A stretch of 42,869 bases of DNA, taken from contig CANJNY010000033.1 of assembly GCA_947475715.1 (NCBI GenBank), positions 1 to 42,869 on the forward strand, given 5' to 3'. Of the stretch, positions 1 to 42,869 are shown in pieces. Within the stretch, counting starts at the first letter, position 1. Every line of letters starts with the position of its first letter. Origin of the DNA: Prolixibacteraceae bacterium (GTDB lineage: Bacteria; Bacteroidota; Bacteroidia; Bacteroidales; Prolixibacteraceae). Both the position numbers and the translations under genes were made by a program. Under the pieces are notes generated by a model. The model saw only the letters and a program-made list of their open reading frames with translations, ran no database searches and was not told the DNA's origin.

Positions 1-139
1 ATATTTGCCTTGGTTCATGTCTACCTGACTTTATGGTTTCAAACAAATATAACCATTTCAAAAGGCCGACAAGGTTATTGGTAATAATGATATTGATTAT
101 GAGTATTTTACAGAAGTATTTAACTATTTTTAAGAGACA
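1..139. other. Unassigned window edge
   Basis: No gene could be supported here. Short open stretches on the plus strand end at about 81 and at about 128, but neither has a start inside the window nor a recognisable motif. This may be the tail of a decayed gene belonging to the accessory patch that follows. Confidence 0.4.
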
Positions 140-316
140 CTAGTGAATTTGGTAATCATTGTCTATTAATGTTCTACCAACTAATTGAAAGTTTTCATCG
201 GCTGTCAGGTTATTAATAACAATAATTTTAAAGGTTTTATTTGGGACTTCCTTAGGATCTGAAAAGCACAATAACGATATAGAAATAAGCAAAAGGAGAA
301 TGCTGCTAATTTTCAT
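140..316 (-). CDS. Short, probably truncated exported lipoprotein
   Basis: A 58-residue reading frame on the minus strand starts at an ATG (316-314) and ends at TAG (142-140). Residues 1-18 form a Lys-led hydrophobic leader ending in LLCFSD, so either a weak lipobox with Cys17 or a plain signal peptide is possible. The rest reads as the beginning of a small secreted domain (KTFKIIVINNL, then ENFQLVGRTLIDNDYQI) and stops abruptly, which suggests that the stop codon truncates a longer protein. The gene sits 10 nt downstream of the broken membrane-protein gene at 327-718 on the same strand, so the two probably formed a unit. I do not recognise the family with certainty and assign no function. 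The frame is too short to be certain it is expressed. Confidence 0.45.
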   Translation of the reverse strand: MKISSILLLLISISLLCFSDPKEVPNKTFKIIVINNLTADENFQLVGRTLIDNDYQIH

Positions 317-326
317 TTTTCAGGTT

Positions 327-718
327 TTAAAATCGGTAAGAAAGTTTTTCCCCAGTAAAAGTTAGTCTTCTCCGGCTTATCCACTTTTCAGCGTCAATGT
401 ACAAAACAAAGCTAACTAACCCCAAAACACCTGAGCCGATTAATAAAGCATATTTTTTACCTTGTTCCTCAAACTGAGTAGATACAATAGTCAAAATAGA
501 CCCAGTAGCCCTAAAACCAAAGGCAATCATCCGCTCTTTATGGTAATTGTCCAAACAGGTTATAATATGGTCTGTTTACGATTTGTCAGCAAGCACTGTC
601 ATTTCTTTTAGGCTCATTTTTGGCGAATAATAAGCATCGTCAATAGATTTTTTTTTTTATCCTGAGAAAACGCAGAAAAAGTCAACAAAAGGAAAAGGGT
701 TAGATAAATAGATTTCAT
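327..718 (-). pseudogene. Broken gene for a small exported/membrane protein (frameshift plus nonsense codon)
   Basis: An ATG at 718-716 opens a textbook Bacteroidetes signal peptide (MKSIYLTLFLLLTFSAFSQD, residues 1-20). It is followed by a run of 11 A residues (658-648 on the minus strand) that throws the frame into an early stop. If the run is read as 9 or 12 A, the frame continues naturally (SIDDAYYSPKMSLKEMTVLADKS) to a TAA at 578-576. Beyond that TAA the same frame continues without a break through TDHIITCLDNYHKERM to a hydrophobic segment (YALLIGSGVLGLVSFVLYI) and the tail DAEKWISRRR, ending at 327. I read this as one protein of about 130 residues with a leader and one transmembrane helix, disrupted twice. 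A TTG at 554 could still express the tail as 75 residues, which I consider unlikely. The A-run could also be a sequencing or slippage site, but the TAA could not be explained that way. No function is assigned. Confidence 0.6.
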
Positions 719-1179
719 CTTTAGGTATTTAGGTTTCTGATTATGTAAATATACACAAACCGTTTCAAGAAAGTATTTGAATATAACAGATTTATTTTTA
801 ACCGGAAATAAGCCTTTCTAAAATACCGGCGAAAAAATGTAAGCGATTTTAACCATTCAACGCCTAAATCGAATTCAGGTAAATCACAGTAAAAGATAAT
901 ATTGTTTTTCACTCATTTATTTAATTCTCACTATCGATCTCTGGAATTATTCTCAATAAACCTTTTCACTTCCGATATTTTGGGGCATAAAAGATCTTGA
1001 TTTTGGGGTTTTATTTAAAACCCGCAGCGGAAGGGATAAACAAAATTAAAAAGAAATTTCGGGAATTAGATATTGAAAATCACTCAAATTGTGTAAATCC
1101 ATCCAGATATGGAAGTATTAAGTATAAACACTTGAACAAGTTACCTGCAAGATTAATAATCACGCCTCTGGCCAGATCA
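719..1179. other. AT-rich intergenic stretch
   Basis: Between the broken gene at 718 and the promoter of the toxin-antitoxin pair I see no convincing gene. A 63-codon frame on the minus strand (912-721) and a 90-codon frame on the plus strand (997-1269, running into the antitoxin in another frame) have low-complexity AT-driven composition and no family signature. They are treated as chance frames. Confidence 0.5.
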
Positions 1180-1205
1180 TTTGTGTTTTTAGATTTGTAT
1201 CTTTG
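1180..1205 (+). promoter_or_regulatory. Candidate promoter of the toxin-antitoxin operon
   Basis: TTTG at 1180-1183 and TATCTTTG at 1198-1205 match the two boxes of the known Bacteroidetes promoter (TTTG and TAnnTTTG). The spacing is about 5 nt shorter than the usual one, which lowers confidence. The predicted transcript would begin only about 10 nt before the antitoxin ATG at 1223. Confidence 0.4.
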
Positions 1206-1222
1206 TATAAAATTTGATGATT

Positions 1223-1459
1223 ATGGATTTGCAAACAAGAAAGTTAAATGCTATTGGATACTTGATTAGCCTTCAAGATGAAAGGATATTTAATAAAATT
1301 GAAGTAACCATTAATTCTGTTAAAGCTCAAAAAACGGCAACATTAAAGCCATTGACTAAAAAACAATTAGTAGACAGAGCAAAAAAATCCAATGAAGATT
1401 ATAGCGCCGGCAGATTTAAATCACAAGATCAATTAGAAATAGAATCTGAAAGCTGGTAG
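1223..1459 (+). CDS. Antitoxin of a type II toxin-antitoxin pair
   Basis: This small protein of 78 residues lies directly before a ParE/RelE-family toxin gene with a 4-nt gap, the usual antitoxin-first order. The N-terminal half (MDLQTRKLNAIGYLISLQD, then RIFNKIE) resembles the start of many Bacteroidota antitoxins that accompany ParE/RelE toxins. The C-terminal half is charged and probably unstructured (KPLTKKQLVDRAKKS, then KSQDQLEIES), as expected for the toxin-wrapping tail. I prefer the ATG at 1223 over the TTG at 1214 or the ATG at 1217, because MDLQTRK is the natural start and a candidate -7 box ends 18 nt upstream. Such antitoxins neutralise the toxin in the cytoplasm and often repress their own promoter. 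The DNA-binding fold cannot be named from sequence alone. Confidence 0.8.
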   Translation: MDLQTRKLNAIGYLISLQDERIFNKIEVTINSVKAQKTATLKPLTKKQLVDRAKKSNEDYSAGRFKSQDQLEIESESW

Positions 1460-1463
1460 TATA

Positions 1464-1784
1464 ATGAAAATTATTTGGTCCGATTTTTCATCCGGGATTT
1501 TGTTTGACATATTTACGTATTACAAAGAAAATACGAGTATGACGGTTGCAAGAAAAATTAAATCAAATATTTTCAAATCAACTAAACAACTTATTAAACA
1601 TCCCGATCCAGGTCAGATTGAAGAAAATTTAGAACACTTGGGACAAGTGCATCGATATTTAGTTGAAGGCAATTATAAAATTGTGTACAGACAAGTTAAA
1701 GAAGGTATTTTGATAACGGATATTTTTGATACTCGTCAAGATCCTGTAAAAATTAATAATCCAAAAAGAAAATCAGGCAGGTAA
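1464..1784 (+). CDS. RelE/ParE-family toxin
   Basis: The product (106 residues) has the layout of the RelE/ParE toxin superfamily. It starts with a beta-strand (MKIIWSDFSS), followed by two helices (AARKIKSN-type segment at residues 28-45 and the STKQLIKHPDPGQ region) and the characteristic C-terminal strands LVEGNYKIVYRQVKEG and ILITDIFDTRQDP. Members either cleave mRNA at the ribosome (RelE) or inhibit gyrase (ParE); the sequence does not let me choose. The conserved HRYLVEGNYKIVYR arginines are present and the length is normal, so the toxin looks intact. It is cotranscribed with the antitoxin 4 nt upstream. The module lies in a patch of decayed accessory genes next to mnmE, consistent with horizontal arrival. 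Confidence 0.85.
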   Translation: MKIIWSDFSSGILFDIFTYYKENTSMTVARKIKSNIFKSTKQLIKHPDPGQIEENLEHLGQVHRYLVEGNYKIVYRQVKEGILITDIFDTRQDPVKINNPKRKSGR

Positions 1785-2072
1785 CTGTTTTATCAATATA
1801 ATAGTAATCAATCCTTTTATTCGACATTTACAGCTACAAGCACAAATAAAGACATTATATCGTTAATATATAATCGTTTATATATATTTAAATTGATTAT
1901 CTTTTGTGATATATCAATTGTATTATTTTTCATAACAGGTGTATGCATTTTCTAAATAGACGTCGCTGTTTTAATAATAAGTCTAATTTGCGTCAGTTTT
2001 CAAAACAGCTTTTCGAGGTTGAAAAAGCAATTATTTTTGCAAGTAACTAAAATATTTAAGATCAAATGAGAC
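1785..2072. other. AT-rich spacer after the toxin-antitoxin pair
   Basis: No gene is seen. The stretch contains runs of TA/AT around 1855-1915 and a possible hairpin in which GCTGTTTT (1967-1974) could pair with AAAACAGC (2003-2010). This could be the terminator of the toxin-antitoxin operon but it lacks a clear U-tract. Confidence 0.35.
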
Positions 2073-2415
2073 CTACAAACCTCCTGTTTTTCCCTTATTA
2101 AATTTATTTTCTAAAATATTCGTCGCTTTCAATTTCCCAGCTTTTATAAGGAGGTAAACATTTTGACGGGAACAGCCGATCAATTTTGAAACGTCCCGAA
2201 AAGATAAAAACTCTTTGACTTTCAGATTCTCAATAGGCTGGGTTTTGGTTCGATGGGTTATCTTATTGTTTCCCTCAACTTTTATAGCCCTTAATTTGGT
2301 TTTATAGGCTGCACTGTTGCATTTATGCGAACCGTACAGGGTTTAGTGGTTCGGGTTGTGAACTCTTTACCGCAATGCTGACAAATCCTTTGTGCCTATC
2401 TATAATTGAACTCAT
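2073..2415 (-). pseudogene. Frameshifted zinc-finger / helix-turn-helix (excisionase-like) gene
   Basis: Three pieces in different minus-strand frames join into one familiar Bacteroidota protein. An ATG at 2415-2413 gives MSSIIDRHK. A shifted frame gives RICQHCGKEFTTRTTK, a CxxC half of a zinc ribbon. A second shift gives YGSHKCNSAAYKTKLRAIKV, the other half, and then the helix-turn-helix region KEFLSFRDVSKLIGCSRQNV and YLLIKAGKLKATN, ending at TAG 2075-2073. In the intact family the second half reads YCSHKC, so one zinc-ligand Cys is replaced by Gly (TGT to GGT), next to a one-base deletion. The HTH type is that of MerR/excisionase-like (HTH_17) proteins, common at the edge of Bacteroidota integrative elements. 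Two frameshifts plus a lost ligand make this a pseudogene. The C-terminus after KATN also looks altered. It marks the patch as a former mobile element. Confidence 0.75.
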
Positions 2416-2420
2416 CTGTA

Positions 2421-2457
2421 CTAAAGTGTTTTAACGTATTCTAAAGTGTTTAAAAGT
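2421..2457 (+). repeat. Direct repeats upstream of the excisionase-like pseudogene
   Basis: CTAAAGTGTTT occurs at 2421-2431 and again at 2441-2451, exactly 20 bp (about two helical turns) apart, with a further AAAGTGT at 2453-2459. The repeats lie just upstream of the pseudogene start on the minus strand. The spacing is typical of binding sites for an HTH regulator or excisionase; this role is inferred. Confidence 0.5.
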
Positions 2458-2587
2458 GTCAGGTAAATAGCCCTGAAAAACACCGTTTGAGGTGAAAAAT
2501 ACCAATTTGACCGCTTTGAGGTACAAAAAAGGTACAAATAATTCATCAACAACCAATGTTAACCATTAATAAATATTAATTTAAGGC

Positions 2588-2616
2588 ATAAAAAAAGCCC
2601 TGAAAACAAGGCTTTT
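2588..2616 (-). terminator. Intrinsic terminator of mnmE
   Basis: Read on the minus strand, AAAGCC and GGCTTT form a stem with a short loop (internal TTGTTTTCAG), followed by seven U residues (A-run at 2590-2596 on the plus strand). It is the first such structure downstream of the mnmE stop at 2660. Confidence 0.75.
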
Positions 2617-2659
2617 AAGTGGTTTATTAAATGTTTTGTATTTTGTTGTTAATGGGTGG

Positions 2660-4054
2660 TTACTTTCCGATACAAAAATTCTTAAAGATATATCCAAGTG
2701 TCTCATCGGTAGTTATTTCACCGGTTATCTCCCCAAGATAATGGAGGCACTCCCGAATATCCTGTGCCAGAAAATCACCTGTTATACCGGAATGTAACCC
2801 TTCAATTACAAGCTTTATGGCGTCTAAGGCCAGGGAAAGGGCTTCAAAGTGTCTCATATTCGATACAATGATATCCTCCGAACCGGCAGGAGCGAGGTTG
2901 ATTGAATTGGCCATGATGCGGATCAGCTGTTCCAGATTTTCCCGGCTTTTCGCTGCAATAAAAACTAACGATTCATTGGGAAGTAATGGATACTGCGATA
3001 ATTGATTCCTGGCCTCCTCTGAGGCGATATCAACCTTATTGGCAATAATGATCAAATGCTGATCGGAGATCTTTTCCCGGATTTTTTGAATCCTCTCCAG
3101 GATCGGTTCCACAGACCTGCTCAAATCGGTAACCAGCAAAACGATATCTGCCTTTCCAAGTTGAAGATAGCTCCGTTCGATTCCCATCGTTTCTATGACA
3201 TCTGACGTATCGCGGATTCCGGCGGTGTCGGAAAAGCGGAACAATGTCCCACCAATATTTACAACATCCTCAATCACATCACGGGTGGTGCCGTGAATAT
3301 CCGAAACGATTGCCTTATCTTCATTGAGTAGCGCGTTGAGCAGAGTCGATTTCCCCACGTTTGTCTCACCGATAATGGCAACGGGGATCCCGTTTTTAAT
3401 CGCATTGCCCAAACGGAACGATTCGGTAAGTCGCTGAAGCAGATTTGCAATTCGCGTTGAGAGTTCGATTAATGAGGTGCGGTCTGCAAATTCAACATCC
3501 TCCTCGGCAAAATCAAGTTCAAGTTCAACCAGGGCAGCAAACCGGAGTAATTCACCCCTCAACTGGTTTATCTCACGCGAGAATCCACCCCTCATTTGAT
3601 TTAGTGCCATTTTGTGAGCCGCCCCATTACCCGATGCAATCAGGTCTGCCACCGCTTCGGCCTGTGAAAGATCCATCTTACCATTGAGAAAGGCTCGTTG
3701 GGTGAACTCGCCTGGTCGGGCCATCCGGGCACCACACGAGATTAAAAGCTGAAGGATCTGCTGCTGAATGTAAACTGAACCATGACAGGAGATTTCAACA
3801 ATATCTTCGCCGGTGAAGGAGTGGGGGGCTTTAAAGAGTGCAACGACCACTTCGTCGATCAGGTTATCTTCCGATTGAATGATTCCAAAATGAAGCGTGT
3901 TGGCACGCTGATCGGTAAGCTTTTTCCCGGTTTTGGGTGACTTGTAGATTTTATCTGTAAAAGCAAACGCATCTTTCCCCGAAATACGGATGACCGCTAT
4001 CCCGCCAATACCAGGGGGGGTCGAAATGGCACAAATCGTTTTTTGATCTAACAT
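2660..4054 (-). CDS. mnmE: tRNA uridine-5-carboxymethylaminomethyl modification GTPase MnmE
   Basis: MnmE (TrmE, ThdF) works with MnmG to install the (carboxymethyl)aminomethyl group at the wobble uridine of certain tRNAs. The 464-residue protein is full length. The N-terminal folate-binding domain has the usual start (TICAISTPPGIGGIAVIRIS). The G domain shows G1 GETNVGKST (229-237), G2 TTRD (256-259), G3 DTAG (276-279) and G4 NKVD (339-342). The C-terminus ends in the diagnostic FCIGK with the catalytic-region Cys (Cys461). The gene is alone on the minus strand, has a candidate TATCTTTG box at 4087-4080 and a terminator at 2616-2588. Its 3' end borders a decayed accessory patch, and the 3' end of mnmE is a known integration site in other bacteria (SGI1 in Salmonella). 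Confidence 0.98.
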   Translation of the reverse strand: MLDQKTICAISTPPGIGGIAVIRISGKDAFAFTDKIYKSPKTGKKLTDQRANTLHFGIIQSEDNLIDEVVVALFKAPHSFTGEDIVEISCHGSVYIQQQILQLLISCGARMARPGEFTQRAFLNGKMDLSQAEAVADLIASGNGAAHKMALNQMRGGFSREINQLRGELLRFAALVELELDFAEEDVEFADRTSLIELSTRIANLLQRLTESFRLGNAIKNGIPVAIIGETNVGKSTLLNALLNEDKAIVSDIHGTTRDVIEDVVNIGGTLFRFSDTAGIRDTSDVIETMGIERSYLQLGKADIVLLVTDLSRSVEPILERIQKIREKISDQHLIIIANKVDIASEEARNQLSQYPLLPNESLVFIAAKSRENLEQLIRIMANSINLAPAGSEDIIVSNMRHFEALSLALDAIKLVIEGLHSGITGDFLAQDIRECLHYLGEITGEITTDETLGYIFKNFCIGK

Positions 4055-4079
4055 TCAATGATTTTTTACGAACTCCGGA

Positions 4080-4087
4080 CAAAGATA
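4080..4087 (-). promoter_or_regulatory. Candidate -7 box for mnmE
   Basis: TATCTTTG on the minus strand matches the Bacteroidetes -7 consensus TAnnTTTG and lies 26 nt before the mnmE ATG. No clean TTTG was seen at the -33 distance. Confidence 0.4.
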
Positions 4088-4223
4088 AGTAAAAATGGGA
4101 GGCAGTTTTAGTGGTAAGTTTTACGAATAATTTAGCAGTATTTCATCAATATAAATGCTTAATTTTAATCGTTTGTTAATTCAAAAATGAACCTTGAATA
4201 TTCATCATTTAATTTTTTCAGCC

Positions 4224-5105
4224 ATGGATTATAATAAATACCTTTTTCCTTCGGACCGGAGTAAAAAGCTTTCGGATTTCAGTACGGATGATAAAAATTC
4301 GTACAGCAGTCTAAATAGCGCAGAAGAGGCGCTAAAACATGGGGTTGAACGGTTGTCTGAGATCCAGAATGTGCTCTATGCGCAGGATAAATTTTCGTTG
4401 CTGATCATTTTTCAGGCAATGGATGCCGCCGGAAAAGACAGCACGATAAAACATGTGATGTCGGGAATAAATCCTCAGGGGTGTAATGTGACCAGTTTTA
4501 AAGCTCCCTCTGCCGAAGAGCTTGATCATGCTTATTTGTGGCGCTGTATGAAAGCAACTCCTGCAAAGGGTGATATTGGTATTTTTAACCGTTCCTATTA
4601 CGAGGAGGTGCTGGTAACGCGTGTACATCCGGAGATTCTTGCGAGTCAAAAGCTTCCGATCGATTACAGCAAAGTTGCACCGGATCATTCCTTGTGGCTT
4701 CAGCGATACAATGATATTAATAATTTTGAGAAATATCTCACCAACAATGGTACACTTATCCTCAAATTCTTTCTCAATGTTTCGAAGGAGGAACAAAAGA
4801 GGCGATTCTTAAAGCGGATAGAGGATCCTGAAAAAAACTGGAAATTCTCGGATCGGGATGTGGTGGAGCGCAAATACTGGGATGATTACCATTTAGCTTA
4901 TGAACAGGCTTTCTTTCATACCTCGACGGCTGTGGCTCCATGGTTTGTTATACCGGCAGATCACAAATGGTTTATGCAGATTGTGGTAAGCCAGATTATT
5001 GTTGAAAGACTTAGTTCTTTGGGAATAGAGTATCCTAAATTAACATCCTTACAACATGACAATCTGGAGAAAGGGAAAAAAATGCTTTTGGAGGAGGGGC
5101 AATAG
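4224..5105 (+). CDS. Polyphosphate kinase 2 family protein (polyphosphate:nucleotide phosphotransferase)
   Basis: PPK2 enzymes move phosphate between polyphosphate and nucleoside mono- or diphosphates in the cytoplasm. The ATG at 4224 gives 293 residues (MDYNKYLFPS); an upstream TTG at 4194 would add ten unlikely residues. The Walker A loop AMDAAGKDST lies at residues 65-74 and the Walker B/Asp-Arg region GIFNRSYYEEV at about 119-129, followed by the lid helix RFLKRIEDPEKNWKFS. The pattern AMDAAGKDSTIKHVMSGINP with SYYEEVLVTRVHPE resembles the PPK2 subgroup that includes class III enzymes, able to phosphorylate AMP and ADP. It differs from the second PPK2 of this window (28833-29657). It is transcribed alone, divergent from mnmE. 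Confidence 0.93.
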   Translation: MDYNKYLFPSDRSKKLSDFSTDDKNSYSSLNSAEEALKHGVERLSEIQNVLYAQDKFSLLIIFQAMDAAGKDSTIKHVMSGINPQGCNVTSFKAPSAEELDHAYLWRCMKATPAKGDIGIFNRSYYEEVLVTRVHPEILASQKLPIDYSKVAPDHSLWLQRYNDINNFEKYLTNNGTLILKFFLNVSKEEQKRRFLKRIEDPEKNWKFSDRDVVERKYWDDYHLAYEQAFFHTSTAVAPWFVIPADHKWFMQIVVSQIIVERLSSLGIEYPKLTSLQHDNLEKGKKMLLEEGQ

Positions 5106-5121
5106 CAACTGTATAAAAACA

Positions 5122-5147
5122 AGCAAGGAGTCGAATGACTCCTTGCT
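5122..5147 (-). terminator. Strong hairpin between convergent ppk2 and yebC
   Basis: AGCAAGGAGTC (5122-5132) and GACTCCTTGCT (5137-5147) form a perfect 11-bp stem with a GAAT loop. Read on the minus strand it is followed by TTGTTTTTA, so it fits an intrinsic terminator for yebC. It may also stop ppk2 transcripts on the plus strand. A C-poor tract of TTTAGG repeats precedes it on the minus strand (5172-5149). Confidence 0.7.
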
Positions 5148-5305
5148 CTACCTAACCTAAACCTAACCTAAATAACCTTTCAACTGGTGAAAGGGTTTCT
5201 TAAATATTTTTGAAATCTACCTGATTTCTATGTCACAAATATAAGACTATATTTTGAAATATGAAAATAAAAAAGTGTTAAATTTTAATAGATTTTGAAA
5301 TATTT

Positions 5306-6019
5306 TTAATCCTTCATGTTATGATAAACATTTGAAACGTCTTCGTCTTCTTCTAATTTTTCCAGAAGTTTCTCCACTGCAGCGATCTGCTCTTCGTTTA
5401 GTTCCTTCAGTTCTGTTGGAATTCGTTCAAATTCAGCATTTACAATTTCAAAGTCATGCTCTTCGATATATTTCTGTATCGGACCGAACGCTTCAAAATC
5501 ACCATAAATAATAATGTTGTCCTCCTCTGCAAAAACCTCCTGAACACCCAGGTCGATCATCTCAAATTCGAGTTCTTCGAGATCTATACCCTCTTTACTC
5601 TTAACTTTGAAGAGACATTTGTGTTCAAACATGTATTCAACACACCCTGAAGTTCCGAGTGAACCACCGGTTCTGTTGAAATAACTGCGAACATTTGCTA
5701 CCGTTCGTGTGGTATTATCGGTTGCTGTTTCAACAAGCACTGCGATCCCAAATGGGGCATAACCTTCGTACACGACCTCCTTATAATCGGTCTGATCCTT
5801 CGATGTTGCCTTTTTTATTGCCCGCTCGATATTCTCTTTTGGCATACTGGCAGCTTTGGCATTCTGCATTAAAACACGAAGACGAGAGTTTGCCGCGGGA
5901 TCAGGCCCGGCAGACTTTATTGCTATTGCAATCTCTTTTCCAATTTTAGTGAACGTGCGGGCCATCGAGCCCCAGCGTTTCATTTTTCTGGCCTTTCTAT
6001 ATTCGAATGCGCGTCCCAT
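5306..6019 (-). CDS. yebC: YebC/PmpR family DNA-binding regulator / translation factor
   Basis: This is a full-length YebC/TACO1-family protein (237 residues) starting MGRAFEYRKARKMKRWGSMA, the form usual in Bacteroidota. The conserved block TKIGKEIAIAIKSAGPDPAA lies at residues 25-44, with later SMPKENIERAIKKA and YEGYAPFGIAVLVE. Family members have been described as DNA-binding transcription regulators and, more recently, as factors that help ribosomes through difficult sequences such as proline runs. The sequence does not distinguish these roles. The C-terminal stretch (LLEKLEEDEDVSNVYHNM) is the normal family ending. It is transcribed alone; a TAAATTTG box lies at 6060-6053. Confidence 0.97.
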   Translation of the reverse strand: MGRAFEYRKARKMKRWGSMARTFTKIGKEIAIAIKSAGPDPAANSRLRVLMQNAKAASMPKENIERAIKKATSKDQTDYKEVVYEGYAPFGIAVLVETATDNTTRTVANVRSYFNRTGGSLGTSGCVEYMFEHKCLFKVKSKEGIDLEELEFEMIDLGVQEVFAEEDNIIIYGDFEAFGPIQKYIEEHDFEIVNAEFERIPTELKELNEEQIAAVEKLLEKLEEDEDVSNVYHNMKD

Positions 6020-6052
6020 AATCTGTTTTAAATAACTTTAGGTTTCAGCTGG

Positions 6053-6060
6053 CAAATTTA
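6053..6060 (-). promoter_or_regulatory. Candidate -7 box for yebC
   Basis: TAAATTTG on the minus strand matches TAnnTTTG and lies 34 nt before the yebC start. Confidence 0.4.
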
Positions 6061-6237
6061 ACTGATTTTCTAAAAAAATCAGAATCACAGATGAAATAAT
6101 CAAATAATCATCTTTTTTGCACTAATTTCGTTCTCCGAAAAGATCAACAGCGGTTAATCTCTTGTTGTGATTTTAAAAATAACCCTTAATGAAGCGGAAT
6201 TCTCAAATTAATTGAATCAACATCACGCTTAATAAAT

Positions 6238-6816
6238 ATGGCAAATTTATTTGTTTCAGGTTCGAAAGGTTCTGTATCCCGCAGTATTTCGACTATCATA
6301 ACCGGTGGAGTATTCCTTTTTATTCCCGGATTAACCATGAAAACAGTTATGGTTGTAATTGGAGGGATGCTTTTGTTAAGTGGGCTGATCACATTGATTG
6401 TTTCAAACCTGCGAAAGGGGAAACTTTCCAAGGGGATGTGGTCTGCTCAGGGAATTATGAATATCCTTTTCGGGAGTGTATTTATAACCGCGCCATCGGT
6501 AATGATTAAGATATTCATGATTTTTATTGGTATTATTTTATTGATAATGGGATTTATACAATTAACAGGTGCTCTTGGATCACTCTCCCGATCGGTATGG
6601 GCATGGATTTTTCTGGTTATTGGATTATTGACTTGTGGTAGCGGCATATTTTTACTTACCGACCCTTTTAAAAGTGCCGAAACGATTCTCCCTTTTCTTG
6701 GGGCCCTGTTAATGTTAAATGGTCTCTCAGAGCTAATCAGAATCTGGAAAACGGGAAGGCAGCCCCGAAAATTTAATGGATCAGCTGTTCAGGATATCAG
6801 TTATGAGGAGGTCTGA
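6238..6816 (+). CDS. HdeD-like (DUF308) integral membrane protein
   Basis: The 192-residue product is almost entirely hydrophobic, with about six predicted membrane helices arranged as three repeated hairpins (for example TIITGGVFLFIPGLTMKTVM, VMIKIFMIFIGIILLIMGF and VWAWIFLVIGLLTCGSGIF). Each hairpin carries the Gly-rich and P-containing turn typical of DUF308/HdeD proteins. E. coli HdeD is linked to acid resistance at high cell density; a biochemical role is not established. The C-terminal tail (IWKTGRQPRKFNGS) is basic and cytoplasmic by the positive-inside rule. The gene is monocistronic and convergent with the acetyltransferase gene, from which it is separated by 12 nt. Confidence 0.85.
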   Translation: MANLFVSGSKGSVSRSISTIITGGVFLFIPGLTMKTVMVVIGGMLLLSGLITLIVSNLRKGKLSKGMWSAQGIMNILFGSVFITAPSVMIKIFMIFIGIILLIMGFIQLTGALGSLSRSVWAWIFLVIGLLTCGSGIFLLTDPFKSAETILPFLGALLMLNGLSELIRIWKTGRQPRKFNGSAVQDISYEEV

Positions 6817-6828
6817 TCGGCTAATAAA

Positions 6829-7335
6829 TTAAAGTTTTTTAAAAAATGTCGCTTTGTCATCCTGTATATCATAGTAGTCCGTGTAAACTGAAATCTGCAG
6901 ATAACCATTTTCTTTGTAGAATTCAATTGTTTGAGCACTGTGCTCGTTATTGGATGATTCGGCGTAAATTCCTCTGCCGGAACGTTTTTTGATATCAGCC
7001 TCAATTTTCTCAAGTAGCATCCGTCCAAATCCCTTTCCTCTAAAATCATTATGGACTGCCAGCCAATACAGGTCATAGTTCTTAACCGTACGGGGTATTT
7101 CTCCATAACATCCGAAGCCTATTGTTCTCCCTTCAACTTCAAGGAAACAGAACTGATACCCGCATCCATCACCATTTTTTAGCCGATCTTCCACCAGCAT
7201 TGTGGCAGCCTCAATGTCGTGCGATTTAAAATGACCGATTGATTTAATAATGTCTGTAACTGTCATTGTATCTCTGGGAACAACCGTTTTTCGAAAACTC
7301 AGATTTTTATACTCAGCTTTGGTTTCGTCTTTCAT
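6829..7335 (-). CDS. GNAT-family N-acetyltransferase
   Basis: This 168-residue protein contains one GNAT acyl-CoA transferase domain. Motif A is seen as LYWLAVHNDFRGKGFGRMLL (residues about 89-108), which includes the acetyl-CoA loop RGKGFGR. The beta-bulge region before it (GRTIGFGCYGEIP) and the C-terminal TIEFYKENGYLQ, a typical motif B, are also present. The acceptor substrate is not predictable from sequence. It is transcribed alone and converges on the HdeD-like gene. Confidence 0.9.
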   Translation of the reverse strand: MKDETKAEYKNLSFRKTVVPRDTMTVTDIIKSIGHFKSHDIEAATMLVEDRLKNGDGCGYQFCFLEVEGRTIGFGCYGEIPRTVKNYDLYWLAVHNDFRGKGFGRMLLEKIEADIKKRSGRGIYAESSNNEHSAQTIEFYKENGYLQISVYTDYYDIQDDKATFFKKL

Positions 7336-7686
7336 TGTATCAGGTTAGTTTAACAATATAGAAGAATTAACGATAAATTCAGGTGCCGAACTTTAAACCT
7401 TTAAGGGTCTATTAATCCGGATAAAGTTAACTAAAGTTTTGTAAAGTTGTTTAACAGTTTGTTGGTTTATTTAAAGTGAAGTATTTCAGCTGTTAATAAT
7501 TTATTTTTAATGGCCAGATCGAATACGCATGGATTTATTGTCATTTGGGTTTGTAATTCTACAAGCATGCTCATTGGATGCTATTGTTATAAATAGAGTG
7601 ATTTCAACACTTTGTTGGGCTTAGGATCCAACTGTTAAAGGATTATTTGTATTTTAGCGGTCAGAATTTGAGGCTAAATTTATCAT
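7336..7686. other. Long intergenic region between the acetyltransferase gene and ilvE
   Basis: This region separates divergent genes and must hold both promoters. A TATTTTAG at 7649-7656 resembles the -7 box with one mismatch. A 28-codon frame starting at 7510 is present, but I see no reason to call it a gene. Nothing else is recognised. Confidence 0.4.
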
Positions 7687-8700
7687 ATGGAAACAATAGA
7701 CTGGAAAAATCTTGGATTTGGGTACAGCAGAGCGGATTATATTGTTCGTAGTTGGTATCGAAATGGGCAATGGAGTGATATAGAGGTAACTACCGACGAG
7801 CATGTTTCAATGCATATTGGGGCAACATGCCTGCACTATGGACAAGAGTCATTCGAAGGCATTAAAGCATTCAGGGGTAAGGACGGTAAGATTCGTGTTT
7901 TCAGGATGGATGAGAATGCAAAGCGGATGCAACGTTCTGCTCAGGGAATTATGATGGCAGAAGTTCCAACCTCATTATTTACAGATGCTGTTCAAAAAGT
8001 TGTGCAACTCAATCAAGGATATGTACCCCCTTTCGAATCTGGTGCCTCCTTATATATTCGCCCGCTACTTATCGGGACAGGACCCCAGATTGGAGTTAAA
8101 CCCTCAGACGAATATTTATTTACAATAATCGTTATGCCTGTGGGACCCTATTTTAAAGAGGGGTTTAAGGCTACCGACCTGGTGATATACCGGGAATACG
8201 ATCGTGCAGCACCGCTGGGTACGGGCAAGATTAAAGTAGGTGGTAATTATGCCGCAAGTATGCTGGCCGGTCATCGGGCCCATCTGGAGGGATTCTCAGC
8301 GGTTTTATATCTTGATGCACGCGAAAAGAAATATATTGATGAGTGCGGACCGGCAAATTTCTTTGCAATCAAGGGGAATAGCTATATCACCCCGAAATCG
8401 GAATCCATCTTACCTTCAATCACCAATATGAGCTTACGGCAATTAGCTACCGATATGGGGATGAAGGTCGAAGAGCGTCAGGTAACCGTCGAAGAACTTT
8501 CAGAATTCGATGAAGTTGGTGCATGTGGAACAGCTGCAGTGATCTCACCAATCAAAAGAATTTTTGATGCGGATCAGGATAAAGAGTACCTTTTTGGATC
8601 AGAGCCAGGCAAGATTACCGTTCAGCTTTACGAAAAACTTCAGGGAATACAGTATGGCCTTGAACCTGATCCATATGGCTGGACTACCGTTATTGAGTAA
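7687..8700 (+). CDS. ilvE: Branched-chain amino acid aminotransferase
   Basis: IlvE is a fold-type IV PLP enzyme that interconverts Leu, Ile and Val with their 2-oxo acids using glutamate/2-oxoglutarate. The 337-residue length and order of motifs fit the group II bacterial enzyme: LHYGQESFEGIKAFRG, then SLYIRPLLIGTGPQIGV, then the PLP-lysine region GKIKVGGNYAAS, the DECGPANFF motif, and the cofactor-phosphate segment GACGTAAVISPI near residue 280. The ATG at 7687 gives the expected start. It stands alone; the stop codon is followed within 11 nt by a GC-rich heptad repeat (8711-8744). Confidence 0.97.
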   Translation: METIDWKNLGFGYSRADYIVRSWYRNGQWSDIEVTTDEHVSMHIGATCLHYGQESFEGIKAFRGKDGKIRVFRMDENAKRMQRSAQGIMMAEVPTSLFTDAVQKVVQLNQGYVPPFESGASLYIRPLLIGTGPQIGVKPSDEYLFTIIVMPVGPYFKEGFKATDLVIYREYDRAAPLGTGKIKVGGNYAASMLAGHRAHLEGFSAVLYLDAREKKYIDECGPANFFAIKGNSYITPKSESILPSITNMSLRQLATDMGMKVEERQVTVEELSEFDEVGACGTAAVISPIKRIFDADQDKEYLFGSEPGKITVQLYEKLQGIQYGLEPDPYGWTTVIE

Positions 8701-8710
8701 CTGAAAATCG

Positions 8711-8744
8711 GGCGACTGGCGACTGGCTGCTGGCTACTGGCAGC
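8711..8744 (+). repeat. Heptanucleotide (RCTGGCN) repeat after ilvE
   Basis: The stretch reads as consecutive 7-mers ACTGGCG, ACTGGCT, GCTGGCT and ACTGGCA. It is much richer in G and C than the neighbourhood. The same unit follows ychF, pepF and the sulfhydrylase gene. Confidence 0.8.
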
Positions 8745-8816
8745 AAGAGATTTGATTCGGTGATCAGATTTGGTTAACTGTATTCATAACCGGCGTTTTT
8801 TGCCATTCGCATCCCA

Positions 8817-9818
8817 TCAAATTGAGAGTTCAAGCATTCTAAGGATCGGGATTTTTGACTTTTCTAATATTAATGGATCAAGAATTATCTCGGGCCTTTC
8901 ATATTTAAGGGCCAGGTATAATTTCTGAATCGTATTCAATTTCATGAAACTGCAGTCATTACAGCCGCAGGTTGAATCGATTGACGGGGCAGGAATAAAT
9001 GTTTTTCCGGGGCAGTTCTTTTGCATCTGGTGAAGAATTCCACTTTCTGTCGCTACGATAAATTCAGTTGCACCATTATTTGCCACATAATTCAGTAATG
9101 CCGTTGTCGAACCAATGAAATCGGCTACCAACAGCACCTGTTGTTCACATTCGGGGTGGGCAATAAATAGGGCTTTGGGATGTTGATCCATTAATGTTAC
9201 GATCTTCTCGAGTGAATATTTCTCATGAACCATGCAGGCACCATCCCATAACACCATCTGGCGACCAGTCACCGAATTGATATAATTACCCAGGTTTTTA
9301 TCGGGTGCAAATATTAATGGTTGATCCTTTGGAAACGATTCAACAATTTTCATCGCATTGGAGGAGGTCACAATAACATCTGAGAGTGCCTTAATGTCTG
9401 CGGAACAATTAATATAAGATATAACCTTGTGGTCTGGATGTTGCGATTTAAATGCCTGAAACAGATCTGCTGGTGCCGATTCGGCAAGGGAACAGCCGGC
9501 GTTGAGATCCGGAACAATTACTTTTTTGCCTGGATTGAGAATTTTTGCAGTCTCTCCCATAAAATGAACTCCGACAAACAGAATCATATCAGCATCCGTT
9601 TTTTGGGCTTGCTGGGCAAGAGCCAGAGAGTCTCCAAGGAAATCAGAGATGTCCTGAAGTTCCGGAGTTATATAATAATGGCCCAGTATTACTGCGTTTT
9701 TTTCCTTTTTTATTTTTTGAATCTCCGCAACAAGATCCAATGCCGGTGCAATTGGCTTGTTGACATAGCCGTGAATTTTTATTAACTGATCGAAATCTTC
9801 CCTTAACATCGTAATCAT
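8817..9818 (-). CDS. nadA: Quinolinate synthase A
   Basis: NadA condenses iminoaspartate with dihydroxyacetone phosphate to quinolinate in NAD biosynthesis and carries a [4Fe-4S] cluster. The 333-residue protein shows VILGHYYITPELQDISDFLG near the N-terminus and the three expected cysteine sites: Cys109 (NAGCSLAES), Cys195 (GACMVHE) and the cluster CGCNDC at 284-289. HPEC at 221-224 and the Thr/Ser-rich ATESGI segment also fit. The start could be the ATG at 9818 or the one at 9809. No nadB or nadC is in the window, so the pathway is completed elsewhere. Confidence 0.97.
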   Translation of the reverse strand: MITMLREDFDQLIKIHGYVNKPIAPALDLVAEIQKIKKEKNAVILGHYYITPELQDISDFLGDSLALAQQAQKTDADMILFVGVHFMGETAKILNPGKKVIVPDLNAGCSLAESAPADLFQAFKSQHPDHKVISYINCSADIKALSDVIVTSSNAMKIVESFPKDQPLIFAPDKNLGNYINSVTGRQMVLWDGACMVHEKYSLEKIVTLMDQHPKALFIAHPECEQQVLLVADFIGSTTALLNYVANNGATEFIVATESGILHQMQKNCPGKTFIPAPSIDSTCGCNDCSFMKLNTIQKLYLALKYERPEIILDPLILEKSKIPILRMLELSI

Positions 9819-9982
9819 ATTTTAACAACGGGTACAAAAATACGAATTCAATCCAAACTTTTGCACCTGGTGGTGTATCCTTTAATGAATCGGAGGTTCA
9901 GTTTATCGGTTATTTCGTGTTGGTTTTCTTGTTCAGAATGGGGGTGCACGCTTTTATGCCGATGTATTTTGGGAATATTCCC

Positions 9983-9990
9983 TAACTTTG
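9983..9990 (+). promoter_or_regulatory. Candidate -7 box for hisS
   Basis: TAACTTTG matches TAnnTTTG and lies 22 nt before the hisS ATG, which would leave a very short leader. No T-box or other leader structure is visible in the 194-nt gap. Confidence 0.45.
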
Positions 9991-10012
9991 CAGCTCAAAA
10001 TATAACATACCA

Positions 10013-11380
10013 ATGGCACAGAAACCATCAATACCCAAAGGAACCAGAGACTTCTCTCCCAATGAAATGGCAAGGAGAAATTATATATTCGATACCGTAA
10101 AGCGGGTTTTCCAAATCTATGGATTCCAGCAAATTGAGACTCCTGCGATGGAGAATCTTTCTACGTTGATGGGTAAATATGGCGAGGAGGGTGATAAGCT
10201 TTTATTTAAGATCCTGAACTCCGGAGACTACCTTTCAGGTGTCGATTCCGGTGAATTAGTGCAACAAAACAGCTCAAAACTTACAACAAAGATTTCGGAA
10301 AAAGGACTTCGTTACGATCTGACAGTTCCTTTTGCCAGGTATGTTGTTCAAAATCAAAATGATATTGTTTTTCCTTTTCGTCGTTTCCAGATTCAGCCGG
10401 TCTGGCGTGCCGATAGGCCTCAAAAGGGACGTTACCGCGAATTTTACCAGTGTGATGTCGATATTATTGGTTCTGATTCGTTGCTCAATGAGGTTGAGCT
10501 AATTCAGATTGTTGACCAGATTTATTGTAATCTTGGCTTGAGGGTCGTTGTAAAGATTAATAATCGTAAAATTCTTGCGGGGATTGCTGAAACCATCGGT
10601 GAGGCTGACCGGATTATTGATATTACTGTTGCTATTGACAAGCTGGATAAGATAGGAATAGAGAAAGTGAATGAAGAGTTACTTCAAAGAGGGGTCGCCT
10701 CTGAAGCGATCCATAAACTTCAACCCATAATAAATCTTAGTGGCGATAATGTTGAGAAATTAAATCAGATTGAAACGGTTATCGCTAACTCTGCCATTGG
10801 GGTTAAAGGGATAGCGGAGATGCGTTTAATCTTTGATTATCTGGCATCCATGAAAATTGAAGCTGAAGTAGAACTCGATTTAACCCTCGCCAGAGGACTT
10901 AATTATTATACCGGAGCAATTTTTGAAGTAAAATCGAAGGATGTTGAAATAGGTTCTATAACAGGAGGTGGCAGATATGATGATCTCACAGGAATTTTCG
11001 GACTCTCGGGTGTTTCAGGTGTCGGGATCTCGTTTGGTGCAGACCGTATTTATGATGTGATGTCTCAACTTGATCTCTTTCCAAAGGATGCAGTTTCCGC
11101 CTCCCGGGTGATGTTTGTTAATTTTGGGGATAAAGAGGAAAAATATTGCCTTCCGATTTTGGCCACTTTAAGAAAAGAAGGAATCAGTAGTGAAATCTAT
11201 CCCGATTCTGATAAAATGAAGAAGCAGATGAATTATGCCAATCGTAAAGGGATAAAATTTGTGGCTTTGGCAGGAGAATCAGAAATTGAAAAAGGGATGA
11301 TTAATCTGAAGAACATGGAGTCCGGTGAACAGGTGCTTGTTGCTACCGATGAAATGGTCGTTTTACTTAAGGGTTATTGA
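10013..11380 (+). CDS. hisS: Histidyl-tRNA synthetase
   Basis: HisRS charges tRNA-His. The 455-residue protein begins [20 protein letters not shown]. Class II motif 2 appears as [20 protein letters not shown], with [12 protein letters not shown] beyond. The histidine-specific loops are [15 protein letters not shown] and [10 protein letters not shown], and motif 3 is [14 protein letters not shown]. The anticodon-binding domain occupies about residues 365-455. The ATG at 10013 is chosen because the family starts with a short PKG-type sequence. The gene is monocistronic; the 3' side carries a 16-bp tandem repeat. Confidence 0.98.
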
Positions 11381-11383
11381 TTC

Positions 11384-11435
11384 GGTAATTTGACTATTTG
11401 GTAACTAGACTTTGAGGCAATTGGACTATGAGGCA
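11384..11435 (+). repeat. 16-bp tandem repeat after hisS
   Basis: Three tandem 16-mers, GGTAATTTGACTATTT, GGTAACTAGACTTTGA and GGCAATTGGACTATGA, are followed by GGCA. They begin four nucleotides after the hisS stop codon. Units share the frame GGYAAYTDGACTWTKA. Confidence 0.8.
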
Positions 11436-11512
11436 TGGATCTTAAGATTTATAATAGTTGAAAGGATGTAAATAATTGTCTGTTAGTCCAATACGCTGAC
11501 GGCTAATACACT

Positions 11513-11558
11513 AAAAAAAGAGGCTGTCACTAAATCAATGATTTAGGACAACCTCTTT
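11513..11558 (-). terminator. Intrinsic terminator of the sigma/anti-sigma/Spy-like operon
   Basis: On the minus strand AAAGAGG...CCTCTTT with inner pairing of TGTC/GACA and AAATC/GATTT forms a long stem with an ATT loop, followed by a U-run (A-run 11513-11519). It lies 50 nt after the stop at 11608, beyond a C-poor TTTAG-rich tract. Confidence 0.8.
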
Positions 11559-11607
11559 ACCAAAACTACTAAACTAAACTACTACTTAAACTAAACACTT
11601 GTCGAAT

Positions 11608-12075
11608 CTATTTTGTCTCAATCTCTTTTTTATCCTGTTGACTCTTACGAAATTCCCGCATTAAGGTGGTTCTGAATTTTCCTTCTGCCAGATAAAGTTT
11701 AACCACTTTTTCTGCAGGAAGAACATTCAGGAGTTTTAAATTGTACTCTTCAATTAATTTACCCTCTTTGGAATGCATTGATGCCATCTCAACAGCCAAC
11801 TTCCTAAATTCGGTTTCGCTCATTCCTGGTTTAAGCTGTTCACAGTTCCCTTCAAGTTCCCGTTTATGATCCATAATAAGAAACCGCTGTTTGTCAAGTT
11901 CATTATAAATTGGCCAGAATTTTTCGGCTTCCTGCGAAGTGAGGCCAATTTGTTCGGTCAGAAAGGCAATTTTTTTTGTTTTAATTGCCTCAAGTGTCTG
12001 AGGATCAAAATGACGTTGTGCCATTGCTGTAATTGAAAAGATTCCCAGAATTATTAATAAGATCTTGGTTTTCAT
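11608..12075 (-). CDS. Periplasmic Spy/CpxP-like protein
   Basis: The 155-residue protein has a signal peptide (MKTKILLIILGIFSITAMAQ, residues 1-20) and a helical, charged body. The segment KTKKIAFLTEQIGLTSQEAE (about 33-52), then FWPIYNELDKQR, is the LTxxQ-type motif of the Spy/CpxP group, periplasmic chaperone-like sensors of envelope stress. In Bacteroidota such proteins often lie behind an ECF sigma factor and its antagonist, as here: 16 nt separate it from the anti-sigma-like gene. This suggests it is an effector or feedback component of that sigma regulon. It could also be an uncharacterised helical protein without chaperone activity. Confidence 0.75.
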   Translation of the reverse strand: MKTKILLIILGIFSITAMAQRHFDPQTLEAIKTKKIAFLTEQIGLTSQEAEKFWPIYNELDKQRFLIMDHKRELEGNCEQLKPGMSETEFRKLAVEMASMHSKEGKLIEEYNLKLLNVLPAEKVVKLYLAEGKFRTTLMREFRKSQQDKKEIETK

Positions 12076-12091
12076 AAATTTGAATCTCTAT

Positions 12092-12574
12092 TTAATTGTT
12101 TGCCGCAATTTCGTAGTCATTGTAATTGGCTGCGATAAAGTCAGCAAGATTTTCCGAAGATAAAGTTCCAGACTCTGTCTGTTCCATATCTGAAAAAGCA
12201 GACATAAATTGCTCCTCAGAGAAATTGGAGATCAGAGCCCGTGGGATTGAACCCGCTGAATCGAAAGAATCAATATCAGATTTATAATGAACTATATTCC
12301 TGCTCTCTGCCAGATAGTACTTCCGGTAAGGGATATAGAGCACTAAAAGGATCAGTACAAAACTTGCTGCCATGGTAAGAAAGGGCTTCAAGATGATGTA
12401 CAACGATTTCTTTTCATTTACCTCTTGCTCTTTTCTGATCCTGACCTCAAGTCGTTCAGCAAAGTTTTCAAAGTAGTTTTCAGGGACCCGGAAAGGATTA
12501 TCTCTCTTATTGCCACTGAACCTGGTTTCAATATCGTTATCTTTTATTTTCATTTTCTTACGACTTTTAGACAT
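12092..12574 (-). CDS. Probable anti-sigma factor (single-span membrane protein)
   Basis: The product of about 160 residues has a basic cytoplasmic N-terminus with the motif NPFRVPENYFENF, which is frequent in Bacteroidota membrane proteins encoded after ECF sigma factors. A single membrane helix (FLTMAASFVLILLVLYIPY, about residues 64-82) and an acidic periplasmic tail follow. The start is uncertain: ATG at 12574 (MSKSRKKMKIKD) or at 12553 (MKIKD) are both plausible, and a TTG at 12586 is less likely. It lies 21 nt after the sigma gene. No ZAS zinc motif is visible, so the call rests on topology and gene order. Confidence 0.65.
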   Translation of the reverse strand: MSKSRKKMKIKDNDIETRFSGNKRDNPFRVPENYFENFAERLEVRIRKEQEVNEKKSLYIILKPFLTMAASFVLILLVLYIPYRKYYLAESRNIVHYKSDIDSFDSAGSIPRALISNFSEEQFMSAFSDMEQTESGTLSSENLADFIAANYNDYEIAANN

Positions 12575-12595
12575 GAATAATCGCAAAAGGTTTAA

Positions 12596-13153
12596 TTACC
12601 TGGTATGATCTTCTTTTAAAAACTCTTCTATTTTTTTAACTGCAAAGTGATAGGAGGCCTTCAAGGCTCCGACTGAAGTATTTAGTACTTTCGAAATCTG
12701 TTCATATTTCATTTCATCAAAGTATTTCATGTTGAAAACGATTCGCTGTTTATTGGGAAGCTGAAGTATGGCTAATTGAAATTTTCGCTCAATCTCATCT
12801 CCTTCAAAATATACATCCGATTCAAGTGACTCTGCAAGATATTGGTTGCTCATCTCGCTCATCGATGAAGTGGAATGTTTCCGCTCTTTTTGAAGATGGG
12901 TTAACGACTCATTGGTTGCGATTTTAAACAACCAGGTGAACAGGGAGGAGTCTTCTCTGAATCCATCAACATTGTTCCATACCTTGATAAAAACATTCTG
13001 CAGAATATCATCGGTGTCATCATGATTAATCACAATTTTGCGGATATGCCAATAGAGCCTTTGCTGGTAAGTGTTTACCAGAATTTGAAATGCCTGTTCT
13101 CTGCCGTTTTCAGATTTAAGACCGGCAATAAGATCCTTTTCGTTTAACTCCAT
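12596..13153 (-). CDS. ECF-type RNA polymerase sigma factor
   Basis: The 185-residue protein is a two-domain sigma-70 ECF factor. Region 2 is seen as DDTDDILQNVFIKVWNNVDG followed by SLFTWLFKIATNESLTHLQK. Region 4 is LPNKQRIVFNMKYFDEMKYE followed by QISKVLNTSVGALKASYHFA, a helix-turn-helix. It heads a three-gene operon with the probable anti-sigma and the Spy-like protein, pointing to an envelope-stress regulon. ECF factors commonly activate their own operon; I could not identify the -35/-10 pair. Confidence 0.93.
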   Translation of the reverse strand: MELNEKDLIAGLKSENGREQAFQILVNTYQQRLYWHIRKIVINHDDTDDILQNVFIKVWNNVDGFREDSSLFTWLFKIATNESLTHLQKERKHSTSSMSEMSNQYLAESLESDVYFEGDEIERKFQLAILQLPNKQRIVFNMKYFDEMKYEQISKVLNTSVGALKASYHFAVKKIEEFLKEDHTR

Positions 13154-13218
13154 GATCTGCGATCACCGTTGTTAGATTTAATGATTCTCAGACTCGGTTT
13201 TCTACAAAAGGTTTAATG

Positions 13219-14016
13219 TTAAAAAAGAACACCAATTCTAATTCCTGTTGTTAATGCCAACCGAAAACCGGGAACTCCGCCTACAAAGGCATAATGCCAT
13301 ACAACATTTTGTTTGGGGTCTCCAACGCCATAACCAAGCCCGGCAAACCAATCAATTAAGTAACGGTCACTAAAAACCCATTGCTTACCCATGTTTAGCA
13401 TTAATGCAAATATTGTATTGGTCACTTTGGGGCCACCGGAATTTGTAAATCCCATTTCTGAATTTATGCTATAATTCGAAAATGAAATCTCAGGCCTTAT
13501 ATAACCTCCTTTAAGTATGTGGTCAAAACGGGTACCTTTATTATAAAAATCAGGACTTTTAATGAATTTATAGCCAAATTTAAGATATAATCCGGCAGCT
13601 TTATTACCTCCTAAATCCGTTCCTAAACCTATAATCCCCAAAGTTGCTTCAATGCTACTCCCTGGTTTGAGACTGTGTTCAAAAGTGAAATTTGTAGCTC
13701 CGAATAAGGGGGATAAAAACCCCACTTTAAATCCATTTTTATGCTGATTGTTATATTGGGCCAAATCGAACATCGAATTTTTAATAATCAGTTCCTTGCC
13801 ATCACTAAAGACAATCCGGTTGATTTTATTTTTATCGATCCCAAAAATTACATCCTCTTTAAACTCCTTTTGCGTGTATTTTACCTCATCATCACCAATC
13901 TCCTTGATCTTACAGGTGATTGTATCATTGTTTATTTTGATAATCCGGTCCTGGGTAAACCCGAAAAAAGAGAATAGGCTAAAAGCCAAAATTAAATAAT
14001 ATTTGGTTCTCATCAT
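13219..14016 (-). CDS. Exported protein of unknown function, probably outer-membrane barrel
   Basis: The 265-residue product has a signal peptide (YYLILAFSLFSFFGFTQD, cleavage near residue 22). Next comes a short domain with the pattern INNDTITCKIKEIGDDEVKY, often found in Bacteroidota exported proteins, and IVFSDGKELI. The rest (about 90-265) alternates polar and hydrophobic residues with many Gly and aromatic positions and ends in GIRIGVLF with a terminal Phe, the signature of an outer-membrane beta-barrel. Two ATGs (14016 and 14013) are possible starts. I see no operon partner: the sigma gene begins 65 nt downstream on the same strand. No specific function is assigned. Confidence 0.7.
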   Translation of the reverse strand: MMRTKYYLILAFSLFSFFGFTQDRIIKINNDTITCKIKEIGDDEVKYTQKEFKEDVIFGIDKNKINRIVFSDGKELIIKNSMFDLAQYNNQHKNGFKVGFLSPLFGATNFTFEHSLKPGSSIEATLGIIGLGTDLGGNKAAGLYLKFGYKFIKSPDFYNKGTRFDHILKGGYIRPEISFSNYSINSEMGFTNSGGPKVTNTIFALMLNMGKQWVFSDRYLIDWFAGLGYGVGDPKQNVVWHYAFVGGVPGFRLALTTGIRIGVLF

Positions 14017-14227
14017 ATTAATTTTAGATTGTATGTTCTGTTAGTTATTTGATTATAAGAAAATTAAAGATGGTATGATTGAGCAGAAGCACTTCCGGAA
14101 TTTAATTAATTCCATGGTCAGTTTTAAATTCAGCTTTGGGTTAACAAGAAAATGGTCAAAATACGTTACTGTAATCTTATAAAGTAGCAGTTGTATCAGT
14201 TAAGTTTTAATTGTCAGCTAAAATAGT

Positions 14228-14235
14228 AATTTTGC
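14228..14235 (+). promoter_or_regulatory. Candidate -7 box for ychF
   Basis: TAATTTTG matches TAnnTTTG and lies 25 nt before the ychF ATG. A T-rich GTTTTAATTG stands roughly where the -33 box should be. Confidence 0.4.
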
Positions 14236-14260
14236 CGAACTAAAATATACAGAATATATA

Positions 14261-15361
14261 ATGGCTTTACAGTGTGGCATCGTCGGGCTTCCCAATGTTG
14301 GAAAATCGACACTTTTTAATTGTTTGTCGAATGCAAAGGCGCAGGCTGCAAACTTCCCCTTTTGTACTATAGAACCCAATGTTGGTGTAATTACTGTACC
14401 TGATAAAAGGCTCATACAACTGGCGGAGATAGATAAACCTAAACGGATAATTCCAACAACTGTTGAGATTGTGGATATTGCCGGATTAGTAAAAGGGGCA
14501 AGTAAAGGGGAAGGACTTGGGAATCAGTTTCTAGCCAATATCCGTGAAGTTGATGCCATAATCCATGTAATCCGCTGTTTCGAAAATGAAAATATTATCC
14601 ATGTTGATGGCTCAATTAACCCGGTCAGGGATAAAGAGGTTATTGATATTGAGTTACAATTAAAAGATCTTGAAACTGTTGAGTCTCGGATTGCAAAACT
14701 TCAGAAGCAGGCAAAGGTAGGAAATGATAAGATTGCTCAAAAAACGGTCGCAACAGCAGAACGGATCAGATCGGTATTGCTGACCGGCAAAAGTGCCCGC
14801 ACCGTTGTGTTAACCGAAGATGAAGAGTCGCTGATTCACGATTTCTTTTTACTGACAAAAAAGCCGGTTTTGTATGTTTGCAATGTTGATGAGGCCTCGG
14901 CATCAAAAGGGAATAAATTTACACAACAACTTTCTGTTGCAATTGCAGACGAGAATGCAGAAATCCTGATTATTGCAGCGGCCACAGAGGCTGATATCGC
15001 AAGCTTGGAGGATTATGAGGAGAAACAACTCTTTCTCGAGGATCTGGGACTTGATGAACCCGGAGTAAATAAACTGATTCATTCGGCTTATAAATTACTT
15101 AATCTGCAGACCTATTTTACTACAGGTGAAATTGAGACCAGGGCATGGACATTTATTAAAGGAATCAAGGCACCTCAGGCGGCAGGAATCATTCACAGCG
15201 ATTTCGAAAAAGGATTTATTCGTGCCGAAGTAATTAAATTTGATGACTATATGAGACTTGGATCTGAATCTGCCTGCCGCGATGCGGGAAAAATAGCCAT
15301 TGAAGGTAAGGAGTATATTGTTCAGGATGCCGATATTATGCACTTTAGGTTTAATGTCTAA
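14261..15361 (+). CDS. ychF: Redox-regulated ATPase YchF
   Basis: YchF is an Obg-like P-loop NTPase that associates with ribosomes and prefers ATP. The 366-residue protein has G1 GLPNVGKSTLFNCL (residues 8-21), DIAGLVKGASKGEGLGNQFL in the switch region, and the replacement of the GTPase NKxD motif by NVDE (YVCNVDEASA), which marks ATP specificity. The C-terminal TGS domain ends with the typical EGKEYIVQDADIMHFRFNV. It is monocistronic with a -7 box upstream and a perfect hairpin terminator downstream. Confidence 0.98.
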   Translation: MALQCGIVGLPNVGKSTLFNCLSNAKAQAANFPFCTIEPNVGVITVPDKRLIQLAEIDKPKRIIPTTVEIVDIAGLVKGASKGEGLGNQFLANIREVDAIIHVIRCFENENIIHVDGSINPVRDKEVIDIELQLKDLETVESRIAKLQKQAKVGNDKIAQKTVATAERIRSVLLTGKSARTVVLTEDEESLIHDFFLLTKKPVLYVCNVDEASASKGNKFTQQLSVAIADENAEILIIAAATEADIASLEDYEEKQLFLEDLGLDEPGVNKLIHSAYKLLNLQTYFTTGEIETRAWTFIKGIKAPQAAGIIHSDFEKGFIRAEVIKFDDYMRLGSESACRDAGKIAIEGKEYIVQDADIMHFRFNV

Positions 15362-15366
15362 AACGG

Positions 15367-15394
15367 AAGCAGGCAACTGGCACCTTGCAGCTTG
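15367..15394 (+). repeat. Degenerate heptad repeat after ychF
   Basis: Immediately after the ychF stop the DNA reads GCAGGCA, ACTGGCA, CCTTGCA and GCTTGTA, four consecutive 7-mers of the RCTGGCN family, with decay in the outer copies. Confidence 0.6.
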
Positions 15395-15439
15395 TAAATT
15401 TCAGAACAAAAAGAATCTGTCAGGTCAGGGGTAACATTT

Positions 15440-15477
15440 AAAAAAGTTTAATGAAAATATTTTCATTAAACTTTTTT
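15440..15477 (+). terminator. Perfect palindromic terminator between ychF and pepF
   Basis: AAGTTTAATGAAAAT is followed directly by its reverse complement ATTTTCATTAAACTT and a T-run. An A-run precedes the left arm, so it can act as a terminator on both strands for the convergent genes ychF and pepF. Confidence 0.85.
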
Positions 15478-15550
15478 TATGTTAGAAAAACTCAGCCTTC
15501 TTATTGAACAATGGTTACCCTTTCCTGGGATTTTTTCTAATCGCATTTTG

Positions 15551-15603
15551 CCCCATCGCCAATTAACGAGTGCCCATCGCCAGTCACCAGCCGCCAGCCG
15601 CAG
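15551..15603 (-). repeat. Heptad repeat after pepF (minus strand)
   Basis: Read on the minus strand, straight after the pepF stop, the 7-mers are GCTGGCG, GCTGGTG, ACTGGCG, ATGGGCA, CTCGTTA, ATTGGCG and ATGGGGC. The unit is RCTGGCN, in sense orientation with respect to pepF, as in the other copies. Confidence 0.7.
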
Positions 15604-15611
15604 ATAAATAG

Positions 15612-17483
15612 TTATTTCTTCCCTTTTCTGTTGAGAATCGTTTCAATTTCGTCCATTACCTTATTCATTGCCACTATGGTTTTATCAAATGGAACCGAAG
15701 AGGTCATATCTACACCGGCATCCTTAAGCAGATTGATCGGATAATCTGAACCACCGGCACCGAGGAATTTGAGATATCTGTCCAGCGCTTCGGGTTCCTT
15801 ATTCATCACTTTTTCTGCAAGAGAGATCGATGCAGTAAAGGATGTGCTGTATTGAAAGACATAAAAATTCATGTAGAAATGGGGGATATTGGCCCATTCT
15901 ATTTTTACATAATCATCCACGACACACGATTTCTGGTCGTTTCCATAGTATTTGCGAAGTATATCTCCATAGATCTCTGATAGATAATCACCCGTTAGTG
16001 GCTTACCATTTTCAACCTCTTCATGGATTCTTTTCTCAAACTCTGCAAACTGTGTTTGTCTAAAAAGGGTACCTTTAAAACCATCGAGCCAATTCATGAG
16101 TAATGATAATCTGATATCGTCATCTTTCACATTTTTAATCATGTAATTAAAAAGTAAGACCTCATTAAAGGTTGAAGCAACCTCCGCCACGAATGTTTTA
16201 TAGCTGGCGAGCGGGTAAGGTTGACTCTTGTTCGAATAATAACTTTGCATGGTATGACCCAGCTCGTGAGCCAAAGTGCTGACCGCAGAATAGGAGTCGT
16301 CGTAATTTAACAGGATATACGGGTGCACATCGTATGCACCACCGTTGGAATAGGCTCCGGAACGCTTTCCTGTATTGGGATAGATATCCATCCAGCGTTC
16401 ATCCATCGCTTTATTTACCGTTTCAACGTAATCATTTCCAAGTGGAGCCAGTGCTTGCAGAACGAGTTTCCGACCTTCGTCATAACTGTATTTTAACTCT
16501 ACATTTTTCACAACCGGAGCATATAAATCATAATATTTCAGGGTGTCAACGCCAAGCATCCGTTTTTTTATTGCCAGATACCTGTGAAAGGCAGGGAGAT
16601 TTTTATTCACATTATCTACCAAACTCTGGTAAACAGCTACAGGAATATCGTTGCTTGTGAGTGAAGCTTCGATCGCTGACCCATATTTGCGTGATTGAGC
16701 ATTGTAAATGTGCTCTTTTACATTTCCGTAAAGCATCTGACCGTAGGTCGCTTTATACTTATCGAAATTTTTCCAGAATGCTTCAAATGCAACCTTGCGA
16801 TCGGCACGGTTGCCAGATGTACGTATTTTATTAAATGCCGAACTGGTAAGTTTAAGTGTGGTATTATCGCTTAAGGTGATTTCCGGAGCGGGCATCTCTG
16901 CATCTTTAAAGGTGCCGTAAATATCGTTTGCTACACCAGATATCATGGATGACCGTGCAAGAATCTGCTCTTCGGGTTCAGTTAAAATATGCTCCTTCTT
17001 TTTAAACAGGTCAAATAGATCTTTCTTATAAACCGCAAGCCCTTTTTGCTCATTTATAAATCCTTCAATATCTTTCCAATCTGCAGTTAAGAGTTCAGGT
17101 TGTATATAAGCTGTTTTAGTACTGTAATCCGCATATATTTGTTCAAGACTCTGACGCATAGACATATATTTCGAATCCCGGGTGTTTTGGTCACTCTTAA
17201 GACTGGTATATAAAAAAAGTTTGGAGACCTCTTTATCCAATGTGGTTGAAAATTCAAGGCAAGCCAGTAGATTTGCAGATGACTTGGTAAGCTTCCCTTT
17301 AAATTGTTCGATCCCAGCCATTTTTGCGACCAGGATATTCTTAGCCTCTTCCCACGATTTGTCATTAGGGTATAGGTGAGAAAGGTCCCATTTATATTGA
17401 TCCTGGATCTGATCTCTCTCTTTTTGTCCAGATACAGTGACGGCCAGAATTAAAATTAAACTAAGCAGAAACAGGTTTTTCAT
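15612..17483 (-). CDS. pepF: Oligoendopeptidase F (M3 family), exported
   Basis: This 623-residue metallopeptidase has a signal peptide (MKNLFLLSLILILAVTVSGQ, residues 1-20), so it probably acts in the periplasm, unlike the cytoplasmic PepF of Gram-positive bacteria. The zinc motif HELGH (His406, Glu407, His410) lies in VSTLAHELGHTMQSYYS, and the third ligand region follows in FVAEVASTFNEVLL. The N-terminal part QYKWDLSHLYPNDKSWEEAK is typical of PepF. The family cleaves oligopeptides of roughly 7 to 17 residues. The gene is monocistronic and ends at a heptad repeat. Confidence 0.95.
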   Translation of the reverse strand: MKNLFLLSLILILAVTVSGQKERDQIQDQYKWDLSHLYPNDKSWEEAKNILVAKMAGIEQFKGKLTKSSANLLACLEFSTTLDKEVSKLFLYTSLKSDQNTRDSKYMSMRQSLEQIYADYSTKTAYIQPELLTADWKDIEGFINEQKGLAVYKKDLFDLFKKKEHILTEPEEQILARSSMISGVANDIYGTFKDAEMPAPEITLSDNTTLKLTSSAFNKIRTSGNRADRKVAFEAFWKNFDKYKATYGQMLYGNVKEHIYNAQSRKYGSAIEASLTSNDIPVAVYQSLVDNVNKNLPAFHRYLAIKKRMLGVDTLKYYDLYAPVVKNVELKYSYDEGRKLVLQALAPLGNDYVETVNKAMDERWMDIYPNTGKRSGAYSNGGAYDVHPYILLNYDDSYSAVSTLAHELGHTMQSYYSNKSQPYPLASYKTFVAEVASTFNEVLLFNYMIKNVKDDDIRLSLLMNWLDGFKGTLFRQTQFAEFEKRIHEEVENGKPLTGDYLSEIYGDILRKYYGNDQKSCVVDDYVKIEWANIPHFYMNFYVFQYSTSFTASISLAEKVMNKEPEALDRYLKFLGAGGSDYPINLLKDAGVDMTSSVPFDKTIVAMNKVMDEIETILNRKGKK

Positions 17484-17659
17484 AACAGTGGTAAATTGAA
17501 TTTAAATTTTTGCTAAAATTATTGATTTTGTCTTAACTACCTAATGACTTTTATCGTAACTTTAATAGCCGAATAAAGTTGATTGCCATAAATCATTCAG
17601 ATTCTTATTACTATGATTATTTTTTTGAATAATAAATGATTTTAAAAAAAGAGATTGTT

Positions 17660-18145
17660 ATGACAAATCAATCAGAATCAGATCCAATTTGCTGTCCAAA
17701 GTTTGATCCCGCCCTCTGGGATGATAAAATTGTGATGTGGGAAAATAAAAAATTCATCAGGGATAGCGTCTGTACTTTTTTTTACATGCCAATTAATTTT
17801 GGAAGTGTAATGAAACGATTCAATAAAACATTACTGAAATCGGGAGCGGTTAATCCCGATTATCTGTGCCTGTCGGACCATCAGTCGAAATGGAAGATGA
17901 ATCTTTTGTTGGCTGTTAATATGGAAATACCTGGTGCAGAGAATATTAAATTAAGTGGCAACTATTTTTTCAAGGTTTATGAAGGCCCTTTCAGGGAAAC
18001 CGAAAAATGGTGCAAGGATTTTGAACAAACCACAAAATCGGGAAGGATTAATGCCGGTAAATTTTATATGTGGTATACAACATGTCCGAAATGTGCGAAG
18101 AAATACGGTAAAAACTATGTTGTACTGCTGGCACAGGTGGAATAA
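17660..18145 (+). CDS. Conserved small protein with Cys-rich C-terminus
   Basis: The 161-residue protein begins MTNQSESDPICCPKFDPALW and contains VMKRFNKTLLKSGAV, then IPGAENIKLSGNYFFKVYEG, and ends TTCPKCAKKYGKNYVVLLAQ. I recall a widespread bacterial and archaeal family with this pattern (CCPKFDP at the start, TTCPKCAKxYGKNYVV at the end) that automated pipelines sometimes label hydrolase. No catalytic function is established to my knowledge. The CC and CPKC pairs could bind a metal or be redox-active; this is inference. The ATG at 17660 follows an AAAGAGA element and is preferred over the ATG at 17636. The gene stands 121 nt before cfa on the same strand. Confidence 0.75.
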   Translation: MTNQSESDPICCPKFDPALWDDKIVMWENKKFIRDSVCTFFYMPINFGSVMKRFNKTLLKSGAVNPDYLCLSDHQSKWKMNLLLAVNMEIPGAENIKLSGNYFFKVYEGPFRETEKWCKDFEQTTKSGRINAGKFYMWYTTCPKCAKKYGKNYVVLLAQVE

Positions 18146-18266
18146 AATTTTTTTCTGAATTTAAAGTGGATTTTTTCTGACTTTAATGGAGTCGGTTTTT
18201 TGCATATCAATTTGGCAGAACAGGAGATTTAATTAATCTTATTTTTAAATACCGAAAGGGAGTGTT

Positions 18267-19385
18267 ATGATTAACCACTATGAGAAGTTAACAAAAGAGA
18301 TTTTTAGTACAGCCGGAGTTGAAATTAACGGGACTAATCCCTGGGATATCCGGATTTATAACAAGGGCTTTTACAGCAGAGTGATTACAGATGGTGGATT
18401 AGGTTTGGGAGAGTCCTTTATGGAAGGGTGGTGGGACTCAGAACGAATTGACGAATTGATTCATAAGCTATTAGTTTCACGTGCTGATGAAAAGATCCGA
18501 TTGAATCTCTCTACGATTATCATGTTGATTTTTGACAGACTTTTTAATTTTCAATCCAAACGAAGGGCTTTTATTATTGGCAAAAGACATTATGACCTGG
18601 GCAATGATCTTTTCCAGAATATGCTCGACCGACGAATGAACTATAGTTGTGCCTATTGGAAGGATGCACAAAGTCTGGATGAGGCTCAGGAGAATAAGTT
18701 GGAATTAATTTGTCGCAAGTTACAGCTTAGACCCGGAATGCAAATACTGGATATTGGCTGCGGATGGGGCCCGTTTGGAAAATTTGCTGCCACAAATTAT
18801 GGTGTTAAGGTGGTTGGAATATCCGTTTCGCGGGAACAGATTGAGCTTGGAAGAAAATTGTGTAAAGGGCTGGCTGTTGATTTCAGACTTATGGATTATC
18901 GCGATATGAATGAAAAATTTGACCGGATCGTGAGTGTGGGGATGATTGAGCATGTGGGATATAAGAATTATGACAAATTCTTCACCATGGCCAACAGATG
19001 TCTTCAGGATGACGGATTATTTCTTCTTCATACGATTGGTCATATGGAATCATCTAAGAATCTCGATTCATGGACCCATAAATATATTTTCCCCAATGGA
19101 ATGGTCCCTTCGGCGACACAACTAAACCGCTCTTTTGAAAAGTTGTTCGTCATGGAGGATTGGCACAATTTTGGGAACGATTACGATAAAACGCTCATGG
19201 CATGGTATGAGAATTTCGTCAATAACCTTGATCAACTCAAGAGTCAGGTAACTGATCAGTTTTTTCGAATGTGGAAATATTACCTGCTTATATATGCCGC
19301 AGCGTTCAGGTCCAGACGTCTCCAGGTCTGGCAGATTATACTCTCCAAACATGGCATCCCCGGAGGTTATGCGTCGGTGAGATAG
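18267..19385 (+). CDS. cfa: Cyclopropane-fatty-acyl-phospholipid synthase
   Basis: Cfa transfers a methylene group from S-adenosylmethionine to double bonds of membrane phospholipid acyl chains. The 372-residue enzyme shows the conserved GLGLGESFMEGWWDSERIDE (residues about 41-60), HYDLGNDLFQNMLDRRMNYS, the SAM-binding ILDIGCGWGPFGKFAA, and EHVGYKNYDKFF. The catalytic HTIG motif and the C-terminal aromatic segment are also present. An AAGGGAG stands just upstream of the ATG. The ring modification protects membranes against acid and oxidative stress. The gene is convergent with an aldo/keto reductase gene, with 5 nt between stops. Confidence 0.96.
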   Translation: MINHYEKLTKEIFSTAGVEINGTNPWDIRIYNKGFYSRVITDGGLGLGESFMEGWWDSERIDELIHKLLVSRADEKIRLNLSTIIMLIFDRLFNFQSKRRAFIIGKRHYDLGNDLFQNMLDRRMNYSCAYWKDAQSLDEAQENKLELICRKLQLRPGMQILDIGCGWGPFGKFAATNYGVKVVGISVSREQIELGRKLCKGLAVDFRLMDYRDMNEKFDRIVSVGMIEHVGYKNYDKFFTMANRCLQDDGLFLLHTIGHMESSKNLDSWTHKYIFPNGMVPSATQLNRSFEKLFVMEDWHNFGNDYDKTLMAWYENFVNNLDQLKSQVTDQFFRMWKYYLLIYAAAFRSRRLQVWQIILSKHGIPGGYASVR

Positions 19386-19390
19386 TTGAA

Positions 19391-20224
19391 TTAAAAATTA
19401 AAGTTATCCGGATGTGCGCCATAGTGACGATCCTGATCCAGCGTATCAATCCGCAGGATGTCCTCAGCAGAGAGCTCAAAATCAAAAATATCAGCATTAT
19501 GCTTAATTCGCTCCTGATGAACTGATTTCGGTATCGTTACGATCCCCTTTTGCAAATCCCAACGCAACACAATCTGAACGGGTGATTTATGATACTTCTC
19601 TGAGAGTTCTGAAAATAAAGGAATGCCATTTACTTTTCCCCGCATTATCGGGCTCCATGCTTCATATACAATTTGGTTCGACTGGCAGAAATCGATCAAT
19701 GGCTGCTGAACCAGATGGGGATGGCACTCAACCTGGTTAATCATTGGCCTTATTTCTGCAGTTCTAAATAATTCTTCAAGGTGATGGTGAAGAAAATTAC
19801 TTACCCCAATTGCTTTGGCTCTGCCCGAACGGTAAATCTCTTCGATCACTTTCCAGGTTTTACTGTATTTCTCCTGTACAGGCCAGTGAATCAGATAAAG
19901 ATCAACATAATCTGTTTGAAGCAGTTTCAGACTCTGCTCAAAACCCTCCATGACGGTTTCGTTTCGCTGGTCATCATTCCATATTTTCGTGGTAATGAAC
20001 AGCTCATTACGTGGAATTACACTCGACTTTATTGCATTGCCAACACCCTGTTCATTATTGTATATGGCAGCCGTGTCAATATGGCGGTATCCCGCTTCAA
20101 GTGCCCATTTTACCGCATTTTCTACCTCCTCACCATCCTGTGTCTTAAAAACACCTAATCCAAAGTAAGGCATCTGTACGCCATTGCTTAACTCAATGGT
20201 CCCTTTTAAGTCGTTTATAACCAT
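19391..20224 (-). CDS. Aldo/keto reductase
   Basis: An NADPH-dependent oxidoreductase of the AKR superfamily (277 residues, normal for 2,5-diketo-gluconate reductase/YvgN-like members). The catalytic tetrad is complete: Asp50 and Tyr55 (HIDTAAIYNNEQGVG), Lys80 (FITTKIWND) and His113 (LYLIHWP). The cofactor loop IPKSVHQERIKHNADIFDFE is at the C-terminus. These enzymes reduce aldehydes such as methylglyoxal; the true substrate is not predictable. The gene is divergent from the haemoglobin gene. Confidence 0.94.
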   Translation of the reverse strand: MVINDLKGTIELSNGVQMPYFGLGVFKTQDGEEVENAVKWALEAGYRHIDTAAIYNNEQGVGNAIKSSVIPRNELFITTKIWNDDQRNETVMEGFEQSLKLLQTDYVDLYLIHWPVQEKYSKTWKVIEEIYRSGRAKAIGVSNFLHHHLEELFRTAEIRPMINQVECHPHLVQQPLIDFCQSNQIVYEAWSPIMRGKVNGIPLFSELSEKYHKSPVQIVLRWDLQKGIVTIPKSVHQERIKHNADIFDFELSAEDILRIDTLDQDRHYGAHPDNFNF

Positions 20225-20286
20225 GGTTATATTAAATATGTCGTGTTGTTATTAACTTGTTTTACCTGCTTCGTACAAATATTTAT

Positions 20287-20294
20287 CAAATATA
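20287..20294 (-). promoter_or_regulatory. Candidate -7 box for the aldo/keto reductase gene
   Basis: TATATTTG on the minus strand matches TAnnTTTG and lies 63 nt before the start. The region is AT-rich, so a chance match is possible. Confidence 0.3.
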
Positions 20295-20353
20295 ATCTTC
20301 AAAATTTGATTGATAAGGTTAAAATCATGAATTTTGAAAATAAATTGTAAAAG

Positions 20354-20725
20354 ATGAAAAGAGATATTACCACGTTAAAAGATATCGAATTTCTTGTAGA
20401 TCATTTTTATGAGGCGGTTAAACAGGATCCTGTAATCGGACCAGTTTTTAACGTTCGACTGGAAGGGCGATGGAAGTTGCACCATCAGAAACTTTACCGG
20501 TTTTGGCATACTGTTTTATTGCGTCGGCCCGATTATTTTGGCGACCCCGTTCCTTTGCACTACCAAATGAACCTGGACAAAAGCCATTTCACTCAGTGGC
20601 TCAATATCTGGATTACAATTATTGATCTTAATTTTGAGGGAATTATTGCTGATCGGGCTAAATTTCGCGCAAAGACCATGGCAAATGCTTTTTTAGAGAA
20701 AATTCAGAACAATTCCGAACAGTAA
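20354..20725 (+). CDS. Group III truncated haemoglobin
   Basis: The 123-residue protein fits the group III (P) truncated globins. It has the N-terminal DIEFLVDHFYEAVKQDPVIG (residues 10-29), a short loop, KLYRFWHTVLLRRPDYFGDP, then LHYQMNLDKSHFTQWLNIWI, which holds the likely proximal haem His in DKSHF. The length is normal for the group. Group III globins bind oxygen or nitric oxide tightly and are often tied to NO or redox stress; the physiological role here is unknown. It is transcribed alone, divergent from the aldo/keto reductase. Confidence 0.92.
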   Translation: MKRDITTLKDIEFLVDHFYEAVKQDPVIGPVFNVRLEGRWKLHHQKLYRFWHTVLLRRPDYFGDPVPLHYQMNLDKSHFTQWLNIWITIIDLNFEGIIADRAKFRAKTMANAFLEKIQNNSEQ

Positions 20726-21026
20726 TTTCATGAAATATCTCAGAATAATTACCATGATATTTGGAAATCTAAATTCTGCGTACTATGTTTGCAGCAGAAT
20801 AAATTTATTTTATCTGGGCATTCAGGATGAAAACAGAAAACATCTATCGTGTTAATTTTGCACAAGGGGAACAGCCATGTTTTTCCGGTTTTCTTCGTTC
20901 TGTATTTTCTATGCTCGCCATGTCCATGCGATAGCCTTCCTGCGGGTAAATCCTGTTTGAAGGCTTCATCAAAATGCTCTTTTGAGCAAATCCTGGTTTA
21001 TTTTATTTCATTTAATTTGCATTAGT
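20726..21026 (+). promoter_or_regulatory. Possible structured leader of the aspartate kinase gene
   Basis: The 301-nt gap before the aspartate kinase ATG contains a 27-codon frame (20877-20960) preceded by AAGGGGA, starting MFFRFSSFCIFYARH and ending VNPV. Its stop overlaps the right arm of a GCCTTC...GAAGGC stem (20934-20939 with 20959-20964). A second small stem TGCTC/GAGCA follows (20975-20988). The layout recalls a translated leader with attenuator stems, but the frame is rich in Phe, not in aspartate-family amino acids. No known riboswitch was recognised. Confidence 0.3.
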
Positions 21027-22403
21027 ATGCCCAAAGCTGTCGTTAAATTCGGTGGATCCAGCCTTAAATGTAAGGAGGATATCGGACGAATTATACAAAT
21101 TATAAAAAATTACCGTCAACCGGTTGTCATTGTAGTCTCTGCGTTTTATGGTGTGACAAATTACCTGGTTGAGGTGCTGGATAAGGCGCGTCAGGATGAA
21201 CATATCGCAAAAAAAACAACGGCGTATTTATTGAATCTTAAAAGGGAGACCCTGGCCTTACATATTGAAAATTCGGAAGGGGTAGATTCAATTCTTGCTG
21301 AAATTACCGTTCTTCTTGATGAACTTGAAAGGTACCTTCATGGTATTGCACTTACGGGAGATGCCTCCCCCGCGCTTGAGGATCATGTGCTTGCTTATGG
21401 CGAACGCATCTCGGCAGTATTTCTGGCAGGAATCCTCAATAATGCCGGGATCGAAACTAAGGTAGCCCTCCCCGAGTCGATTGGATTGGTTACCGATGGA
21501 GAGTATGGAGCGGCCTCGGTCGATTTTGTAAAATCTACGACCAAGGTACGTGAAGCACTTTCGGGGGATATGACTTATGTTGTACCCGGTTTTTATGGAT
21601 TGTCAACTGATGGTAAAACCACCCTTTTTGGTAGGGGAGGGTCCGATTATTCTGCGGCAGCGATTGCCCGATGCATTGGAGCCCCATCCCTGGATATCTG
21701 GAAAGATGTGAATGGTTTTTTAAGTGCAGACCCAAAAACTGTTGATAATCCGGTGCAAATTGAACGTTTAACCTATAATGAGGCTGCCGAGTTGGCCTAT
21801 TTTGGGGCTAAAATTCTCCATCCCCGCACCGTGGAACCCTTAAGTGCTCCCCATATTCCAATTCGTATTTTTAATATCTATGGCGATTCGGATGTGAATA
21901 AACCACGCTCTGTTGTGAGTGCTGAAAAAATTATTTCCCCGGGAATTGTTAAAAGCGTTACCTTTAGTGATGATTTTGGAATCCTGAAACTAAAAGGATC
22001 GGGAGTTGGTGCAAAGCCCGGAATTCTGGCAAAAGTTACAACGGCGCTTCATCTTGCAGGTATTAATATTAGCTCTGTACTAACCTCACAGATTTCAATT
22101 AATATTTTAATCGCTAAAAAAGATCTGTCTACAGCCTATGCGCTGGTCAGTGCCATTGAGCTTTCGGTTGTTGGCAAAGTTCAAATTATAGAGGATATTG
22201 CCGTAGTGGCTGCCGTTGGAAACGGAATAGCTGAAAATTATGGAGTTGCTGCCCGTATCTTTACTGCTCTAGCCAAAAATGGGATCAATGTTTTAATGAG
22301 TTGTTCAGGAGCTTCCCCCATTGTGAGTTACTTCCTGGTCAGTGTCGATGAACGTATCCCGGCAGTGAGGGCGATCCACCGTGAATTTTTTGAAACAATT
22401 TAG
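21027..22403 (+). CDS. lysC: Aspartate kinase (monofunctional)
   Basis: Aspartate kinase phosphorylates L-aspartate at the head of Lys, Thr and Met synthesis. From the ATG at 21027 the protein has 458 residues. It starts MPKAVVKFGGSSL, which contains the kinase KFGGSS motif, and continues with VVSAFYGVTN, the GRGGSDYSAAAIA loop and GAKILHPRTVEPL. Two ACT domains follow, from about residue 310 (FGILKLKGSGVGAKPGILAK and AVVAAVGNGIAENYGVAARI). The ACT pair implies feedback control. There is no homoserine dehydrogenase fusion. The two following genes on the same strand make methionine precursors, suggesting that this isoform serves methionine. An upstream TTG start at 20982 is rejected because MPKAVVKFGG is the family start. 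Gene symbol by family only. Confidence 0.93.
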   Translation: MPKAVVKFGGSSLKCKEDIGRIIQIIKNYRQPVVIVVSAFYGVTNYLVEVLDKARQDEHIAKKTTAYLLNLKRETLALHIENSEGVDSILAEITVLLDELERYLHGIALTGDASPALEDHVLAYGERISAVFLAGILNNAGIETKVALPESIGLVTDGEYGAASVDFVKSTTKVREALSGDMTYVVPGFYGLSTDGKTTLFGRGGSDYSAAAIARCIGAPSLDIWKDVNGFLSADPKTVDNPVQIERLTYNEAAELAYFGAKILHPRTVEPLSAPHIPIRIFNIYGDSDVNKPRSVVSAEKIISPGIVKSVTFSDDFGILKLKGSGVGAKPGILAKVTTALHLAGINISSVLTSQISINILIAKKDLSTAYALVSAIELSVVGKVQIIEDIAVVAAVGNGIAENYGVAARIFTALAKNGINVLMSCSGASPIVSYFLVSVDERIPAVRAIHREFFETI

Positions 22404-22513
22404 ACCCGATCTTAGTTAATTATATTACTGACTAAATTAGCAATGCCAGAAACTAAAGCAAGAATTAAAATTACATAATCAATAAAAATTCGATCATAAC
22501 AAACACAATTTAA

Positions 22514-23827
<1,314 letters not shown>

Positions 23828-23886
23828 GGCGGCGGCTGGTTACTGGTGGCTGGCTGCTGGCAACTGGCTACAAGCAACTGGCAGCT
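23828..23886 (+). repeat. Heptad repeat after metY
   Basis: From 23835 the sequence is a run of seven 7-mers: GCTGGTT, ACTGGTG, GCTGGCT, GCTGGCA, ACTGGCT, ACAAGCA and ACTGGCA. This is the longest copy of the RCTGGCN repeat and starts right after the metY stop. Confidence 0.85.
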
Positions 23887-23938
23887 TTCTTAATATGAAA
23901 TTTCATGAAACAGAGGTAGGGCGCTCCGAAAGAGTGCT

Positions 23939-23946
23939 TACCTTTG
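23939..23946 (+). promoter_or_regulatory. Candidate -7 box for metA
   Basis: TACCTTTG matches TAnnTTTG and lies 28 nt before the metA ATG, suggesting that metA is transcribed separately from metY. Confidence 0.45.
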
Positions 23947-23974
23947 TTGTATTAATAAAATTAAAAAATTAGTT

Positions 23975-24892
23975 ATGCCTTTAAATCTTCCCGACGGCCT
24001 TCCTGCAATCGATCTTCTGCGTAAGGAGAATATTTTTGTAATGAATGAAACCCAGGCAGCACATCAGGATATTCGACCGTTAAAGATCATTATTCTCAAC
24101 CTTATGCCGTTGAAAATTGCCACAGAGACCGATTTACTGCGGTTACTTTCCAATTCTCCGATTCAGATTGAGATTGATTTTCTACAGATCGAGGGGCATA
24201 TCTCGAAAAATACTTCAAAAGATCATTTAAATACCTTTTATCATACTTTCCAGGAGATCAAAGAGAATAAATATGACGGGATGATTATTACCGGGGCTCC
24301 GGTTGAGCATCTCCCTTTTGAGGAGGTTGATTACTGGAAAGATATCTGTGAGATTTTTGACTGGACACAACACCATGTCACTTCAACAATGTTTATTTGC
24401 TGGGCGGCGCAGGCAGGGCTTCATCACTTCTATGGAGTTGAGAAATATCCGCTTGAAAAAAAGATGTTCGGAATATTTGATCATTCCCATTCAGATGCTA
24501 AACTTCCTATTTTCCGTGGATTTGATGATGTTTTCAGAGCTCCTCACTCCAGGCATACGCAGATTCTGGCAGAGGATATTCTTAAAGTGACTGATATTGA
24601 GTTGATTTCCAAGTCTGATGAAGCTGGTGTTCACATGGTGATGGCCAATCAGGGGAAGCAACTGTTTATAACCGGTCATCCCGAATATTCGAGAGGCACC
24701 CTTAATCGCGAGTACAAACGCGATTTTGAAAAAGGGCTTCCTATTGATCTTCCGCGAAACTATTATAAAAATAACGACCCATCCAAAGAGCCGGTATTAA
24801 GCTGGCGGTCACATGCCAACCTTCTTTTCCTGAATTGGCTCAACTACTATGTCTACCAGGAGACACCGTATGATTTACATGATATAAAATAG
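23975..24892 (+). CDS. metA: Homoserine O-acetyltransferase (MetA type)
   Basis: MetA-family enzymes acylate homoserine in methionine synthesis. The 305-residue protein has the catalytic Cys142 (MFICWAAQAG) and the His235-Pro-Glu237 motif (GHPEYSRGTL). Residue 111 in GAPVEHLPFEEVDYW is Glu. In this family Glu at position 111 is known to favour acetyl-CoA, while Gly (as in E. coli) gives a succinyltransferase, so I call an acetyltransferase. This agrees with the O-acetylhomoserine sulfhydrylase encoded just upstream. Gene order aspartate kinase, metY, metA supplies most of a direct-sulfhydrylation route to homocysteine. Confidence 0.95.
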   Translation: MPLNLPDGLPAIDLLRKENIFVMNETQAAHQDIRPLKIIILNLMPLKIATETDLLRLLSNSPIQIEIDFLQIEGHISKNTSKDHLNTFYHTFQEIKENKYDGMIITGAPVEHLPFEEVDYWKDICEIFDWTQHHVTSTMFICWAAQAGLHHFYGVEKYPLEKKMFGIFDHSHSDAKLPIFRGFDDVFRAPHSRHTQILAEDILKVTDIELISKSDEAGVHMVMANQGKQLFITGHPEYSRGTLNREYKRDFEKGLPIDLPRNYYKNNDPSKEPVLSWRSHANLLFLNWLNYYVYQETPYDLHDIK

Positions 24893-24896
24893 CTTA

Positions 24897-24935
24897 AATA
24901 GTCCGAGCCCGACTCAAAGTCGGACCCGGACTATT
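24897..24935 (+). terminator. Long hairpin after metA
   Basis: AATAGTCCG and CCGACT on the left pair with AGTCGG and CGGACTATT on the right, around a CAA loop with a small internal mismatch. It starts 4 nt after the metA stop. There is no clean U-tract, so it may be a terminator or an mRNA-stabilising stem. Confidence 0.65.
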
Positions 24936-25028
24936 CATTCACACTTCCAATATCACCGCTGTTTTTGGCGTTTTCAATACTTATTTCCCCTTTTTTAATC
25001 ATGATTTGGTCTTATTACCAATGATAAT

Positions 25029-25107
25029 GGCAAAATGATTCATGAAAACGGCAAAGTGATTCATGAAAACGGCAAAACGATGAATGAAAAAGGGAAAGTC
25101 ATCATTT
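25029..25107 (+). repeat. 21-bp tandem repeat, about 3.5 copies
   Basis: Units start at 25029, 25050, 25071 and 25092 (partial). The first two differ by one base around GGCAAAGTGATTCATGAAAA. Being a multiple of three, the repeat stays open in one frame (GKMIHEN, GKVIHEN, GKTMNEK, GKVII then TAA), but no start codon and only a short upstream frame exist. It may be the eroded end of a repeat-protein gene or a non-coding repeat. Confidence 0.75.
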
Positions 25108-25174
25108 AAACCTGGGAATACATTATTCATTTAATTTCGTTATATTTACTGATAAACAATTTAATTTCAGTATT

Positions 25175-25552
25175 ATGACAAGAACATCAGGAAGAATTGT
25201 TATTTCAAACAGTGCCGGAGAGCTGCTTAATCTGGCAGCTAAAGTTTATGCGAAACATCAGGCCGATGGCGCCGCATCACCCCTGACAAATCTTGACGGT
25301 ATTCAATGGAATGTTGTTGGTCCTACTATCGAAACTGCGTTGTCAAAGCATCAGCAGGCCGAATCTTCAAAGAGTCAGATGGAGTTGGCCTACCGCGAGC
25401 GTGACCGGTATACGCCCCAGATTTTGGAGGCAGTAAAAGCAAGCCGTAACTTACTGAAGGCATTAAATCCGAAGAATCCAAAACGGTTATCCGAATGGGG
25501 ATTTCAGGTTGATGATTCGGCGCAGGGAATTAAGACAGTAAAAACGGTATAA
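25175..25552 (+). CDS. Conserved hypothetical protein
   Basis: A 125-residue soluble, mainly helical protein beginning MTRTSGRIVISNSAGELLNL. It has no signal peptide or membrane segment. Two recognisable blocks are HQQAESSKSQMELAYRERDR (residues about 59-78) and ILEAVKASRNLLKALNPKNP with SEWGF beyond. I do not recognise a named family, although the last block looks like a conserved tail motif. The frame has normal codon use and a clear start, so it is probably a real gene. It stands alone between metA and the accessory island and is followed by the first copy of a 43-nt palindrome that could terminate it. Confidence 0.6.
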   Translation: MTRTSGRIVISNSAGELLNLAAKVYAKHQADGAASPLTNLDGIQWNVVGPTIETALSKHQQAESSKSQMELAYRERDRYTPQILEAVKASRNLLKALNPKNPKRLSEWGFQVDDSAQGIKTVKTV

Positions 25553-25564
25553 GCTGTGCTGTTA

Positions 25565-25607
25565 GTGAACGGGTGAATATTTATTTTCTGAACATTCACC
25601 TGCTCAC
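25565..25607 (+). repeat. 43-nt palindrome, copy 1
   Basis: GTGAACGGGTGAAT (25565-25578) faces ATTCACCTGCTCAC (25594-25607); the arms differ at two positions. It begins 13 nt after a stop codon and may act as a terminator. A second copy of the same length and similar arms lies at 25863-25905. Confidence 0.7.
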
Positions 25608-26019
25608 TTTTGAATTATCTTACAGATTGAATTAAATTTTATTTTTAAAACTAATCTGATATTTTTGTCATTGATCATTCTGTTTCCTAAGTTTGCACCT
25701 AACCACTTTATTAAATAGATCTCAATAGCCTTAAACCAAATCTGGATATTCCACTTATAAACACAATCATAAGACTCCTTTAAATTTGATATTAAAAATT
25801 CAAGTCCAGATTTTTAAAAGTTTTTGAACTCCTCCCGGGGAAGGTGAATTTGCCCGATGTGCGTGACCGGGTGACTATCCGGGACACGAACCGTCACCCG
25901 ATCACTAACTTCTGATGGGCGGAATTTTATTTTCGGATTTAATTTTAGTTTTATTATTGGTATGACCTGTTTTGGCATAGCCATCATTTACTTTTGAAAA
26001 AAAACTAACCCTGATCGAT
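25608..26019. other. Gene-free stretch before the OGG-fold gene
   Basis: No reading frame with support is present. Besides the second palindrome there is a 9-bp inverted pair, AAATCTGGA (about 25738) with TCCAGATTT (about 25804), and a T-rich zone. The region could hide a non-coding RNA or the remains of a small mobile element, but nothing definite is seen. Confidence 0.4.
25863..25905 (+). repeat. 43-nt palindrome, copy 2
   Basis: GTGACCGGGTGAC (25863-25875) faces GTCACCCGATCAC (25893-25905) with one arm mismatch. Its overall length equals that of copy 1, 298 bp upstream, and both left arms share GTGANCGGGTGA. Confidence 0.7.
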
Positions 26020-26910
26020 ATGAAAATTAAATTATCCGAAGGTTCAACAGTCCTGAATGCATATCATCAGGAGCAGAGTAAAAAAGCCTGTAAGGCAATA
26101 ATGGAGATGAGGAAGCATCCATATACACTAGAGCAGGCAAAAGCCCAGACAAAAAGGATAAAAGAAGGAATGAAAAGGTCAGGTAAACAAGCTAAAACTA
26201 TGAAAATATCAAATTACAAGAGATTGATCCAGGTACTACCTTTTATGGAACAGGCATTTGAGGTTAAACGAAGTCAATGGACAAATTTAGTTTCAGAAGA
26301 GATACTTAATCAGATTTTTGGTGAAAATATTGAACAAAAAACAGCAGTTATCTCCGATCAAAATAATCCTTCGATAAAACCCATTGACCAGACCGTAATG
26401 ATTTCCAGATTTGAACTTTTTCACAAATACCAAAATCTTGAGTTATTTATTGTGAAGGTTTTGATGTGGGGATATCCAACCAAAGGGAGAGGTAAAAACA
26501 TTGAGAATCTTCTGAATGATTCCAATATAACTAAACTTAAGAATGCACTTGGTCAGTTTGAGTCCAAAGAAACCGTCACAATTTCTGAAATAAAGGATAT
26601 TCTTAAAATAGATGGACTTGGACTCTCAACCTTAACTAAATTTCTATACTTTATGAGGTTAATAATGGGTTCCAACCGGATACTTATTTTGGATTTACGG
26701 GTAATCACTGCATTAAATTCAGGTAAATATAGCGATCCGGGAATAGAAAAGTTCAAGTCACTCACCTATACCAATGCCTTAAAATATTACGATGATTATT
26801 TGATTTTTATAAATGAGCTGGCCAAGTATCTACAGGCTGAACCCGACCAGGTGGAGATGTTTCTGTTTGAATATGGCAGGAATCTAAAAGGAATGGTTCC
26901 GATGAATTAA
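26020..26910 (+). CDS. OGG-fold (helix-hairpin-helix) DNA-glycosylase-like protein
   Basis: The 296-residue protein has a C-terminal half that matches my recollection of bacterial 8-oxoguanine DNA glycosylase OGG-fold proteins. KVLMWGYPTKGRGKNIENLL (about 147-166) comes first. A helix-hairpin-helix follows, IDGLGLSTLTKFLYFM (197-212), with Gly199, Gly201 and Lys207. Then comes ILILDLRVITAL with Asp225 at the place of the conserved catalytic Asp, and finally FLFEYGRNLKG. The N-terminal 120 residues are charged, helical and unassigned. OGG-fold proteins of this kind often occur in accessory or defence loci, but no function has been shown that I know of. The gene lies in an AT-rich island with two small unknown genes and a broken nuclease gene. 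Glycosylase activity is inference from the fold. Confidence 0.65.
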   Translation: MKIKLSEGSTVLNAYHQEQSKKACKAIMEMRKHPYTLEQAKAQTKRIKEGMKRSGKQAKTMKISNYKRLIQVLPFMEQAFEVKRSQWTNLVSEEILNQIFGENIEQKTAVISDQNNPSIKPIDQTVMISRFELFHKYQNLELFIVKVLMWGYPTKGRGKNIENLLNDSNITKLKNALGQFESKETVTISEIKDILKIDGLGLSTLTKFLYFMRLIMGSNRILILDLRVITALNSGKYSDPGIEKFKSLTYTNALKYYDDYLIFINELAKYLQAEPDQVEMFLFEYGRNLKGMVPMN

Positions 26911-26945
26911 CCAATCAGATTATAGCTTAGTTTAAACTAAAACTT

Positions 26946-26999
26946 ATGACTAAGAAAAAGAAATTTTCGATTAACAAGAGTGAAAAACAAATTATCTAG
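26946..26999 (+). other. Very short frame, possibly the start of a lost gene
   Basis: ATG at 26946 opens 17 codons (MTKKKKFSINKSEKQII) that stop at TAG. The lysine-rich start looks like the beginning of a real protein that was cut off. It is too short to claim as a gene. Confidence 0.25.
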
Positions 27000-27025
27000 T
27001 ATTATCATTATCGCACATGATAATA
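27000..27025 (+). repeat. Inverted repeat upstream of the two small genes
   Basis: TATTATCAT and ATGATAATA form a perfect 9-bp inverted repeat with an 8-nt spacer. It could be an operator or the terminator of the upstream stretch; it sits 100 nt before the gene at 27125. Confidence 0.55.
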
Positions 27026-27124
27026 GTTAGTTATGTGGAAGTGTGATTAATATGTAGGACATTTCACAAAACGCAGCGATATTGACAAATTGAAGTAGGG
27101 GCAATCAATTTAAAATAGAAGAAA

Positions 27125-27427
27125 ATGAAAGAGCCAATTGATTACGAAGCACGCATGGACAAAATTTTCACACAAGGTCATTTATGGAATCATCGCACAC
27201 TGCGAACTGTTTTTGATCCCGGCTCCTCAGAATGGGATGCAACTAGTATGAATCGGAAAATTGAAATTTTAATGAAGGTTATCGAAAACGGCGAAGAATT
27301 AGATGCATTGATCTTTGACTACAAAGAACGCTATATGGAACAAGACCGTCATGACATTGCTCGTCGGGTGCAAGAAGCAGTTATTCTTTTACTTGGTTAT
27401 AATTTGAAGGAGGGAAAACGATCATGA
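27125..27427 (+). CDS. Small protein of unknown function, first of an overlapping pair
   Basis: The 100-residue product is acidic to neutral and soluble, with no signal peptide. It begins MKEPIDYEARMDKIFTQGHL and contains MNRKIEILMKVIENGEELDA and RHDIARRVQEAVILLLGYNL, two probable amphipathic helices. Its stop codon overlaps the start of the next gene by 4 nt (ATGA), which implies translational coupling. I do not recognise a family. Small coupled genes of this size beside nuclease-like genes can be regulators or immunity partners, but nothing in the sequence proves this. Confidence 0.55.
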   Translation: MKEPIDYEARMDKIFTQGHLWNHRTLRTVFDPGSSEWDATSMNRKIEILMKVIENGEELDALIFDYKERYMEQDRHDIARRVQEAVILLLGYNLKEGKRS

Positions 27428-27678
27428 GTCTGGATACTTTTAGGCAACTAATAATTCAATATCAGGTTGTTGCAGTCGATGACTATAATCAAATACCCCA
27501 GCGAATCTATATTGCTCCATCAGTTAAACAAGTTACAGAGTTGACAAAAGTAATATGCATCGATTTAGCTAGTGAGATAGTTTTTTCCCCACAAATGATC
27601 GGAAGCTACGCCAAGTTCATGACTCCGATACGATTGATTGATCCTGAACTTGATAATATTGGAGAAATTCAAAAGTGA
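27424..27678 (+). CDS. Small protein of unknown function, second of an overlapping pair
   Basis: The 84-residue product starts MSLDTFRQLIIQYQVVAVDD and contains RIYIAPSVKQVTELTKVICI with DLASEIVF beyond, an alternating pattern that suggests a small alpha/beta fold. The start is preceded by AGGAGGG at 27408-27414, an unusually strong Shine-Dalgarno site for this genome, and overlaps the previous stop by 4 nt. The frame remains open after its TGA (27676-27678) into the nuclease-like gene, so it cannot be excluded that this TGA is also a lesion. No family is recognised. Confidence 0.5.
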   Translation: MSLDTFRQLIIQYQVVAVDDYNQIPQRIYIAPSVKQVTELTKVICIDLASEIVFSPQMIGSYAKFMTPIRLIDPELDNIGEIQK

Positions 27679-27723
27679 ATCGAGAAATTGTCAGATCTGA
27701 CTAAAATAGATCTGGTAAGAATT

Positions 27724-28635
27724 ATGGAAGAAAAACCGGAAATCAGGGATAAAGCAGGCCATCCCGATAATTTAACCCAAAACATCATTAACTTAAATAC
27801 TAATAAAGCCGAAGATACGGAAGATTTAGAAATTAGTAAAGCCCATTACATAAAACTTGGAACAGGAGGCAAATAGGCAGACGAATGTTTTGAAAATGGT
27901 ATAATTAGAATTGGTTGGAATTATGTAGATGGTGTCGAAGATATAAACTTAAAAGAATGGTTAAAGATTGAGCTAGGAATAAAACAATATTTTAAAATTG
28001 AAAATAAAAAAAATGGAGCAACACAAGATTTTAACACATTAAAGAGAATCTGCGAAGCATATAAGGATGAAGTTTTTATTACATTCCACAATAATCGAAT
28101 GTATTGGTGTCAAGCAATGCACGGACCAATAGAAGTGGATCTTGAATCCAAATTCAGAAGATGCTTGAATGGCTGGTCAAGCGAACCAATTGGAGGTGGA
28201 GAAGCATTTAATATTAGCGATATTTCTGGCTACCTGACAAAGACACAAGGTTTTCAAGGCACTTCATGCATTTTGGATCAGGATCAAACTAAAATTCTTC
28301 GAAGGTTAATAAACAAAAAGAAAAAGGATTCAACAGTAAAGGTAGAATCTTTAAAGATTGAAATAATTGAAACTGCAGTAGAGTTATTTAAAGATTTGTA
28401 TTGGAAAGATTGTGAGATTTTAGCCGATTTAATTTTTCAAAGATGTGGTTGGCAACGAATAAGTATGCATGGAGAAAACATGAAATTTATCGATATGCAA
28501 TACAATGAGCCAATAAGTGGAAATCGCTATGATGTACAAGTCAAATCTGGTGCTGGAAAGAATACATTCGACGAATGTATTACACATTATAAAAATCATC
28601 AAACAAGTAAGTTTTACTTTAAAAAAGCTTTTTAA
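27724..28635 (+). pseudogene. PD-(D/E)XK nuclease-like gene interrupted by an in-frame TAG
   Basis: From the ATG at 27724 the frame runs to a TAG at 27874-27876 (codon 51) and then continues in the same frame, without another stop, to 28635. The junction reads YIKLGTGGK-stop-ADECFEN, then GIIRIGW. A tryptophan (TGG) is the likely original codon, as similar nuclease-like proteins have a GKW...C...G.IRxGW arrangement near the start. The C-terminal part has GWQRISMHGENMKFIDMQ with Asp257, and RYDVQVKSG with Gln272 and Lys274, the D...QxK pattern of the restriction-endonuclease-like superfamily. The protein ends soon after (SKFYFKKAF), so the C-terminus may also be shortened. An ATG at 28099 could yield a C-terminal fragment that keeps the nuclease core. 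A restriction or defence role is inferred. Confidence 0.6.
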
Positions 28636-28675
28636 AACTAATTTAATTTGTTAAGGCTTGACTTTGGGTAAACAG

Positions 28676-28705
28676 CTTCTCCCTCTATGCAAATGAGGGA
28701 AGAGG
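28676..28705 (+). repeat. Imperfect hairpin downstream of the nuclease-like gene
   Basis: CTTCTCCCTC and GAGGGAAGAGG can pair around TATGCAAAT with a bulge. It lies 40 nt after the stop and could be a terminator without a U-tract or a dispersed palindrome at the edge of the accessory island. Confidence 0.4.
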
Positions 28706-28832
28706 TAATATAATTTCCAAAACATAATTATAAATTGTACATTTGATTAAATTTGTAATCTAAGTAAACCAATAAACCTTAGATCGATACTCTTTACCTT
28801 TCGAATTGCGTCACCTAATAATAACCTATGTT

Positions 28833-29657
28833 ATGGAAGACCAACATCACCCATCGGATCACCACCAATCACACGAACTTTCAAAAGATGAAAGGAAGCG
28901 GCTGGAGAAGGAGCTTGAACGGCTTCAGCTGGAGCTTGTTAAACTGCTCGAATGGATAAAGGTCAAAAAACTCAAGGTTGTGGTGATCTTCGAAGGGCGC
29001 GATGCCGCCGGAAAAGGTGGGGTAATCAAGCGGGTGATGGAGTATTTAAATCCCCGGTTTTGCAAGGTTGTGGCCTTGGGCATTCCCACCGAGAAGGAGA
29101 AAACGCAATGGTATTTTCAGCGGTATACCAAACATTTGCCTGCTGCCGGCGAGATGATTCTTTTCGATCGCAGCTGGTATAACAGGGCAGGGGTGGAGCA
29201 GGTGATGGGTTTTTGTTCCCCTTTAGAATATGAAGAATTTCTCCGGTCGTGCCCCGAATTTGAACGGATGCTAGTCCGTTCAGGTATCTTGCTTATCAAA
29301 TACTGGTTTTCGGTCAGTGATGATGAGCAGGAGCGGAGGTTTCAGGAGCGGATCGTCAACCTGGCTAAACGGTGGAAAATAAGTCCAATGGATGTACTTA
29401 GCCGTTCAAAGTGGCTTGAATATTCCAAGGCCAAGGATGCGATGTTTCAATATACCGATATCAAGCAGGCCCCCTGGTATGTTGTTAATGCAAACAATAA
29501 GCTAAAGGCCAGGCTTAATTGTATCCATCATTTGTTATCTCTTATTCCTTATACTGAAATTGAGTCAGAAGAGATTAGTCTTCCTCCCAAACAATCGGAT
29601 GCAGGGTATATACGCCCCCCTGTGACTGATCAGACTTTTGTTCCAGAGGTTTATTGA
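28833..29657 (+). CDS. ppk2: Polyphosphate kinase 2 (class I type)
   Basis: From the ATG at 28833 the protein has 274 residues. The N-terminus is His-rich (MEDQHHPSDHHQSH), then comes a charged helix, the Walker A EGRDAAGKGG (54-63), and FDRSWYNRAGVEQVMGF (about 111-127), which is the hallmark of the class I PPK2 that makes GTP or ATP from polyphosphate and a nucleoside diphosphate. RWKISPMDVLSRSKWLEYSK and APWYVVNANNKLKARLN complete the family pattern. It differs clearly from the PPK2 at 4224-5105 (EGRDAAGKGG against AMDAAGKDST). It marks the return to core-type genes after the accessory island. No ppk1 or ppx is in the window. Confidence 0.95.
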   Translation: MEDQHHPSDHHQSHELSKDERKRLEKELERLQLELVKLLEWIKVKKLKVVVIFEGRDAAGKGGVIKRVMEYLNPRFCKVVALGIPTEKEKTQWYFQRYTKHLPAAGEMILFDRSWYNRAGVEQVMGFCSPLEYEEFLRSCPEFERMLVRSGILLIKYWFSVSDDEQERRFQERIVNLAKRWKISPMDVLSRSKWLEYSKAKDAMFQYTDIKQAPWYVVNANNKLKARLNCIHHLLSLIPYTEIESEEISLPPKQSDAGYIRPPVTDQTFVPEVY

Positions 29658-29776
29658 ATTCTGTTTCTTTTTACCTTTATTATTTTTCAGTTTTTAAAAA
29701 GAATAGAGTCTCTGTTGAGGTGATAATAAATGCGATCCGACTTTCCGATAACGAAATAAACGACTTTTGATTTCTG

Positions 29777-31048
29777 TTAATACCTGTTTTTCCACCACAT
29801 TCGGAGCCGTTCGAGGATTTTTAGCTCGGATTGGTTATTCTGTGGGGTGTAGAACCGTTTATTTTTGATTTTTTCGGGGAGAAACTGCTGGTCAACAAAA
29901 TTTCCTTCAAACGAATGGGCGTATTTATACGCTTTGCCGTAACCGATATCCTTCATCAGTTTGGTGGGTGCATTTCGCAGATGAAGTGGAATGGGAAGAT
30001 GACCTGATTCGCGCACCTCTGCCAAAGCGGCGTCAATGGCCTCGTAGGCTGAGTTACTTTTGGGTGAAGTGGCCAGATAAATTGTGCATTCCGACAGGAT
30101 GATCCTCGATTCGGGCATTCCGATCTTATGAACGGCATCGAATGTGTTTTGGGCGATCAGAAATGCATTAGGATTTGCAAGCCCCACATCTTCGGATGAG
30201 AGGATTAGTAAACGACGGGCAATGAATTTTACATCTTCGCCCCCTTCAATCATTCGTGCCAGGTAATATACTGCACCATCAGGATCGCCGCCACGGATAC
30301 TTTTGATAAATGCCGAGATGATATCGTAATGCATCTCCCCATTTTTGTCGTACAACGCAAGGTTTTCCTGTAATCTTGAAGTGACAAGCTCATTTGTGAT
30401 ATTAATTTCATCAGCTGTTTCACCATTCAAAACTATTTCCAGAACGTTAAGTAGTTTTCGGGCATCACCCCCTGAAAAGCGTAGTATCGCCTCATGCTCT
30501 TCAAGAACTATTTTTCGCTGGCTGAGCTCATAATCTTTCGTCAAAGCCTGGTTTAATAAGGTGAGCAAATCCTCTTTTTCGAGTGATTTCAGGATATAAA
30601 CCTGACATCGGGAGAGTAGTGGAGAGATCACTTCAAACGAGGGGTTCTCTGTGGTGGCACCGATTAATGTCACCAAACCTTGTTCAACAGCCCCGAGCAG
30701 TGAATCTTGCTGAGATTTACTGAACCGGTGAATCTCATCAATAAACAATATCGGATTTGGGGAAGTAAAAAACCTACTGTTCTTTGCTTTTTCAATCACT
30801 TCACGAACATCTTTTACCCCTGAATTTATCGCACTCAGGATATAAAATGGGCGGTTTAATGAGTTTGCAATGATTTTTGCCAGGGTTGTTTTTCCCACAC
30901 CCGGTGGACCCCAGAGGATGATCGAGGAGAGATTACCCGAATCGATCATTTTACGCAGCACTGCACCTTCTCCAACCAGATGTTTCTGACCGATATACTC
31001 CCCCAGACCAGTGGGCCTTAACCGTTCTGCAAGTGGTTGATTAGACAT
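29777..31048 (-). CDS. rarA: Replication-associated recombination protein A (RarA/MgsA)
   Basis: RarA is a clamp-loader-like AAA+ ATPase acting at stalled replication forks. The 423-residue protein begins MSNQPLAERLRPTGLGEYIG. It carries Walker A WGPPGVGKTT (46-55), Walker B ILFIDEIHRFSKSQQDSLL, sensor 1 GATTENPSFEV and the SRCQVYILKSL arginine-finger region. The C-terminal tetramerisation domain has RLLILSSEDVGLANPNAFLI and NAPTKLMKDIGYGKAYKYAH. It starts 2 nt after the stop of the TPR gene, so the two are probably cotranscribed although their functions seem unrelated. Confidence 0.97.
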   Translation of the reverse strand: MSNQPLAERLRPTGLGEYIGQKHLVGEGAVLRKMIDSGNLSSIILWGPPGVGKTTLAKIIANSLNRPFYILSAINSGVKDVREVIEKAKNSRFFTSPNPILFIDEIHRFSKSQQDSLLGAVEQGLVTLIGATTENPSFEVISPLLSRCQVYILKSLEKEDLLTLLNQALTKDYELSQRKIVLEEHEAILRFSGGDARKLLNVLEIVLNGETADEINITNELVTSRLQENLALYDKNGEMHYDIISAFIKSIRGGDPDGAVYYLARMIEGGEDVKFIARRLLILSSEDVGLANPNAFLIAQNTFDAVHKIGMPESRIILSECTIYLATSPKSNSAYEAIDAALAEVRESGHLPIPLHLRNAPTKLMKDIGYGKAYKYAHSFEGNFVDQQFLPEKIKNKRFYTPQNNQSELKILERLRMWWKNRY

Positions 31049-31050
31049 TA

Positions 31051-33081
31051 TTAATTGCAGTATCGCTTAATTACATTATACGCCTCACTGAGTCCTAATT
31101 CTCCGGCCTTGCTTAAGTCGAGTGAGCCACCCTCCATATCATCAAGGAAGATGCGAGTCAATCCCCGGTTAAAATAGGCTTCGGCAAAATCGGGTTCAAG
31201 TTCTATCGCTTTAGAGAAATCATTAATTGCATCCAGATAATCTTTCTTTTTAACTTTCGTATTTCCCATATTAAACCAGGCAAATATAAACCTTGGGTTC
31301 ATATATAATATTGATTCATAATCTTTTATTATGTCTTCATAGTCAAGTACTTTCTCTTCTTTCGGAGCATCTGTAGCCGCTTTTGTTCCGTTTATGTTAA
31401 GTGTTGTGGGTTCAGGCAGAAGACCGGGCATCCGGATAAAATCGACTCTTTTCATCATTGCATTGGCTCTGCTAAAATAGGCAAGGATATTACGACCATC
31501 CATTTTTATGGCTTTATTATAATCTTCAATAGCCTGATTATAGTTTTTAAGCAATTCGTAATAAAGAGCCCTGTTGAAATAGCTGTCAGGATTTTTCTTA
31601 TTATTCTGGATAGATTTATCCCAGAAACTTACACTTTCGTTATACTCTTCAGACCGCCAGTCGTCATTTTTAACCGCTTTATTGGTAATGAGCATAAATG
31701 GTTGATTATTATTTTTGCGATTAAGGGCATCAACCTCCATACTGTAATATTGCAGCCGCTCATAATCTACCGAGTCCTTATGAAATATTGAAACGATAAA
31801 TTCAGGCTTTAATTCGATTTTCACATTTCGATTCTGAACCATTCCTCTGGCAATTTCTGTTTCAGTGACTTCACCTCCATTGCGTACGACAATATTACGT
31901 CTGGCACGTTTTTGGGTGACCGGTCCTTTGTTATTTTCCTGTCCGGTTGCGGTTGAATCTGCCGCATTAATCTGAGGCTTATTATTTTGAGCTAAACTAT
32001 TGTTTTGATTTGAAGTGCTGCCAGATGGTATATTCCCGTTTGCGGCTGTTTGTTTTGCTGCACCATTTTGTTGATTGACCGCTTTACTCTGACCGGTTTG
32101 ATTTTGAGATTTTTGGTTCTGATTTGGGGAAGGTACAAAGCCATACAGGCGTCTTTGTCTCTCTCTTTCCTGTTCGGCATCCAGCCGTTTTTTGAATTTG
32201 GCGTATTGGGGATCCAGTTGTTCAGCAATGGCAAAATCAGATTCAAATCCCGGAATTTTAAGAGATTCTTTGGCTATTCCACGGTTAAGATAGGCAACTG
32301 CAATTTCGGGATTTAATTTGATCGCCATATCGTAATCGGGAATCGCACCCCTGGCATCATCCAGTTTATGCTTCACAATACCCCGGTTGACAAATGCCTG
32401 TCCCATTTTGGGATCGAGCCTGATACAGAGATCATAATCTTTCAGGGCTCCGGCATAATCCAGTTTTTCGAATTTTGCAATTCCACGCACAAGATAGGCA
32501 CCTGAGAAATGGGGTCGTATTTTAATTGCAGCATCACAGTCTTTTATAGCCCCTTCCAGATCATTTTTCATCTGCCTGGCAGAACTTCGGTTGAGAAAGG
32601 TATTTGCTTGTAATGGATCGATGTCGAGTGCTTTTGAATAATCTTCTATTGCTCCGTCAAGATCCTCCATGGCAGCCTTACAAATTCCCCGGTTGGTATA
32701 AATCGCCTGATCATCCGTTTTATATTCAAGTGCTTTTGAATAATCATTCAATGCCTCTTTATAATTTTTAAGTTCATAATTCGCCATTCCGCGATACATA
32801 TACGCTTCAGGGTAAAAAGGCTTAATATCCAAAGCTTTATCGTAATCATTTTTGGCTCCCCTGAAATCATCAATGTAATGTTTGGCCATTCCTCTGAAAT
32901 AATAGGGTTCCGGATTAGTCGGCCTTAGCTTTATAACGATATTTAAATTCTCGATAGCGCTTACGTAATTTCCGAAATAGATTCGGCTGCGACCGATATA
33001 AAAATACTGATCAATATTGAGTTGTGGGAAAGCAGACAATGATATGGTTGTCAAAATTAGTATCGATATAATTTTCTTCAT
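31051..33081 (-). CDS. Exported tetratricopeptide-repeat protein
   Basis: The 676-residue protein has a signal peptide (MKKIISILILTTISLSAFPQ). An N-terminal array of about seven to eight TPR units follows (about residues 20-300; for example ALDIKPFYPEAYMYRGMANY and AIKIRPHFSGAYLVRGIAKF). A low-complexity linker rich in Asn and Gln comes next (about 317-380), then a basic segment (KRARRNIVVRNGGEVTE). A second TPR array fills about 480-670. Such proteins act as scaffolds in the periplasm or at the outer membrane. In Bacteroidota related TPR proteins occur with envelope and gliding functions, but nothing here fixes a partner. A TAATTTTG box lies upstream at 33118-33111. Confidence 0.88.
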   Translation of the reverse strand: MKKIISILILTTISLSAFPQLNIDQYFYIGRSRIYFGNYVSAIENLNIVIKLRPTNPEPYYFRGMAKHYIDDFRGAKNDYDKALDIKPFYPEAYMYRGMANYELKNYKEALNDYSKALEYKTDDQAIYTNRGICKAAMEDLDGAIEDYSKALDIDPLQANTFLNRSSARQMKNDLEGAIKDCDAAIKIRPHFSGAYLVRGIAKFEKLDYAGALKDYDLCIRLDPKMGQAFVNRGIVKHKLDDARGAIPDYDMAIKLNPEIAVAYLNRGIAKESLKIPGFESDFAIAEQLDPQYAKFKKRLDAEQERERQRRLYGFVPSPNQNQKSQNQTGQSKAVNQQNGAAKQTAANGNIPSGSTSNQNNSLAQNNKPQINAADSTATGQENNKGPVTQKRARRNIVVRNGGEVTETEIARGMVQNRNVKIELKPEFIVSIFHKDSVDYERLQYYSMEVDALNRKNNNQPFMLITNKAVKNDDWRSEEYNESVSFWDKSIQNNKKNPDSYFNRALYYELLKNYNQAIEDYNKAIKMDGRNILAYFSRANAMMKRVDFIRMPGLLPEPTTLNINGTKAATDAPKEEKVLDYEDIIKDYESILYMNPRFIFAWFNMGNTKVKKKDYLDAINDFSKAIELEPDFAEAYFNRGLTRIFLDDMEGGSLDLSKAGELGLSEAYNVIKRYCN

Positions 33082-33110
33082 CAGTAGGAGAATAGCAATT
33101 TGTAAGATTG

Positions 33111-33118
33111 CAAAATTA
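33111..33118 (-). promoter_or_regulatory. Candidate -7 box for the TPR-rarA operon
   Basis: TAATTTTG on the minus strand matches TAnnTTTG and lies 29 nt before the TPR start. TTTAG about 19 nt further upstream approximates the -33 box. Confidence 0.5.
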
Positions 33119-33324
33119 GCAAAATAGTGTTTGTTGACTAAATTGAGATTTTTATTTTATAATAATAAAGTTTAAAGCATGTTAAATTGGCCCCCAAGGT
33201 GGTTTGGAAACCATTTTTTAAACCTGTTTAACGGGAGGGGTGGGGATTATCCGGGTGGGGGGACTACCTTTAGCTTTGAAAGTCAGTTCATGGCTGGAAA
33301 ACAGACCAATTCCAGGCAAATAAC

Positions 33325-33885
33325 TTAGATGCTTTTGATCATCCAGGGTGGATTTAGGTTCTTAATTGCCTCATGTGTTTTGCAACTTTCAATATGTGAG
33401 CCCTTTAAGTATCCGATACTCATTAAGAACTCATTCACAATCTCTCCGCCGGTAAAAGTAAACGTATTTTTAAATAATTTAGTCCATTCGACCCTTGTTT
33501 TTGGATGATGAAAATCGAGCCAGTTTTTAAATGAACCATGTTCTCTGCGGAGTTCTAAAATCTTTTTGGCATTGTTAATGGCTGCATTTATTTTTAACCT
33601 GTTGCGAATAATACCGGCATCATTCAAGAGTCTGTTGATCTCCTGATCACGGTATGAGGCCACTTTAACGATATTAAATTGGTCGTATGCTGCTTTGAAA
33701 TTTTGTTGCTTATTTAGGATTGTAGACCAGCTTAATCCGGCCTGGTTAATTTCTAAAACTAATCTTTCAAAAAGTTCATCATCATTTTCTATTGGAAATC
33801 CATAGGATGTGTCATGATAGATTCTATGGAGGTTTTCTTTTTCCATAGGTTCAACAACCTCGCAATATGATTTTGGAGCATCCAT
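33325..33885 (-). CDS. tag: DNA-3-methyladenine glycosylase I
   Basis: Tag removes 3-methyladenine from alkylated DNA. The 186-residue protein has the family's HhH fold with LVLEINQAGLSWSTILNKQQ (41-60), in which Glu45 corresponds to the important Glu of E. coli Tag. The zinc-binding residues are all present: Cys8, His24, His164 and Cys168 (GSHIESC). The length is normal. The gene stands alone on the minus strand, 70 nt downstream of the PepSY-like gene, and could be read through from it. Confidence 0.94.
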   Translation of the reverse strand: MDAPKSYCEVVEPMEKENLHRIYHDTSYGFPIENDDELFERLVLEINQAGLSWSTILNKQQNFKAAYDQFNIVKVASYRDQEINRLLNDAGIIRNRLKINAAINNAKKILELRREHGSFKNWLDFHHPKTRVEWTKLFKNTFTFTGGEIVNEFLMSIGYLKGSHIESCKTHEAIKNLNPPWMIKSI

Positions 33886-33955
33886 TTTTGTAAATCTGAT
33901 TTTAATCGGAATTTTAGTTTCCGATAATAATCCAGGGGGTAAAAATGCAGTTTAA

Positions 33956-34381
33956 TTATAATAATTCGCCTTCGTCGAAATTTCGTCTTTCAGTGACATT
34001 TCCTTCGGCATCGGTAATAAATATATGTCTTACCTGGAAATGGTCACGGATAATAAATTCATAGCTGGCAGAACTATCAGATTTCTCTATAAAGATTGAA
34101 CTCATAATCTGACCGAATGTCTCCAGCTTTTCACGAATAGCAGGGTTTAGCATTTCTATTTTATAATTGGTCTCCGTTTTAAGCCATTTTCCCGATTTTT
34201 CGAATAAGGCGATCTGTTCAATCCCGTTTATCCGGAATATAACTTCGAAGTGGTGATCCTTCTCTTTGGACCACTCTATATTTGTAGCTTCAGGAAATAA
34301 AATACCAAATGATTTCAGCAGTGGTTGTCCGGGGGTATTGGGATTAATCCGAAATAGGTATTTTAGGATAAAATCTTTCAT
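33956..34381 (-). CDS. PepSY-like small protein encoded after an ECF sigma factor
   Basis: The 141-residue protein has no clear signal peptide or membrane helix. It contains two repeats of a PepSY-like pattern: FPEATNIEWSKEKDHHFEVI then GIEQIALFEKSGKWLKTET, and a second half SASYEFIIRDHFQVRHIFIT then DAEGNVTERRNF. This alternation of an acidic-aromatic strand and a ...DxxGxxxxxR end is found in Bacteroidota PepSY-like domain proteins, which are usually periplasmic. It lies 57 nt after a sigma gene on the same strand, so it may modulate that sigma factor or be its target, although it lacks the membrane anchor of a standard anti-sigma factor. Confidence 0.6.
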   Translation of the reverse strand: MKDFILKYLFRINPNTPGQPLLKSFGILFPEATNIEWSKEKDHHFEVIFRINGIEQIALFEKSGKWLKTETNYKIEMLNPAIREKLETFGQIMSSIFIEKSDSSASYEFIIRDHFQVRHIFITDAEGNVTERRNFDEGELL

Positions 34382-34438
34382 GGAATAGTTTTTTGTTTAA
34401 GACGGAGAATTTCGTAAAAGTCACATTTAAAAGGAGAA

Positions 34439-35005
34439 CTATCCATGATTATAGTGTTCCTTATAGAGGAATGCCACCCTGTCTCTGGCGCGCTTCAGTC
34501 TCATCTTGGTTGCACTTTCACTGATTTTTAAAGCGGTTTGAATATAAGCGATCGGTACATTATCGATATAATGCATGGTAAGGAGTGCTTTTTCTTCGGG
34601 ATGGATAAACTCAAGAATTTTCATAAGCCGTTCGCTGTTGATCTCCTTTTCATTCAATTCATCAATAACATCGGGAAGTTCGTGTGAACTATTCCAGTCG
34701 GGATAATTCATTTTCTTTTTGGTACGCAGATACTCTATACAATTATTATAAGTGATTGCATAAAGCCAGGTAGAGAAGTTGGCTTCGCCTCTAAAATCGG
34801 TCAGCCGTTCAAAGACTTTGCAAAAAATATCCTGTACGAATTCCTGTGCAAGTGTTTTATCTTTAAGTAAAGAGTAACATTTGTCGTAAACCTTATCAGA
34901 ATAGCGCTTATAGAGCACTTCAAAAAGGTTTGTATTGTGCTCTTGTTTAATAAGTCTGATGATTTCTTTATCTGAATAATCCTTTACAGAATTTTTTATT
35001 GCCAT
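34439..35005 (-). CDS. ECF-type RNA polymerase sigma factor
   Basis: The 188-residue protein has region 2 (LAQEFVQDIFCKVFERLTDF, then NFSTWLYAITYNNCIEYLRT) and region 4 (IHPEEKALLTMHYIDNVPIA, then YIQTALKISESATKMRLKRA). It is divergently transcribed from the abundant-type lipoprotein gene at 35172, with a 166-nt shared promoter region, and is followed by the PepSY-like gene. The placement raises the possibility that it responds to envelope state and controls the lipoprotein/L,D-transpeptidase cluster. That link is inference. Confidence 0.92.
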   Translation of the reverse strand: MAIKNSVKDYSDKEIIRLIKQEHNTNLFEVLYKRYSDKVYDKCYSLLKDKTLAQEFVQDIFCKVFERLTDFRGEANFSTWLYAITYNNCIEYLRTKKKMNYPDWNSSHELPDVIDELNEKEINSERLMKILEFIHPEEKALLTMHYIDNVPIAYIQTALKISESATKMRLKRARDRVAFLYKEHYNHG

Positions 35006-35058
35006 CTTTTATAAACGATAAAACATTAAAAATTAAGATTTTATATTAATTGACAGGT

Positions 35059-35066
35059 CAAAATTA
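35059..35066 (-). promoter_or_regulatory. Candidate -7 box for the sigma gene
   Basis: TAATTTTG on the minus strand matches TAnnTTTG, 54 nt before the sigma ATG. A poly-T stretch precedes it. No clear -7 box was found for the divergent lipoprotein gene, which may use another sigma factor. Confidence 0.4.
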
Positions 35067-35171
35067 AAAAAAAAAACTGAAATTATTGTGACCTCTACAC
35101 AGGTTTGCGTCTAAACAGTATATTTTTAAGAATTGAAAAACATTTATTACTTTAAATTTATCTTCAAAATT

Positions 35172-35789
35172 ATGAAAAAGGGATTATTAAAACTGGTTGC
35201 TTTTAGTGTTTTAGTTGTAACATTGGCTTCATGTGCCAAAGCTCCACAGGCTGAAATTGATGCTGCTAACGTAGCTATCGAAGCTGCTAAAACTGCAGGT
35301 GCTGATCGTTATGTACCTGAATCTTTCAATGCTGCTTCTGAAGCGTTAAAAACTGCTGTAACTGCAGTTGAAGAGCAGAATTCAAAATTTGCATTATTCC
35401 GTAACTATGATGCAGCTAAGACTACTCTTGCTTCTGTTAACACTCTTGCAGCTAAAGCTGTTGAAGAAACAACTGCAAAGAAAGAAGCTTTGAAAGCTGA
35501 AGTTACTGCTTCTTTAACCGAGATTGCAACTATCATCGCTGCTAACAAAGAATTGCTTGCTAAAGCCCCTAAGGGTAAAGAAGGCAAAGCTGCTGTTGAA
35601 GCTATTGGTCAGGAAATTGCTGCTGTTGAAACTGTAAGCACTGAAGTTACTGCTGGTCTTACCAACAACGAAGACATCTTGACACTTTCTGGCAAAATCA
35701 AACCAGCTGTTGAAAAAGCAAAAGCTATCAGCGCTGAATTGACCGAAGTTATCGACAAAGCAAAATCAAAGGGTGGCAAAAAAAAATAA
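35172..35789 (+). CDS. Alanine-rich lipoprotein with DUF4398-like module and C-terminal lysines
   Basis: The ATG at 35172 gives 205 residues. Residues 1-20 are a lipoprotein signal (VVTLASC with lipidated Cys21), so the mature protein is anchored to a membrane by its N-terminus. The rest is nearly all helical, Ala/Glu/Lys/Thr-rich and Cys-free, and ends IDKAKSKGGKKK. Residues 31-90 resemble DUF4398-type modules and align without gaps with residues 41-100 of the L,D-transpeptidase encoded next (shared ADxYxPE, QNxK, RNYxxAK). Codon use is strongly biased (Ala mostly GCT), as in abundant proteins, and a strong terminator follows. By analogy with the Braun lipoprotein, whose terminal Lys is joined to peptidoglycan by L,D-transpeptidases, this may be a structural envelope tether. 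That is inference. Confidence 0.8.
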   Translation: MKKGLLKLVAFSVLVVTLASCAKAPQAEIDAANVAIEAAKTAGADRYVPESFNAASEALKTAVTAVEEQNSKFALFRNYDAAKTTLASVNTLAAKAVEETTAKKEALKAEVTASLTEIATIIAANKELLAKAPKGKEGKAAVEAIGQEIAAVETVSTEVTAGLTNNEDILTLSGKIKPAVEKAKAISAELTEVIDKAKSKGGKKK

Positions 35790-35822
35790 GAAATAATATT
35801 TCTTAAACTTTAAAAAAAGATA

Positions 35823-35854
35823 AACCCCCGGAAGTTTTTCCGGGGGTTCTTTTT
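35823..35854 (+). terminator. Strong intrinsic terminator after the lipoprotein gene
   Basis: AACCCCCGGAA and TTCCGGGGGTT form a perfect 11-bp stem with a GTTT loop, followed by CTTTTT. It isolates the lipoprotein transcript from the downstream transpeptidase operon. Confidence 0.93.
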
Positions 35855-35963
35855 GAAATTAATTTTGGGAATTTCCCGATAATTTAATCCAAAGCAATCA
35901 TATTTTTCGGTTCCTTTGTGAACTGCAATGTAGCTTAGAATTTTAGGAATTTATCTTGTACGA

Positions 35964-37079
35964 ATGAAACTTGGTTGGAAAAAGAGATTATTTATTAGTG
36001 TTGGAATTTTAGGTTCAATTTTTATAATCGTCTATATGGTGTTGATCTTGACAATGGACAAGCCACCCTTAGCCGAATTTAAAACTTGTCAACAGGTCCT
36101 GGCCAAAGCCAAACGAGCCAATGCAGATGTCTATTCTCCCGAATATTACAGTGCTGCAGACCGGAAGTATCAGGCGGCCCTCATTGAATGGAAGATTCAA
36201 AATGAGAAGATTTTCTTTCAAAGAAATTATACAAAGGCTAAAGAGCAGATCCTTATAGCCACTTTAAAGGCTGAAGAAGCGAATGCCTCATCAGGTGTAA
36301 ATAGGAATTCATTAAAGATGAAATATTTGCAGGAGGTTGAGCTGTTGAAGCTGAAACTTGATAATTACCATGATGTGTTTATTCACCTACCCCTTAAGGT
36401 GAATGTCCGAAAGAATTATGAGTTTGGAAAACTCTCCCTTGAGCAGGGACTAAATGCTTTTAGTAGCGGAGATATCATGCAGGCTACAAAAAGATTAAAT
36501 GAAGGAAAGCTTAAAATTGGTATCGCCGATAAAGAGGTTAATGCACTATTAAAAGAGTATTTCGGCAATTTTTCGAAATGGCAAAATTGGTGTTCGGCTA
36601 CAATTCGAATGTCGGAACAAAATAACGGATATGCTTTCATTGTTGATAAATTAAAACATAAGGGGTATCTCTATTTTAAGGGCAAATTAAACAAAGAGTT
36701 TGATGTCGAATTTGGCAGAAACTGGATAGGTAACAAATATTATGCCGGGGATAAGGCAACTCCTGAAGGTTTGTACCGGGTAATTAAGAAAAAAGGTAGT
36801 GGTGATTCAAAATATTACAAAGCATTGCTGATAAATTATCCCAATGATGAAGATTATGCTTCATTTAACAGCAAAAAAAGACAGGGACTTATTTCAAAAA
36901 ATAGCCGGATTGGAGGTTTAATAGAGATACATGGAGATGGCGGAAAAGGGGCTGACTGGACCAGCGGTTGTATTGCACTCTCAAATTCAGAGATGGATGA
37001 ACTGTTTAGTATAACCCCCATAGGTACTCCGGTAACAATCATTGGTTCAAGGGTTTCGCTTGCTGAATTACTAAATTAA
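35964..37079 (+). CDS. Membrane-anchored L,D-transpeptidase with lipoprotein-like N-terminal module
   Basis: The 371-residue protein has a membrane anchor (LFISVGILGSIFIIVYMVLI, about 9-28) and a helical module (about 37-205) homologous to the lipoprotein encoded upstream. A C-terminal YkuD domain (about 225-365) carries the catalytic motif with His323 (EIHGDGG) and Cys336 (DWTSGCIALSN). L,D-transpeptidases join stem peptides of peptidoglycan or attach lipoproteins to diaminopimelate, outside the inner membrane. The TPEGLYRV segment before the motif is typical of the family. This gene heads an operon with a second transpeptidase (11-nt gap) and a single-span protein (10-nt gap). The shared module suggests that the enzyme recognises or co-assembles with the lipoprotein. 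Confidence 0.9.
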   Translation: MKLGWKKRLFISVGILGSIFIIVYMVLILTMDKPPLAEFKTCQQVLAKAKRANADVYSPEYYSAADRKYQAALIEWKIQNEKIFFQRNYTKAKEQILIATLKAEEANASSGVNRNSLKMKYLQEVELLKLKLDNYHDVFIHLPLKVNVRKNYEFGKLSLEQGLNAFSSGDIMQATKRLNEGKLKIGIADKEVNALLKEYFGNFSKWQNWCSATIRMSEQNNGYAFIVDKLKHKGYLYFKGKLNKEFDVEFGRNWIGNKYYAGDKATPEGLYRVIKKKGSGDSKYYKALLINYPNDEDYASFNSKKRQGLISKNSRIGGLIEIHGDGGKGADWTSGCIALSNSEMDELFSITPIGTPVTIIGSRVSLAELLN

Positions 37080-37090
37080 ATTTCAAAATA

Positions 37091-37786
37091 ATGGAGATTG
37101 AACAAAAACAAAATAGGGGATTCCTTAATACTGTTAAATGGATCATTCCGGTATCGCTTCTCTCTTTATCGGTTTTGATGATTATTTTTAATCCCGATTT
37201 TCAGGATAGTGCCTTTAAGGTAAAGAGCAAGTTCTCAACTCCCCCGGCTTATGTTGGAAAATCCGGGGATGCAATCGAAAGACTCGCAGTTCGATCGGCC
37301 AGGAATATCAGTGTAATTGAAGAAAAGCTGAACACGTTAAAGCCTGTAAAGCCCTATATTGTGGTTAATACATCCGAAAATCGTTTTTCACTTCGAAATA
37401 TCGACGGTGATACCATACGCACAGGAGTTTGTTCTACTGGTAAAAATGAATTGCTGATCGCGGGTAATAAACGAATTATCTTTAAAACCCCAAAAGGGAT
37501 CTTCACGGTAAGAAATAAACAGCAAAATCGTCCCTGGATTAAACCTGACTGGGCATTCATTGAAGATGGATTACCGATCCCTTCTGCCAGATCCGCTGAA
37601 CGGATAGATTACAGTACGTTAGGCGATTATGCCCTTGAGATTGGGAACGGTTATATGCTCCATGGTACTCTTTATCAACGATTTCTTGGGCTTCCAGTTA
37701 CTCATGGTTGTGTTCGGCTTGGAGATAAAGATCTCGAAGTGGTCTATAATACGTTGAGCAAAGGTTCGAAAGTGTATATTTATTAA
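37091..37786 (+). CDS. Second L,D-transpeptidase (YkuD domain)
   Basis: The 231-residue protein has an N-terminal membrane anchor (WIIPVSLLSLSVLMIIF, about 17-33) and a YkuD catalytic domain (about 95-231). The domain starts IVVNTSENRFSLRNIDGDTI, continues with KTPKGIFTVRNK, and has His191 (MLHGTLYQ) and the catalytic THGCVRL with His205 and Cys207. This is a classic compact L,D-transpeptidase, different from the upstream paralogue, which has an SGCIAL motif and a large extra module. Two enzymes in one operon could divide the work between cross-linking and protein attachment. It lies between the first transpeptidase and a membrane protein gene. Confidence 0.92.
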   Translation: MEIEQKQNRGFLNTVKWIIPVSLLSLSVLMIIFNPDFQDSAFKVKSKFSTPPAYVGKSGDAIERLAVRSARNISVIEEKLNTLKPVKPYIVVNTSENRFSLRNIDGDTIRTGVCSTGKNELLIAGNKRIIFKTPKGIFTVRNKQQNRPWIKPDWAFIEDGLPIPSARSAERIDYSTLGDYALEIGNGYMLHGTLYQRFLGLPVTHGCVRLGDKDLEVVYNTLSKGSKVYIY

Positions 37787-37796
37787 CGATTTAAAA

Positions 37797-38669
37797 ATGA
37801 AAAATAAAATAGCATTTTGGATCATTACGTTGATTCTTATCATGTTGGTTGTCTTTATATCCGTAGTCACTGTTATTCAACCGGTATTTACCAAAAATTC
37901 GCTTCCTAAGGCAGTCGTCCGGAGTTCTGATCAAAAGGAAAAGGTCGCTAAAGATAAGCAGGCTAAAGCAGATAAGGATAAAGTGGCAAAAGCAGACGTT
38001 ATTAATTCGTCAGATGACACGGTCTCCTCCTCTGATGGGTCAACCACTTCTAATTTAAATATAAATAAGCTGGTTGAACTCAGGCGAAAGGAGATATTAT
38101 TTCATTCCCGGTTTGAACTGGCAAGTGACGATTCTACCTATTTGATCCTTGATTTAATCAATAATACGGCTGTTCTGGAATTAAAGGGAATTGTGCTGCA
38201 TGAATGTAAAATTATACATTCGGAAGTGAGTAATTCATTTAAAAGTTATCCAATCGATGCATTACTGAATTGGATGTCTGAGCCATTTGTATTAAAGAAT
38301 GTAGAGTCTACAATACCAAAGATTACTTTTATCGAAAAAATAGCGCCCAAAGATACGCTGGAGGCCAATAAAATGGTAACTGAGCCTAAGGAGATAAAAC
38401 TGGAAGATGTATTTATCGTAATGGATTTTGAGCGCAACTTAAGAGTGGTTATTTCTCAGAGCGAAGAACCTGATCCTGATGGTAAGAAGATTATTACTAA
38501 TCTTAGACGGAAATATGATAAAATAGAGATTTCAAGATCAATAAAGGCATTGACTAAATTTAACCGTGAGCCTGTCAAACCACAAATTGAGATTGTTCTT
38601 TCAAAATCGAATGCAACTATTCTGTATAAAGCACTTCCTTTCAATCCCAGGATGATATTGCGTTTGTAA
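37797..38669 (+). CDS. Single-span membrane protein of unknown function in the transpeptidase operon
   Basis: The 290-residue product has one N-terminal membrane helix (IAFWIITLILIMLVVFISVV, about 5-24). A linker rich in Lys, Ala and Asp follows (residues about 46-67, for example KDKQAKADKDKVAKAD), then a Ser/Thr-rich stretch and a soluble domain from about 90 on that I do not recognise (ILFHSRFELASDDSTYLILD, later KLEDVFIVMDFERNLRVVIS). The Lys/Ala linker resembles periplasm-spanning linkers of proteins that contact peptidoglycan. Its gene is 10 nt after the second transpeptidase gene and is followed by a good terminator, so the three are one operon. I suggest a scaffold or regulator of the transpeptidases, without direct evidence. 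Confidence 0.7.
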   Translation: MKNKIAFWIITLILIMLVVFISVVTVIQPVFTKNSLPKAVVRSSDQKEKVAKDKQAKADKDKVAKADVINSSDDTVSSSDGSTTSNLNINKLVELRRKEILFHSRFELASDDSTYLILDLINNTAVLELKGIVLHECKIIHSEVSNSFKSYPIDALLNWMSEPFVLKNVESTIPKITFIEKIAPKDTLEANKMVTEPKEIKLEDVFIVMDFERNLRVVISQSEEPDPDGKKIITNLRRKYDKIEISRSIKALTKFNREPVKPQIEIVLSKSNATILYKALPFNPRMILRL

Positions 38670-38687
38670 AGATTTTAATTTGACTCC

Positions 38688-38735
38688 AAAAAAGGTTAAA
38701 GTCTCATTTCAGTAATGGTACTTTAACCTTTTTTT
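38688..38735 (+). terminator. Terminator of the L,D-transpeptidase operon
   Basis: AAAAAAGGTTAAAGT and ACTTTAACCTTTTTT form a 15-bp stem with a 17-nt loop, ending in a T-run. It lies 19 nt after the stop at 38669 and is symmetrical enough to work on both strands. Confidence 0.88.
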
Positions 38736-38748
38736 ATAAGCTCTGCTT

Positions 38749-38940
38749 CTAAAAACCAGTCCCCTTACCCCCCCTATATATTTTTCCGATATATCCATCG
38801 CGTAATAGCTGGATGGCTTCCCGAATGGCCACTGAGCTGCGAAGCTGTACACCATGTTGAACAATCCGGTCATATTTATGAGCTGCTTCTACCATTTTTC
38901 GACCTTTCCATATATTATGAGACCCCGGTTTTTCGACATA
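38749..38940 (-). pseudogene. Relic of a Gfo/Idh/MocA-family oxidoreductase
   Basis: One open minus-strand stretch of 63 codons reads YVEKPGSHNIWKGRKMVEAA, then HKYDRIVQHGVQLRSSVAIR and EAIQLLRDGYIGKIYRGGKG, ending in TAG at 38751-38749. EKPGSHN, the VEAA helix, VQHGVQLRSS and DGYIGKIY are the consecutive landmarks of the middle of Bacteroidota Gfo/Idh/MocA NAD-dependent oxidoreductases, covering about residues 115-180 of a protein of roughly 450. The Rossmann part upstream and the rest of the protein are absent, so this is a decayed fragment and not a gene. It stands between the transpeptidase operon and a sugar-epimerase gene, which may point to a lost sugar-catabolism locus. Confidence 0.75.
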
Positions 38941-38998
38941 AACGTCTTAGTTAATATTCCTTTATATTATTAGGGTAAGAGCAATAAAATTTATTGAC

Positions 38999-39006
38999 TA
39001 CCTTTG
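38999..39006 (+). promoter_or_regulatory. Candidate -7 box upstream of the aldose epimerase gene
   Basis: TACCTTTG matches TAnnTTTG. It would give a leader of nearly 190 nt before the ATG at 39201; small inverted repeats such as TGATTATAATCA lie within that leader. Confidence 0.35.
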
Positions 39007-39200
39007 TATGCGTTGTAATTTTAGAATTAGATTCTATTAAATTTAATTCATTGAAGTTTTCGCACAGATATATTTAATTTATCCTGATTATAATCAGATT
39101 CCTGATACGTTTGGAACTCTCATTGATTGATATATCCTCCTTTGTGAGCTTTGGCTCAAAAGGATTTCATTTGAACTTAATAAATAGAAACCTGATACCC

Positions 39201-40325
39201 ATGAGAATATTAACCCTTTCCCTGCTGATCCTTTTGACATTGGGATCCTGTAACGAGAAGAAATTAAAATCTGCAATTTTACCTGAGTCATTTTCTAAAA
39301 CAATTGATGGTAAACAGATTAGATTATTTACCCTTGTCAATAAAAACGGACTGGAGATGTCAGTAACCAACTATGGCGGGCGCATTGTGTCGTTGATGGT
39401 CCCTGACCGAAGTGGAAAATTAGAGGATGTCGTGTTGGGCTATGATAATATTGATGGCTATCTCAGTGCAAATGAACAGTATTTTGGTGCTGCAATTGGA
39501 AGATACGGGAATCGAATTGCAAAGGGGATATTTAAATTGGATAATCTTGAGTATAAACTAGCCATAAATAATACCCCCAATAGCCTTCATGGCGGTGTTA
39601 AGGGATTTTCATCCAAAATATGGGAAGCCACGCAAAATAGTGATAATGAATTGGAATTTACCATGGTGTCTCCTGATATGGAGGAAGGGTATCCCGGAGC
39701 ATTAAAGGTTATGATGATCTACCGTCTGACTGATAAAAATGAAGTGGCCATCTTTTATTCCGCGAGCACCACCAAAACAACGGTGCTTAATCTTACCAAT
39801 CATAGTTATTTTAATCTTCATGGAGCCGGTAATGGGGATATTCTCGATCATGTTTTATGGCTAAATGCTGATAAATATACTCCGGTAGATGCCTCTCTGA
39901 TTCCAACAGGAAACCTGGAACCGGTTAAAGGCACACCTTTCGATTTTACCACTTCAATTTCAGTGGGTGCAAGGATTAATGAAAAGCATGAGCAACTGGC
40001 ATTTGGTTTAGGATATGACCATAATTTCGTACTCAATAAAAATGAGGGTGAAAAGGTCTCCCTGGCTGCCTCTGTGTACGATCCGTTAAGTGGTCGGTTT
40101 ATGGAAGTTTTTACTAATGAACCAGGAATACAGTTTTATTGCGGAAATTTTTTGAAAGGTAAAGAGGTTGGCAAAAAACAGAAGCGCTATAATTTCAGAT
40201 CAGCACTATGTTTAGAAACTCAACATTTTCCGGATTCACCAAATCACTCCGAATTTCCATCAGTAGTCTTAAAATCAGGAGAGATTTATTCTTCTGCCTG
40301 TCTTTACCGGTTTTCAGTAAAGTAA
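39201..40325 (+). CDS. galM: Aldose 1-epimerase (galactose mutarotase), lipoprotein
   Basis: From the ATG at 39201 the protein has 374 residues with a lipoprotein signal (LILLTLGSC, lipidation at Cys17), so it acts outside the cytoplasm. The mutarotase fold is clear: TNYGGRIVSLMVPDRSGKLE, the GRYGNRIAKG loop, NSLHGGVKGFSSKIW, the catalytic-His region LNLTNHSYFNLHG, and the catalytic-Glu region CLETQHFPDSPNH near residue 340. It interconverts alpha and beta anomers of free sugars. Longer starts at 39111 are rejected because MRILTLSLLILLTLGSC is a normal lipoprotein leader. The next gene begins 6 nt after the stop, so the two may be cotranscribed. Confidence 0.94.
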   Translation: MRILTLSLLILLTLGSCNEKKLKSAILPESFSKTIDGKQIRLFTLVNKNGLEMSVTNYGGRIVSLMVPDRSGKLEDVVLGYDNIDGYLSANEQYFGAAIGRYGNRIAKGIFKLDNLEYKLAINNTPNSLHGGVKGFSSKIWEATQNSDNELEFTMVSPDMEEGYPGALKVMMIYRLTDKNEVAIFYSASTTKTTVLNLTNHSYFNLHGAGNGDILDHVLWLNADKYTPVDASLIPTGNLEPVKGTPFDFTTSISVGARINEKHEQLAFGLGYDHNFVLNKNEGEKVSLAASVYDPLSGRFMEVFTNEPGIQFYCGNFLKGKEVGKKQKRYNFRSALCLETQHFPDSPNHSEFPSVVLKSGEIYSSACLYRFSVK

Positions 40326-40331
40326 TTTTCA

Positions 40332-42869
40332 ATGATGATTTGGACTAAAATAAAAAGACCGTTTCTCAATTTAGGACTGTTTTTAAAAGAGCAAAGTCTC
40401 CCGTTTATCCTGGAGAATAGTAAATTACTTGCTCAGGCGATTTTTACAATTTTATCAATTGGAATAGGAATCTGGTTTATCAATCATGAACATACAGAAC
40501 TTGATGAAGTAAAAGAAGTATTATTTACAGCTGACTGGACGCTTGTATTGGCGGGGATTTTGATGACTATCATCTACATTATTCTTCAGGGTTTGATGTA
40601 TGTTGCCTCATTTTCAGCTATCCGGCATCGTATTTCGTTGTTAAGTGCCATAATTTTGTTTTTAAAACGAAATCTGATCAGTATTTTCTTACCTGCAGGA
40701 GGGATCTCTTCGCTGGCATTTTTTACGGGTGAGATTGAAAAGAAGGGTATTACAAAATCTCAAATCCATTTCGCCTCCTCTGTTTATGGTTTTGTTGGAA
40801 TATTGTCTGTTATTGTTGTGGCAATACCCATTTTTATCTACGCCTTAGTTATTGGCGGTATCGGATCCGGGGAATGGATTGCTTTTTTTTCGGTGCTGAT
40901 TCTTATAGCAGCCATCTATTTATTATACCGCTCTATTCGAAAACAAGGGTTATTTTACAGATGGCTTATTAACTCTTTCTCGTTTTTTGAGGTTTTTTCG
41001 GTCGATATTCGTAATAACCGTATCAGCAAAAAACAATTCTTTATCACTGTTTTTTATTCTGTTCTTATCGAATTTGCCGGTATTGCCCATCTGTATATTG
41101 CCATGATGGCCCTGAATGTCAATCCCTCTCTTTTCGCTGCATTTATGGGTTATGTAATCTCGGTGATTTTTCTCATTGTTTCCCCATTCCTCAGAGGACT
41201 TGGTGCCATTGAAGTTTCGATGACCTTTGTGCTTGTGAGGTTTGGATATTCAAATATTGAAGCGGTAACGATCACACTTCTTTATCGATTCTTTGAATTT
41301 TGGTTGCCACTTGTTGCCGGAGTATTCGGTTTCTTATTGCAAATCAATAAGTTATTAATGCGGGTTATACCTGCCTTATTGCTCTTGTCACTGGGGATAA
41401 TTAACATAGTATCAGTTCTCACACCGGCAATTTCGGAACGTGTTCATTGGTTAACCGATTTTTTACCCATGGATGCCATTATTGTCTCCAACTATTTTGT
41501 GCTGGTTCTGGGGTTATTCTTGTTGGTTACTGCCTCATTTATGCTCAAAGGATTGAAAATGGCCTGGTGGTTTGCCTTTTTTCTCTCTTTTGTTTCGATG
41601 ATTGGTAATTTGACAAAGGCTGTAGATTATGAGGAGGCTATCGCTGCCTTTTTGGTAATCATTGTCTTGATAATTACAAAGAAGGACTATTATGTGAAAA
41701 ATAATCCGAGATTGCGTACTGTCGGCATCCAAACTGCGGTTTTAAGTATGCTTGCAGTACTTGTCTATAGTGTCATTGGATTTTATTACCTTGATAAGAA
41801 GCATTTTAATATTGATTTTAGTTTTCTGCAATCTGTTCGCTATGCATTACAGAACTATTTTTTGGTAGGAAGTACCGAGTTGGTTCCGGTTGATAATTTT
41901 GCAAATAAATTTATTCTGTCGATAAACATCAGTGGGTTTCTGACATTAGGATTTTTATTCTATACCCTGATTCGTCCCTATTTTCTTAAGATATTTCCTT
42001 CTCCCCTTGAACTGGAACGTCCTCAGGAGTTGGTAAGGCGATATGGAAATTCGGCACTTGATTACTTTAAGACTTACCAGGATAAGATGATTTTTGAACC
42101 GGAGGATTTAAATTCATTTATTGCCTACCGTCCTGCGGGAAATTATGCTGTTGTACTCGAAAATCCTGTGGCGGAGAATGAAAAACAGATGAAGCAATGC
42201 ATCAAACAGTTTGACAGGTTTTGTTTTGATATCGGATTAAAAAGTATTTATTACCGGGTCTCGGAAGATGATTTACCTGTTTACAAAAGTCTGAAAAAGA
42301 AAGTTATGTTTCTGGGGCAGGAGGGTATTGTCGATTTGAATCTGTTTTCACTCGAGGGAGGGGCAAAAAAATCGATTCGCAATGCACTCTCTAAAGTTAA
42401 AGAGCGCGGCTTTACCACCCATATCCATCAACCACCAATAAAGGACGGTCTGCTTCAGAAAATTAAATCGGTATCAGATGAATGGCTTGACGAGACAGGC
42501 AGAAGGGAAATTATTTTCTCTCAGGGGATGTTTATCTGGGATGAATTGAAACAACAAACACTCATTACGGTTGAGAATTCCGAAGAGAAGATTGTCGCTT
42601 TTTTGAATATTGTACCCGATTTTGCACCAGGTGAGGGGACATGCGATTTGATCCGCAAGACCTCAGACGCTCCCAACGGAGTGATGGACTTCATCATGGT
42701 TGAGCTATTCCGTTATTTGAAGTCGGAAGGGTTCTCCTCTGTAAATATTGGCTTTGCACCTATGTCCGGATTGGATGATCCCCATACATTTAAAGAGAAG
42801 TCAATGAAGTTTGCTTATGAAAAAATTCGGGGCTTTTCACAATATAAGGGGTTGCGCGAATATAAGGAG
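40332..42869 (+). CDS. mprF: MprF-like lysylphosphatidylglycerol synthase/flippase (partial, runs off the window)
   Basis: An open frame of 846 codons starts at ATG 40332 (or the adjacent ATG 40335) and is still open at the window edge. The N-terminal ~530 residues are a many-helix membrane domain of the lysylphosphatidylglycerol synthase/flippase type, with FLPAGGISSLAFFTGEIEKK and SPFLRGLGAIEVSMTFVLVR as recognisable flippase segments. From about residue 558 a cytoplasmic DUF2156 (GNAT-like) domain follows, with RRYGNSALDYFKTY, FIAYRPAGNYAVVLENPVAE and FAPMSGLDDP near the end. In characterised MprF the second domain transfers Lys or Ala from tRNA to phosphatidylglycerol and the first flips the product, which lowers negative surface charge and raises resistance to cationic peptides. 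Only a few C-terminal residues seem to be missing. The lipid and amino acid used here are unknown. Confidence 0.9.
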   Translation, partial: MMIWTKIKRPFLNLGLFLKEQSLPFILENSKLLAQAIFTILSIGIGIWFINHEHTELDEVKEVLFTADWTLVLAGILMTIIYIILQGLMYVASFSAIRHRISLLSAIILFLKRNLISIFLPAGGISSLAFFTGEIEKKGITKSQIHFASSVYGFVGILSVIVVAIPIFIYALVIGGIGSGEWIAFFSVLILIAAIYLLYRSIRKQGLFYRWLINSFSFFEVFSVDIRNNRISKKQFFITVFYSVLIEFAGIAHLYIAMMALNVNPSLFAAFMGYVISVIFLIVSPFLRGLGAIEVSMTFVLVRFGYSNIEAVTITLLYRFFEFWLPLVAGVFGFLLQINKLLMRVIPALLLLSLGIINIVSVLTPAISERVHWLTDFLPMDAIIVSNYFVLVLGLFLLVTASFMLKGLKMAWWFAFFLSFVSMIGNLTKAVDYEEAIAAFLVIIVLIITKKDYYVKNNPRLRTVGIQTAVLSMLAVLVYSVIGFYYLDKKHFNIDFSFLQSVRYALQNYFLVGSTELVPVDNFANKFILSINISGFLTLGFLFYTLIRPYFLKIFPSPLELERPQELVRRYGNSALDYFKTYQDKMIFEPEDLNSFIAYRPAGNYAVVLENPVAENEKQMKQCIKQFDRFCFDIGLKSIYYRVSEDDLPVYKSLKKKVMFLGQEGIVDLNLFSLEGGAKKSIRNALSKVKERGFTTHIHQPPIKDGLLQKIKSVSDEWLDETGRREIIFSQGMFIWDELKQQTLITVENSEEKIVAFLNIVPDFAPGEGTCDLIRKTSDAPNGVMDFIMVELFRYLKSEGFSSVNIGFAPMSGLDDPHTFKEKSMKFAYEKIRGFSQYKGLREYKE

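Follow-up and report, generated by a model that had tools for sequence, protein, structure and literature searches.

Does a four-gene locus in a Prolixibacteraceae bacterium encode a counterpart of the Braun lipoprotein (Lpp) together with its own attaching enzymes? The locus lies at positions 35172-38669 (+) of contig CANJNY010000033.1 (assembly GCA_947475715.1), whose 42,869 nt were analysed as one stretch (hereafter the window). The original prediction had read it as a Braun-lipoprotein equivalent that is joined through its C-terminal lysine, with two neighbouring enzymes both doing the attaching. All four open reading frames were found where that prediction had placed them. Gene 1 (35172..35789, +) encodes an Ala-rich, helical lipoprotein of 205 aa with the lipobox LASC and the ending GGKKK. 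It is followed by gene 2 (35964..37079, +), for a 371-aa YkuD enzyme that is anchored in the inner membrane and has a helical domain like that of the lipoprotein and a hydrolase-type active site; by gene 3 (37091..37786, +), for an inner-membrane-anchored classical L,D-transpeptidase of 231 aa; and by gene 4 (37797..38669, +), for a 290-aa single-span protein with a probably degenerate YkuD-like fold and no catalytic Cys. The gaps between genes 2 and 3 and between genes 3 and 4 measure 11 bp and 10 bp, respectively.

A conserved four-gene order, with three genes inherited together

We compared 80 loci, taken as the best 80 among 409 gene 2 relatives. The lipoprotein gene adjoins gene 2 in 79 of them (in the exception, the contig start falls within the gene), gene 3 is present in all 80, and gene 4 in 79 (the exception sits at a contig end). 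The expected conservation of the four-gene order was thus borne out, and the same order is found in loci from two classes of Bacteroidota and from KSB1, the latter represented by two KSB1-titled loci only. Among relatives that have both genes, the lipoprotein gene lies beside gene 2 in 24/24, and 24/24 relatives carry a gene 4 orthologue; in order-level genomes with a full-length gene 2, the lipoprotein gene is adjacent in 31/31. Across 392 genomes of the phylum, 9 had the lipoprotein (E below 1e-30), and the same 9 had full-length gene 2 as well as gene 3; none of the three was found at that strength in the remaining 383. The proposed co-occurrence of lipoprotein and enzymes therefore holds, the three tested genes being all-or-none. 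Many Bacteroidota possess this fixed four-gene set, which probably has a so far unrecognised role in coordinating outer membrane and cell wall; the literature that we searched yielded no description of the module.

An apparently highly expressed lipoprotein without an Lpp domain

Cys21 of the lipoprotein (35232..35234, +) is the predicted lipidation site and never varies in the lipoprotein alignment; an outer-membrane location is likewise predicted. Homology to Lpp was rejected, since a search with PF04728 (E up to 1) matched neither the protein nor anything in the genome. The protein also differs from Lpp in its length (∼185 versus 58 residues), and a PDB profile search with it returned nothing convincing. 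The family DUF4398 (PF14346), of unknown function, was weakly matched by 10 of 16 lipoproteins (best 3.1e-5); the window protein stayed under the Pfam gathering score (17 bits vs 27.9), and a literature search for DUF4398 turned up only unrelated papers.

The GCT bias noticed earlier was confirmed (32 of 44 Ala codons), and the codon adaptation of the gene, 0.834, is the highest among 32 window ORFs and exceeds that of all 26 reference ORFs of the ribosomal-protein region (0.66-0.80), a few of which are not ribosomal proteins. Judged by codon use, the lipoprotein is apparently highly expressed, which suits a structural component better than a stoichiometric activator. The terminator described behind the gene is present as well: a hairpin in the gap to gene 2 (35823..35848, +) has 11 pairs, 7 of them G-C, followed by a T-run, and its sequence is predicted to function in either direction. 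A terminator scan found 3 terminator-like sites versus 2.8 expected in shuffles, so the site count alone proves nothing; support comes from the stem length and from terminator-like hairpins in the same gap of 49/79 related loci (from the best 80 of 409; custom pattern without shuffle control). With such a hairpin behind the lipoprotein gene, the enzymes are probably made at a much lower level. A promoter scan was at chance level (12 found vs 11.9 expected).

The lipoprotein tail varies, an internal loop does not

The C-terminal Lys-Lys-Lys (35778..35786, +) represents a basic ending that is common among orthologues. In 79 tails (best 80 of 409 loci) the last residue is Lys in 71 percent, the figure being 12.7 percent among 473 further long ORFs from these loci, and Dickeya Lpp and OutB, which are attached, finish in Lys-Lys too (passages in PMC12274547). 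Both observations favour attachment as originally predicted. Against it, the last residue is Lys in only 58/88 lipoproteins (79 of the best 80 of 409 loci, with none from L136, plus the window and 8 more; L068 and L069 are nearly identical) and in 9/19 of a held-out set (27 order-level lipoproteins minus 8 repeats); the other endings are mainly Arg, Phe, and Ser. In a tree of 87 lipoproteins, the last residue changed between Lys and not-Lys at least 13 times. The conserved C-terminal Lys, which the original prediction had itself offered as a check, is therefore not supported, and a strict C-terminal Lys was rejected. Homology to the gene 2 model would moreover place the C-terminus behind the return helices and not at the hairpin tip, and gene 2 does not have the Arg of transpeptidases (see below). 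We thus regard the exact Braun-type model, with both enzymes attaching the terminal Lys, as improbable.

What the tail does keep is charge. Position -2 is K or R in 91 percent of the 79 tails (best 80 of 409 loci), and Arg is over-represented at the next-to-last position (54 Lys:18 Arg vs 1554:183 in the body, p 7e-4, with related rows), suggesting that charge is selected rather than an amine; for the last position, the same comparison of Arg and Lys with the body gave p 0.07, again with related rows. The "Bacteroidia" group in these tail counts (terminal Lys, Lys:Arg) also takes in KSB1-titled bacteria. In L072-L074, three species from a single family, Lys is absent from the last 10 residues, and lipoproteins of the second class finish in Ser or Arg while the active sites of both enzymes stay intact. 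A tail lysine as the sole possible acceptor was rejected, because no tail column is Lys throughout and the near-end K (mature 176) is missing in three species. Non-terminal acceptor lysines have precedents in the outer-membrane proteins LimB27 of Coxiella (Lys21) and Lpg1810 of Legionella (Lys-Thr), both tied via a non-last lysine (passages in PMC12729407), which leaves room for a tether through another lysine of the lipoprotein. These two proteins are gammaproteobacterial, and the comparison is one of published descriptions.

One candidate for such a lysine is found in the loop APKGKEG (35565..35585, +), which probably lies between the two long helices, as judged from an hhalign alignment to gene 2, whose model turns there. 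P133, G135, and K136 of this loop (precursor numbering) are conserved in 88/88 aligned sequences, and the P-x-G-K motif is found in these 88 lipoproteins (best 80 of 409 loci behind them) and in 19/19 of the held-out set. Six further lipoproteins (L024-L029) all have the loop, with K (4), R (1), or S (1) as last residue. We consider covalent attachment of the lipoprotein a possibility that falls somewhat short of even, and a bond at the loop Lys, in preference to the tail, rather unlikely.

The conserved charge of the tail, and the Ser and Arg endings beside intact active sites, also speak for an alternative in which the lipoprotein is a non-covalent scaffold or activator and not a substrate. 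Its basic tail and loop would then bind peptidoglycan, and the helical domain that it has in common with gene 2 (see below) would, acting from the side of the outer membrane, position or activate the YkuD enzyme, with the enzyme trimming or cross-linking stem peptides. Apparent expression far above that of the enzymes exceeds what an activator needs, however, and the loop Lys, being invariant, could serve as a further acceptor. We hold this alternative to be tenable but clearly the minority case.

One classical L,D-transpeptidase and one hydrolase-type YkuD enzyme

By sequence, gene 3 is a classical L,D-transpeptidase: it has a YkuD domain (Pfam, 71.2 bits vs a cut-off of 23.4, E 1.8e-19), an HGC motif, and Arg at Cys+2. 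THGC[VI]R was found in 80/80 complete gene 3 sequences (best 80 of 409 loci), and gene 3 groups with LdtA/B/C/E in the tree. Its active-site residues are H191 (37661-37663, +), C207 (37709-37711, +), and R209 (37715-37717, +). The assignment of H205 as catalytic His had to be corrected, as H205 belongs to THGC; the canonical catalytic His is presumably H191, part of an invariant HGT. The module thus resembles E. coli Lpp with LdtA/LdtB/LdtC in combining an abundant helical lipoprotein with a basic C-terminus and a GC[VI]R transpeptidase, and E. coli lpp likewise has an L,D-transpeptidase gene (ldtE) as its neighbour. Unlike the Lpp system, it has an invariant internal loop, no conserved C-terminal Lys, and an enzyme that carries a copy of the lipoprotein domain.

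The original prediction counted two L,D-transpeptidases, which stands for gene 3 and fails for gene 2. Gene 2 also matches Pfam YkuD (63.8 bits vs 23.4, E 3.4e-17), with a catalytic domain at 36630..37040 (+), active-site residues H323 (36930-36932, +), C336 (36969-36971, +), and A338 (36975-36977, +), and a structure model with pLDDT 91.7. Its motif is GC[VI][AS] in 89/89 sequences, Cys+2 being Ala in 88 and Ser in 1, so that the transpeptidase Arg is absent in 89/89. According to passages in PMC8263019 and PMC10653827, this Arg is present in transpeptidases and absent in DpaA and L,D-carboxypeptidases. K258 is invariant and Y284 is conserved to at least 90 percent (69 rows); they align to DpaA K83 and Y109, whose Ala mutants retain 0 and 0.7 percent activity, and the model has a helix (295-306) between the NYPN-motif strand and the catalytic His, as is the case for loop L3 in DpaA and in carboxypeptidases (both from sections of PMC10653827). 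The best solved relatives are DpaA, Bd1075, Csd6, and Pgp2 by profile and Bd1075 and DpaA by fold, with the transpeptidase YkuD of B. subtilis following closely by fold (6.4e-7 vs 6.2e-8). In the tree, gene 2 falls on the DpaA/hydrolase side (split 99/97); the tree tool flags long branches meeting. Since it is without the Arg and groups with hydrolases, we did not count gene 2 as a transpeptidase, and a hydrolase appears the better reading of its sequence, with some confidence.

Gene 2 resembles the E. coli amidase DpaA/YafK/LdtF (PDB 8IKR) in its Ala at Cys+2, K83/Y109 equivalents, loop helix, and tree position. DpaA is the best NCBIfam match of 69/69 gene 2 sequences; true orthology was nevertheless rejected, because the equivalog score is 33.1 bits against a cut-off of 365 and the same genome has a separate DpaA-like gene. 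Also in contrast to DpaA, gene 2 is membrane-anchored on a lipoprotein-like stalk. EIHG, found in 89/89 sequences, puts Glu in place of DpaA Met133 and at the position of Csd6 Trp158. With this aromatic residue of the D-Ala pocket replaced, a Csd6-type carboxypeptidase was rejected too. Gene 2 shares with Csd6, Pgp2, and Bd1075 the YkuD fold without transpeptidase Arg; their NTF2 domain was not seen in its model. Its closest catalytic relatives are uncharacterised Bacteroidota YkuD proteins, with W-T-x-G-C in 19/19 of those inspected.

Residues 26-193 of gene 2 (36039..36542, +) form a domain homologous to the lipoprotein, as detected by hhalign (98.3 percent, E 1.3e-14, 166 columns) and BLASTP (2e-10). 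P-x-G-K is present in only 1/89 of the gene 2 copies. The earlier reading of the locus had missed this homology. The shared domain bears on a further alternative: the enzymes would use other acceptors, in 3-3 cross-links or on beta-barrel proteins, and the lipoprotein would be no more than a co-regulated envelope protein. In its favour, YkuD enzymes elsewhere do attach outer-membrane proteins, via N-terminal Gly or Ala (passages in PMC12729407); strict co-inheritance and the shared domain both argue against this explanation, which we find very improbable.

Gene 4 is probably, though with less assurance, a degenerate, Cys-less transpeptidase fold. Foldseek matches listed (50) were YkuD-family enzymes only (best E 6.8e-3, TM up to 0.27 of the query), and hhalign gave E 0.008 for the domain, versus 0.11-0.76 for 6 shuffles, and 3.9e-5 for the full-length protein, covering its N-terminal part. 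HGC is absent in 69/69 gene 4 sequences, and Pfam and PDB profile searches gave nothing convincing. The Lys/Ala linker, predicted to be disordered, is present in the window as had been described, but it was not seen in orthologues beyond close relatives, and we rejected it as a scaffold feature.

A putative envelope module and its regulation

The module likely acts at the interface of outer membrane and peptidoglycan. We give about even credence to the fuller reading of the sequences, an old envelope module, inherited as a unit, which connects or coordinates the two layers and has enzymes of its own for attachment and for release or trimming. The lipoprotein would form a helical hairpin that is anchored in the outer membrane and acts as a spacer, its invariant P-x-G-K loop facing the peptidoglycan, away from the lipid anchor. 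Gene 3 would join a lipoprotein lysine (loop Lys136 or one in the basic tail) to diaminopimelate; gene 2 would dock on the lipoprotein via the shared domain and cut the bond or trim stem peptides; gene 4 would be a non-catalytic partner of gene 3. A more specific version is unlikely, but would amount to a write-and-erase tether that does not belong to the Lpp lineage: K136 at the hairpin tip is joined to peptidoglycan by gene 3, and gene 2, having captured the domain of its substrate, reaches in between the lipoproteins from the side of the inner membrane, where it locates and cuts these bonds, with gene 4 as a dead transpeptidase turned regulator.

DpaA-like proteins occur in many diderms without Lpp, including Bacteroidetes, and passages in PMC8263019 suggest a different purpose for them there. 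The module is a concrete candidate for that purpose, as it genetically locks a hydrolase-type YkuD enzyme to a specific abundant lipoprotein of which the enzyme carries a copy; a write-and-erase tether, if true, would give such enzymes a natural partner in bacteria without Lpp. If our reading of the module is right, covalent or enzyme-managed linkage of outer membrane and peptidoglycan by a lipoprotein is not limited to the Lpp lineage, and it would be unusual for an enzyme to dock by means of a copy of what is presumably its substrate. A text search of the main text of a December 2025 L,D-transpeptidase review found no words beginning with Bacteroid or Flavobact.

Divergent from gene 1 lies an ECF sigma factor gene (34439..35005, -; Sigma70_r2 6.4e-14), a possible regulator of the module, whose homologue divergently adjoins gene 1 in 31 related loci (best 80 of 409). 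Behind it, a gene for a 141-aa protein (33956..34381, -) matched no Pfam family at E up to 1, and its homologue accompanies the sigma factor in 30 loci.

Conservation and co-inheritance of the four-gene module

The module comprises four consecutive genes on the plus strand, which encode a lipoprotein of 205 aa (gene 1, 35172..35789), two YkuD proteins of 371 aa (gene 2, 35964..37079) and 231 aa (gene 3, 37091..37786), and a single-span protein of 290 aa (gene 4, 37797..38669). Close relatives of the locus include records titled uncultured Bacteroidia bacterium, Prolixibacteraceae bacterium and Mariniphaga sp. The module is also carried by an isolate, Maribellus sp. YY47 (L151). We surveyed 61 genomes, namely the genome itself and 60 relatives. 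Strong matches to the lipoprotein and to gene 2 were confined to the same 24 genomes, where the two genes lie side by side; one extra weak match for each was found, in different genomes. All 24 also carry gene 3, and gene 4 was detected in every one of them by profile (23 of 24 by BLASTP).

A scan of contigs from one genome per species returned 409 gene 2 relatives. Among the best 80 of these 409, the lipoprotein is encoded directly upstream in 79, gene 3 follows downstream in all 80, and gene 4 is present in 79; both exceptions lie where a contig ends. Of 392 genomes sampled across the phylum, the same 9 contain the lipoprotein (E below 1e-30) together with full-length gene 2 and gene 3 (E below 1e-10); two others, which do not carry gene 2, gave weak matches to the lipoprotein (about 1e-4 and 1e-3). 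In an order sample (n = 295), full-length gene 2 occurred in 31 genomes, in each case adjoining the lipoprotein gene. From this co-occurrence in relatives, phylum and order we conclude that the module is patchily distributed yet inherited as a unit. Of the original prediction, the four-gene order and the co-occurrence of the lipoprotein gene with those of the neighbouring enzymes are supported.

The module extends to another Bacteroidota class (hereafter the second class): gene 4 was found in all five second-class loci that were read further, as well as in one locus of the window's own class. Two contigs with candidate division KSB1 in their titles carry the module as well. No description of the locus was found in a literature search, an absence that is not proof as most subscription journals lay outside the search. 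The arrangement parallels that of E. coli K-12, where lpp adjoins ldtE on opposite strands.

One classical transpeptidase and one probable hydrolase

Both YkuD proteins had originally been taken for L,D-transpeptidases, a view that is supported for gene 3 but not for gene 2. The motif THGC[VI]R is present in all 80 complete gene 3 sequences, and [ST]HGC[VI]R in those of five further loci, of which four belong to the second class. In the tree described below, gene 3 groups with LdtA/B/C/E, and by these sequence features it is a classical transpeptidase.

Gene 2 joins the lipoprotein domain to a YkuD enzyme whose predicted activity class is that of a hydrolase. Homology between the lipoprotein and gene 2 spans 166 columns in a profile-profile alignment (98.3 percent, E 1.3e-14), and is already visible when the two window proteins are compared alone (2e-10). 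As for the enzyme, the residue at Cys+2 is Ala or Ser in 89 of 89 gene 2 sequences; in published work, this position is given as Arg in transpeptidases, Ala in DpaA and not Arg in L,D-carboxypeptidases (PMC8263019, PMC10653827). The best matches in a PDB profile search were DpaA, Bd1075, Csd6 and Pgp2, all hydrolases (PMC10653827, PMC8938487), and a fold search placed Bd1075 and DpaA first and the B. subtilis transpeptidase YkuD third. A 35-row tree put DpaA, a DpaA-like protein of the same genome and every gene 2 row on one side, and LdtA-E and every gene 3 row on the other, with a split support of 99/97 and with long branches flagged.

A tighter assignment of gene 2 to the DpaA/Csd6 type is disfavoured, because it scored 33.1 bits against the DpaA family model (cut-off 365), carries Glu at the position of Csd6 Trp158 and DpaA Met133, and shares its motif with other proteins of the phylum. 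This motif, W-T-x-G-C-[VI]-[AS], was present in all 19 short, stalkless Bacteroidota YkuD proteins that were read (sequences L175-L195). We know of no activity for these proteins, which by sequence make up an uncharacterised YkuD group on the hydrolase side. The genome's separate DpaA-like gene (contig C58, L199:3579-4352) encodes 257 aa with the motif IHGSCISSGCLAM, and in the tree its product forms a pair with E. coli DpaA. Single stop codons were seen within gene-2-like YkuD matches of four genomes (G142, G236, G379 and G126), which are possibly pseudogenes or assembly errors.

Gene 4 is probably a pseudo-transpeptidase. A fold search with its predicted model (pLDDT 81.7) returned L,D-transpeptidase structures first, and 50 of 50 rows among the matches listed were YkuD-family, although these matches were weak (best E 6.8e-3); a profile comparison was suggestive only. 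The catalytic HGC motif is absent from all 69 gene 4 members, and a Pfam search of these found no family match common to more than 6 of them.

An invariant loop and a variable tail in the lipoprotein

Five residues (L128, P133, G135, K136 and E189, precursor numbering) are identical in all 88 lipoproteins, and three of them, P133, G135 and K136, make up a loop P-x-G-K. This loop was also present in 19 of 19 held-out lipoproteins and in only 1 of 89 gene 2 copies of the shared domain, and is therefore a feature of the lipoprotein. Lipoprotein P133 pairs in the profile alignment with gene 2 P143, which in the predicted gene 2 model forms a turn linking a helix of 50 residues (90-139) to a return helix (146-167). 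By this model, P-x-G-K would be the distal tip of the lipoprotein. Fifty helical residues measure ~75 A, close to the distance between outer membrane and peptidoglycan in E. coli (roughly 85 A; PMC12729407).

The lipoprotein was ruled out as an Lpp homologue, since the Lpp domain PF04728 was found neither in it nor in its genome; DUF4398 matches it weakly. An Lpp-like attachment through a C-terminal Lys had been proposed, but this residue proved not to be conserved. The last residue is K in 58, R in 13, F in 7, S in 6 and another residue in 4 of the 88 lipoproteins (K 9, R 8, I 1 and N 1 in the 19 held-out orthologues), with at least 13 switches between terminal K and not-K on the tree. The tail is nonetheless basic: among 79 distinct tails, second class left out, 71 percent end in K, compared with 12.7 percent of 473 other long ORFs from the same loci, and the next-to-last residue is K or R in 91 percent. 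Arg is over-represented relative to the protein body at the next-to-last position (p 7e-4; last position p 0.07), which points to charge as the property kept in the tail.

Outside the second class, 81 of 81 tails have a Lys within the last six residues, so attachment of the tail through a non-terminal Lys is possible there; none of seven second-class tails does, and three have no Lys in the last 10. There are precedents for attachment lysines that are not terminal in LimB27 and Lpg1810 (PMC12729407), and for Lys-Lys ends in Dickeya Lpp and OutB (PMC12274547). Several lipoproteins (L099, L100, L129, L138, L139, L152 and L158) have long Ala-Lys-Pro repeat tails that retain the Lys-Lys end, and seven others (L109, L111, L118, L127, L128, L135 and L153), at two separate places in the tree, end in Lys/Arg-Ile-Lys/Arg-Phe.

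Expression and proposed mechanism

A hairpin with a T-run separates gene 1 from genes 2-4, and terminator-like hairpins were found in 49 of the 79 gene 1-gene 2 gaps of related loci. The lipoprotein ranks top in codon adaptation among the 32 ORFs of the window, and its share of GCT among Ala codons exceeds that of gene 2 in 72 of 79 related loci. Together, these features suggest that the lipoprotein is made in quantity and the enzymes sparsely, which would fit a structural part.

Gene content and order, co-inheritance, the shared domain, the active-site classes, the invariant loop and the variable tail are established by sequence. For the mechanism, we infer a lipoprotein that would lie in the outer membrane and be abundant, with gene 2 docking on it and a possible covalent link, and the direction of the reactions run by the module enzymes is likewise a presumed one.

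Upstream of the lipoprotein gene, two genes lie divergently on the minus strand (33956-35005), one for an ECF sigma factor and one, behind it, for a protein of 141 aa that matched no Pfam family. The divergent sigma factor recurs in 31 loci, 28 of which are within the 65 loci having more than 1.5 kb upstream, and control of the module by envelope stress is therefore possible. Sigma factor and 141-aa protein stand together beside the lipoprotein gene in ~30 loci, at identities down to ~50 and ~30 percent, respectively.
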